Below are positions 1 through 64,000 of a DNA stretch of 64,000 nucleotides, one piece after another. The position numbers were made by a program, and so were the translations under genes. The notes below the pieces were generated by a model. That model saw nothing but the letters and a program-made list of their open reading frames with translations. It was not told the DNA's origin and did no database searches. The first letter of the stretch is position 1, and every line of letters starts with the position of its first letter. Source of the stretch: Blumeriella jaapii (Eukaryota; Ascomycota; Leotiomycetes; Helotiales; Drepanopezizaceae); the NCBI GenBank assembly GCA_009599575.1, contig VWND01000012.1:248001-312000 (forward strand), written 5' to 3'.

Positions 1-2786
1 TTTAAAAACTTCGTTTTTTATAAAAATATCAAAGCGTTTAATTAACTACTTCGAAATATTGGAAATTTAAATTAATAAAAAAGTAAAAAAGCTGAAAAGC
101 TGCGAAAATCACGTCGGGTCGAAGCATAATAGCCGTATATAAAATTAAACCGACTTTTTTTTAATATTTTTTAATCTGCGAAAACGTGGCTACGCTTGGG
201 TTTTTAACAAATTCGCAAATTAAAAAAAGCGTATTTAAAAAGCGCCTTTTGCATACACTAAACTTCGTAGCGATTTTTTCGATATACGAATCGTAAAGCA
301 AAAAGATTTTCTTTTTTTATTTGTTTCGTAAAATACGAATTTCGAGAAAATAATTCAAATCTTTTATATTTGTAAGTTCGTAAACCTTTTTTAGGCCGAG
401 AATAATTTCGTCGGCTTTTAACGAATAAAAAACGTGATATAAAATTTAAATATCGTCGACGTAAAACGCCACGTATACGCTCCGCACTTCGTTAGCGAAT
501 ATATAAAGCTTTTCGCCTATTAATTCGAATTTTAATTTTCTTAAAATATTAGCAAATTCGCCGTATTATAAAATTAAAAAATCTTTTAATTTATATAAAG
601 CTCGGTCTAGCTATACCATTATACCTGGCTGTTTAAATTTATTAAGCAAATAATACGTAATTGACTTACTTTTGGAATTTCGTTTTACATTAACGAATAT
701 ATTAATTATATCGAATTATTTGATTTTCAGATCGAAATAAGCCGCCAACGTTATAACCGTTCGGAAAAAACGGGCTGCGAATATAGCTGCGTATATAAAA
801 AAAATTAAAGCTTCGTTTTAAAAATCTTTTCTTACGACTAGTTTCGATTTGCACCGCTGCAATTCGCCTAAGCTATTTGTTTTGTATATAAAAATTTATT
901 TAAATAAAATAAGCTTTATAGTTTTATTCTTTTTAATAATTTTTCAGCACTTTTTAGTTTTTAAGTTTTTGATTTCGGTCTTTGCTCCTTTTTTAAACTG
1001 CTTTCTTATCTAATAGTTTTTCAATTCGTTTTAGTTTTTTAAAGTTTTCGGTAAATTATCCCGATATTGTTTTTGATCGGAAAATTAAATATTTTTTACC
1101 GACTTTTTTTCTATCGAAGCCGCCACCACTGCGTGGACAGCCTGAAAATCTTTTTTATCCATCTAAATCGGCTCGTTTATCCAAAACGTATAAACGAACT
1201 CGTCGATTTGTTATTTAATAAATAAAACCATTGATTAAAAGATTTCGCATACCGTAGCGTATATTTCCGGTTTATCCGGCCAGTATAAAATGGAATTTGT
1301 ACGATTTCGTTTAATAATTTCTGAAATCAATTGTTTTTTATCGCTTATCGGAAACTTCGATTTATTTCTTTTATTTCTTTTGAATAATGCTTTTTTTTAG
1401 TAGTCAGTTTTAAAAAAGCTTTCAAAAGCAAACGTTCAGATGGCTGTTTTATTTTAAATCGATCTGGCGCCTGATTTGCCGGGCGATAGCTTTTAATTAT
1501 AATTTAAAAAATTGAATTGCGCGCTTTTTCGTATAAAGCCATTTTTATATCCGCGCCGAAAAATCTTTTAAAGCTTTGCTCTGCTTTATCCTGTTCTACA
1601 ATAATAAGCTTTGCTAATCTGTTATTTTTTTTTAGATTTTTATAATTTTTTAACGCTTTTATCGCGTCGGTCAAAATGTTTCGGATATGCTTTGCATACT
1701 TCCGATTAATAATTAATTTTAAAAATTAAAACTGGTCGGTAATAATTTTATCGAAAAACTTTTATAAAAAACTATCACCCTCGAGCTTTAAACGTCTAAA
1801 TCGATCGTAAAAAAAAGCTCGATCGCTTCGACCTTTATTAAATCTTTCATTTCCGAAAATTTAGATTTTTTTAAAATATTTAAATCCATTAATATTAAAA
1901 TATTTTTCTTTTTTATCGTAAACTTTAAAGATTTATTAAAAAAGCCTGAAATAGATTTTGGTCCTGATAGCGGCTCCGGTGAAAAAAAACTTCCATTTCC
2001 TTTTGTAAAATCTAAAAGTTGCTCGTTTTATAATAATAGCTTTTTTTTTGTATTATTTCTTTTTCAGCATACCGAGTTTTGCTGGTCTGCGCCGCTATTA
2101 AAACCGTCCGCTAATATCTGATACTCAGCGTTTTAAGCTTTTTTGTTTTCCGCGTTTTCGATAAACTTTACGGTTTTTTGAAACTTTAGTTTAATTATAA
2201 AACTTGGACTTTCAGCCTCCGAAAAATAAAACTTGAATTCGTTAAATATTACGTTTCGGCTCGTAATTATACGCATTAGCTGAAGCATCCAGATTTTGTA
2301 AATATTAAAAGCGCTATATTTAATTAAATATCCGATATATTCTTTCGAAAAAATCTTAAATTTTCTTTTATATTTTATAATCTTCCGATTTTTTATTATT
2401 AAATACGTACGAATTCCGTACGCATAAACTTTACTTTAATTTGGTCTGAAATCGGCCGTACGCGCTTTTATAATAGCAAAATCGTAATACCGAAAATATT
2501 ATTTAAACCAACTATGCAAAACTTTATTTAAAAACTTAAATTATTTTTTCGCAAACGGCGATATATTATATAAATGCGCTACTATTTTTATCGTTTCGGG
2601 CCAAAAAAAAATTGAAAGTTTTATTCTAATTTTTATTTTTATCGAACGCTTAATTATTTTTTTTTTTGCTTATTCGATCGAGCCGTTTAGCTGATATACG
2701 TAAAATAAAATTAATTCCAAATCGATATTTTCGCGCTTCGCTTATTTCTGATATTTCGAAATAGTGTTTTTATTTTGAAATTACCG
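1..2786 (-). pseudogene. Copia pol, 3' part: end of integrase plus reverse transcriptase
   Basis: Minus-strand translation gives the integrase C-terminal region around 2700-2550 (segment FWPETI, then VAHLYNISPFAK, matching the WPE...LLNRTP region of Copia integrases). RT follows at about 1000-1: KSKLVVR near 830, the FDIINIFVN region that matches DVKNAFLNG near 700, and AFYVDDI near 455 containing the catalytic YVDD. Toward position 1 the GI...LLYTAIMLRPDV segment typical of the RT to RNase H connection is legible. Several TAA/TAG codons interrupt it, most explained by CAA/CAG/TGG decay. The gene continues beyond the left edge (RNase H, 3' LTR). Family assignment is firm; the frame is not intact. 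Confidence 0.85.
2782..2786. repeat. 5-bp target site duplication taccg (left) of family 2 element
   Basis: The five bases taccg just left of the family 2 LTR at 2787 recur at 21420-21424 directly after the other LTR. This proves that the two LTRs 18 kb apart bound a single insertion. Confidence 0.9.
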
Positions 2787-3199
2787 TGTAAGGATTGAAA
2801 GGCAGGGAAACACTAGTTCAGATAATAGAGCTTAGATAAGGTTGGATTGATAGTCAGACTGATTTCTACCTTTTACATTTCTAGTAGAAGGCGTGTATAA
2901 GTACAAAAAAAGAAATGGAACTTTCGAGAAAAGTATTTTTTAAAAAACCAGGCGAATCCCATTTAGTATACTTTTCCAGCCTTTATCCCGATCTTTTTTT
3001 ATCCTTTTTAATATAACTTTAATAACTGATTTTTTAGCAATTATTCCTATAAAATATTTTACTTAAATATTATTTTCAGCCTTTACAATACTATCCGGCC
3101 CCTACGGCCTATTCGCAAAAAATACTATTCGAGAATTAATAAAAAGCAAAAGGTTTTGGCGGATTATTTGATTTATATACGTAATATTAATTCCTGATA
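2787..3199 (-). repeat. Family 2 LTR (3' LTR), 413 bp
   Basis: It aligns end to end with 21007-21419. It starts TGTAAGG and ends CTGATA, where the partner keeps CTGACA. The outer (left) 130 bases keep CpA and TpG sites that are lost in the partner, while the inner (right) part is heavily C-to-T changed. Confidence 0.92.
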
Positions 3200-3433
3200 T
3201 TATCTCTTTTTTTAAGCTTTTGATTCCCAAAAGCGATTGATTTCTTTATGCGTATGCTTTCGTATATAATATACGTTACGCCTTCGAAATAACGTACGGT
3301 CTTTTCCGCTTTTGATCGTAAATTATAGCTGTTTTTTTCGCTTTCGGTCGTAAATTATGGCTGTTTTGCTGTTTTGTTTTTTTTGTTTTCGGTAGCGCTT
3401 CGCATTTTCGTTAAAAAGGCTTTTTTTCTTAAA

Positions 3434-4138
3434 ATGGCCGCCATTTTCCTGCTTAACTTTTTTTTCTTTTTTATTTTTATTTTTTCGTCAGCTTTTTTTT
3501 ATTTTAATCAATTGCTTTTCGCCGCGTTCGCCGCGAATTTTTAAAATACTTTTGATTTTTATTTGCTTTCGGTACGCCCGCTTAATTTTACGCGAAAGCA
3601 TTATAGCGGACTTTTTATTCTTTTGCGTTTTCGAGCTTCTTAGCGTAAAATGCAACCGCTGTAAAGCTTCGCATATTTACTGCTTTTTTATAAATCCTTT
3701 AAATTTTTATTCGAATTCGCTTTTAATTAGCTACAAATTTCTGCCGCACGCGCTATCGAAGCGCAAACTTTTTTCGCGGGCTTTAACGATTTTATAAATC
3801 GTTTCGACGCTGCTATCGCCGCTGCCGTTTTTTCTTTTTTTGCTGCCAAAGTCAAAACTTTTACTAAAACTTTTATTAATTTTATTATTTACGACGCTTA
3901 TATAAATCGTTTAAAAAAAGATAACGCTTCGGCTTTTATAATAATCGAAGGTCGTACGAATCGCGCCGCGGCTCGGATTGCCGCTGCTGCTACTGCGTCC
4001 GTTTTTGCCGGTTTAGCGGCTGCTGCTATTTTAAAAACTTTAGCTGCGCCGGCCCTTTTATTTAACGACGCTAATATAAAGCGTATTTTCCGACGTTTCG
4101 AAAACGTCGCTCGGATTTATTTTAACCAATTAAATTAA
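3434..4138 (+). pseudogene. Unknown Ala-rich frame, opposite strand to family 2 element
   Basis: A plus-strand frame starts at an ATGGCCGCC context (3434) and runs 234 codons to TAA at 4136. Inside it there are only four stops, at 3542, 3641, 3662 and 3728, all TAA or TAG, so all could be former CAA/CAG codons. From 3731 to 4135 it is fully open. The N-terminus is very hydrophobic (possible signal or membrane segment). The later part is alanine-rich, with segments such as AAARIAAAATASVFAGLAAA and a basic stretch KRIFRRFENVARIYF. If the TAA at 4136 was also CAA, the frame continues further. A second open piece follows an intron-like tttttttag near 4258 and ends at about 4336 (KKNSDNDKKKNNDKNKLA). 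It lies between pol and the 3' LTR, antisense to pol. I do not recognise the product. It could also be a captured host fragment. Confidence 0.45.
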
Positions 4139-4339
4139 ATTTTGAATTTTCACGAAAATATCGTAGTTGCAATTTAAAATTCGATTACGGCTATCGTAAA
4201 AACTTTAATTGAAATAAATCGAATATTTTGCGAATTCGTTTAATATTAATTTTTTTTAGCTTGCCGCTGCTTCTGAATTTAAAAAAAATAGCGATAACGA
4301 TAAAAAAAAAAATAACGATAAAAATAAATTAGCTTAACG

Positions 4340-4600
4340 GCGGTTCTAAGGTTTTCTAAATGTTTTTGTTTTTTTTTCTTTATTTTTACGACGCGCATTC
4401 GTTACTGCTCCGTTGCTATTATTTATCGTATTTTTTAAATATTCTTTTACAACTTTTTTTATATTCGTAAAATGGTTTTTTGGCTTTTACGAGTTTTCGC
4501 TTAGTAAATAACCCTTTTATCGCATTAAATAATATCGGCCCTTTTTTGTATTTTTATAAACCTGTATTAATTTAATTTCGTATTTTTCGGATTTTTAAAA
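4340..4600. other. AT-rich region between opposite-strand frame and family 2 integrase
   Basis: This stretch should hold the end of family 2 pol (region after the GPY/F module) and its 3' untranslated part. I see no clear domain, including no legible chromodomain. Confidence 0.3.
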
Positions 4601-6100
4601 TTTTATTATATTATTTTTTGGCTCGATATCGTTCCGACCCTGCCAAAGTTTTAATAAAAAAACGTAGAAAATATCGTAAATACGATATTAAAAAAGAAAC
4701 TCGAATTAGTAAGCTTGGCCGTGCTCGTATATAATTCGCTTGATTTTAAAAAATCCTAGATATTTATTTAAAAGCTTTCGAAAAAGTCGCAGCTATCGAA
4801 GGTTTTTGGTCGATAATAATATTTTATCGCTTATTTGAAATCTAATCTTTTTATATTTAGCGTCGTAAAACCTTTTATAATTCGCGTTGGCTTTTTTTAG
4901 CTTTTTACTAAATATTTCTTTTTTTTTTTGTAATATTTTAATTCGTTTTTCCGCTAACGATACTCTTTTTTCTACGACGTCGCTTTCGACGTTGCTGCCA
5001 AGTTTTGGATAAAAGCCGTATAATATGCGAAAAAAAGTAAAATCCGTAAAAGCGTATATCGAATTATTATACGTAAATTCGGCTAAAGCAAGCTTCGTAG
5101 CTTAATCGTTTTATCGATAATCGCAGTACGTGCGAAAGTAAAATTCTAAAATTTGATTTTAACGTTTCGTTTGGCCATTTGTTTAAAAATAAAAAGCGGT
5201 GTTTAATCGACGTCGTATTTATAAATAAAATATTACTGAAAACCAGAATTTATTAGTGAAAACTGACCCTCTATTTATAATAATTTTTTTAAAACAGCTA
5301 AAATCTTTGTAAACGTGTTATATAAATATTTTAATTAAATCTAAAGCTAAAATCGTTTTTTATATCGGTATATATTTCGATAGCTTCGTATATCGGTTTA
5401 TTATAACAAATATCGAATCGTAAATACGATTTCGTTTTTTGCTAAAAAATAAATCCGTAATAAAATTTATAATTATCTTTTTCTAAAGTTTCGTAAAAAT
5501 CGAAAAAAAAGCTAATTCGCTATAAAATCGGTGCTTTCTAAGCTTGCTTTTCTGACACTTTTCATACGTATTAACGTAACGCTTTACGTCGCTTCGTAAA
5601 CCAGGCCAGAAAAACTTTTTTTCGACCAGTTTTAGCGTTCGCCGAAAGTTTTAATAGCCGGCGGTCGGATCGTTGTAATTAATTTTTAATATTTCGCTTT
5701 TAATAACGTTTTTATTCGAAATATACGCATATTTTTTATAACGTAATAATTCATTTTAGCTTATACGCTAATATTTTTCGAACCCGGCTCGATTGCTTTG
5801 CGAAGCCGATTCGTACGTTTTTTATAATACAAAAAAATCAAATTTTTGCAATTTAAAAATAATTTTGTAAATCGGTTTTGCTAGCTCGTTATTAGCCGTT
5901 TCGGATTATAATAATACAGCGGCTACGCTTCGTAGTATATATTATTTGCAATTAATAATATCAGCAAAAAACAATCCGGCGAAAAAGCTTTTTATTTAAC
6001 TTTTTCCCGCTTGCTTTTTATTTTCTGATCTCGTTAACAAAAGCTCCGAATATTTATCGGCGCGAAATAATTTATATTCCGATTTTAAACGTGTTTTTAT
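4600..6100 (-). pseudogene. Family 2 integrase
   Basis: Minus-strand reading shows the zinc-binding H2C2 region at about 5700-5535: FFWPGLRSDVKRYVNTYEKC, with C..C. The integrase core follows near 5440-5300: segment DLFFSKKRNRIYDSIFVIIN resembles the first catalytic Asp region of Ty3/Gypsy integrases, D(L/F)PPSKKRGR..DSI.VIVDR. A C-terminal GPY/F-like module lies near 4800-4650: KYLGFFKIKRIIYEHGQAY, where GFF is expected from GPF after RIP. Frame changes and TAA/TAG codons are frequent. Its place directly after RNase H supports the assignment. Confidence 0.75.
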
Positions 6101-6299
6101 TGCGAAAAACATTTTAAAATTTCTCAAATAAGCTAATTTTAGCTTACGATGCAGCGTAAGCAACTGTTCGTTATTTTTTTTTAAATTTTTTTTTAAATTT
6201 GGCCGGCGGAAAAAATTATCCGCCGGATTAAAAACTTTTGTTTTATATTCGATTGCAAAATCGTATTTAGCTAGCTCGTCGGTCCATTTCGCTTAGCGT

Positions 6300-6977
6300 C
6301 CGTTTAAACGTTTTTTCGTAAAAAAGTATTTCAAATTGTAATAATTTGTACGTATAATAATAACGTCGAAAGCGCTACGTAAATATTAGCTCTATTATTT
6401 AAAAGCGTAAATTATAATTATTAGTTCAGCGTCGTAAACTTCGTATTTTTGTTTTATAAAAAAAAACTTTTTCGAATAATATACGATAAAATATCAACGT
6501 GTTTTCGTATTTTTTCCGAATAATTAAAATAATATTCCGCTTATAGCGAATTTCGAAGCGTTTGTTTCGATTTGAATTTTTAATCGAAAGTCGAAATAGC
6601 GTAAAATCGGTGCTTAGCAAAACTTTTCTTTTAAAAGTAAAAAAGCGAGCTTCGCTTCGAATAAAAAACGAAAAAAGCCCGATATTTTTTCTCGTTGCAT
6701 TTTTTTTTAAAAAATCTGTAATAAATCGGCAAAGTTTAGCGTAGTTTTTAATAAAACGTTTGTAAAAATTAATAAAACCCAAAAACACTTAAATATTTCG
6801 CTACGTAATAAAAAAAGGCTATTTCCGAATACTATTTATTTTCCTTAGATTTATTTTAATTTTCGTAAAAATAACAACGAAGCCTAAAAACTCAACCGTA
6901 TTCGTATCGAAAGCATATTTTTTTAAATTTTCGTAAAATTTGTTAATACGAAGTTTTTCGAAAACTTTTTTTACCGC
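6300..6977 (-). pseudogene. Family 2 RT C-terminal part and RNase H (continues from 18258)
   Basis: An open minus-strand stretch at 6788-6426 begins FLGFINFYKRFIKNYAKLC, the classic FLG..NFYRRFI connection motif after the Ty3/Gypsy RT. An RNase H start follows (TFKRKVLLSTDFTLF, where LETDAS is expected), then the KRNIILIIRKKYENT region matching NY...ELLAIV. Position 6977 is the left edge of nested copy A. The upstream part of this gene resumes at 18258, and the joined frame reads through the RT catalytic region. No ancestral function survives, because the domain carries substitutions and stops. Confidence 0.85.
6974..6977. repeat. 4-bp target site duplication ccgc of copy A
   Basis: The same four bases ccgc follow the right LTR at 18258-18261. 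Removing copy A and one ccgc rejoins the family 2 RT frame exactly. Confidence 0.85.
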
Positions 6978-7244
6978 TGTAAAACGGTGATACCTTGTAT
7001 TGATGGGAGTTGGTAGTTTTAGCTATAGTCGATGCATAGACCCCTCCGAGACCCCCTGCTATTGACTATTTTCAACAGGTATAAAAGCAAGGCACCCTTT
7101 TAGATAGTACCATAGGCACGCAGTCTAATTTATATCTTCATTTATTTTTCTTTTCTTTTTTTCAGTCTTTTTTAAGGATTTCCTAGATTATTTTACCTAC
7201 CGACATATGGCCGTATCAGTCTGGTTTTCTTACCTACTTTTATA
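6978..7244 (+). repeat. Family 1 copy A, 5' LTR (267 bp)
   Basis: It starts TGTAAAACGG and ends TTTTATA (CA decayed to TA). The outer 100 bases are almost unmutated compared with the 3' LTR, while the inner end is mutated. Confidence 0.95.
7080..7086 (+). promoter_or_regulatory. TATA box in family 1 LTR
   Basis: TATAAAA follows a conserved caacagg. The same motif at the same LTR offset is seen in copies C (38070-38076) and F (61733-61739), so it probably drove element transcription from the 5' LTR. Confidence 0.6.
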
Positions 7245-7246
7245 TT

Positions 7247-7273
7247 TAATGATTTACGCAAGGATTTAAACTT
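7247..7273 (+). other. Primer binding site of family 1 (RIP-altered in copy A)
   Basis: Two bases after the LTR, the least mutated copy (F, 61900) reads TGGTGATTTACGC, then AGAGATT. TGG pairs with the universal CCA end, and the stretch resembles the complement of a tRNA acceptor stem plus T arm (GATTCAAAC-like in copy C). In copy A the TGG has become TAA. The tRNA species was not identified. Confidence 0.55.
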
Positions 7274-7370
7274 CGGTATTTCGTTTTTATATATTCGCCG
7301 ATGCATTTTTCAAATTCGCAATTAAAATCGATTTCGATATTTCGCTATTACGGCTTAAAAAACTTTTCAT

Positions 7371-9430
7371 ATAGTATTATTCGCAGCTGCATTATATAAA
7401 AAACCTTTAATAGCTTTTTTTATTTTGCGTATAATTATTAGATTACAAAAGTGTAATATATTTTAAAAACGTTTGAAATTACGGTCAGGCAATCTTGGAC
7501 CGTGCGAAATTCAAAGCTCGAAAATCGCTTTTTTGTTTAAAAATAATAAATCGAATATTAGTTTATACGCTTCGACCGCTGCGCTCGGCCTTTTTGAATT
7601 AAATCTCTTTTGGTTAAACGCTTGGCGAAAACTCAACCTTTTGATTTTACGCTTTATAATTGCGGCAATTACAATTTGCGGCTTTTTATTAAAAATAATA
7701 AAAAAATGGCTGTACGTGCATTGGTTTGAGCCACGAAATATCGAAACCGTAAATCATACAGCAATATTATATTAATCCAGTTAATTTACCAAAAAACAAG
7801 TTTTTTAACACGCTATTCAAATATTTGAACGCAATTTTATTTTATTTAATTTTTTCAGAAAACACAAAAACCTTTTTGATAGCTCCTTTATTAAAAACGA
7901 TTTTTTTTATATTAAAAATCTTTAATCTGCAACTTTAGAAAACACTTATTCGTTTAATTCAAACCTTACTAATATTTTCGTTAATATTATAAATAACGAC
8001 GCTTTTCGTTTTTTTATGCGAGGCCGTATACTTTTCTCTGGCTCCTTTAATACATTTTTATTTAATGGCGCCAATATTACCGATTTTATCGAGAAATATA
8101 AAAAAACCTGTAAAAATTTCGGAGTTTCTAAAACTAAAATATTCGATAAACTTTTTCGCTATTATAACCTAATTATCAAAAATATTATTAAATCGATAAA
8201 TAAATAAAAAACTATTAGAGTTCGAAACTGGCGTAAATTAATTAAAACTTTGAAATCGGAATTCCGAAATTACGATCGCTAGCAAATTCGCGATACTATC
8301 GCTTTTTTTAAATAATTTATTATAACAATTCGCTAAACTAAAGAACTCAAAGTTTATTATCGTATTTATACGAAGATCTTTAACGTTTTCGTTAACAAAA
8401 AGATTTTAAGCGAGGTTAAATAAAAAAGATTGTTTTTACTTGGCCTTTTAATTAGCATTCGCAACAAAATTATTAAGCATTTTAAAATTAATAAACAAAA
8501 CTCTGAAACTTTCGATTAGTATTTCAAATTTATAAAATTCGTTTTTAAACAAAATCAAAATAAACGTATTATCGAAGCTATAAACCAAAAGAAATTTCCC
8601 TTTTCCACCTACAAAAAGGACGTGGAAGCTTTAATGCAGGAATATATCCAGCTATTAAAAATTATCGAAATCGCTAAAAAACAGCCAGTTATTATACTAT
8701 TCAATTGTTTTGCAAAACTTATAGGCTTGGAAAAACTTAATAAAAATATCGAAACTTTCGTATTAAAATTTACCGACATTAAGATTTAAAAATTTTAAAG
8801 TAAAGTCGAAGATTTTATACAATAGCAAAAGAAACTTTTTTACGTTAACTCGGATAATAAAAACGATTAAAATAACTTTTATAATAATAACTTTTTTTAA
8901 AATGCGCGAAGCGATCAGCTTCGCTAAGCCACTGTAAAAGTAATAGCTGTCCAATGGCAACTTTTTCGTATTAGCGATCAAAATCAGCGAAACATTAATT
9001 ATAATAACGATTATCAAAGGAAAAAAAAAAATCAGCGCGGAAATTAAAATCGCGGCTATTAAAATAATAAAAGTAATTATTAAAAAAAACCTCGTGGCCC
9101 TAAGTATAGGTTTTATAATAATAGAGAAATTTACTGCGAAAAACCTTATATTCGCTTAGAATGCAAAACATTCAATTTTTGTATAAATAATGGTATCTGC
9201 CATATTAATAAATACGGAGCGATTTGCTTCGGCCCGACGGAAGCAGAAATAGGTTTTTTTAATAAAACTGAAAATCAAAGCTGATTAAACATTATTCGCT
9301 TAAAAGTAAAAGGTACGGAATGAAACGACTGCTTGAAAAACAAAAAAGATGCGAAAACGATTTTTATTAGTAAAAGAAAAAAAAATATTTTAAAAGGCGT
9401 ATTAATCAAAAGAAAACCCTTACCTTAAGC
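7371..9430 (+). pseudogene. Family 1 copy A gag
   Basis: One frame runs from position 7371 (ATA here; the equivalent codon is ATG in copy C at 38361) through 7473-7775, which is fully open, past RIP-type TAA codons into the Gag core at 8016-8207 (MRGRILFSGSF... FIEKYKKTCKNFG). The N-terminal part has a hydrophobic helix, LLILRFIIAAITICGFLLKI, ending in basic residues. The core has the amphipathic helices of capsid-type Gag (KSEFRNYDR, LKVYYRIYTK, LLGLLISIRNKIIKHF). The C-terminal part is Cys/His-rich at about 9126-9240: YCEKPYIRLEC, then NFC, GIC, H and AIC, which suggests a zinc-binding nucleocapsid of unusual spacing. Pol follows in what seems to be another frame, but poly-A length changes make the exact junction uncertain. 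Confidence 0.7.
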
Positions 9431-12400
9431 GTAAGTGAAATTTAAGTATATAAATAGAAAATAAATACATATATTATTAATGCAAATATCGCATCTGCAA
9501 ATATTATGGCTGCATAATCAAGCCAGCGAATCATAAGGAAGCAAAATGCTTTTGTTCTATTCGCCAAACCAATTAATATAAAGAAAAACGTTAAAATCGA
9601 AAGGAAGAAAAATTTTAAAATTCGAAAAAAAACCGATAAAACTATTAGAAAAACGCTTATAATAAAAGAAATTAACGATAATATAAAAAATATCGATACC
9701 GATACTCCGGTTCAAATTATTTAAAAAATACCAGCTTTTAAACGCCCACCATTAATACGAAGCGAAAAATAAATCGACAAATATATCAGCCCCGAAGCCG
9801 TCGACGAAGCTATTAAAAAAATTATAAAACAAAAGATTAAATTAAAATTCAGCGATTTATTTAGCACAAAAAAAAAATTCGATAAAATTATTAATAAACA
9901 AATCCTTGCATTAAAAAAAAACGAAAAAATTAAAATTACCCGAGAAAAAAACGACCTCGAATTGGAAAAAAACTAAAAAAAAATTTATAATACCGCAGTT
10001 AATTTAGCCGATAGAAAAGAATCCTCGGAAAAAATCAGCTTTTTGGCCTTCGCCATAAAAACCCAAAAATCAAAACGACAAAACTGCTTTTATACAGTTA
10101 TAAAAGCATTAAAAATAAAAACAATACTTAAAAAAAATACGACCGCTTTCGCTCTACTCGACAATGGAACCGAAGTTAATTGCATAAACTAAAAAACAGC
10201 CGAAGCTAATAATATCCCGATTATTACCGATAAGCGAATAATTTATATTATCGTTAATAGAAATACGATTAAATTCGATAAAATTGTACGAAATATTAAA
10301 ATCGACGTTAAAAGTATTATTACTTATGAAAACTTTTTGATAATAAAAAAATGCTTTCACCTTATTATTTTTAAAATGCTTTGAATCTTGGAAAGCTTCG
10401 TCAGTTTTAAATACACCGAAAACGGTTAAATAAAAGCTTTTTTTTGGAATTGAAACCGATTTTTTTAAGATTAAATTACCGTCGCCGGCGATAAAATCTT
10501 TTTAATCGACGTTTTATCGGGAAACGAATAGCCGGCTTTGGTTTCAGAATAAACGCTGAGTTATAATAAAACCTGGAAAATATTCGGCTAAAAACATTTA
10601 CGTTATTAATCGAAATGGCATCGCGAATAAAATTGACTAATATTAATATTTTTAGCTATTAATTCGAAAATAAAAGTTCCGAAAATTTCGTTTTCGTATT
10701 AAACAAACCCGACTTATATATTCCACCTTTTTGTGTTAATATTAGCATTTTTTATAAGCGCAAAGCTAATAAAATACGATCCGTAAATCTTGGCGAATCC
10801 GGTGAAAATATTTCCGGAAAAATAAACGATTAGTTCGAAAAAAATAAAATAATAAAACCATTTTAATTAATTACTGGAAAACTCGAAAGACTTATTACCG
10901 GCCGATTTTCCAGCTTATTATCTGACAGCCGATTTATAAAAAAACGATTTGATAATTTAGCAATCGAAACTTAATTTTTGCTAAAAAAAAAAAAAGTTTT
11001 ATACGAAATTTTACGCAACCGGAAAAAGATTATAACTTTCGATTTTACCGAAATAAGCTAATTCAGTTTTAACGTTACGTTTTATATCGATATTAAAACC
11101 GTGTTTTACGAAGCTTAGCAAAAAAAGACTTTTTCTGTTTCCAAAGCCTTTTAGGATAAAATAGTCGAAATATTAAAAAAACGAATTAAGCAAAAAATCT
11201 TCGAATTCTGCCACGGCCCATATAAAAACAAATGGTTTATCGTTGCGAAAAAAAAAAAAAGCATTTACAAATTTATTATCGCAATCGTCGAAATAAATAA
11301 AATAACGATACGAAACGCTAACGTGCCATTTAACGTCGATTAATTTTCAAACGAATTCGCAAAACTGACGATCGCTTTCTTTTTCGATTTATTTTTCGGC
11401 TACGACTATTTAATATTTAATCTACGATTTCGAAATATAACGGCAATTTAAATTTTAATCGGTCTACTGCGTATAACGAGAGTATTTATAAAAGCTATCA
11501 ATTTAATCGCTTAATTCGTAAAAGTCGTATATAAAATTTTTATAATCTACATTTCTGACATCGCTCTTCTTTACGTTAACGACGTTGAAATAAAAAGCTC
11601 TAAATTATATTACAATAATAAAAAAATCCTTTCTGGAATTCGACGCTATATAATAAAACATATTTAAAATATCGATAAAATTATAGTCTGCTTCGAAAAA
11701 GCCAAAGCTACGATTGGCTTTCGATTAAAATTCTGCATATCCGAAATAAATATCGTTGGATATATAATTAATAACGCTGGCCGCTATTTTCAACGAAAAA
11801 AAATTAAAAAAATCTGCAAATAAAAAAGATATAAAAATATTACCGAAGCCAGAGCTTTTATTAGCGTTATGATTTATTACCGCAATTAAATCAAAAACTT
11901 TTTTTAAAAAGCTGCATCTATTTACGCTACGATAAAAAAAAAAGTCGATTTTGTTTAGAAAAAAAAATAAAACAAAATTATAAAAGTTTTTAAAAACGAT
12001 TTTTTATCGGCTTTATCGCTTATGCGGATCGATTATAATCTAAACGCAGGAAAAATTATTTTGACTGTCGACGCTAATATTTTCGATTAAAAAACTGTAT
12101 TGCAACAAATCGATAAAAATAAAAAACGGCACTTTTTACGATTCGAAAGCGGCTTATAATTTTTCGCGGAAGCATGCTACGACGCTATTAAACGAAAATA
12201 TCGAAGCGCTTTCAAAATAATAAAAAAAATAAAAAGCGAATTGTACGGCGTATATTTCATTTTGAAAACAAACGCAAAAGTTTTTGTCGATTAATTAAAC
12301 GAAAAAGCCAATAATTTATTAAAAGCGCTCGTTATTAATTGAATAGTTTAAATGCGATTTATGGACTTCGAAATTAAACATATTAAAAAAACAATTAATA

Positions 12401-14185
12401 TAGCGGCAAACGGCCTTTTCAGACGAAAACGTTTTTATTCGTCTGATTTCGCTAAATAAAACGAGCAAAATATCGACGAATAAATCGCTAACGAAATCGG
12501 CTGCTTCGCTATCTGCGCTTTGGGTTTTACAAAGCCAAAAGCATTCGCGTTGTTATTTCGGCTGGCACCGCGAATAAAAAACACTAATTTCGGGCCGAAA
12601 AAGCATTCGCGTTATTATTTCGGCTGGCACCGCGAATGGATTTAACCGAAAACGATCGGAATAAGCCGACTAACGACGAAAACGAATTTTTAATCGATAA
12701 TTACGAAACCGAAGATTTTTATTTAATCGCATATTATCTAACCATTTTGTTTAAATTATTTAGCGTGCCAAATTATTAATTTAAATTATTTAAAAACCAA
12801 ACCTTCGATTATATTTTAGCCGATAGGAAGCTGTATAAAATAAAAAACAATATATATTAAAAACGCTTAGTAGTAAATAATAAAACCGATAAGTTTTAAG
12901 TTATAAAAAAAACCTACGAAAAAATGTTTTATAAAAAAGCTAAAGCCATTTACCACCGAATCAAAAACGACTTTTAATAAAAAAAATACTTCGAAAATTG
13001 CAAAGCTTTCGTTAAAAGCTGTATTTTTTGCTAAAAACGAAAGCTTGGCCGAAAAAAAAATCTATTATATCCGACGTGGTTTTTTAGAATTTAAGAAAAA
13101 ATTAATTTCGACGTTATACGCGTATTAATTACCGATCGCGGTTATATATGCTTCGTACTCGTTATTAACGATTTATTTGAATAATCTGAAAAGCGACTTT
13201 TCCGAAACGCCATTTCCGAAGCTATAGCGACCTTTTTTTAAAAAAACGTTGTATATCGCTACGGTTTGTTTAGCAAATTAAACGTCGATAATAAATTCGA
13301 AAACAAAAGCGTTATCGAGACTTTTATAAAAAAATACGAAATTCAGCGTATTTAAATTTCAGTTTATAATTCGAAAAGCAACGAATCCGTGGAACGAAGC
13401 TATAAGAATATTTTTAACGGACTTTCAAAAGCTATTCGAAAGGGCTATAAGCGTTGATCGCGGAAATTCTCGGAAATGCTTTTTGCTATGCGCATATGCA
13501 TATACGCCCCTATTAGAATAATTTTATTTTTTATTTAGTACGGCAAAAACGCTCGATTGCCCCTGGAAACAAAATAGCTTATATAAAAGCTTTATAACGT
13601 AGTTAAAATAAAAACGAAAGCAGATTTATTAGCGATAAAATCTAAACAGCTGAATTACCGCGATATAAATATAAAAAAAATAATCTTAAGAAAAAAAAAT
13701 ATAAAAAAGCAGCTAAGAAAATCTGAGATAAAACCAAGATTTTAAAAAAAACGCTAATTAAAAAAAGAAATTTGATTTTAGTTTACGACGTTCAGCGCGT
13801 TATTAACAAATCGGCCGATATTAAGCTTAATTATAAATGGCTCGAACCTTACGAAGTGTGCGAGGCCGAATTAAATAAAAGCTATTATAAGCTTACGGAA
13901 TTCGATGGAATAAAACTAAAAAAAACATTCGCCGCCAACCGATTAAAGCGATTTTATAAAAAAAACCAGCAAATTTATTTTTTGGATTTTGATTCAGACA
14001 ACGATTCCGATTTCAACGATTCCGACGACGATTCCGACCAAAGCGATTATATTCCTGAAAAAAAGGAATTCCCTGAAAAAGTCTGGAAACAGCCGAACGA
14101 CGATCCTACTACTGAAAGCACAGTTCAAGTCGTGATTCCATCCATAACCGAGGAAAAAAAAGGTGCATATAAAATTATTTATTAA
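9400..14185 (+). pseudogene. Family 1 copy A pol (protease, RT, RNase H, integrase)
   Basis: Domains in order: aspartic protease near 10120-10330 with ALLDNGTEVNCI, where Ala-Leu-Leu-Asp-Asn-Gly is the active-site loop; RT from about 10980, with YKNKWFIVAKKKKSIYKFII at 11220-11290, FFFDLFFGYDYLI near 11390 and the catalytic box LLYVNDV at 11566-11586; RT connection and RNase H at 11800-12480 (AFISVMIYYRN, ILTVDANIFD, ANGLFRRKRF); integrase zinc region and core at 12900-13500; and an open C-terminal piece from 13772 to the stop at 14185 with the GPY/F module (WLEPYEV, then AANRLKRF). The final 60 residues are Asp/Ser-rich and acidic. Many RIP-type stops and at least two frame changes are present. 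In the RT box the first Asp of YVDD is Asn. Confidence 0.85.
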
Positions 14186-14631
14186 CTGTTCTATTGTTTT
14201 TATTGCCTATTGTTTTTCTTTTTATTATATGCTATTTTATTATTTTTGTTTTGATATATACTGTTTATTTTTAAAACTTTTTTTTATATTGTTTGGGATA
14301 TTTATTATATTTTTTTTTGTTTGACTATATTTTTTGTTTATTAGAACAAAAACTTTGTATATATTTAAGCCGCATATCTGATATATTTATATTATTCGCA
14401 TATTTTACGAAAACTATCTTTTATGTATTTTATTATTTGCTACTTTCTGTATTATTTACTTTTTTCGTTATTTTGAACGGGTATTTATTTAAACAATTAT
14501 AATTTATTAGAAAAACGGCATGCGGATTTCCGTAACTTTTAAATACAAATACTTTATAATTTTCGTATTTTTTTCTATTTATTTTTTAATAAATATAACA
14601 CACTTTTTTAATTAATAAACCCATCGATATT
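14186..14631 (+). other. T-rich spacer between pol and ORF3 in copy A
   Basis: No recognised domain. A 69-codon open stretch (14293-14502) is highly hydrophobic, and related sequence is found at the same place in copies B, C and D, but length changes break its frame there. I treat it as a noncoding spacer. Confidence 0.4.
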
Positions 14632-17600
14632 ATATCGTTTCCTAAGCAAAGCGTTGCCAAACCAAGCAAATTTATTTTTAATTTATTTTGGAACGAAATT
14701 ATTATACGCAACTTTTCCGAGTTTAAGCAAGTATATAATACCGCTATTCCAAATCAATAAACAGTTTTCGTAAAAACGTTTATAAAGCAATTCGATATAA
14801 TAACTGAAAACGTTAACGAATTTTTATTCGATTACAAAAGCTTCGTTAAAGCTAAATTCGTTCGCAAAAGCTTTAATTACGACAAATTCCTGCTGAATTA
14901 TAACAACGCTTTAAAAGCTCTCGCCGAAGTAAAAAAAGTTCGAAACAACAAAAAAAAAATAACAGACCGAATATTACGCTTTTTGTTAAATCAACGAAAA
15001 AAAAATATTTAAAAATACGTTTTAAGCAAAATCACCGGTATTATTTTACTTCGGCATTTCGTTCGACTTTTCGAAACTATTATTTTTACGAAAAAAAAAG
15101 TCTGAATATTAAACGCTTATATTTTTAAAGCGCAAGCCTTAAAAACTAACAACCTAAAAGTCCGCAGATTCACAGGTTTTTTTACAGCTGTTTGCAAACT
15201 GATCGACGACGCTATACAATCGCCAAAAAAAGTTTTAATCGGCTGCGAAATCCCAAATTTAATCTTTTTTTAAAGCAAAAGACTAAGCGTCGCCAAATGC
15301 GGCATTTTTATACCGAACGAAAAAAACGACGCTATTCCGACGCTTTAAATTTACGACGACGAAAAAAACGAAAAAGCTAATATTATTTTCGTTTAATTCG
15401 AAAAAACATACGCAGTAGCAATTAATATTTTTAAAGCAATTAAAACAACTCGGCGACTTTTATTTTTAATTATCGAAAACGAATCCGAAAACGAAATTAA
15501 AAGCGTAATAATAAACAATCGTTTATTCGAATATAAAAAATCTATTATATTTATAAATATAATTCCGGAAAAAATAAAAACAAAAAACGTAAAAAAGCGC
15601 GCCGACATTTCCGAAACTCTTTTTGTTCGGAAAAAAAAAAAAAAACTATTCACGTCGTTAGCAAAAAAGGCACCGCGAGTAAAAACAGCCGGAAATCGAC
15701 GCCGAATTACAAATTTTAAGCTAATTAATAAAAAACGCGACGATTTTACGAAATCAGATTTAAAAAACACCGGCATTCCGAAAAAAAAAAACTTAAACGA
15801 TTCGGAATTTAATTTCTCGAAACTAAATATACAAACACCAGAAACGCCTGCCGCGTTCAAAAACGTCGTACCGCCACCGCCAATACTTCAGATTTTAATA
15901 AAAGCATTTAAAATCTCGACCATTGCACGTTTCGACCGAAAAAGCCTAAAAAGAAATATCGAAGTTATCGCGGAAGAAATTACACAAAAAGCATAAAATC
16001 AAATTATTTTGCTTAAAACTTTCGTTTTCGACGACGAAACGATTTAAAAGTTTTATTTCGATATTTTTATACAAAAACTAAATGAATCCGTCAGCTTTTT
16101 TTCTTTTGCTTCGAACGAAAACTAAATCAAGTTTTTTTCGGAAAATTATAAGTATAATACGCTAAAGCAAATAAAAAAAACTTTTGAAAACGGTAACCTG
16201 TTTTTATTCGAGCTTTTTTTCGCTGAAAAACTCCGATTTTTTAATTTCGTTTTTATAAATAACGTTAACGCTAAAAAAAACGGCAAATTCTGCTATTTTC
16301 ACGTGCGCTATTACGCGGCGTATTGCGATTTAATCACAAAAAAAATCGACGTTATCGGCTTCGTTAATCGATTCGCTGCTATCAGAAATTCGGATTACGA
16401 CGTATTCGAAATTGATTTTAATAATTAATTTATATTCCGACGAAAAACTGCGAGAATTATTTAAGCGCGTGCTAAAGCTTACCTGGGCTACGCAAATTTC
16501 AAAGCAAACCTTAAAGCATTCAGCGCGATTACGAAGCTCGACTGAAACGTAAAAAAATAAAAGCAACAAGTATTTCTAAAAGCCGACTTTTTTGGCTTTT
16601 CGACCGAAAATATTTTTTAGAATCTATCCGAATTAAGCTGCGAATTCGTTAATTACGTAAGATTTCACAACGAAAAAAACAAGCCATTATTGCATTTATA
16701 AAAAAAAAAATAATTATATATAAGTATTATTTCCGATTAATTAAAACCTAAAAAGCGCCTACAGCTTTTTTCGCTAATATGTTTTATAATTTTATTTAAT
16801 AAGCTTTTAAAATGCATTCCGGCTTTTATTTCGCTGTTTTGATTATCCGAAACTTTGGAAATTGCCGCTTCGTGGCATATTCTGACGTTCCGATCGCTTT
16901 AAATCTCGCTAGCTCCGACCGTATTACAATCACAAAGTTCGATATCGCCGATTTTTAAAAAAAAAAAAAAATCGAAAACTTTATCGACGTTATTTTCGAT
17001 TATCACGTTTTGTTTGTACTCGCATATAATTCGAAAATAATCGAAGCTTACTTGCAATTATACCACGACGCTAAGCTGACTAAAACCATCTAGAAAAGCT
17101 TAGCTTTTTCGTATTTCAGCGCGTTTAAAGCAGTGATTTCGGCTATTTTATCGGATTACGAAACCGAAAACTACGAAATAAAAAATAAAATAACTTTTGT
17201 CAGTTTTTCGACTAAGCAAAAAGTTTTCGTTAAATTTAGAATCTAAAAAACCGACGGCGTAATATTAGTTTACTCGAATAATTATACGACGCAGAAATAC
17301 AAAAACTATTTCGAAAACGATAATTTAATAAGCAATTTAATATTATTTATACTGCGGCGAAAGCAATTATAGTATTTTCGGTAATTTCGATTGCAAACGA
17401 TTATTTCCGAACCATTCCGTAGAATAGTTTTTTTTATAGGCCTCGAAGCTTTTTTAAAAGCATTCGTCGGTAAACAACCGTAGTCCGATCTATTAATTTT
17501 ACGCGAAGCAAAAGCGTTAATCGGTTTTAATTACGACGAACTAATCGATTATTTCTACGATTTTAATATAAAACTTTTTAACGCCTTTTGCAAAGCGTAA

Positions 17601-17844
17601 AACCACGTTTAAAAGCTGGAATTTATTATACGCAGAAAAATCGTAAAAAATATTCGTGGCGGCGATATTTAATAATATTATCGACGAAAAAGCTATTCGA
17701 ACGTTCGTAAATTTAAACGATACTTCGATTAATATTTTATCGAATTACTTTTTAAAAAAGCAAAATAAACAAAATGATTTAAACGATAAGCGAAACGCTA
17801 CCTTTTCGCAAAAGCTAATAGCAAAAAGGCCAAAAACGGGTTAA
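14632..17844 (+). pseudogene. Family 1 copy A ORF3, unknown protein of about 1,070 residues
   Basis: One frame runs from 14632 to TAA at 17842-17844. The likely start is ATA here (ATG decayed in TpG context), followed by SFPKQSVAKPSKFIFN. Interruptions are almost all TAA/TAG, plus a few TGA. Legible segments: FNYDKFLLNYNNALKALAEV near 14870; KKRADISETLFVRKK near 15590; ARFDRKSLKRNIEVIAEEI near 15925; GKFCYFHVRYYAAYCDLITK near 16285; NSDYDVFEIDFNN near 16390; FSYFSAFKAV near 17110; and the open end 17656-17844 (NIIDEKAIRTFVNLNDTS). Parts are basic (KKKRK-like) and others hydrophobic, but I see no clear signal peptide, membrane anchor, RT or transposase motif. The same frame recurs in copies B, C, D and E, so it belonged to the element. 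Function unknown; an env-like or accessory role is only a guess. Confidence 0.7.
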
Positions 17845-17990
17845 AAAACCGAAAAAGTATAAAATTAAAAAATTCGGTTTTTGATTAATTGGTTTTTAAA
17901 TTATATAAAATAAACTAGATTGCATTTATTAGAATTATATTTTTCTTTGGTCGTAATCAAAAACGACTACGTATATTATTTAAAATAAAA
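17845..17990 (+). other. 3' untranslated region and polypurine tract of copy A
   Basis: A short noncoding stretch before the 3' LTR. The last bases are A-rich here. In the less mutated copy E the equivalent reads gggacagga just before the LTR, a good polypurine tract. Confidence 0.55.
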
Positions 17991-18257
17991 TGTAAAACGG
18001 TAATATCTTATATTAATAAAAGTTGATAATTTTAGTTATAATCGATACATAAATCCCTTCGAGATCCTCTGCCACTAACTACTTTCAACAGATATAAAAG
18101 TAAAGCACCCCCTTAGATAATACTATAAGCACGCAGTTTAATTTATACCTTCATTCATTTTTTTTTTCCTTTTTTCAGTTTTTTTTAGGGATTCCCTAGA
18201 CTATTTTATCTATCGACATGTGGCCGTATCAGTCTGGTTTTCCTACCTACTTTTACA
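17991..18257 (+). repeat. Family 1 copy A, 3' LTR (267 bp)
   Basis: It starts TGTAAAACGG and ends TTTTACA followed by the ccgc duplication. It is the mirror of the 5' LTR pattern: the inner start is strongly mutated, while the outer 60 bases (gtatcagtctgg and after) are unmutated. Confidence 0.95.
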
Positions 18258-18800
18258 CCGCGTTTGTATAATCGTCGGGATTTTCGAAAAATATTAAAAT
18301 ATCGTCGAAGTAAATTATACACGTAATATTTATTAAACCGACTAAAGCTTAATTAATATATGCTTGGAAAATTGCTAGTGCGTTCGAAAAGCCGAAAAGT
18401 AATACGTAGTATTCGAAGTGTCCGTAACGAATGCGAAACGCAGTTTTCCATTTATTTCCCTTTTTTATTCGAAAGCGGTAATACGCCCAAATAAAATCTA
18501 GCTTAGTAAATATTTTAACTTTTTTTAAACGATCCAAAGTTTCGCTGATAAAAAGTAAAAAAGTTCGATTTTTAACCGTAACTGCGTTTAGATTTTTATA
18601 ATCGACGCATAATCGTAAACTTTCGTTTTTTTTCGATATAAATATTACCGGTGCGCCGGCAAAACTAATAAATCTTTTTATCCAGCCTTTTTTTAAATTC
18701 GAATCGAAATATTCGCGTAATTCGGTAAATTTAAATTCCGACAAAAAGTAAACTGGTTCTTAAAAAAAGTTTTTTTTTTCCGCGAAATTTATTCGATGCT
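18258..18800 (-). pseudogene. Family 2 RT N-terminal part (continues at 6977)
   Basis: The minus-strand stretch 18744-18349 is open: ELREYFDSNLKKGWIKRF, GAPVIFISKKNESLRLCVDY, NLNAVTVKNR and FTKLDFIWAYYRFRIKKG, all canonical Ty3/Gypsy RT motifs (GSPVLFVKKKDG.LR.CVDYR.LN, LDL..AYH.IRI). Downstream near 18310-18260 the catalytic YFDDILIFSKN is legible just before the copy A junction. Pro-to-Leu/Phe, Gly-to-Lys and Trp-to-stop type replacements fit RIP. This is the best-preserved coding stretch of family 2. Confidence 0.9.
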
Positions 18801-18899
18801 CTATAAAATAGTAAAAAGCTAAAATAACCGCGGCGGTATCGTCGAATACATCGGCGTAATCGACGTATTTAAAAGGTAATTAATGCTGTTTTTTAATAG

Positions 18900-19400
18900 C
18901 TTTTTTCAAAACGATATAAAACGCTTGCTTTTTTTTGGATTTCTTTTTAACGTTTAATTATAACGAAATTAAATTATAAGCGTTCGATTGGGTATCGCTA
19001 CGATTTAGCTCGAAAACTTATAACGGGGTCGATATTTCGCAACTAAAAAAACTCTAGGATAAATAAAACCTCTGGAATATTTATATCGCAAACCACGAAA
19101 TCGCTTTGTATTTTTTTAATTATTTTATAACTATTAATAGCGCGAATAAATTACGTATACGTATCGTAAATAATTACTTTTCTTTTTTCAACCGTAAATA
19201 AATTAATACGTTTTTGAGTTGGTTTTTATTTACATTTAATTAACAATTTTTAAATTACGTAATTTTTTTTCGCGCCGCAATCGATAAAAGCTCGTTTCGT
19301 ACGAATTTCGCTTTTGGCTTTTTTAATTTCGATTGAAATTATTATTTTTTGTTTTTTTTCTTCGTTCGATTTTATTGGCAGCGACGAAATTAAAATCGAG
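18900..19400 (-). pseudogene. Family 2 aspartic protease
   Basis: Near 19310-19255 the minus strand reads RAFIDCGAKKNYVI, the (L/F)IDxGA active-site loop of retroviral-type proteases (Asp-Cys-Gly-Ala). It lies between the Gag zinc knuckle and RT, as expected in Gag-Pol. Stops are of RIP type. Confidence 0.7.
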
Positions 19401-19479
19401 CGGAAGCTTTTTCCGAATCCTTAGATTTATTAGCTTCGAAGCAATTTAGGCTATATATTCTTTTCTGTTGCATTTATAA

Positions 19480-20940
19480 TATTCGATTTCTGGACAATTA
19501 GCTATACGATACCTTTTTTTTTGGCAGCGATTGCATTTCGAAAAATAAAAAAAATCGTTAAAAGTTCTAGGATTTCAAAGGATTTTATTAAAATTATCGT
19601 TTTTTCTTTTTCGTTTTTCTTTTTATAACGTATTTTCGAATCGAAAACGATATATATTTGTTTTAGCTTTTAAGCTTTAATCGTAAATATAAGTTTTTTT
19701 TTTCCTTTTTTTTTTACGCTCGTTTCGTCGTTTATTATTTTTCGTTTCGTCGTTGATAATTTTATTAGCATTTTCGATACGACGAGCGATTAATATTAAT
19801 TTTTCGTACGAATTTATAATTATAATATTATTTCGTTTAATAATTTTTTTTCGAAAAATAGGTCGGAGTTTTGCGAAAAGCATTTTTCTTTTAGTCGCAT
19901 CGTTTGTTATTTGCAATTGCTATTCGAAATTATTCAAATAAGCAACGAAATCGTTAATTAATTTATATTTTTTTTGCTTCGTTTTATCGTATAAATTCGA
20001 AGCCGCGATTTTTCGATTTTTCGTATTTATCAGAAAATCCAATATTTATTTTTTAAAATCGTTTTATATGGTTCGAATATTCGTAAAACGTCGTTCGTAT
20101 CCGGTTTATTTTTTTTTTATTTTATCGTCGAAAGCTAAAACACAAGCGTTAATTTTCTTTTGATCGGTACAAAATATTATTTTTTATCCTGGCGAAAGCT
20201 TCGCTTTGTACGCCGAATAAAAGATTAAGCTTTTTTAATATTTTTTCTTCGATATATTAAAAAATCTTTTTTTTTTAATACTTTTCGGCTCGAATTCGTT
20301 ATATTTTTTACAAAAGATATAATATGCTTAAAAAAAATGCTAGGTCGTTTCCAATAGGTATTATTATCGTAATACTTCGAAAATACTTTATAATAATCGC
20401 CGGCTTAAATTATTTTCTGTTTTTTTTCAATTAGGACGGTATTAAGAAATATAAAAACCTTTTTTTCGATATTTTCGAAAGCGTTAAGTTTTCGTTGAAA
20501 TTGTTTAATTTTTTTTCGGAATTCGTTTCGGCGTTTTTTGGTTTTTTCGAATTTTTTAATTGTTTCGTAAATTTTTTTTTCAGTTTTTTTCTGCTTTATT
20601 TTAGCTCGTATTTTTTTTATTCTTTTACGTTTATCGTTTTTTTTTTGTTCGGCGCGGATTCGTTCATCAGCTAAATAAATCAGAGTCTCGGTAAAAGGTT
20701 TTTCCGAATCGCTTTAAACGTGGCCTTTTTTAATAATTTTTTCGATAAAAAAAATTGGAAAATCGTCGCGCTTTGATAATAGAGTATTTTCGGCCTTTAA
20801 TAAAGCTAATAACGTTAAAAAAGACGATAATACGAAGTTTTTCTAAGCAGCCGAAAATGCTAAGTTTTTTTAAATAGCTGAAAATGCCTGTTTTTTGCGA
20901 ATGCGAAAAGCTATAATATCGATAATAACGATGTAAATGT
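19480..20940 (-). pseudogene. Family 2 gag
   Basis: On the minus strand a Lys/Arg-rich Gag-like stretch (19916-19677: KLRPIFRKKIIKRN, SYEKLILIARRIENANKI) is followed by a zinc knuckle near 19540-19490, KCNRCQKKRYRIANC, a CCHC motif in which the His codon now reads Tyr (CAC/CAT to TAC/TAT). The N-terminal half (20900-20000) is Lys/Glu-rich and heavily mutated, so the start cannot be set. It lies directly upstream of the protease in element orientation. Confidence 0.7.
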
Positions 20941-21006
20941 AATAATATAATAAAAGATTATTTTAATAATATCGAACTGCCGTTTCGGTAAATAGAAAAA
21001 TCAAAA

Positions 21007-21419
21007 TATAAAAATTAAAAAGCAGAAAAACATTAATTTAAACAATAAAGCTCAGATAAAATTGGATTAATAATCAGATTGATTTTTACTTTTTATATTT
21101 CTAATAAAAAACGTATATAAGTATAAAAGGAGGGGTAAAGCCTTCGAAAAAAGTATTTCTCAGAAAACCAAGCGAATCCCATTTAATATGCTTTTCCAAC
21201 CTCTATTCCGACCTTTTCTCATTCTTTTTAATATAACCCTAATAACTGGTTTCTTAGCAATCACTCCTATAAAATGTTTTACCTAAATATCATTTCCAGC
21301 TCTTATAGTATTATCCGGCCCCTACGGCCTATCCGCAGAAAATGCTATTCGAGGGTTGGTAGGAGGCAGAGGGTCTTGGCGGATCACCTGACTTATACAC
21401 GTGATGTTGGTTCCTGACA
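21007..21419 (-). repeat. Family 2 LTR (5' LTR), 413 bp
   Basis: It aligns with 2787-3199 and ends CTGACA followed by taccg (21420-21424). The outer (right) part keeps GC-rich sequence such as ggcagagggtcttggcgg; the inner (left) start is heavily C-to-T/G-to-A changed. Confidence 0.92.
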
Positions 21420-21424
21420 TACCG

Positions 21425-22500
21425 ACGATTCGTTATTTTATCGAATTTTGCAAATAAAAAAATTATATTAGCGTTTTATTTATACGTCGAACGTTTAAAA
21501 ACGGTCTAAAACGACTTTTATATTTTTCGTTCTGATAGCGAAAGCTTAAATTTTTCTATTGTATTCGTTTTTTATCAGAAATATTTACGTCGAGCCGTTG
21601 TAAACTTTTTTACGATTTTTAAAATAATCGTAAAAATCTTAGCCGATACAAAAGAAAAGTCTGAAAAACTGTGTTTTTTAATATTACTTTTGAAATTATT
21701 TGCTCCGAATGCGTAATAGCATACTTTTCGCATTTCATTCTAATTAAGCTCTTGATTTTTATTTTACGAATATTCTCGACCAGCTTTTCGAGCGCGTTTT
21801 TATTCAAATGGCCCGAACGAAAATGCTATAAGCGCGTATCGTTATTTCGATCGTACGTAAACACGCTGCTTTTTTTAAACTTATAACGCGTATAACGTTT
21901 CGAAATTATATAAATTATCAAACCGGGCGAATCACGTTTTAAAAAATTTAAATTGTCACGTGGAAAATGCGAATAAAAAAAGCAATTGATTTTAATATAT
22001 TTAAATATACAAAAATCGGCGATCGTTTAATATTAACGTTTTAAAATAAAGTTTTTAAAGCTTTTAAAACGAAAAATATTATCCGACCTTTAAAATCAGT
22101 AACTTTTTTTAGCCAAAAAACTAACGGAAATAATATTAATAATAAAATCTAAAACGAACGCCACGTTGTTAAAAACCATATTCCAAGATTTTTTATTTTT
22201 TTTGCGAAAAGCTTTTTTTATCAAACGACTTTTTTTTCCGACGATTAAAAAACTCTGTATGCTTGCATAAACGCTGTTAATAAGATTATCAACTTTTTTT
22301 ATAAAACCTTTCGATAAAAAAATTCTTATCGTTTATTAAATAAATTTTAAAACAGTTGTTTAAAAAAAATACTTTTATTTAAAAAATAATATTAACCAAG
22401 CTTTAAAGCCAGAACGTTGATTCCGAAATGCTTTTTAATCGCATTAAAACAAAAAAGACAGAAAGTTGCGGTAAAAGACTTTTTTTAATCGTTTTTAAAA
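21425..22500 (-). pseudogene. Copia integrase, N-terminal part and core start
   Basis: The minus-strand stretch 21807-21619 is open: MNKNALEKLVENIRKIKIK, then MKCEKYAITHSEQII. This is the GAG-pre-integrase/HHCC region (GH.N..AL..L, then C..C with the second Cys now Tyr). The integrase core follows (YDYFKNRKKVYNGST, FLIKNEYNRKI) and runs to 21425, where the family 2 insertion begins. It resumes at 2786 with ISKYQK, LELILFYVYQLNGSIE, matching the Q.NG..ER region. The upstream part to about 22500 should contain the Copia protease, but I could not read its motif. Confidence 0.75.
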
Positions 22501-24100
22501 ATTGATTTTGGAATTTATTTTGGCTTATTTATTAAAATTCCAAGAATTTTGTTAATTGCGATTATTTAAATATTTTTTTTATTTAAAGTTTTCAAAGCTT
22601 TTTTATAATTAAAAAACAGCTTTTTTCGTATTTCAACGATTTTCTGTTTATCTAAAAAATTAAAAAAAGTCTTTTTTTTACAACGATTATTTATTGCGTA
22701 CAAAAGCTTTTTACAATCGGTTGAGAAATAAAAATGGCGCTTTTTGAAAATATCGCATAAGCAGTTATACTTTTTTTTTTTTTTCTTTTTTGCCTTTTTC
22801 TTTTTTTTTTCCACGATTTTTTCGAAATATCGTTGTTTTTAAAATCGAAAAGAAAAATGGCGAAAACTCCGATTTTTCGGCCTGAATTGTCGAATTTTCG
22901 GTTATTTTTAAAAAAAAAAATTATAAAACTTAATTCGATTAAAATCTTTTTTATTAAAAGGCCGGCAAGTTCGTTTTCCAGATATTTAGCCTTTTTGCCG
23001 TTCGCTTATTATAAATTAATATATGCGGCGATTGCGTCGAAAAAATCGATAATAACGTAGCGGCCATTTATATCAGAAATCTTATATTCGATAATTGTTT
23101 TGTAAACGGTTTGCTATTTTTTCACTTATTCGATTATATTTATTTTTCCGTTATACGCCTTGCGAAAAGTGTTTTTGTAATTAAATCTAACGAAGCTAAC
23201 CACGGAAAAATATGCAAAAGCAATATCCTTTTTCAAAATACGAACGAATGCTTAAAATAATCTTTGCTTTTTTTTATAATATAGATTTTTAACTTTTCGT
23301 ATATTCCTATTTATTAACGCATTTTTCTTGCAAATCAGTATATAAAAAGTGGCGTACGCTTTTTTATTATTAATAGCGTTAATTTCCGATTAAATAATTA
23401 TAAAATTTATCAAACTAGTTTTTATAATTAAAAAAACTTAATCGAGCAACTTCTGGTAAGCAATAACGTACTCCTGCCACTTTTTAAGCTTTTTTTTTAA
23501 ATAGTTTTTCGAAAAATAATCGATTTTATTTTTCAAATCGTCGAAAATCAGATTGGCTGGTCGAAGTCTGTCGAAGAAATTATTAATCGTAACGGCGGCC
23601 TTTTCTGCTTCGGTTATACCGTTGTATTCGGCGCATTTTCGATCGTAGTTTGCTTAGCGCTTTTTGTTTTTTTAATCGATAAACTGATAAAAAAACTGTT
23701 TTTATAATCGTTTATTAATAAAAAAGCGAAATAAGAAATCAAAATCGGTATAATCGAAAGGAAGAATCTCTGATCGGTGAAATTTGTACGCTTCCAATTA
23801 AAAGATCTACGATTTTGAATCGTAAAAAAAAACCTTTTTTTTCGTAAAAGCCGATATATTGTTTTCGTTGTGAAAAATCGATTAATTAGATTAAAAAAAA
23901 TAAAAAAAAAAAAATAAGATTTGTAAATTAAAAAGTTCGAAAAATTAATATTTCCCGCATTTTTAATAGCCTTTTATCGATTCGTAGCCTTTTGCCAAAT
24001 AAGAAAAACTCTGTAAAATATAACCTTTTACGAATTTTTTTAACAGTTCGAATAAATTGACCGGTAAAAGCTTTCAACGAGTCTCTTAGCGTATGTATTA
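22500..24100 (-). pseudogene. Copia gag
   Basis: On the minus strand a Gag-like helical region (near 23560-23430: NLIFDDLKNKIDYFSKNYLK, LKKWQEYVIAYQKLL) is followed by FDAIAAYINL near 23040. Then comes an open stretch 22814-22566 with a zinc knuckle CLCDIFKKRHFYFSTDC (C-X-C...H...C) after a poly-Lys stretch. This is typical of Copia Gag, in which a UBN2-like region precedes a single knuckle. Stops are RIP type. The start codon was not identified. Confidence 0.65.
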
Positions 24101-24138
24101 CAGAAAAAAGCTTATTAATTAGCTTCGGAACTCATAAC

Positions 24139-24440
24139 TGTCGTGCATAACTGAATAATCGATAAGAACCCTTACCGAAGGCTGGAACAAATGAATTATA
24201 TGCAATAAAATGTTACTTGTATTATTCTAAATCTGACTGGCGAGCTTTCCGCAGAAAACGGAAAGTTCGGGCTCGCTTAATCAATCGCTCGGAAAAACTA
24301 ATCTCCGAGAAAGCTCGTTATTACGTGACTACGAGCCTTTCCGAGCTCCAGAAACATCTAACTACTGAAAGCGTACAGGAAGAATAAATCTGGAACAAAA
24401 GAAATAAAAGAAAATAAAGAAATGTAAATATAGCGCAACA
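24139..24440 (-). repeat. Probable Copia 5' LTR (about 302 bp)
   Basis: The stretch is clearly less AT-rich than its surroundings and carries TGTCGTGC at its left and GCGCAACA at its right, an imperfect inverted repeat with TG...CA ends. It lies between Copia gag and the truncated family 1 copy G. The partner LTR is outside the window, so the limits are inferred. Confidence 0.5.
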
Positions 24441-24442
24441 AG

Positions 24443-25435
24443 TACGATAATAAATTTTAAGTTTTTTGGCTTAGCGAATCGTTATAATAAATTGTTTGAA
24501 AAAAGCGATAATATCGCGAATTTGCTAACGATCGTAGTTTCGGAATTCCGATTTCAAAGCTTTAACTAGCTTACGCCAGTTTCGAGCTCTAATAGCCTTT
24601 TATTTATTTATCGATTTAATAATATTTTTAATAATTAAGTTATAATAGCGAAAAAGTTTATCGAATATCTTAATTTTAAAAACTTCGAAATTCTTATAAG
24701 TTTTTTTATATTTCTCGATAAAATCGGTAACGTTAGCGCTATTAAATAAAAATGCACCAAAGGAGCCAAAAAAAAGCATGCGGCTTCGCATAAAAAAACG
24801 AAAAGCGTCGTTGTTTATAATATTAATAAAAGTATTAATAGGATTTGAATTAAATAAATAAATGTTTTTTGGAATTGCAAATTAAAGGTTTTTAATATAA
24901 AAAAAATCGTTTTTAATAAGGAAGCTATTAAAAAAGTTTTTGTATTTTTTAAAAAAATTAAATAAAATAAAATTACGTCCAAACATTTAGGTAATATATT
25001 AAAAAACTTGTTTTTTAATAAATTAATTAAATTAATATAATATTGTTGTATAATTTACGGTTTCGATATTCCGTGGCTCAGGCTAATATATATACAGCTA
25101 TTTTTTTATTATTTTTAATAAAAAGCCGTAAATTGTAATTGCCACAATTATAAAACGTAAAATCAAAAAATTAAGTTTTCGCTAAGCGTTTGACCAAAAA
25201 AGATTTAGTTTAAAAAGGCCGAGCGCAGCGGTCGAAGCGTACGAATTAATATTCGATTTGTTATTTTTAAATAAAAAAGCGATTTTCGAATTTTGAATTT
25301 CGCACGGTTCAGAATTGCCTGACCGTAATTTCAAACGTTTTTAAAATATATTGCACTTTTGTAATTTAATGATTATGCGCAAAATAAAAAAAGCTATTAA
25401 AAGTTTTTATATAATGCAGCTGCGAATAATATTAT
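24443..25435 (-). pseudogene. Family 1 copy G gag, N-terminal part
   Basis: The start codon equivalent is at 25435 (ATG decayed to ATA). The Gag core piece 24791-24600 is open (FIEKYKKTYKNFEVFKIKIF, then KLFRYYNLIIKNIIKSINK) and matches copies A and B. Truncated at the Copia junction. Confidence 0.75.
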
Positions 25436-25561
25436 ATAAAAAGTTTTTTAAGCCGTAGTAGCGAAATATTAAAATCGATTTTAACTGCGAATTTAAAAAA
25501 TGCATCGGCGAATATATAAAAACGAAACACCGAAATTTAAATTTTTACGTAGATTACTAAA

Positions 25562-25825
25562 TATAAAATAGATAGGAAAACCAGATTGATACGGCCATAT
25601 GTCGGTAAGTAAAATAATTTAAAGAATTCCTAAAAAAGATTAAAAAAAAAAAGAAAAATAAATAAAAGTATAAATTAAACTGCGTGCCTATAATACTATC
25701 TAAAGGGGTGCTTTGCTCTTATACCTGTTAAAGATAGTTAATGGCAGGAGGTCTCGGAGAAGTCCATGCCTCGATCATAGCTAAAACTACCAATTCCCAT
25801 TAATACAAAGTATTACCGTTTTACA
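25562..25825 (-). repeat. Family 1 copy G, 5' LTR (reverse orientation)
   Basis: It aligns with the reverse complement of the 267-bp LTR, with one small deletion near the inner (left) end. The outer (right) end TTTTACA is intact. Confidence 0.9.
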
Positions 25826-27060
25826 CTATTAAAACTCGAAACTGGCGTAAGCTAATTAAAACTTTAAAATCGGAATTTCGAAATTACGATCGTTAGCAAA
25901 TCCGCGATATTATCGCTTTTTTCAAACAGTTTGTTATAATAACTCGCCAAATCAAAAAACTTAAAGTTTATTATCGTATTTATACAAAGGTTTTTAACGT
26001 TTTCGTTAACAAAAAAGTTTTAAGCGAAATTAAGCAAAAAAAATTGTTTTTACTTGGCTTTTCAATTAGCATTCGCAACAAAATTATTAAGCATTTTAAA
26101 ATTAATAAACAAAACCTTGAAATTTTCGATTAGTATTCTAAATTTATAAAATTCGTTTTTAAACAAAACCAAAGCGAACGTATTATTAAAACTATAAATT
26201 AAAAAAAATCTCTCTTTTCTACTTATAAAAAAAACGTAAAAGCTTTAGTGCAAAAACATGCCCAGCTATTAAAAGTTACCGAAATTATTAAAAAACAACT
26301 AATTATTATATTATTTAATCGTTCTGCAAAACTTACTGGCTTAAAAAAACTTAACAAAAATATCGAAATTTTCGTATTAAAATTTACCGATATTAAAATT
26401 CAAAAATTTTAAAGCAAAATCGAAGATTTTATACAGCAGCAAAAAAAACTTCCTTACGTTAATTCGGATAATAAAAACGATTAAAATAGCTTTTTTAATA
26501 ATTATTTTTTTTAAAATGCGCGAAGCGATCAGCCTCGCCAAACCATCGTAAAAATAATAGCTGCCTAATAGCAATCTTTCCGTGCTAGCGATCAGAATCA
26601 GCGAAATACTAATTATAATAACGATTATTAAAAAAAAGAAAAAAACCAACGCGAAAACCAAAATCGCGGCTATTAAAATAATAAAAGTAATTATCAAAAC
26701 AAACCCCGTGATTTTAAATATAAATTCTGTAATATTAAAAAAATTTATTGCGAAAAATCTTATATTCGCTTTGAATGCAAAGCATTTAATTTTTGTATAA
26801 ATAATAATATTTGTTATATTAACAAATACGGAGCGATTTGCCTCGGACCGGTAAAAGCAGAAATAAACTCTTTTAATAAAGCTGAAAATCAAAACTGGTT
26901 AAATACTATTCGCTTAAAAATGAAAAATACGAAATAAAACAATTGTTTAAAAAACAAAAAAAATGCAAAAACGATTTTCACTAATAAAAAAAAACATTTC
27001 AAAAAGCGTACTAATCAAAAAGAAAACCTTTATTTCAAGCGTAAATAAAATTCAAATATA
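25826..27060 (+). pseudogene. Family 1 copy D gag, C-terminal part
   Basis: Starts at the helix just after the core (ARNWRKLIKTLKSEFRNYDR in related copies). The Cys-rich end is degraded: several Cys codons of the nucleocapsid now read Tyr, for example ICYINKYGAIC. RIP-type stops throughout. Confidence 0.7.
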
Positions 27061-28386
27061 TAAATAAAAAACAAATGCATTTATTGCTAATATAATTATC
27101 GTATTTGCAAATATTATAATTGTATAATTTAATCAGCGAATTATAAAAAAGCAAAATGCTTCTGTTTTAATCGCCAAACCAACTGATATAAAAAAAAACG
27201 TTAAAATCGAAAAGAAAAAAAATTTTGAAATTCGAAAAAAAGCCGATAAAACTATTAAAAAAACGCTTATAATAAAAAAAATTAACGACGATATAAAAAA
27301 TATCGATACCGACACTTCGATTTAAATTATTTAAAAAGTATCAGCTTTTAAACGCCTATTATTAATACGAAGCGAAAAATAAATCGACAAATATATTAAT
27401 TTCGAAGCCGTCGACGAAGCTATTAAAAAAATTATTAAACAAAAAATTAAATTAAAATTTAACGACTTATTTAATATAAAAAAAAGATTCGATAAAATTA
27501 TTAATAAACAAATCCCTGCATTAAAAAAAAACGAAAAAATTAAAATTATCCGAGGAAAAAATAATTTTAAATTAAAAAAAAACTAAAAAAAAATTTATAA
27601 TACCGCAGTTAATTTAGCCGATAAAAAGAAATCCTCGGAAAAAGTCAATCTTTTAGCTTTTGCTATAAAAACTCAAAAGTCAAAACGACGAAACTGCTTT
27701 TATACGGTTATAAAAGCATTAAAAATAAAAACAATATTCGAAAAAAATACGACCGCCTTTGTTTTATTCGATAATAAAACCGAAATCAATTATATAAATC
27801 AGAAAACGGCCGAAGCCAATAATATCCCGATTATCACCGACAAACGAATAATTTACACGACCGTTAATAGAAATATTATTAAGTTTAATAAAATTATGCG
27901 AAATATAAAAATCGACGTTAAAAGTATTATTATTTATAAAAACTTTTTAATAATAAAAAAATGCTTTTATTTTATTATTTTTAAAATACTTTAAATTTTA
28001 AAAAATTTCGTCAGTTTTAAATACACCGAAAACGGCCAGATGAAAGTCTTTTTCTGAAACTGGAACCGATTTTTTTAAAACCAAATTACCGTCGCCGGCG
28101 ATAAAGTTTTTCTAATCGACGTTTTATCGGAAAACGAATAGCCGGCTTTGGTTCTAAAACAAACGCTAAATTATAACAAAACCTGGAAAATATTTAATTA
28201 AAAGCATTTACGTCGCTAATCGAAATAGCACCGCGAATAAAATTAGCTAATATTAATATTTTTGGCTATTAATTCGGAAATAAAAATTTCGAAGATTTCG
28301 TTTTCGTATGAAACAAACCCGATTTACATATTTTATTTTTTTATATTAATATCAGCATTTTTTACAAACGCAAAGCTAATAAAATA
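27060..28386 (+). pseudogene. Family 1 copy D pol, part 1 (linker and protease)
   Basis: Includes the Lys/Glu-rich linker and the protease loop FVLFDNKTEINYIN near 27750-27790, in which the Gly after Asp-Asn is now Lys. The piece ends at a tac duplicated around the inverted-repeat element at 28385-28387 and 31004-31006. Confidence 0.75.
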
Positions 28387-28388
28387 CT

Positions 28389-28421
28389 TAGAGGCGCCTG
28401 TGGGTGGGATTACAACCGATT
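28389..28421 (+). repeat. Left terminal inverted repeat of the foldback-like element
   Basis: Begins TAGAGGCG and ends ACAACCGATT. It matches the reverse complement of 30968-31000 best over its inner 20 bases. Confidence 0.6.
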
Positions 28422-28619
28422 TAACACCGAGTCAAATCCGAGTTAACACTTGGCGTAAAATTAACTCCGAGTATAATCAAAGTTAATACGCGATTAAATG
28501 AAAATTAATCTTAGAATTATTAAAAATTAATAAATACAATAAATTATATAATAATTCAAAGCTTCGAAAAAAATATAAATCTTATACGAATTAGTTATTA
28601 TTTTTTATCAACGCTTTTA
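28422..28619. other. Unique AT-rich segment of the foldback-like element
   Basis: Contains two or three copies of a ttaacaccgag / aactccgag motif, then AT-rich sequence with no coding signal. Confidence 0.4.
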
Positions 28620-29590
28620 TTAATACCACCATTAATACTACTATTACCAACACTATTATCATCTCGTCGCTATCACTTCGTCGCCACCATTTCGCTGTCG
28701 CTATTATTAACACCATTATTAACACTACTATTATTATCATTACTAATACTACCACTTCGTCGCCGACATTTCGCTGCCACCACCTCGCTGCTATCATTTC
28801 GCTGCTATTATTTCGCTGCTATCATTTCGCTGTTATTATTTCGCTGCTATTATTTCGCTGCTATCATTTCGCTGCTATTACTTCGCTGCTACTATTATTA
28901 TTACTATTATTATTACTACTATTATTATTATTACTACTATTATTATCACTATTATCACTACCATTATTATTATTACTATTATTACTATTATCTCGCTGCC
29001 ACCACTTCGCTGTCACCATCTCGCTGCCATCATTTCGCTGCCACCACCTCGTCGCCACCACTATTATTACTATTACCATTACTACTATTATTACTATTAT
29101 TACTATTATTATCATTATTATTACTACCATTTCGCTGCCACCATTTCGCTGCCACCACTTCGCTGCTACCATTTTGCTGCCACCATCTCGCTGCCACCAT
29201 CTCGCTGCTATTATTTCGCTGCCATCACCTCGCTGCTATCACCATCACTATCATCACCACCATTACTACCATTACTATTATCATTACTACTATCATTACC
29301 ATTATTACCACCACTACCACCATTACTATCACTACCATCACCACCACCACTACTACTACTACCACCATTACCATCACTACTACTATTACCACCACTACCA
29401 CTACTACTACTATTACCACCATTACCACCACTACCACCATTACCACCATTACCATTATTACCACCACTATTACTATTACCATTATTATCACTACTACTAC
29501 TATTACTACCATTACCACCATTATCACTACTACCACTATTATCACCACCACCACCATTATCACTATTACCATTACTATTATTATTATTAT
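28620..29590 (+). repeat. Left arm: triplet and 14-bp minisatellite repeats (pyrimidine-rich strand)
   Basis: Irregular runs of att, acc and atc triplets are interspersed with blocks of the 14-bp unit (tcgctgccaccatt type). The long His/Tyr and Val/Met frames here are only translations of the repeats. The arm is the inverted counterpart of 29690-30440. Confidence 0.85.
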
Positions 29591-29626
29591 TTCGCTAATA
29601 CTATTTTGCTAGAAAAATAACGAAAA

Positions 29627-29666
29627 GCCGAACAACCGAACAGCCGAATAGCCGAACAGCCGAATA
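29627..29666 (+). repeat. Five tandem copies of an 8-bp unit (gccgaaca) in the spacer
   Basis: Successive octamers gccgaaca, accgaaca, gccgaata, gccgaaca, gccgaata sit in the loop between the two inverted arms. Confidence 0.8.
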
Positions 29667-29689
29667 AACTGGGTAATTACAATAGTAGC

Positions 29690-30440
29690 AGCGAAATGAT
29701 AGCAGCGAAATGGTGGCAGCGAAATGGTAGCAGCGAGGTGGTGGCAGCGAAATGGTGGCAGCGAGGTGGTGGTGGTAATAGTAATAATAGTAATGATAAT
29801 AATAGTAGTAATAATAATAATAATAATAGTAATAATGGTAATAATAATAGTAATGGTAGTGGTGATAATAATAATAATAGTGGCAGCGAGATGGTGGCAG
29901 CGAGATGGTGGCAGCGAAATGGTGGCAACGAAATCGTGGCAGCGAGATAGTGGTGGTAATAATAATAATAATGGTGGTGGTAGTAATAATAGTAATGGTG
30001 GTAATAATAGTAATGGTGGTAGTGGTAATAATGGTGGTAATAGTAATAATAATGGTAATGGTAGTAATGGTAGTAATAGTGGTGGCAGCGAAATGATAGC
30101 AGCGAAATAATAGCAGCGAAATAGTAGCAGCGAAGTGGTGGCAGCGAGGTGGTGGCAGCGAAATAATAGTGGTAATAGTGATAATAATAGTGGTAGTGAT
30201 AATAATAGTAGTAATGGTAATAGTGGTAGTAATGATAATAATAATAATGGTAATGGTAGTGGCAGCGAAGTGATAGCAGCGCGGTGGTGGCAGCGAGGTG
30301 GTGGTGGCAGCGAAATGGTGGCAGCGAAATAATAGCAGCGAAATAATGGCAGCGAGATGGTAGCAGCGAGATAATGGCAGCGAAATAGTGGCAGCGAGAT
30401 GGTGGCAGCGAAATAATAGCAGCGAAGTAGTGTTAGCGGA
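29690..30440 (+). repeat. Right arm: 14-bp minisatellite (tggcagcgaaatgg) and triplet repeats (purine-rich strand)
   Basis: Tandem 14-bp units alternate with runs of aat, ggt and agt triplets; one unit translates in successive frames as AAKWWQRN-like text. It is the reverse complement in type of 28620-29590, so a transcript could form a long imperfect hairpin. Confidence 0.85.
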
Positions 30441-30544
30441 AATATTATTTAGTATAATATTAAATAAACGTGGTTTAATATAAAATTTTTAATTTAAATT
30501 CGAAAAGTTTGGTATATATTAAATATCGATTTAATTTAATTGTA
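30441..30544. other. Unique AT-rich segment between right arm and palindrome array
   Basis: No repeat or coding signal visible; AT-rich like 28500-28600 on the other side. Confidence 0.4.
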
Positions 30545-30975
30545 TAAATTTGTTTCGGTATTAACACCGAATATAATCGGTATTAATATCGATTATATTC
30601 GGTGTTAATAAATATAATCGATATTAACACCGAGTATAATCGGTATTAACACCGATTATATTCGATATTACCGATTATATTCGGTGTTAAATCGTCACAC
30701 ATCGATGTAAAAGTAAACCGCGCCACTTCGGTATTAACACCGATTAGCAACCGATTATACTCGGTTTTAAAACCGATTATACACCGATTATAATCGGTTA
30801 TATAAAACCGATTATAATCGATTATAATCGAATTAAAACCGGTTATAATCGGTGTATAATCGATTATAATCGGTGTATAATCGGTTTTAAAAACCGATTA
30901 CAATCGGTGTATACCCGGTTTTAAAACCGATTATAATCGGTGTATACCCGGTTTTGCAACCGGGTATAATCGGTT
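30545..30975. repeat. Array of short palindromes (accgattataatcggt and variants)
   Basis: Roughly twenty related palindromic units, including ACCGATTATAATCGGT and the motif ttaacaccga, are packed in both orientations. A few related motifs occur near the left terminus, so the array is strongly asymmetric between the two ends. Confidence 0.8.
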
Positions 30976-31000
30976 GTGATCCGACCCTAGATAAGCCGTA
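30968..31000 (-). repeat. Right terminal inverted repeat of the foldback-like element
   Basis: Its reverse complement begins TACGGCTTATC and ends ACAACCGATT, pairing with 28389-28421. Confidence 0.6.
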
Positions 31001-31006
31001 CGGTAC

Positions 31007-31839
31007 GATTCGTAAATTTTAGCGAATCCGATAAAAATATTTCCGGAAAAATAAACGATTAATTTGAAAAAAATAAAATAATAAAACCATTTTAATCAAT
31101 TATTAACGAATTCGAAAGATTTATTATCGGCCGATTTTCCAGCTTATTATTTAACAGCCGATTAACAAAAAAACGATTTAATAAATTAATAATCGAAATT
31201 TAACTTTTGCTAAAAAAAAAAAAGATTTTATACGAAATCTTACGCAATCAGGAAAAAACTATAGTTTTCGATTTTACTAAAATAAGCCAATTCAGCTTTA
31301 ACGTTACGTTTTATATCGATATCAAAACCGTGCTTTACGAAACCTCGCAAAAAAAAACTTTTTCAGTTTCTAAAGCTTTTCAAAATAAAATAGTCGAAAT
31401 ACTGAAAAAACGAATTAAACAAAAGATTTTCGAATTTTGCTACGGCTTATACAAAAACAAATAGTTTATCGTTGCGAAAAAAAAAAAGCATTTACAAACT
31501 TATTATCGCAATCGTCGAAATAAACAAAATAACGATACGAAACGCTAATATGCTATTTAACGTCGATTAATTTTCAAACGAATTCGCAAAACTAACGATC
31601 GCTTTTTTTTTCGATCTGTTTTCAGGCTACGACTATTTAATACTTAACCCACGATTTCGAAACATAACGGCAATTTAAATTCCAATCGATTTATTACGCA
31701 TAACGAAAATTTTTATAAAAGCTATTAATTCAATCGTTTAATTCGTAAAAATCGTATATAAAATTTTTATAATTTGCATTTTTAATATTTTTTTTTTTAC
31801 GTTAACAACGTTAAAATAGAAATTTTTAAATTATATTAT
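31007..31839 (+). pseudogene. Family 1 copy D pol, part 2 (RT N-terminal half)
   Basis: Resumes the frame interrupted at 28386. An open stretch at 31207-31464 reads LYEILRNQEKTIVFDFTKIS, NVTFYIDIKTVLYETSQKK and KKRIKQKIFEFCYGLYKNK, the region upstream of the RT fingers. The RT box at 31798 reads YVNN, with both Asp codons now Asn. It is cut at 31839 by copy B. Confidence 0.8.
31836..31839. repeat. 4-bp target site duplication ttat of copy B
   Basis: The same ttat follows the right LTR of B at 54436-54439, where copy D RT resumes. Confidence 0.8.
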
Positions 31840-32106
31840 TGTAAAACGGTAATACCTTGTATTAATAGGAGTTGATAGTTTTAGCTATAATCGAGGCATA
31901 AACCCCTCCGAGACCCCCTGCCACTAACTATTTTCAACAAGTATAAGAGCAAAGCATCCCCTTAAATAATACTATAGGCACGCAATCCAATTTATACCTT
32001 CACTTATTCTTCTTTTCTTTTCTTCAATCTTTTCTAGAAATTCCTTAAATTATTTTACCTACCGATATATAGCCGTATTAATCTGGTTTTCCTATTTATT
32101 TTTACA
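31840..32106 (+). repeat. Family 1 copy B, 5' LTR (267 bp)
   Basis: Starts TGTAAAACGG, ends TTTTACA. The outer start is better preserved than the inner end (gtattaatctgg, tatttattttt). Confidence 0.95.
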
Positions 32107-32232
32107 TTTAATAATCTACGCAAAAATTCAAACTTCGGTGTTTCGTTTTTATACACTCGCCGATGCATTTCTTAAATTCATAATCAAAATCGATTCCGAT
32201 ATTTCGCCATTACGGCTTAAAAAACCTTTTAT

Positions 32233-34290
32233 ATAATATTATTCGCAATTGCATTATATAAAAAACTTTTAATAACTTTTTTTATTTTGCGCACAATTAT
32301 TAAATTACAAAAATATAACATATCTCAAAAACGTTTGAAATTACGGTCAGGCAATCCTAAACCGTGCGAAATTTAAAACTCGAAAATCGGCCTTTTGTTT
32401 AAAAATAACAAATCGAATATTAGTTCGTACGCTTCGACCGCTGCGCTCGGCCCTTCTAAACTAAATCTCTTTTAATCAAACGCCTGGCGAAAACTTAATC
32501 TTTTGATTTTACGCTTTATGATTATAGCAATTACAATTTGCGGCTTTTTATTAAAAGTAATAAAAAAATGGCTGTACGTATATTAGCCTGAACCACGAAA
32601 AATCGAAACCGTAAATTATATAGCGATATTATATTAATTTAATTAACCTACCAAAAAACAAGTTTTTTAATATATTATTTAAATATCTGGACGCAATTTT
32701 ATTTTATTTAATTTCTTTAAAAAACACAAAAACTTTTTTAATAACTCCTTTATTAAAAACGATTCTTTTTATACTAAAAACCCTTAACTTCCAATTTTAA
32801 AAAACACTTATTTATTTAATTCAAACCCTACCAACACTTTCGCTAATATTATAAACAACGACGCTTTTCGTTTTTTTATGCCAAGCCGCATACTTTTTTC
32901 TGGCTCCTTTAATATATTCTTATTTAATAGCGCCAACGTTACCGATTTTATCGAAAAATATAAAAAAATCTGTAAAAATTTCGAAATCTTTGAAATTAAA
33001 ATATTCGATAAACTGTTTCGTTATTATAATTCAACCATCAAAAATATTATTAAATCGATAATTAAATAAAAAGTTATTAAAGCTCGAAACTAGCGTAAGC
33101 TAATTAAAGCTTTGAAATCGGAATTTCGAAACCACGATCGCTAGCAAATCCGCGATATTATCGCTTTTTTTAAACAGTTTATTATAACAACTCGCCAAAC
33201 TAAAAAACTCAAAGCTTATTATCGTACTTATACGAAGGTTTCTAACGTTTTCGTTAATAAAAAAGTCTTAAACGAAATTAAGCAAAAAAAATTGTTTTTA
33301 TTTAGCCTTTCAACCAGCATTCGCAATAAAACTATTAAATATCTTAAAATTAATAAACAAAACTCTGAAACTTTCGATTAATATTCCAAATTTATAAAAT
33401 TCGTTTTCAAACAAAATCAAAGCGAACGTATTATTAAAACTATAAACCAAAAAAAATTTCCTTTTTTTATTTACAAAAAAAACGTGAAAGCTTTAATGCA
33501 AAAACATGCCCAATTATTAAAAATTACCGAAATCGCCAAAAAACAATTAATTATTATATTATTCAATCGTTTTGCAAAACTTATAAGCTTGGAAAAGCTT
33601 AACAAAAATATCGAAACTTTCGTATTAAAATTTACCGATATTAAAATTCAAAAACTTTAAAGCAAAATCGAAAGTTTTATATAATAACAGAAAAAACTCT
33701 TTTACGTTAATTCGAATAATAAAAACGATCAAAATAGCTTTTATAACAACTATTCCTTTCAAAATGCGCAAAGCGATCAATTTCGCCAAGCCATCGTAAA
33801 AGTAATAGCTGCCCAATAGCAATCTTTCCGTGCTAGCGATTAAAATCAGCGAAACGCTAATTATAATAACGAATATTAAAAAAAAAAAAAAACCAACGCG
33901 GAAATCAAAATCGCGGCTATCAAAATAATAAAAATAATTATTAAAACAGACTCCGTAGCCTTAAATATAAATTTTGTAATAATAAAAAATTTTACTGCGA
34001 AAAACCTTATATTCGCTTAAAATGCAAAATATTTTATTTTTGTATAAACAATAAAATCTGTTATATTAACAAATACGAAGCGATTTGCTTCGGACCGACG
34101 AAAGCAGAAATAAACTTTTTTAACAAAGCTGAAAACCAAAGCTGATTAAACATTATTCGCTTAAAAATAAAAAATACGAAATAAAACGACTGCTTAAAAA
34201 ACAGAAAAAATGCGAAAACGATTTTTATTAATAAAAGAAAAACATCCCCGAAAGCGTATTAATTAAAAAAAAAACCCTTACCCCAAATAT
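32233..34290 (+). pseudogene. Family 1 copy B gag
   Basis: The start codon equivalent at 32233 is ATA. The core is open at 32878-33069 (MPSRILFSGSFNIFLFNS, then FIEKYKKICKNFE). The hydrophobic N-terminal helix is legible upstream (near 32490-32560). The Cys-rich C-terminal region is partly lost. RIP-type stops throughout. Confidence 0.7.
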
Positions 34291-37200
34291 AAATAAAATT
34301 CAAATATATAAATAAAAAACAAATATATATATTGCTAATACAAATATCGCACTTGCAGATATTATAGCTGCATAATCAAATCAGCGAACCATAAAAAAGG
34401 AAAATACTTTTATTTTATTCGCTAAATCAACTGATATAAAAAAAAACGTTAAAATCGAAAAAGAAAAAGATTTTAAAATTCGAAAAAAAAACTATAAAAT
34501 TATTAAAAAAACGCCTATAATAAAAAAAATTAATAACGATATAAAAAATATCGACACCGACATTCCGATTTAAATTATTTAAAAAATACCAGCTTTTAAA
34601 CGCTTATTACTAATGCGAAGCGAAAAATAAATCGATAAATATATTAGCTCCGAAGCAATCGACGAAGTTATTAAAAAGATTATAAAACAAAAAATTAAAT
34701 TAAAATTCAGCGATTTGTTTAGCATAAAAAAAAAATTCGATAAAATTATTAATAAACAAATTTTTGTATTAAAAAAAAACGAAAAAATTAAAATCATTCG
34801 AAAAAAAAACGATTTTAAATTAAAAAAAAATCAGAAAAAAATTTATAACATCGCAATTAATTTAGCCGATAAAAGGAATCTTCGGAAAAAGTCAGCCTTT
34901 TAGCTTTCGTTATAAAAACCCAAAAGTCAAAACGACGAAACTGCTTTTATACGGCTATAAAAATATTAGAAATAAAAATAATACTTAAAAAAAATACGAC
35001 CGCTTTCGTTTTATTCGATAATAAAACCGAAATTAATTATATAAACTAAAAAACGGCCGAAATCAATAATATTTCGATTATCACCGATAAGCGAATAATT
35101 TATATCACCGTTAATAAAAACACGATTAAATTTAATAAAATTATACGAAATATTAAAATCGACGTTAAAAGTATTATTATTTATAAAAACTTTTTAATAA
35201 TAAAAAAATGCTTTTATTTTATTATTTTTAAAATACTTTGAATTTTGAAAAGTTTCGTCAGCTTTAAATACACCGAAAACGGCCAAATAAAAACCTTTTT
35301 CTGAAACTGAAACCGATTTTTTTAAAATCAAATCACCGTCGCCGGCGACAAAATCTTTTTAATCGACGTTTTATCGGAAAACGAATAGCCGGCTTTAATT
35401 TCAAAACAAACGCTGGATTATAATAAAACCTGGAAAATACTCGATCAAAAATATTCGCGTTATTATTTCGACTGATACCGCGAATAAAATTGGCCAATAT
35501 TAATATTTTTGGTTATTAATTCGAAAATAAAAATTCCGAAAATTTCGTTTTCGTATTAAACAAACCCGACTTATATATTCTACTTTTTTATATTAATATT
35601 AGCATTTTTACAAACGCAAAACTAATAAAATACGATTCGTAAATTTTAGCGAATCCGGTAGAAATATCTCCGGAAAAATAAACGATTAATTCGAAAAAAA
35701 CGAAGCAACAAAACCATTTTAATCAGTTATTAGCGAGCTCGAAAAATTTATTACCGGCCGATTTTCCAGCTTATCATCTAGCAGCCGATTTACAAAAAAA
35801 CGATTTAATAATCTAGCAATCGGAATCTAACTTTTGCTAAAAAAAAAAAAATTTTATACGAAATCCTACGCAACCGAAAAAAAGCTATAGCTTTCGATTT
35901 TACCGAAATAAGCCAATTTAATTTTAACGTTACGCCTTATATCGATATTAAAACCGTATTTTACGAAGCTTAGCAAAAAAAACTTTTTTAGTTTTTAAAA
36001 TCTTTCAGAATAAAATAATCGAAATGCTAAAAAAACGAATTAAATAAAAAATTTTCGAATTTTGCTACGGCCTATATAAAAACAAATAGTTTATCGTTGC
36101 GAAAAAAAAAAAAAAACATTTACAAACTTATTACCGCAATCGTCGAAATAAACAGAATAATAATACGAAACGCTAACGTACTATTTAACGTCGATCAATT
36201 TTCAAACGAATTTGCAAAACTAACGATCGCTTCTTTTTTCGATTTGTTTTTCGGCTACGACCATTTAATGCTTAACTTACGATTTCGAAATATAACAGCA
36301 ATTTAAATTCCAATCGGTTTATTACGTATAACCAAAATACTAATAAAAACTATTAATTTAATCGCTTAATTCGTAAAAATCGTATATAAAATCCTTATAA
36401 TTTGCATTTTTGATATTACTTTCTTTTACGTTAACGACGTTAAAATAAAAAGCCCCAAATTATATTATAATAATAAGAAAATCTTTTTTAAAATTCGACG
36501 CTACGTAATAAAATATATTTAAAATATCGATAAAATTATAATCTGCTTCGAAAAAGCCAAAACTATTATTAGCCTTCGATTAAAATTTTGCATATCCGAA
36601 ATAAATATCGTTAGTTATATAATTAACAGCGCTGGCCGCCACTTTTAACGAAAAATTAAAAAGATCTGCGAATAAAAAAAATATAAAAATATCACCGAAG
36701 CCAAAGCTTTTATTAGCGTTATAATTTATTACCGCAATTAAATCAAAAACTTTTTTTAAAAAACTGCATCCATTTACGTTATAATAAAAAAAAAAATCGA
36801 TTTCGTTTAAAAAAAAAAATAAAACAAAATTATAAAAGTTTTTAAAAACGATTTTTTATCGGACTTATTATTTGTGCGGATCGATTACAGCCTAAACGCA
36901 AAAGAAATTATTTTAATTATCGACGTTAATATTTTCGATTAAAAAGCTATATTACAATAAATCGATAAAAACAAAAAACGGCATTTTTTACGATTCGAAA
37001 GCGGCTTATAATCCTTCGCGAAAGCACGCTACGATATTATCAAACGAAAATATCGAAACGCTTTTAAAATAATAAAAAAAATAAAAAGCGAATTATACGA
37101 CGTATATTTTATTTTAAAAACAAACGCAAAAGTTTTTATCGACCAATTAAATAAAAAAGCTAATAATTTATTAAAAGCGCTCGTTATTAATTAAATAATT

Positions 37201-37401
37201 TAAATGCGATTTATAAATTTCGAAATTAAATATATTAAAAAAATAATTAATACAACGGCAAACGGCTTTTTCAAACGAAAACGTTTTTATTCGTTTAATT
37301 TCGCTAAATAAAACGAATAAAATATCGACGAATAAATTGCTAATAAAATCGGTTGCTTCGCTATTTGCGTTTTAAATTTCACAAAGCCAAAACCATTCGC
37401 G

Positions 37402-37520
37402 TTGTTATCTCGGCTAGCACCGCGAATAAAAAACACTAATTCTCGGGCCGAAAAAATATTCGCGTTATTATTTCGGCTAGCACCGCGAATAAATTTAACC
37501 GAAAACGATCGGAATAAGCC
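37402..37520 (+). repeat. Internal tandem-like duplication in pol (ttcgcgttattatttcggctggcacc type)
   Basis: Between RNase H and integrase every full copy has two similar blocks about 60 bases apart, each reading FALLFRLAPRI (here SRLAPRIKN, then LLFRLAPRIN). It is also seen in A (12540-12640), C (43520-43625) and D (55370-55465). It is a fixed feature of the element, probably an ancestral short duplication. Confidence 0.6.
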
Positions 37521-37963
37521 GATTAACAACGAAAATAAACTTTTAATCGAAAATTACGAAACCGAAAACTTTTATTTAATCGTATATTACTTTTCCATTT
37601 TATCCAAACCATTTAGCGTATTAAATTATTAATTTAAATTATTTAAAAACCAAGCTTTCGATTATATTTTAACCGATAAAAAATTATATAAAATAAAAAA
37701 TAATATATATTAAAAACGCTTAATAATAAATAATAAAGCCGACAAGTTTCAAATTATAAAAAAAGCCTACGAAAAAGTGTTTTATAAAAAAGCTAAAGCC
37801 ATTTATCACCGAATCAAAAACGACTTTTAATAAAAAAAATATTTCGAAAATTGCAAAGCTTTTGTCAAAAGCTGCATTTCTTGCTAAAAACGGAAGCCCG
37901 AGCGAAAAAAGAATTTATTATATCCGACGTAATCTTTTAAAATTTAAAAAAAAATTAATTTCG

Positions 37964-37967
37964 ACGT
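37964..37967. repeat. 4-bp target site duplication acgt of copy C
   Basis: The same acgt follows the right LTR of C at 49264-49267, and the copy B integrase frame resumes there. Confidence 0.85.
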
Positions 37968-38234
37968 TGTAAAACGGTGATACTCTGTATTGATGGGAAT
38001 TGGTAGTTTTAGCTATAATCGAGGCATGAACCCCTCCGAAACCCCCTGCCACTGACTATCTTCAACAGGTATAAAAGCAAAGCATCCCCTTAGATAGTAT
38101 CATAAGCACGCAGTTCAATTTATATTTTCACTTATTTTTCTTTTCCTTTTTTCAGTCTTTTCTAGAAATTCCCTAAACTATTTTACCTACCGACATATGG
38201 CCGTATTAATCTGGTTTTCCTATCTACTTTTACA
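37968..38234 (+). repeat. Family 1 copy C, 5' LTR (267 bp)
   Basis: Starts TGTAAAACGGTGATAC, ends TTTTACA. TATA box at 38070-38076. Confidence 0.95.
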
Positions 38235-38400
38235 TTTAATAATTTACGCAAGAATTCAAACTTCGGTATTTCGTTTTTATATATTCGCCGATGCATTTTT
38301 TAAATTCGCAGTTAAAATCGACTTCGATATTTCGCCACTACGGCTTAAAAAATCTTTTATATGGTATTATTCGCAGCTGTATTATATAAAAGACTTTTAA
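38197..38400 (+). other. Small reading frame starting inside the LTR and crossing the primer site
   Basis: ATGGCCGTA inside the LTR opens a 67-codon frame through the LTR end and PBS to a stop at 38398. The protein would be hydrophobic at its start (FSYLLLHLIIYARI) with FRFYIFADAFFKFAVKIDFD after it. The same frame, with RIP-type damage, is visible in A, B and F. It overlaps the Gag start in another frame. It could be an upstream ORF; no function recognised. Confidence 0.4.
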
Positions 38401-40420
38401 TAGCTTTTTTTATCTTACGTATAATTATTAAATTACAAAAATATAATATATTTCAGAAACGTCTGAAATTACGGTTAGGCAATTTGAACCGTGCGAAATT
38501 TAAAGCGCGAAAATCGCTTTTTTATCTAAAAATAACAAATCGAATATTGGTTCGTACGCTTCGACCGCTGCGCTCGGCCCTTCTGAATTAAATTTCTTTT
38601 GGTTAAACGCCTGGCGAAAACTCAACCTTCTGATTTTACGCTTTGTAATTATAACAATTACAATTTGCGGCTTTTTATTAAAAATAGTAAAAAAATGGCT
38701 GTACGTGCATTGGCCTGAGCCACGGAATATCGAAACCGTGAATTATACAGCAATATTATATTAATTCAATTAATTTATCAAAAAACAAATTTTTTAATAT
38801 ACTATTCAAATATCTGGACGCAATCTTATTTTATTTAATTCTTTTAAAAAACACAAAAACCTTTTTAATAACTCCTTTATTAAAAACGATTTTTTTCATA
38901 TTAAAAACCTTTAATCTGCAATTCCAAAAAACACTTATTCGTTTAATTCAAATCCCACCAACACTTTTATTAATACTATAAACAACGACGCTTTTTGTTT
39001 TTTTATACGAGGCCGTATACCCTTCCCTGGCTCCTCTGGTGCACTCTTATTTAATAGCGCCAATATTATCGATTTTATCGAAAAATATAAAAAAACCTGT
39101 AAAAATTTCGGAGTTTCGGAAATTAAAATATTCGATAAGCTTTTTCGCTATTATAACTCAATTATTAAAAATATTATCAAATCGATAAATAAATAAAAGA
39201 TTATTAGGGTTCGAAACTGGCGTAAATTAATTAAAGTTTTAAAATCGGAATTTCGAAACTACAATCGCTAGCAAATTCGCGATACTATCGCTTTTCTTAA
39301 ATAATTTGTTATAATAATCCGCCAGGCCAAAAAATTCAAAATTTATTATCGTATTTATACGAAAGTGTTTAACGTTTTCGTTAACAAAAAGGTTTTAAGC
39401 GAAATTAAACAAAGGAAATTGTTTTTACTTAGCCTTTTAATTAGTATTCGCAATAAGACTATTAAGTATTTTAAGGTTAATAAACAAAACCTTAAAATTT
39501 TCGATTAATATTTTAAATTTATAAAATTCGTTTTTAAACAAAACCAAAACGAACGTATTATCGAAACTATAAATCAAAAGAAATCTTCCTTTTCCATTTA
39601 CAAAAAAAACGTGGAAGCTCTAATATAAAAACATATTCAACTATTAAAAGTTACCGAAATCGCCAAAAAACAACCAGTTATTATATTATTTAATCGTTTT
39701 GCAAAATTTACTGGCTTAGAAAAGCTTGACAAAAATATCGAAATTTTCGTATCAAAATTTACCGATATTAAAATTCAAAAATTTTAAAGCAAAATCGAAG
39801 GTTTTATATAGCAGTAGCAAAAAAAACTTTTTTACGTTAATTCGAATAATAAAAACGATTAAAATAGCTTTTACAATAATTATTTCTTTTAAAATGCGCG
39901 AAGCGATCAGCTTCGCCAAGCCATCGTAAAAGTAATAACTGCCTAATAGCAACCTTTCCGTATTAGCGATTAAAATCAACGAAATATTAATTATAATAAC
40001 GATTATTAAAAGAAAAAAGAAAATCAACGCGGAAATCAAAATCGCGGCTACCAAAATAATAAAAGTAATTATTAAAAAAAACCTCGTAACTTTAAATATA
40101 AATTTTGTAATAATAAAAAAATTTACTGCGAAAAATTTTATATTCGCTTTGAATGTAAAATATTTAATTTTTGTATAGATAATAATATCTGTTATATTAA
40201 TAAATACGGAGCGATCTGCCTCGGACCGACGGAAGCAGAAATAAACCCTTTTAACAAAGTTAAAAATCAAAACCGATTAAATATTATTCGTTTAAAAATA
40301 AGAAGTACGAAATGGAACGACTGCTTGAAAAACAAAAAAAATGCAAAAACGATTTTTATTAATAAAAAAAAAAATATTCCCAAAAGCGTATTAATTAAAA
40401 AAAAAACCCCTACCTCGAAT
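38361..40420 (+). pseudogene. Family 1 copy C gag
   Basis: Chosen start ATG at 38361 (MVLFAAVLYKRLLIAFFILR), the only copy that keeps it; a one-base deletion near 38484 then shifts the frame. The N-terminal hydrophobic helix, the core (FIEKYKKTCKNFGVSEIKIF near 39080) and the Cys-rich end (ICYINKYGAICLGP near 40190) are all legible. Pol follows closely. Confidence 0.75.
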
Positions 40421-43400
40421 ATAAATAAAATTTAAATATATAAATAAAAAACAAATACATATATTTCCAATATAAATATCGCATCTGCAGATATTATAGC
40501 TGCATAATCAAGCCAGCGAATTATAAAAAAGCAAAATGTCTCTGTCCTATTCGCTAAACTAATAAACGTGAAAAAAAACGTCAGAATCGAAAAAGAAAAA
40601 GATTTTGAAATTCGAAAAAGAATCGATAAAACCATCAGAAAAACGCTTATAATAAAAAAAATTAACGACGATATAAAAAATATCGACACCGACATTTCGG
40701 TTCAAATTATTTAAAAAGTACCAGCTTTTAAACGCCTATTATTAATGCGAAGCGAAAAATAAATCGACAAATATATTAGCTTTAAAACCGTCGACGAAAC
40801 TATTAAAAAAATTATAAAACAAAAAATTAAATTAAAATTCAGCGACTTATTTAATATAAAAGAAAAATTCGATAAAATTATTAATAAACAAATCTTTGTA
40901 TTAAAAAAAAACGAAAAAGTTAAAATTATTCGAAAAAAAAACGATTTTAAATTAAAAAAAAATCAAAAAAAAAATTTATAACATCGCAGTTAATTTAGCC
41001 GATAAAAAGGAATTTTCGAAAAAAGTCAGCCTTTTAGCTCTTATTATAAAAACTCAAAAGTCAAAACGACGAAACTGCTTTTACACGGCTATAAAAGCGC
41101 CAAAAATAAAAACAATACTTGAAAAAAATATAACCGCTTTCGTTTTATTCGATAATAAAGCCGAAGTCAATTGCATAAACCAGAAAACAGCCGAAGCTAA
41201 TAGTGTCTCGATTATTACCGATAAGCGAATAATTTATACTACCGTTAATAAAAACATTATTAAATTTAATAAAATTGTACGAAATATAAAAATCGACGTT
41301 AGCGGTATTATTATTTATAAAAACTTTTTAATAATAAAAAAATACTTTTATCCTATTATTTTCGGAATGTTTTGGATTTTGAAAAATTTCGTCAGTTTTA
41401 AATATACCGAAAACGGCCAGATAAAAGTTTTTTTCTGAAACTGAAACCGGTTTTTTTAAAATCAAATTACCGTCGCCGGCGATAAAGTTTTTTTAATCGA
41501 CGTTTTATCGGAAAACGAATAGCCGGCTCTGATTTCAAAACAAACGCTAAGCTATAATAAAACCTGGAAAATATTCGATCAAAAGCATTTACGTTATTAA
41601 TCGAAATGGCATCGCGAATAAAATTGGCCAATATTAATATTTTTGGCTATTAATTCGCAAATAAAAGTTTCGAAGATTTCGTTTTCGTATTAAACAAATC
41701 CGACTTATATATTTTACCTTTTTATATTAATATTAATACTTTTTACAAACGCAAAGCTAATAAAATACGATCTGTGAATTTTAGCGAATCCGGTAGGAAT
41801 ATCTTCGGAAAATAAACGATTAGTTCGAAAAGGATAAAATAATAAAATTATTTTAATTAATTATTAGCGAATTCGAAGAATTTATTACCGGCCGATTTTC
41901 CAGCCTATTATTTAGCAGCCGATTTACAAAAAAACGATTTGATAATTTAGCAATCGGAATCCAATTTTTGCCAAAAAAAAAAAAGGTTTTATACGAAATC
42001 TTACGCAACCGAAAAAAAGTTATAGCTTTCGATTTTACCGAAATAAGCCAATTTAGCTTTAACGTTACGTTTTATATCGATATCAAAACCGTATTTTACG
42101 AAGCCTGGCAAAAAAAAACCTTTTTAATTTTCAAAGCTTTTCAAAACAAAATAATCGAAATGCTAAAAAAACGAATTAAACAAAAGATTTTCGAATTCTG
42201 CCACGGCTTATACAAAAACAAATAATTTATCGTTGCGAAAAAAAAAAAAGCATTTACAAATTTATTATCGCAATCGTCGAAATAAACAAAATAACGATAC
42301 GAAACGCTAACGTGCTATTCAACGTCGATTAATTTTCAAACGAATTTGCAAAATTAACGATCGCTTTTTTTTTCGATTTATTTTCCGGCTACGATTATTT
42401 AATATTTAATTTACGATTTCGAAATATAACGGCAATTCAAACGCTAATCGGTCTGCTGCGTATAACGAAAATACTTATGGAAGCTATTAATTCAGTCGTT
42501 TAATTCGTGAAAATCGTATACAAAGTTTTTATAACTTGCATTTTTGATATTGCTTTTTTTTATATTAACGACGTCGAAATAAAAAGCTTCAAATTATATT
42601 ATAATAATAAAAAAATTCTTTTTAAAATTCGACGTTATATAATAAAATATATTTAAAATATCGACAAAATTATAATTTGTTTCGAAAAAACTAAAGCTAT
42701 TATTAACTTTCGATTAAAATTTTGCATATCCGAAATAAATATCGTCGGTTATATAATTAATAGCGCTGGCCGCTATTTTTAACGAAAGAAAATTAAAAAA
42801 ATTTGCGAATAGAAAAGATATAAAAATATTATCGAAGCTAAAACTTTTATTAGCGTTGTGATTTACTATCGCAATTAAATCAAAAACTTTTTTAAAAAGC
42901 TGTATTTATTTACGCTACGATAAAAAAAAAAATCGATTTCGTTTAGAAAAAAAAGCAAAGCAAAATTATAAAAATTTTTAAAAACGACCTTTTATCGGCC
43001 CTATCGTTTATACGGATCGATTACAGCCTAAACGCAGAAAAAATCATTTTAACTGTCGACGCTAATATTTTCGATTAAGAAGCTATATTATAATAAATCG
43101 ATAAAAATAAAAAACGATATTTTTTACGATTCGAAAGCGGCTTATAATTCTTCGCGAAAATACGCTACGATGCTATCAAACGAAAATATCGAAGCGCTTT
43201 TAAAATAATAAAAAAAATAAAAAGCGAATTATACGACGTATAATTTATTTTGGAAATAAACGCAAAAATCCTTATCGACCAATTAAATAAAAAAACTAAT
43301 AATTTGCTAAAAGCATTCGTTATTAATTAAATAGCCTGAATGCGATTTATAAACTTCGAAATCAGATATATTAAAAAAATAATCAATATAGCGGCAAACG

Positions 43401-45174
43401 GCTTTTCCAAACGAAAACGTTTTTATTCGTTTAATTTCGCTAAACAAAACGAATAAAATATCGACGAATAAATTGCTAACGAAATCGGCTGCTTCGCTAT
43501 TTGCGCTTTGAGTTTTATAAAACCAAAACTATTCGCGTTGCTATTTCGGCTGGCACCGCAAATAAAAAACATTAATTTTCGGGCCGAAAAAGCATTCGCG
43601 TTATTATTTCGGCTGGCATCGCGAATAAATTTGATCGAAAACGATCGGAATAAGCCGATTAGCGACGAAAATAAACTTTTGATCGATAATTACGAAACCG
43701 AAAACTTTTATTTAATCGCATATTATCTAACTATTTTATTTAAATTATTTAGCGTATTAAATTATTAATTTAAATTATTTAAAAACCAAACTTTCGATTA
43801 TATTTTAGCCGATAAAAAGCTGTATAAAATAAAAAATAATATATATCAAAAACGCTTAGTAATAAATAATAAAGCCGACAAGTTTCAAATTATAAAAAAA
43901 GCCTACGAAAAAATATTTTATAAAAAAGCTAAAGCCATTTATTACCGAACCAAAAACGATTTCTAATGGAAAGAATGCTTCGAAAATTATAAAATCTTCG
44001 TTAAAAGCTGCATTTCTTATTAAAAACGAAAGCTTGGCCGAAAAAAAAATTTATTATATTCGACGTGGTTTTTTGGAATTTAGAAAAAAGTTAATTTCGA
44101 CGTTATACGCGTACCGATTACCGATCGCGGACATATATACTTCGTATTCGCTATTAACGATTTATTTAATTAGCTTGAAAAGCGACTTTTCCGAAACGCT
44201 ATTTTCGAAATTATAACGACTTTTTTTTAAAAAACGTTGTATATCGATACGATTTGTTTAGCAAATTAAACGTCGATAATAAATCCGAAAACAAAAGCGT
44301 TATCGAAACTTTTATAAAAAAATACGAGATTTAACGTATTTAAATCTTAGCCTATAATTCGAAAAGCAACGGATCCGTTAAACAAAATTATAAAAATATT
44401 TTCGACGGGCTTTCAAAAGTTATTCGAAAAAGCTATAAGCGTTGATCGCGAAAATTCTCAGAAATGCTTTTTGCTATGCGTATATATATATACGCTTTTA
44501 TTAAAATAATTTTATTTTTTATTTAATACGGCAAAAACGCTCGACTGCTTTTGAAAACAAAATGGCCTGTATAAAAGCTTTATAACGTGGTTAAAATAAA
44601 AACGAAAACAGATTTATTAGCAATAAAGTTTAAATAATTAAATTACCGCGATATAAATATAAAAAAAATAATTTAAAAAAAAAAAGATAAAAAAAAGCAG
44701 TTAAAAAAATTTAAAATAAAATTAAAATTTAAAAAAAAACATTAATTAAAAAAAAAAATCTGATTTTAATTTACGACGTTTAGCGCGCTATTAACAAATC
44801 GGCCGATATTAAGCTTAATTATAAATGGCTCGGACCCTACGAAATATGCGAAGCCGAATTAAATAAAAGCTATTACAAGCTTACGGAATTCGATAAAACA
44901 AAATTAAAAAAAACGTTCGCCGCTAATCGGTTAAAGCGATTTTACAAAAGAAATTAGTAAATTTATCTTTTGGATTTTGATTTAAACAGCGATTTCGATT
45001 TCAGCGAATCCGACGACGATTCCGATTAAAACGATTATATTTCTAAAAAAAAAAAACCTTCTGAAAAAGTCTGGAAATAGCCGAACGATAACTTCGCTGC
45101 TGAAAGTATAATTTAAATCGTAATTTCATTTATAACCGAAAAAAAAAAAAAATACATATAAAATTATTTACTAA
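40400..45174 (+). pseudogene. Family 1 copy C pol
   Basis: Protease loop VLFDNKAEVNCINQKTAEAN near 41145-41200; open RT piece 41968-42225 (YEILRNRKKVIAFDFTEISQ, VFYEAWQKK, KIFEFCHGLYKNK); RT box YIND at 42561; RNase H at 42840-43450; the duplicated FALLFRLAP/S blocks at 43520-43625 within the open stretch 43508-43768; integrase zinc region (near 43990) and core (44100-44500); GPY/F module with intact WLGPYEI near 44825. The C-terminus is acidic as in A. Stop at 45172-45174. Confidence 0.85.
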
Positions 45175-45650
45175 CTGTTTTACTATTTTTATTATTTATT
45201 ATTATTTTTTTATTATATATTATTTTATTGTTTTTGTTTTGCTTGCTTATATACAATTTAATTATTTTGTTTCATATATATTATTTATTTTTAAAACTTT
45301 TTTCTATATTATTTGAGATATTTATTGTATTTTTTTTTGTTTAATTGTTTTTTTGTTTATCAGAACAAAGGCTTTGTATATATTTAAGCCGCATATCTGA
45401 TATATTTATACCGCTCGCATATTTTACGAAAATTATTTTTTATATATTTTATTATTTGCTATTTTCTGTATTATTTACTTTTTTCGTTGTTCTGAACGGA
45501 TATTTATCTGAACAGTTATAATTTATTAAAAAAACAGCATGCGGATTTCCGTAATTTTTAAATACAAATATCTTATAATTTTTGTATTTTTTTTTAATTA
45601 TTTTTTAATAAATATAATATATTCTTTTAATTAATAAACCCATCGATATT
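45175..45650 (+). other. T-rich spacer between pol and ORF3, copy C
   Basis: Collinear with 14186-14631 of copy A; no domain seen. Confidence 0.4.
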
Positions 45651-48600
45651 ATATCGTTTTTTAAGCAAAGCGTTGTTAAATTTAGCAAATTTATTTTTAA
45701 TTTACTTTGAAACGGAATTATTATACGTAATTTTTCCGAATTTAAGCAAGCATATAATACCGCTATTTCAGATTAATAAACAGCTTTCGTAAAAACATTT
45801 ATAAAACAATTCGATATAATAACTAAAAACGTTAACGAATTTTTATTCGATTACGAAAGCTTCGTTAAAACTAAATTCGTTCGCAAAAGCTTTAATTACG
45901 ACAAATTCCTGCTAAATTACGATAACGTTTTAAAAACCTTCGCCGGAGCAAAAAAAATTCGAAATAATAAAAAAAAGGTGATAAACCGGGTTTTGCGCTT
46001 TTTGCTAAATTAATAAAAAAAGAATATTTAAAAATACGTTTTTAGCAAAATCACCGATGTTATTTTATTTCGGCATTTCGCTCGTTTTTTCGAAATTATT
46101 ACTTTTACGAAAAAAAAAATCTGAATATTAAACGCTTATATTTTCAAAGCGCAAATCCTGAAAGCTAATAACTTAAAGGCCCGTAGGTTTATAAGTCTTT
46201 TTATAGCCGTTTGCAAATTGGTCGACGACGTTATGCAATCGCCAAAAAAAGTTTTAATCGGTTGCGAAATTTTAAATCTGATTTTTTTTTAAAGCAAAAA
46301 ATTAAGCGTCGCTAAATACGGCATTTTTATACCGAAGAAAAAAAACGACGCTATTCCGACGCTTTAAATTTACGACGACGAAAAAAACGAAAAAGCCAAT
46401 ATTATTTTCGTTTAATTCGAAAAAATATACGCGGTAATAATTAATATTTTTAAAACAGCCAAAACAATTCGGCGATTTTTATTTTTAATTATCGAAAACG
46501 AATTCGAGAACGAAATCAAAAGCGTAATAATAAATAACCGCTTATTCGAATATAAAAAACTTATTATATTTATAAAAACAATTCCGGAAAAAATAAAAAC
46601 AAAAAACGTAAAAAAACGCGCCGATATTTTCGAAATATTTTTTATTCGAAAAAAAAACCATTCGCGTCGCTAATAAAAAAGGCACCGCGAATAAAAACAG
46701 CCGGAAATCGACGCCGAATTATAAATTTTAAGTTAATTAATAAAAAACGCGACGATTTTACGAAATTAAATTTAAAAAACGCCGGCATTTCGAAAAAAAA
46801 AAACCCAAACGATTTTGAATCTGACTTTTCGAAACTAAATACGCAAATATTAAAAACGCTTGCTGCGTTTAAAAACGTCGAACCGCTAATATTTCAGATT
46901 TTGATAAAAGCATTTAAAATCTCGACTATTATACGATTCGACCGAAAAAGCTTAAAAAAAAATATCGAAATTATCGCGGAAAAAATTATACAAAAAGCAT
47001 AAAATCAAATTACTTTATTTAAAACTTTCGTTTTCGACGACGAAACGATTCAAAAGTTTTACTTCGATATTTTTATATAAAAGCTAAGTAAATTCGTCAG
47101 CTTTTTCTTTTTTGCTTCGAACGAAAACTAAATTAAGCTTTTTTCGGAAAATTGCAAATATAATACGCTAAAGCAAATAAAAAAAACTTTTAAAAACGAT
47201 AATCCGTTTTTATTCGAATTTTTTTTCGCTAAAAAACTTCGATTTTTTAATTTCGTTTTTACGAATAATATTAACGCCAGAAAAAACGGCAAATTCTGCT
47301 ATTTCCACGTACGCTATTACGCGGCGTACTACGATTTGATTACAAAAGAAATTAACGTTATCGGCTTCGCTAATCGATTCGCTATTATTAAAAATTCGGA
47401 TTACGACGTGTTCGAAATTAATTTTAATAATTAATTTATATTTCGACGAAAAATTGCGAAAATTATTTAAACGCGTGCTAAAGCTTATTTAGGCTACGCA
47501 AATTTTAAAACAGATTCTAAAGCTTTCAGCGCGATTATAAAGCTCGATTAAAACGTAAAAAAATAAAAGTAATAAGTATTTTTAAAAGCCGACTTTTCTG
47601 GCCTTTCGACCGAAAATATGCTTTAAAGTTTATTTAAACTAAACTGCGAATTCGTTAATTACGTAAAGTTTCATAACGGAAAAAATAAATTATTACGGCA
47701 TTTTATAAAAAAAGAAATAGTTATATATAAGCATTATTTCCGACTGGTTAAAATCTAAAAAGCGTTTATAACTTTTTTCGTTAATATATTTTACAATTTT
47801 ATTTAATAAGCTTTTAAAATACATTCCGGCTTTTACTTCGCTGCTTTAATTACCCGGAACTTTAGAAACTGCCGCCTCGTAGTATATTTTAACGTTTCGA
47901 TCGCTTCAGGTTTCGCTGGCTCCGACCGTATTACAATTATAAAATTCGATATCGCCGATTTTCAAAAAAAAAAAAATCGAAAACTTTATCGACGCCATTT
48001 TCGATTATTACGTTCTGCTTATATTCGTATATAATTCGGAAATAATCGAAGCTTATTTGCAATTATACTACGACGCCAAACTAATTAAAATCATTCAGAA
48101 AAGCCTAGCTTTTTCGTATTTCAGCGCGTTTAAAACAATAGCCTCGGTTATTTTATCGGATTACGAAACCGAAACCTACGAAATAGAAAATAAAGTAACT
48201 TTTATCAGCTTTTCGACTAAGCAAAAAGTTTTCGTCAGATTCAGAATCCAAAAAACCGACGGCGCAATACTAATTTATTCGAATAATTATATAGCGCAAA
48301 AATATAAAAACTATTTCGAAAACGACAATTCGATAAGCAATTTAATATTATTTATATTACGGCGAAAGCAATTATAATATTTTCGGTAATTTCGACTGCA
48401 AACGATTATTTCCGAACTATTCCGTAAAATAGTTTTTTTTACAAATCTCGAAGCTTTTTTAAAAGCATTCGTCGGCAAATAACCGTAATCCGATTTATTA
48501 GTTTTACGCGAAGCAAAAGCGTTAATCGGTTTTAATTACGACGAATTAATCGATTATTTTTACGATTTTAATACAAAACTTTTCAGCGCCTTTTGCAAAA

Positions 48601-48851
48601 CGTAAAACCACGTTTAAAAGCTAAAATTTATTATTTACGGAGAAAAATCGTAAAAAGCATCCGTCGCGGCGACGCTTAATAATATTATCGACGAAAAAGC
48701 TATTAAAACGTTCGTAAATCTAAACGATACTTCGACTGATATTTTATCGAGCTATTTTTTAAAAAAGCAAAATAAGCAAAATAATTCAAACGATAAGCGA
48801 AACGCTATTTCTCCGCAAAAGCCAATAGCAAAAAAACCAAAAACGGATTAG
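45651..48851 (+). pseudogene. Family 1 copy C ORF3
   Basis: Same frame layout as copy A ORF3, 1,067 codons from ATA (expected ATG) at 45651 to TAG at 48849. The stretch 48057-48377 is fully open: YYDAKLIKIIQKSLAFSYFS, ILSDYETETYEIENKVTFIS, FRIQKTDGAILIYSNNYIAQ. The length is nearly the same as in A and stays a multiple of three, which supports real coding ancestry. Function unknown. Confidence 0.7.
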
Positions 48852-48996
48852 AAAACTGAAAAAGTAAAAAACTAAAAAATTCGGTTTTGATTAATTGATT
48901 TTTAAATCATATAAAATAAACTAGATTGCACTTATTAAAATTATGTTTTTTTTTAATCGTAATTAAAAACGACTACGTATATTATTTAGAACAGAA

Positions 48997-49263
48997 TATA
49001 AAACGGTAATACTTTGTATTAATAAAAGTTGATAGTTTTAACTATAGTCGAAGTATAAACCCCTCCGAAACCCCTTGCCATTAACTACTTTTAACAGATA
49101 TAAAAGCAAAACACCCCCTTAAATAGTATTATAGGCACGCAGTCCAATTTATACCTTCATTTATTTTTCTTTTCCTTTTTTCAGTCTTTTTTAGAAATTC
49201 CCTAAACTATTTTACCCACCGATATATGGCCGTATCAGTCTGGTTTTCCTACCTACTTTTACA
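48997..49263 (+). repeat. Family 1 copy C, 3' LTR (267 bp)
   Basis: Starts TATAAAACGG (TG decayed to TA), ends TTTTACA then acgt. The outer 60 bases are unmutated. Confidence 0.95.
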
Positions 49264-49267
49264 ACGT

Positions 49268-50338
49268 TATACGCGTATTAATCACCGATCGCGATTATAT
49301 ATATTTCGTATTCGCTATTAACGATTTATTTAAATAGCCTGAAAAAAAACCTTTCCGAAACGTTATTTTCGAAATTATAACGATTTTTTTTTAAAAAAAC
49401 GTTATATATCGATACGGTTTGTTTAGCAAATTAAACGTCGATAATAAACTTAAAAACAAAAGCGTTATCGAAACTTTTACAAAAAAATACGATATTTAAC
49501 GTATTTAAATCTTAGTTTACAATTCGAAAAGCAACGGATCCGTTAAACGAAATTATAAAAACATTTTCGACGGCCTTTTAAAAGCTATTCGAAAAAATTA
49601 TAAGCGTTAATCGCGGAAATTTTCGGAAATACTTTTTATTATACATATATATATATACGCTTTTACTAAAATAATTTTATTTTTTATTTAATATAACAAA
49701 AACGCTCGACTGTTTTTAAAAACAAAATAGCTTGTATAAAAGCTTTATAACGTGGTTAAAATAAAAACGAAAGCAAACCTGCTAGCAATAAAATTTAAAC
49801 AGCTAAACTACCGCGATATAAATATAAAAAAAATAATTTAAAAAAAAAAAAATATAAAAAAGCAATTAAAAAAATCTGAAATAAAACCAAAATTCTAAAA
49901 AAAACGCTAATTAAAAAAGGAAATCTGATTTTAATTTACGACGTTCAGCGCGCTATTAACAAATCGACCGATATTAAGCTTAATTATAAATGGCTCGGAC
50001 TCTACGAAATATACGAAGCCGAATTAAATAAAAGCTATTATAAACTTACGAAACTCGATAAAGCAAAACTAAAAAAAACGTTCGCCGCCAACCGATTAAA
50101 GCGATTTTACAAAAAAAACCAGCAAATCTACTTTTTAAATTCTGATTTAAACAGCGATTTCGATTTTAGCGATTTCGACGACGATTTCGATCAAAATAAT
50201 TATACTTCTAAAAAAAAAAAACCTTTTGAAAAAATCTGAAAACAACCGAACGATAATCCGGCGGTTGAAAATACAATTCAAATCGTAATTCTATTTATAA
50301 CCGAAAAAAAGAAAAATACTTATAAAATTGTTTATTAA
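49268..50338 (+). pseudogene. Family 1 copy B pol, part 2 (integrase core and C-terminus)
   Basis: Continues from 37967: integrase core (FSKLNVDNK, YNSKSNGSVKRNYKNIF near 49430-49570) and the GPY/F region WLGLYEI near 49995 (Pro to Leu), then AANRLKRF. The stop is at 50336-50338. Confidence 0.8.
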
Positions 50339-50816
50339 TTATTCTACTATTTTTATTATTTATTGTTTTCCTTTTTATTATATACTGTTTTACTATTTTT
50401 GTTTTGCTTGCTTATATATAGCCTAATTATTCTATTTCATATACACTGTTTATTCTGAAAACCTTTTTTTATATTATTTAAAATATCTATTATATTTTTT
50501 TTTATTTAACTATACTTTTGTTTACCAAAACAAAAGCTTTATATATATTTAAGCCGCATATCTGATACATATATATTATTCGCATATTTTATAAAAACTA
50601 TTATTTATGCATTTTATTATTTGCTATTTTCTGCATTGTTTACTTTTTTTCGCTGTTTTAAACGGATGCTTGCCTAAACAGTTATAATTTATTAAAAAAA
50701 CAGCATACGGATTTCCGTAACTTTTAAATACAAATATTTTATAATTCTCGTATTTTTTTCCAACCACTTTTTAATAAATACAACACACCTTTTTAATTAA
50801 CAAATCTATCGATATT
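50339..50816 (+). other. T-rich spacer between pol and ORF3, copy B
   Basis: Collinear with the spacers in A, C and D; no domain seen. Confidence 0.4.
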
Positions 50817-53800
50817 ATATCGTTTTTTAAGCAAAACGTTGCTAAACCTAATAAACTTATTTTTAATTTATTTTAAAACGAAACTATTATACGCAACCTT
50901 TTCGAATTTAAGCAAATATATAATACCGCTATTTTAAATTAACAAATAATTTTCGTAAAAACATTTATAAAATAATTCGATATAATAATTAAAAACGTTA
51001 ACGAATTTTTATTCGATTATAAAAGTTTCGTTAAAATTAAATTCGTTCGCAAAAGCTTTAACTACGACAAATTCCTATTAAACTACGACAACGTTTTAAA
51101 AATTTTCGCCGAAGCAAAAAAAGCTCGAAATAATAAAAAAAAAAAAATAAACCGAATTTTGCGCTTTTTGCCAAATTAATAAAAAAAAAAAATTTAAAAA
51201 TACGTTTTTAGCAAAATCACCGGTATTATTTTATTTCGGCATTTTGTTCGCTTTTTCGAAACTATTACTTTTATTAAAAAAAAAGTCTGAATATTAAACG
51301 CTTACATTTTTAAAACGCAAGCTTTGAAAACTAACAATCCAAAAGCCCGCAGATTTATAAACTTTTTTATAATTATTTGCAAATTGGTCGATAACGCTAT
51401 ATAATCGCTAAAAAAAGTTTTAATCGGCTGCGAAACTTTAAATCTGATCTTTTTTTAAAACAAAAAACTAAGCGTCGTTAAATACGGCATTTTTATACCG
51501 AAAAAAAAAACGACGCTATTTCGATATTCCAAATTTACAACGACGAAAAAAACGAAAAAGCTAATATTATTTTCGTTTAATTCGAAAAAACATACGCGGT
51601 AGCAATTAATATTTTTAAAACAATTAAAACAATTCGGCGATTTTTATTTTTAATTATCGAAAACGAATCCGAAAACGAAATTAAAAGCGTAATAGCAAAC
51701 AACCGCTTATTCGAATACAAAAAACCTATTGTATTTATAAAAACGATTTCGGAAAAAGTAAAAACAAAAAACGTAAAAAAGCGCGCCGATATTTCCGAAA
51801 TCTTTTTTATTCGAAAAAAAAAACTATTCGCGTCGTTAACAAAAAAAGCACCGCGAATAAAAACAGCCGGAAATCGACGCTGAATTATAACTTTTAAGCT
51901 AATTAATAAAAAACGCGACGATTTTACGGAATTAAACTTAAAAAACGCCGGTATTTCGAAAAGAAAAAACTTAAACGATTTTAAATCTAATTTTTCGAAA
52001 TTAAATACGCAAATATTAAAAACGTTTGCTGCGTTTAAAAACGTCGTATTATTACCGTTAATATTTTAAATTTTAATAAAAATATTCAAAATCTCGATTA
52101 TTATACGATTCGACCGAAAAAGCCTGGAAAAAAATATCGAAATTATCGCGAAAAAAATCACGCAAAAAGCATAAAATTAAATTACTTTGTTTAAAACTTT
52201 CGTTTTCGACGACGAAACAATTCAAAAGTTTTACTTCGATATTTTTATATAAAAATTAAATAAATTCGTCAGCTTTTTCTTTTTTGCTTCGAACGAAAAC
52301 TAAACCAAACCTTTTTCGAAAAACTGCAAATATAATACGCCGAAATAAATAAAAAAAACTTTTAAAAATAATAACCCGTTTTTATTCGAGCTTTTTTTCG
52401 CTGAAAAGCTTCGATTTTTTAATTTTGTTTTTACGAATAATATTAACGCCAAAAAAACGGCAAATTTTATTATTTTTACGTACGCTGTTACGCGGCGTAC
52501 TGCGATTTAATCACAAAAAAAATCGATATTATCGGCTTCGCTAATCGATTCGCTATTATTAAAAATTCGGATTACGACGTATTCGAAATTGATTTTAATA
52601 ATTAATTTATATTCCGACGAAAAACTGCGAAAATTATTTAAATATATGCTAAAGCTTATTTAGGCTACGCAAATTTCAAAGCAGATTTTAAAACTTTTAG
52701 CGCGATTAAAAAGCTCGATTAAAACGTAAAAAAATAAAAATAACGAATATTTTCAAAAGCCGATTTTTTTAATTTTTCGACCGACAATATATTTTAAAAT
52801 CTATCTGAATTAAACTGCGAATTCGTTAATTACGTAAAGTTTTACAACGGAAAAAACAAGCTACTGCTGCATTTTATAAAAGAAAAAGTAATTATATATA
52901 AATATTACTTTCGATTAATTAAAACTTAAAAAACGCCTACAACCTTTTTCGCTAATATGTTTTACAATTTTATTTAATAAGTTTTTAAAATGCATCCCGG
53001 CCTTTACTTCGCTGTTTTAATTATTCGGAATTTCGGAAACTGCTGTTTCGTAGCTTATTCTAACGTTCCGATCGTTTTAAGTTTCGCTGGTTCCGACCGC
53101 ATTACAATCATAAAATTCGATATCGCCGATTTTTAAAAAAAAGAAAAAATCGAAAACTTTATCGACGCTATTTTCGACTATTACGTTCTGCTTGCTTTCG
53201 TATATAATTCGGAAATAATCGAAATTTACTTGCAATTATACCACGACGCCAAACTAATTAAAACTATTTAGAAAAGCCCAGCTTTTTCGTATTTCAGCGC
53301 GTTTAAAACAATAGTTTTAATTATTTTATCGGATTACAAAACCGAAAGCTACGAAATAGAAAATAAAATAATTTTTGTCAGCTTTTCGATTAAACAAAAA
53401 GTTTTCGTTAAATTCAGAATCTAAAAAACCGACGGCGCGATATTAATTTATTCGAATAATTATACGGCGCAAAAATATAAAAATTATTTCGAAAACGACG
53501 CTTCGATAAACAATTTAATATTATTTGTTTTGCGACGAAAACAATTATAAAATTTTCGATGGTTTCGATTGCAAACGACTACCTCCGAACCATTTCGTAA
53601 AATAGTTTTTTTTACAAGCTTCGAAATTTTTTTAAAAGCATTCGTCGATAAACAACCGTAATCCGACTTATTAATCTTACGCGAAGCAAAAGCGTTAATC
53701 GGTTTTAATTATAACGAATTAATCGATTATTTCCACGATTTTAATATAAAATTTTTCAGCGCTTTTTGCAAAGCGTAAAACCACGTTTAAAAGCTGAAAT

Positions 53801-54024
53801 CTATTATTTACGAAGAAAAATCGTAAAAAGCATCCGTCGCGGCGATATTTAATAATATTATCAATAAAAAAGTTATTAAAATATTTGTAAATTTAAACGA
53901 TATTTCGACTAACGTTTTATCGAGCCATTTTTTAAAAAAGCAAAATAAACAAAATAATTTAAACGATAAGCGGAACGCTATCTTTCCGCAAAAGCCAATA
54001 GCAAAAAAGCCAAAAACGGACTAA
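50817..54024 (+). pseudogene. Family 1 copy B ORF3
   Basis: Collinear with A and C ORF3. The length (3,208) is not a multiple of three, so at least one indel is present besides RIP-type stops. Segments such as FNSNLI-type and YETES-type regions are weaker than in C, but FSYFSAFKTIV and NDKRNAIFPQK near the end are legible. Confidence 0.65.
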
Positions 54025-54169
54025 AAAACCGAAAAAAATAAAGCTAAAAAGTTCGGTTTTTAATCGATTGGTTTTTAAATTATATAAAATAAACTAAATT
54101 GGATTTATTATAATTATGTTTTTTTTTAATCGTAATTAAAAACGACTACGTATATTATTTAAGACAGGA

Positions 54170-54435
54170 TATAAAACGGTAATATTTTATATTAATAGAA
54201 ATTGATAATTTTAGCTATGGTCGAGGCATAAACCCTTTCGAAATCCCTTGCTACTGACTATTTTCAATAGATATAAAAGCAAAACACCCTTTTAGATAGT
54301 ACTATAAGCACGCAGTTTAATTTATACCTTTACTTATCCTTTTTTTTTTTTTTCAGTTTTTTTTAAAGATTCCCTAGACTATTTTATCCACCGACATATG
54401 GCCGTATCAGTCTGGTTTTCCTACCTACTTTTACA
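54170..54435 (+). repeat. Family 1 copy B, 3' LTR (266 bp)
   Basis: Starts TATAAAACGG, ends TTTTACA followed by ttat. Inner start mutated, outer end intact. Confidence 0.93.
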
Positions 54436-54439
54436 TTAT

Positions 54440-57005
54440 AATAATAAAAAAATCCTTTCTGAAATTCGACGCTATATAATAAAATATTTTTAAAATATCG
54501 ACAAAATTATAATCTGCTTCGAAAAAGCCAAAGCTATTATTAGCCTTCGATTAAAATTTTGTATATCCGATAAATATCGTTGGCTATATAATTAACAGCG
54601 CTAACCGCCATTTTTAACGAAAAAAAATTAAAATAATTTACGAATAAATAAAATATAAAAATATTATCGAAGCCAAAGCTTTTATTAGCGTTATAATTTA
54701 CTACCGCAATTAAATCAAAAACTTTTTTTAAAAAACTGCATTTATTTACGCTACGATAAAAAAAAATCGATTTCGTTTAGGAAAAAAAGCAGAATAAAAT
54801 TATAAAAATTTTCAAAAACGATTTTTTATCGGCCCTATCGCTTATACGGATCGATTACAATCCAAACGCAAAAAAAATTATTTTAATTATCGACGCTAAT
54901 ATTTTCGATTAAAAAGCTATATTATAATAAATCGACGAAAACAAAAAAACGGCATTTTTCACGATTCGAAAGCGGCTTATAATTTTTCGTTAAAATACGC
55001 TACGATATTATTAAACGAAAATATCGAAGCGCTTTTAAAACAATAAAAAAAATAAAAAGCGAATTATACGGCGTATATTTTATTTTAAAAACAAACGCAA
55101 AAGTTTTTATCGATTAATTAAATAAAAAAGCTAATAATCTACTAAAAGCGCTCGTTATTAATTAAATAGCTTAAATGCGATTTATAAACTTCGAAATCAA
55201 GCATATTAAAAAAATAATTAATACAACGGCAAACGGCCTTTTTAAACGAAAACGTTTTTATTTATTTGATTTCGCTAAATAAAACGAACAAAATATCGAC
55301 GAATAAATCGCTAACGAAATCGGCTGTTTCGTTATCTGCGCTTTGAATTTTACAAAACCGAAATTATTCGCGTTATTATTTCGGCTGGCACCGCGAATAA
55401 AAAATATTACTTTTCGGGCCGAAAAAGCATTCGCGTTATTATTTCGGCTAGCACCGCGAATAAATTTAACCGAAAACGATCGGAATAAGCCGATTAACGA
55501 CGAAAATAAACTTTTAATCGATAATTACGAAACCGAAGATTTTTATTTAATCGCATATTATTTAATTATTTTATTTAAATTATTTAACGTATTAAATTAT
55601 TAATTTAAATTATTTAAAAACTAAGCTTTCGATTATATTTTAGCCGGCAGAAAATTGTATAAATAAAAAATAATATATATTAAAAACGGCTAGTAGTAAA
55701 TAATAAAACCGACAAGTTTCAAATTATAAAAAAAGCCTACGAAAAAGTGTTTTATAAAAAAGCTAAAGCTATTTATCACCGAATTAAAAATAATTTTTAA
55801 TAAAACAAATGCTTTGAAAACTGCAAAGCTTTCGTTAAAAACTGTATTTTTTATTAAAAACGAAAGCTTGGCCGAAAAAAAAATTTATTATATTTAACGT
55901 AGTTTTTTAAAATTTAAAAGAAAATCAACTTCGACGTTATACGCGTACCGATTACCGACCGCAAATATATATGTTTTATATTCGTTATCGACGATTTTTT
56001 TAAATAGTTTAAAAAGCGACTTTTCCGAAACGTTATTTCCGAAGCTATAACGACTTTTTTTTAAAAAAACGTTATATATCGATACGATTTATTTAGCAAA
56101 TTAAATATCGATAATAAATCCGAAAACAAAAGCGTTATCGAAACCTTTATAAAAAAATACGAAATCCAGCGTATTTAAATCTTAGTTTATAATTCGAAAA
56201 GCAACGGATCCGTTAAACAAAATTATAAAAATATTTTCGACGGCTTTTTAAAAGCTATTCGAAAAAGCTATAAGCGTTAATCGCGGAAATTTTCGAAAAT
56301 ACTTTTTGTTATACGCATATACATATACGCTTTTATTAAAATAATTTTATTTTTTATTTAATACGGCAGAAACGCTCGATTGTTTCTGGAAATAAAATAA
56401 TTTATATAAAAACTTTATAACGTAATTAAAATAAAAACGAAAGCAAACTTATTAATAGTAAAATTTAAACAGCTAAATTACCGCGATATAAATATAAAAA
56501 AAATAATTTAAAAAAAAAAAAATATAAAAAAGCAGCTAAAAAAATCTGAAATAAAATTAAAATTTAAAAAAAAACTTTAATTAAAAAATTTTTTTTAATT
56601 TTAATTTACGATGTTCAGCGCGTTATTAATAAATCGGCCGATACTAAATTTAATTATAAATGGCTCGGATCTTACGAAGTATATAAGGCCGAATTAAATA
56701 AAAGCTATTATAAGCTTACGGAACTCGATAAAATAAAATTAAAAAAAACGTTCGCCGCCAACCGGTTGAAACGATTTTACAAAAAAAACCAGCAAATTTA
56801 CTTTTTAAATTCTGATTTAAACAGCGATTCCGATTCCAACGATTCCGACGATAATTCCGACCAAAACGATTATACTTCTGAAAAACAAAAACTTTCTGAA
56901 AAAGTTTAAAAACAACCGAACGATAATTCCGCTGCTAAAAGCATAATTTAAATCGTAATTCTATTTATAACCGAAAAAAAAAATGTATATAAAATTGTTT
57001 ATTAA
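54440..57005 (+). pseudogene. Family 1 copy D pol, part 3 (RT end, RNase H, integrase)
   Basis: Resumes from 31839. RT thumb (FCISDKYRWLYN-type with a deletion near 54570), RNase H (near 54890-55310), open stretch 55343-55603 with the doubled FALLFRLAPRI blocks, integrase core (55940-56300), GPY/F module WLGSYEV near 56660 (Pro to Ser), AANRLKRF. Stop at 57003-57005. Confidence 0.8.
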
Positions 57006-57485
57006 CTGTTTTACTGTTTCTTATTATTTATTGTTTTTTCTTTTTATTATATACTGTTTTATTATTTTTATTTTGCTTTGCTTATATACAATTTAATTAT
57101 TCTGTTTTATATATATTATTTATTTTTAAAACCTTTTTCTATGTTATTTAAAACACCTATTATATTTTGCTTTATTTAATTATACTTTTGTTTATTAAAA
57201 CAAAAGTTTTATACAAATTCAAGCCGTATATTTGATATATTTATATTATTCGTATATTTTACGAAAACTATTTTTTATATATTTTATTATTTGCTACTTT
57301 TTGTATTATTTACTTTTTTCGTTATTCTGAACGAATGCCTGCCTGAACAGCTATAATTTATTAAAAAAACAGCATACGGATTCCCGTAACTTTTAAATAC
57401 AAATATCTTATAATCCTCGTACTTTTTTTCAATTATTTTTTAATAAATATAATATATTTTTTTAATTAACAAATCTATCGATATT
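57006..57485 (+). other. T-rich spacer between pol and ORF3, copy D
   Basis: Collinear with the spacers in A, B and C; no domain seen. Confidence 0.4.
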
Positions 57486-59561
57486 ATATCGTTTTTTAAA
57501 TAAAGCGTTGCTAAATCTAGCAGATTTATTTTTAATTTATTTTAAAACGGAATTATTATACGCAATTTTTTCGAATTTAAATAAATATATAATACCGTTA
57601 TTTCAAATTAATAAACAGCTTTCGTAAAAATATTTATAAAACAATTCGATATAATAATTAAAAACGTTAACGAATTTTTATTCGATTACGAAAAATTCGT
57701 TAAAATTAAATTCGTTCGCAAAAGCTTTAATTACGATAAATTTCTGCTAAATTACGATAATATTTTAAAAGCTTTCGCCGAAGCAAAAAAAGCTCGAAAT
57801 AATAAAAAAAAAATAACAGACCGAGTTTTGCGCTTTTTGCTAAATTAACAAAAAAAAAATATTTAAAAATACGTTTTTAATAAAATCATCGATATTATTT
57901 TATTTCGGCATTTCGTTCGCTTTTTCGAAACTATTACTTTTACGAAAAAAAAAATCTGAATATTAAACGCTTATATTTTCAAAGCGCAAATCTTAAAAAC
58001 TAATAATTTAAAAGCCCGCAGATTTATAAGCTTTTTTACAGCTGTTTGCAAACTAATCGACGACGTTATGCAATCGTTAAAAAAAGTTTTAATCGGCTGC
58101 GAAATTTCAAATCTGACTTTTTTTCAAAGCAAAAAATTAAGCGTCGTCAAATACGATATTTTTATATCGAAAAAAAAAACGACGCTATTCCGATATTTTA
58201 AATTTACGACGATAAAAAAAACGAAAAAACTAATATTATTTTCGTTTAATTCGAAAAAATATACGCGATAGCAATTAATATTTTTAAAACAATTAAAATT
58301 ATTCGACGATTTTTTTTAATTATCGAAAACGAATCCGAAAACGAAATCAAAAACGTAATAACAAATAACCGTTTATTCGAATATAAAAAACTTATTATAT
58401 TTATAAAAACGATTTCGAAAAAAATAAAAATAAAAAACGTAAAAAAACGCGCCGATATTTTCGAAACTTTTTTTGTTCGAAGGAAAAAACTATTCGCGTC
58501 GTTAATAAAAAAGGCATCGCGAATAAAAACAGCCGGAAATCGACGCCGAATTATAGCTTTTAAGCTAATTAATAAAAAACGCGACGATTTTATAAAATCA
58601 GATTTAAAAAACTACGGCATTCCGAAAAAAAAAATTCAAACGATTTTAAATCTGATTTTTCGAAACTGAATATGCAAATATTAAAAACGCTTGCTGCGTT
58701 TAAAAACGTCGTATTATTACCGCTAATATTTTAGATTTTAATAAAAGCATTTAAAATTTCGATTATTATACGATTCGACCGAAAAAGCTTAAAAAGCGAT
58801 ATCGAAATTATCGCGAAAAAAATTATATAAAAAGCATAAAATTAAATTATTTTATTTAAAACTTTCGTTTTCGACGACGTTACGATTGAAAAGTTTTATT
58901 TCGATATTTTTATATAAAAATCAAATAAATCCGTCAGCTTTTTTTTTTTTGTTTCGAACGAAAACTAAACTAAGCTTTTTTAGGAAAACTGCAAATATAA
59001 TACGCCGAAATAAATAAAAAAGACTTTTGAAAACGGTGACCCGTTTTTACTCGAGCTTTTTTTCGCTAAAAAACTCCGATTTTTTAATTTCGTTTTTATA
59101 AATAACGTTAACGCCAAAAAAAACGGCAAATTCTGTTATTTTCATATATGTTATTACGCGGCGTATTACGATTTAATTACAAAAAAAATCGATATTATCG
59201 GCTTTGCTAATCGATTCGCTGCTATTAGAAATTCGGATTACGACGTATTCGAAATTAATTTTAATAACTAATTTATATTCCGACGAAAAACTGCGAAAAC
59301 TATTAAAACGCATATTAAAGCTTATTTAGGCTACGCGAATTTCAAAGCAAACCTTAAAGTTCTTAGCGCGACTATAAAGCTCGATTAAAATAAAAAAAAA
59401 TAAAAGCAATAAGTATTTTCAAAAGCCGACTTTTCTGGCCTTTCGACCGAAAATATATTTTAAAATCTATCTGAATTAAGCTGCGAATTCGTTAATTACG
59501 TAAAATCGTATAACGGAAAAAACAAATCACTGTTGTATTTTAAAAAAAAAAGTAATTATAT
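57486..59561 (+). pseudogene. Family 1 copy D ORF3, N-terminal two thirds
   Basis: Collinear with copy A 14632-16718. An open piece near 58068 reads QSLKKVLIGCEISNLTFFQS. Truncated at 59561 by insertion of copy E. Confidence 0.65.
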
Positions 59562-59830
59562 TTTAAAAGTAGGTAGGAAAACCAGACTGATACGGCCATA
59601 TGTCGGTAGGTAAAATAGTCTAGAGAATCCCTAAAAAAAAACTGAAGAAAAAAAAAAAAAAAAAAATTAAAAGTATAAATTAAACTGCGTGCTTATAATA
59701 CTATTTAAAAAAGTGCTTTGCTTTTATACTTATTAAAAATAATTAATAGCAAAAGGTCTCGGAAAGGTCCATGCCTCGACTATAGCTAAAATTACCAATT
59801 TTTATTAATACAAAATATCACCGTTTTATA
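59562..59830 (-). repeat. Family 1 copy E, 3' LTR (reverse orientation, 269 bp)
   Basis: The outer (left) edge keeps gtaggtaggaaaacc and later bases unmutated; the inner end is CCGTTTTATA. On the minus strand, gggacagga lies directly before the LTR and gives the best view of the family 1 polypurine tract. Confidence 0.92.
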
Positions 59831-59975
59831 TCCTGTCCCAAATAATATACGTAGTCGTTTTTAATTACGATTAAAAAAAACATAATTTTAATAAATGCAA
59901 TTTAGTTTATTTTATATAATTTAAAAACCAATTAATTAAAAACCGAATTTTTTAATTTTATATTTCTTCGGTTTT

Positions 59976-61630
59976 CTAACCCGTTTTTGGCTTTTTTGTT
60001 ATTAGCTTTTGCGAAAAAATAGCGTTTCGCTTATCGTTTGAATTATTTTATTTATTTTGTTTTTTTGAAAAATAGTTCGATAAAATGTTAATCGAAATAT
60101 CGTTTAAACTTACGAACGTTCTAATAGCTTTTTCGTCGATAATATCGTTAAATATCGCCGCGACGAATGCTTTTTACGATTTTTTTCCGTAAATAATAAA
60201 TTCCAGCTTTTAAACGTAGTTTTACGCTTTGCAAAAAGCGCTGAAAAGTTTTATATTAAAATCGTAGAAATAATCGATTAATTCGTTGTAATTAAAACCG
60301 ATTAACGCTTTTGCTTCGCGTAAAATTAATAAAATAAACTACGATTGTTTTACCGACGAATGCTTTTGAAAAAGTTTCGAAATTTATAAAAAAAATTATT
60401 TTACGAAATAATTCGAAAATAATCGTTTATAATCGAAATCATCCAAAATATTATAATTGCTTTCGTTGCAAAACAAATAATATCAGATTATTTATCGAAA
60501 CATCGTTTTCGAAATAATTTTTATATTTCTGCGTTATATAATTATTCGAATAAATTAATATCGCGCCGTCGGTTTTTTAAATTCTGAATCTGACGAAAAC
60601 CTTTTGCTTAATCGAAAAGCTAACAAAAGTTATTTTATTTTTTATTTCGTAGCTTTCGGTTTCGTAATCCGATAAAATAGCTAAAGCCACTGTTTTAAAC
60701 GCGCTGAAATACGAAAAAGCTAAGCTTTTCTAAATGGTTTTAATTAATTTAGCGTTATAATATAATTGCGGATAAGCTTCGATTATTTTCGAATTGTATA
60801 CGAATATAAGCAAAACGTAATAATCGAAAATAGCGTCGGTAAAATCTTCGATTTTTTTTTTTTTTTAAAATCGGCGATATCGAATTTTATAATTATAATA
60901 CGGTCGGAACCAGCGAAACCTAAAGCGATCGGAACGTTAAAATAAGCCACGAGGCAGCAGTTTCCGGGATTCCGAATAATTAAAACAGCGAAATAAAAGC
61001 CGGAATGCATTTTAAAAACTTATTAAATAAAATTATATAATATATTGGCGAAAAAAACTATAAGCGCTTTTTAGGTTTTAATTAATCGGAAATAATATTT
61101 GTATATAATTACTTTTTTTTTTATAAAATGCAATAATAATTTGTTTTCTCCGTTGTAAATCCTTACGTAATTAATAAATTCGCAATTTAGTTTAGATAAA
61201 CTTTAAAATATATTTTCGGTCGAAAGGCCAGAAAAGTCGGCTTTCGGAAATATTCGTTGTTTTTATTTTTTTTTGTTTTAATCGAGCTTTATAATCGCGC
61301 TAAAAGCTTTAGGATTTATTTTAAAATTTGCGTAGCCCAGATAAATTTTAGCATGCGTTTTAGTAATTTTTACAGTTTTTCGTCGCAATATAAATTAATT
61401 ATTAAAATCAATTTCGAATACGTCGTAATCCGAATTTTTAATAATAGCGAATCGATTAGCGAAACCGATAACGTCGATTTTTTTTGTAATTAAATCGCAA
61501 TATACCGCGTAACAGCGCATATGAAAATAGCAGAATTTGCCGTTTTTTTTGGCGTTAATATTATTCGTAAAAACGAAATTAAAAGATCGGAGTTTTTTAG
61601 CGAAAAAAAGCTCGAGCAAAAACGGGTTAT
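59976..61630 (-). pseudogene. Family 1 copy E ORF3, C-terminal half
   Basis: The minus-strand frame ends at a TAG (59978-59976), as in copy C. The open piece 61010-60783 begins HSGFYFAVLIIRNPGNCCLV, then FNVPIALGFAGSDRIIIIKF, the least damaged view of this part. It starts at the F junction. Confidence 0.65.
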
Positions 61631-61897
61631 TGTAAAACGGTGATACCTTGTATTGATAGGAGTTGGTAGTTTTAGCTATAGTCGAGGCATAGACCCCTCC
61701 GAAACCCTCTGCCATTGACCCTTTTTAACAGGTATAAAAGCAAAGCATTTCCTTAGATAGTATTATAAATACGCAGTTTAATTTATATTTTTATTTTTTT
61801 TTTTTTTCCTTTTTTCAGTTTTTTTTAAAGATTTCTTAGATTATTTTATTTACCGATATATGGCCGTATCAGTTTGGTTTTCTTATCTACTTTTACA
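61631..61897 (+). repeat. Family 1 copy F, 5' LTR (267 bp)
   Basis: Starts TGTAAAACGGTGATACC, ends TTTTACA. Outer half nearly unmutated; TATA box 61733-61739. Confidence 0.95.
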
Positions 61898-61899
61898 TT

Positions 61900-61920
61900 T
61901 GGTGATTTACGCAGAGATTT
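61900..61920 (+). other. Primer binding site, least mutated copy
   Basis: TGGTGATTTACGC follows two bases after the LTR, with the TGG complementary to a tRNA CCA end. The other copies show TAA or TAATA here. Confidence 0.6.
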
Positions 61921-62023
61921 AAACTTCGGTGTTTCGTTTTTATATATTCGCCGATGCATTTTTTAAATTCGCAGTTAAAATCGACTTCGATATTTCGCCG
62001 CTACGACTTAAAAGATTTTTTAT

Positions 62024-64000
62024 ATAATATTATTCGCAGCTGTATTATATAAAAAACTTTTAATAGCTTTTTTTATTCTACGTATAATTATTAAATTATA
62101 AAAATGCAATATATTTCAGAAACGTTTGAAATTACGGTCAGGCAATTTTAAACCGTGCGAAATTTAAAATTCGAAAATCGCTTTTTTGTTTAAAAATAAT
62201 AAATCGAATATTGATTCGTACGCTTCGACCGCTACGCTCGGCCCTTTTAAATTAGATTTCTTTTGGTTAAACGCTTGGCGAAAATTCAACTTTTTGATTT
62301 TACGCTTTGTGATTATAGCAATTACAATTTGCGGCTTTTTATTAAAAATAGTAAGAAAATGGCTGTACGTATATTAGCCTGAGCCACGGAATATCGAAAC
62401 CGTGGATTATATAGCAATATTATATTAATTTAGTCAATTTATTAAAAAATAAGTTTTTTAATATATTATTTAAATATTTGAACGCAATTTTATTTTATTT
62501 AATTCTTTTAGAAAACACAAAAATCTTTTTAATAGCTCCCTTATTAAAAACGATTTTTTTTACATTAAAAACTTTTAATTTGCAATTTCAGAAAACATTT
62601 ATTTATTTAATTCAAATCTTATTAACATTTTCGCTAATATTATAAACAACGACGCTTTTCGTTTTTTTATACGAGGCCGTATGCCCTTTTTTGGCTTTTT
62701 TAGTGCACTTTTATTTAATAGCGCCAATATTACCGATTTTATCGAGAAATATAAAAAAATCTGTAAGGATTTCGGAGTTTTTAAAATTGAAATATTCGAT
62801 AAAATCTTTCGCTATTATAACCCAATTATTAAAAATATTATTAAATCGATAAATAAATAAAAAGCTATTAAGACTCGAAATTGGCGTAAACTAGTTAAAG
62901 CTTTGAAATCGGAATTCCGAAACTACGATCGTTAGCAAATCCGCGATATTATCGCTTTTTTTAAGCAGTTTGTTATAATAATTCGCTAAATCAAAAAACT
63001 TAAAGCTTATTATCGTATTTATATAAGGGTTTCTGACGTTTTCGTTAACAAAAAAGTTTTAAGCGAAATTAAATAGAAAAAATTGTTTTTATTTGGCTTT
63101 CCAATTAACATTCGCAACAAAATTATTAAGTATTTTAAAATTAATAAATAAATTTTTGAAATTTTCGATTAGTATTTTAAATTTATAAAATTCGTTTTTA
63201 AACAAAACCAAAACGAACGTATTATCGAAGCCATAAACTAAAAAAAATCTTTATTTTTTACTTATAAAAAAAACGTGGAAGTTTTAGTATAAGAATATGC
63301 CTAGCTATTAAAAATTACCGAAATCGCTAAAAAACAGCCAGTTATTATACTATTTAATCGTTCTGCAGAATTTATTAGCTTGGAAAAGCTTAACAAAAAT
63401 ATCGAAATTTTCGTATTAAAATTTACCGATATTAAAATTTAAGGATTTTAAAGCAAAATCGAAAATCTTATATAATAGCAGAAAAAACTTTTTTACGTTA
63501 ATTCAAATAATAAAAACGATTAAAATAGCTTTTATAATAATTATTTTTTTTAAAATACGCGAAGCGATTAGCTTCGCCAAGCTATCGTAGAAGTAATAGC
63601 TGCCTAATAGCAACTTTTTTATATTAGCGATTAAAATCAGCGAAATATTAATTATAATAATAATTATCAAAGGAAAAAAGGAAACCAACGCGGAAATCAA
63701 AATCGCGGCTACTAAAATAATAAAAGTAATTATTAAAACAGATTCCGTAGCCTTAAATATAAATTTTGTAATAATAAAGAAATTTATTGCGAAAAATCTT
63801 ATATTCGCTTTAAATGCAAAGCATTTAATTTTTATATAAATAATAGTATTTGTTATATTAATAAATACGGAGCAATTTGCTTCGGACCGACGGAAGCAGA
63901 AATAGGCCTTTTTAACAAAGCTGAAAACCAAAGCTGGTTGAATATTATTCGCTTAAAAGTGAGAAGTACGGAATAGAACGATTGCTTGAAAAACAGAAAA
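62024..64000 (+). pseudogene. Family 1 copy F gag (3' end outside window)
   Basis: The start codon equivalent at 62024 is ATA. The N-terminal region is open at 62186-62377 (FKNNKSNIDSYASTATLGPF, FVIIAITICGFLLKIVRKW); the core follows at 62660-62860; the nucleocapsid region is near 63780-63900 with several Cys codons altered. Confidence 0.72.

Follow-up and report, generated by a model that had tools for sequence, protein, structure and literature searches.

A probable non-autonomous TA-target transposon family with a foldback microsatellite core and RIP-like mutation in Blumeriella jaapii

The window analysed here is a 64,000-nucleotide stretch of the Blumeriella jaapii genome (contig VWND01000012.1, positions 248,001 to 312,000). 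A discrete 2.6-kb insertion occupies window positions 28387-31003, from CTTAGAGGCGCCTGTGGG to CCTAGATAAGCCGTACGG, inside a mutated retrotransposon. It consists of two conserved ends and, between them, two repetitive arms that face each other around a loop:

28385..28386, no strand: left target-site duplication TA (50-copy alignment; single TA in four host-retrotransposon copies)
28387..28620, + strand: conserved left end CTTAGRGGCGCC..., about 230 bp (50-copy alignment; 62 genome matches to its outer 33 bases)
28403..28419, + strand: subterminal inverted repeat, left copy GGTGGGATTACAACCGA (15 of 17 bases identical to the right copy on the opposite strand)
28621..29600, + strand: left arm, (AYY)n runs and 14-bp units whose commonest form is CACCACCTCGCTGC
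29601..29689, + strand: loop with CCGAACAG-type 8-mers and CTGGGTAATTACAAT (8-mer block in 49/50 copies)
29690..30440, + strand: right arm, of the reverse-complement type of the left arm, (RRT)n and GCAGCGAGGTGGTG units (own-arm comparison, fold)
30441..31003, + strand: conserved right end with ACCGATTATAATCGGT-type palindromes (50-copy alignment; 74 matches to its 31-mer)
30970..30986, - strand: subterminal inverted repeat, right copy GGTCGGATCACAACCGA (15/17 match to the left copy)
30996..31003, no strand: terminal 8-bp palindrome CCGTACGG, only at the right extremity
31004..31005, no strand: right target-site duplication TA (50-copy reading)

A sequence-only reading of the window had placed the element at 28388..31003 with a 3-bp duplication, 'tac'. 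The duplication exists, but it is 2 bp long, TA, and the boundaries become 28387-31003. The C of 'tac' is part of the element at the left junction and of the flank at the right one, and so is a chance addition to TA; in 10/50 copies the element begins with the same base that follows the right duplication. Fifty full-length copies of 1645-3535 bp were read, the remaining ends being lone or far apart and read in part. Their duplications are TA/TA in 46, AA/AA in two and TT/TT in one, which makes 49 equal 2-bp duplications, three of them non-TA; the single AA/TA pair departs from this rule. One outer nested copy, outside these 50, has CG at both sides. A Helitron was rejected on the strength of the 2-bp duplications, including the three equal non-TA ones.

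The 50-copy alignment reveals conservation over about 230 bp on the left and, interrupted by indels, about 560 bp on the right. The extremities are asymmetric, with GGCGCC near the left end and the palindrome CCGTACGG at the right end alone. The short terminal inverted repeats described earlier exist in subterminal position only: the 15/17 inverted match joins 28403-28419 and 30970-30986, while the outer 16-17 bases of the two ends differ. The 17-base subterminal motif has 135 matches in the genome at ≤1 mismatch (positions listed for the first 100) versus 1 for the control.

The complementary arms facing each other around a short loop were correctly recognised from the first. Folding of the inner 921 bases of the window copy gave z = -17.3, and none of 20 shuffles was as stable. 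In the 47 copies measured, the left arm spans 620-1284 bp (median 921) and the right arm 139-1006 bp (median 535). This great variation between copies implies that slippage or unequal exchange acts too. Inverted microsatellites are difficult to assemble, and the repeat block might for that reason be an artefact; the chance of this is close to nil, and the idea was rejected, since the loop block recurs in 49 of 50 loci and arms could be excised on both its sides in all 49. Homogenisation of the two arms within a copy was also considered and set aside. The own arms give the best match in 13 of the 46 copies used (three of the 49 with arms were dropped for short arms), and the own-arm excess is small after merging C and T (mean 355.8 vs 338.3, the largest of 5000 permutations reaching 354.5). 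Own arms do match better than those of other copies, but a shared mutation load (correlation 0.54) may explain much of this.

The element belongs to a family. In the 47.4-Mb genome, the outer 33 bases of the left end have 62 matches at ≤3 mismatches and a 31-base piece of the right end has 74, with none for the reversed controls. A mutation-tolerant pattern raises the right ends to 78, of which 76 show no other mismatch. The search with the terminal 33 bp that had been proposed thus returned further copies with matching ends and a 2-bp duplication, and with 62 left and 78 right ends the suggestion that the element might be single-copy falls.

These copies appear to have spread as mobile units. 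Segmental duplication or ectopic recombination could in principle have multiplied them, and the high local density of copies and one sister pair on a single contig would fit such a process. It is nevertheless very improbable and was rejected, because no two of the 50 copies (1225 pairs) have both 30-bp flanks in common, in register; equal 2-bp duplications flank 49 copies, and empty sites are present. The highest both-sides flank identity, 53%, was found for two copies lying in microsatellite. When the flanks of the window copy were joined with one TA, they matched all 40 scored copies of the host retrotransposon (of 521 first-look candidates), which are spread over the genome at 88-90% identity; the alignments run from base 1-16 to base 795-800 of the 800-base query, and the four empty loci that were read have a single TA at the site. 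Another copy, L049, is inserted at the loop of another element, a place unoccupied in 39/50 copies, and by a simple flank test 5/50 copies lie inside the core of another copy or a degraded relative of it. The window copy and its closest sister, L031, share the core structure, with 1.4% gap columns, and differ in their flanks, which indicates that the core moves as part of the unit. The description of a foldback-like mobile element within a RIP-mutated retrotransposon is therefore supported by second copies, ends, duplications and empty sites in the same genome.

The mutational history of the element is less simple than it had seemed. The surroundings are indeed poor in CpA, as reported (outside the element the window has CpA rho 0.50 and CpG rho 3.22), but the element cannot be called un-mutated. 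Its conserved ends show flank-like depletion (CpA rho 0.56 and 0.44, CpG 2.5 and 3.5) and its core varies almost only by C:G to T:A change. The depleted ends suggest that the family probably spread from ancestors that already carried such changes, although the composition may instead reflect a natural CpG-rich origin. In the window at 1-28380 and 31011-64000, and in loci L077-L080, the C-to-T process strongly spares CpG and, less strongly, cytosines after G; TpA, with a rho of 0.86, is not raised there, so the usual TpA/ApT index shows little.

Sister copies record the process directly. The window copy and L031 are separated by 297 substitutions, 295 of which are C/T or A/G transitions, 290 of them at non-CpG cytosines. 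For L013 and L055 the count is 205 transitions among 206 substitutions, and for two further pairs 146/157 and 81/85; the L031 and L013/L055 pairs and three others were picked for closeness, the remaining pairs being rich in gaps. In the five pairs, cytosines without G before or after differ in 782/6205 comparisons, those with a G before and none after in 20/1447, and those in CpG in 29/2295, with comparisons counted in both directions and pairs that are not independent. The host retrotransposon gives 2105/4735, 799/3740 and 442/7703 for the same three classes (ten pairings of five copies, 50-column stretches at identity ≤72% dropped). The preference for context agrees between the two (Spearman rho 0.85 over 16 contexts), while the load at susceptible cytosines is lower in the element, and the post-G rate of the retrotransposon shows that cytosines after G are less strongly spared there. 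The element thus has the context-dependent excess of C:G to T:A change in repeated DNA that marks a RIP substrate; the spectrum itself is plain, and we infer that RIP is its agent.

The arms display the same process at the level of single repeat units. Top-strand AYY triplets read ACC 3453 times, ACT 2212, ATT 1912 and ATC 778. In 14-bp units between perfect CGCTGC neighbours, change is rare at A and G, and the C positions of CACCACCT read T in 10-34%. CGCTGC itself shows 19 changed positions in 314 unit comparisons, and persists because it is made only of spared contexts (GCN and NCG are hardly mutated). The runs of cca and ggt had been regarded as intact; the arms do keep their CpA (rho 1.07 and 1.09), but the (ACC)n and CACCACCTCGCTGC arrays are partly mutated.

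Two other accounts of this pattern have to be weighed. According to the first, the element is an un-mutated foldback that arrived after RIP had stopped or escaped as a single copy. The CpA content of the arms against that outside (0.50), and a load below that of the host retrotransposon, would both be expected. Such a history is nonetheless hard to credit in a genome with 62 left and 78 right ends, where conserved ends are depleted like the flanks and sisters differ almost only by C:G to T:A changes at non-CpG sites. Arrival without later mutation was rejected on the differences between sisters. What survives of the claim of arrival after RIP is its timing: the element entered after its host retrotransposon and carries a lower load, making later arrival likely, but a process of the same preference hit the element too, and its mutation continued after arrival in the retrotransposon. 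According to the second account, the mixture of C and T in the arms is old microsatellite variation generated by replication slippage rather than by RIP-like mutation. The widely differing arm lengths (620-1284 and 139-1006 bp in 47 copies), and the many gaps in pairs beyond the two best matched, speak for some slippage; as the source of the mixture it is improbable, given that the changes in the low-gap pairs are 295/297 and 205/206 transitions, that CGCTGC stays nearly intact while repeating with the rest of its unit, and that the mutated contexts rank as in the host retrotransposon. RIP-like mutation of the arms remains the preferred reading.

This corrects a tempting inference, since CpA that survives in a microsatellite is no proof that RIP left it alone. 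The ACC arrays provide a readout of the C-to-T machinery of the host, replicated dozens of times in one genome and in part independently, and the three-base context rule is clear from them. C-to-T change at both CpA and CpT is described for Magnaporthe oryzae, Botrytis cinerea and Sclerotinia sclerotiorum, while Leptosphaeria maculans has a CpA-only signature, unlike the CpA and CpT pattern here (PMC4352252). In the element and its host retrotransposon, CpG and post-G cytosines are in addition strongly spared.

As to the enzyme, TA duplications are associated with Tc1/mariner-type transposases, and the duplication of the element points in this direction. The asymmetric ends counsel caution, because outer 16-17 bases that are not inverted repeats are unusual for the Tc1/mariner family. 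The genome has 5 DDE_1 and 24 DDE_3 hits. An autonomous partner, which the sequence-only reading had advised looking for, did not emerge from the seven of these 29 loci that were read (L069-L073, L081 and L082), none of which holds either end of the element at ≤8 mismatches. The terminal repeats of L069 and L070 (86-93 bp) differ in sequence from the ends of the element; L081 has an exact 23-bp repeat, and its ends do not match the hairpin-core family.

The DDE_1 elements at L069:350-2817 and L070:346-2820 lie on different contigs and have near-perfect 86-93-bp terminal inverted repeats of the same sequence. L081:407-1762 is a broken Tc1/mariner-like (DDE_3) element in the C73 region, with its own exact 23-bp terminal repeat.

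Long distances between left and right ends, on C8, C12, C62, C65 and C91, were weighed as possible autonomous copies. The case on C8 (L066) proved to be a 6.2-kb LTR retrotransposon inside an element copy (L066:2176-8383), with GTAAT on both sides and LTRs 95% identical over 207 bases; this LTR family is dispersed. The middles of those on C62, C65 and C91 (L074-L076) contain AT-rich DNA together with repeats like those of the core, and gave neither a DDE_1 nor a DDE_3 hit.

The likeness to foldback elements had been proposed by architecture, and on this level it holds: tandem-repeat inverted arms surround a middle segment in 49/50 copies, with the fold of the window copy as given above. It does not extend to the inversion of the tips, since terminal inverted repeats do not reach the extremities, nor to a target duplication of 8-10 bp. 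The Drosophila foldbacks FB and Tetris share with the element a non-coding nature and long inverted tandem-repeat arms of variable length (PMC4079207). Tetris (PMC4079207) and the element are also alike in a heterochromatic setting and in that no autonomous partner was found, in the case of the element among the seven DDE loci read. In contrast, Tetris has 8-10 bp target duplications and carries its tandem repeats inside true terminal inverted repeats (PMC4079207), while the extreme ends of the element are asymmetric and its repeats are tri- and 14-nucleotide units. Lacking these two features of Drosophila foldbacks, the element is classed as a non-autonomous TA-target element whose microsatellite core is of foldback type.

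Fungal Tc1/mariner-type MITEs have a TA duplication. They resemble the element in this respect (46/50 TA/TA, and empty TA sites), and also in the absence of visible coding capacity, high copy number and conserved ends. The element differs in being longer (1.65-3.5 kb) and clustered, in its hairpin microsatellite core, and in its asymmetric extremities, which do not form a matching terminal inverted repeat. The MITEs of Epichloe festucae reportedly escape RIP and often lie in genic regions (PMC6218096). No related element with the same features was found in those parts of the open-licence literature that were available.

The distribution of the family is peculiar. Ends at ≤3 mismatches occur on 20 contigs, in a single span per contig; the spans measure 2-216 kb, add up to 1.46 Mb and are delimited by the element ends themselves. 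The mutation-tolerant right-end pattern, meant for mutated relics elsewhere, added four right ends: one inside C12, one inside C41, one on C16 that carries the span there to position 13.6 kb, and one close to the beginning of C67, a further contig that brings the number to 21. Those on C16 and C67 are among the most changed. This search placed no right end at a second, distant position of any contig, and the 3.09-Mb contig C1 has 0 copies by left-end, right-end and mutation-tolerant searches. Contigs C9, C23, C42 and C71 hold a single copy and C67 a single end, and so are by themselves uninformative on clustering; nothing can be learned from the spans of C11, C41 and C51 either. Other transposons behave differently: the spans contain 2/40 copies of the host retrotransposon, 5/40 of another LTR (two of the five being both LTRs of the query element itself) and 3/24 DDE_3 hits, where the host-retrotransposon and LTR lists are best-scoring copies rather than complete sets. 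For the copies found, the three groups compared are dispersed, and the element is confined to one region per contig.

On balance, these regions are plausible candidate centromeres. They occur once per contig on 21 contigs, of which five carry just one copy or end, in an assembly whose chromosomes are not joined end to end; TTAGGG arrays are no commoner than the reversed control (3 vs 7) and so do not mark the chromosome ends. A rival with a substantial chance, if short of even, is that they represent some other once-per-contig feature, such as a type of AT-rich block or a place where assembly breaks, in which the element spread locally. Regions that reach a contig end (C8, C14, C17 and C62) and the sisters L027 and L031 on the same contig would agree with this, as would others that come near one, but on C3, C5, C7, C65 and C73 the region lies inside the contig, at 280-588 kb from its end, and the close pair L013 and L055 lies on different contigs. 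A comparable distribution is that of VdLTRE9 in Verticillium dahliae, with 204/215 copies at centromeres and an AT-rich, possibly RIP-altered consensus; it lies almost only in one AT-rich block per chromosome, as the element lies in one region per contig (PMC7482064). VdLTRE9 resembles an LTR retrotransposon and its sites were tied to CenH3 (PMC7482064), whereas the element is a small DNA element. If the regions are centromeres, a small DNA element marks them while other transposons are scattered, and this would provide a sequence handle on centromere position and on the way selfish DNA finds centromeric chromatin.

Taken together, the element probably represents a family of non-autonomous cut-and-paste, TA-target transposons with a foldback core, mutated in a RIP-like manner and found in one region per contig. 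A TA-duplicating transposase, presumably Tc1/mariner-like and not found among the loci read, would have bound the asymmetric ends and placed the complete unit at TA sites. The core would originally have been an inverted array of ACC trinucleotides and CACCACCTCGCTGC units. A RIP-like C-to-T process would then have hit the copies, mainly at cytosines without G before or after, turning ACC into mixtures of ACC, ACT, ATC and ATT and leaving CGCTGC nearly intact. Confinement to one region per contig would most likely have arisen through preferential insertion or survival in centromere-type chromatin. A bolder and rather doubtful extension is that of a DNA transposon that targets, or survives only in, centromeric chromatin and seeds hairpin trinucleotide arrays there, the C-to-T scars logging RIP-like hits copy by copy; its ends and its CGCTGC anchors have few susceptible contexts and would stay recognisable, so that a RIP-scarred family keeps moving.

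In the right flank of copy L053 lies a relative of the microsatellite core in degraded form, a hint of similar families that are older or have diverged.
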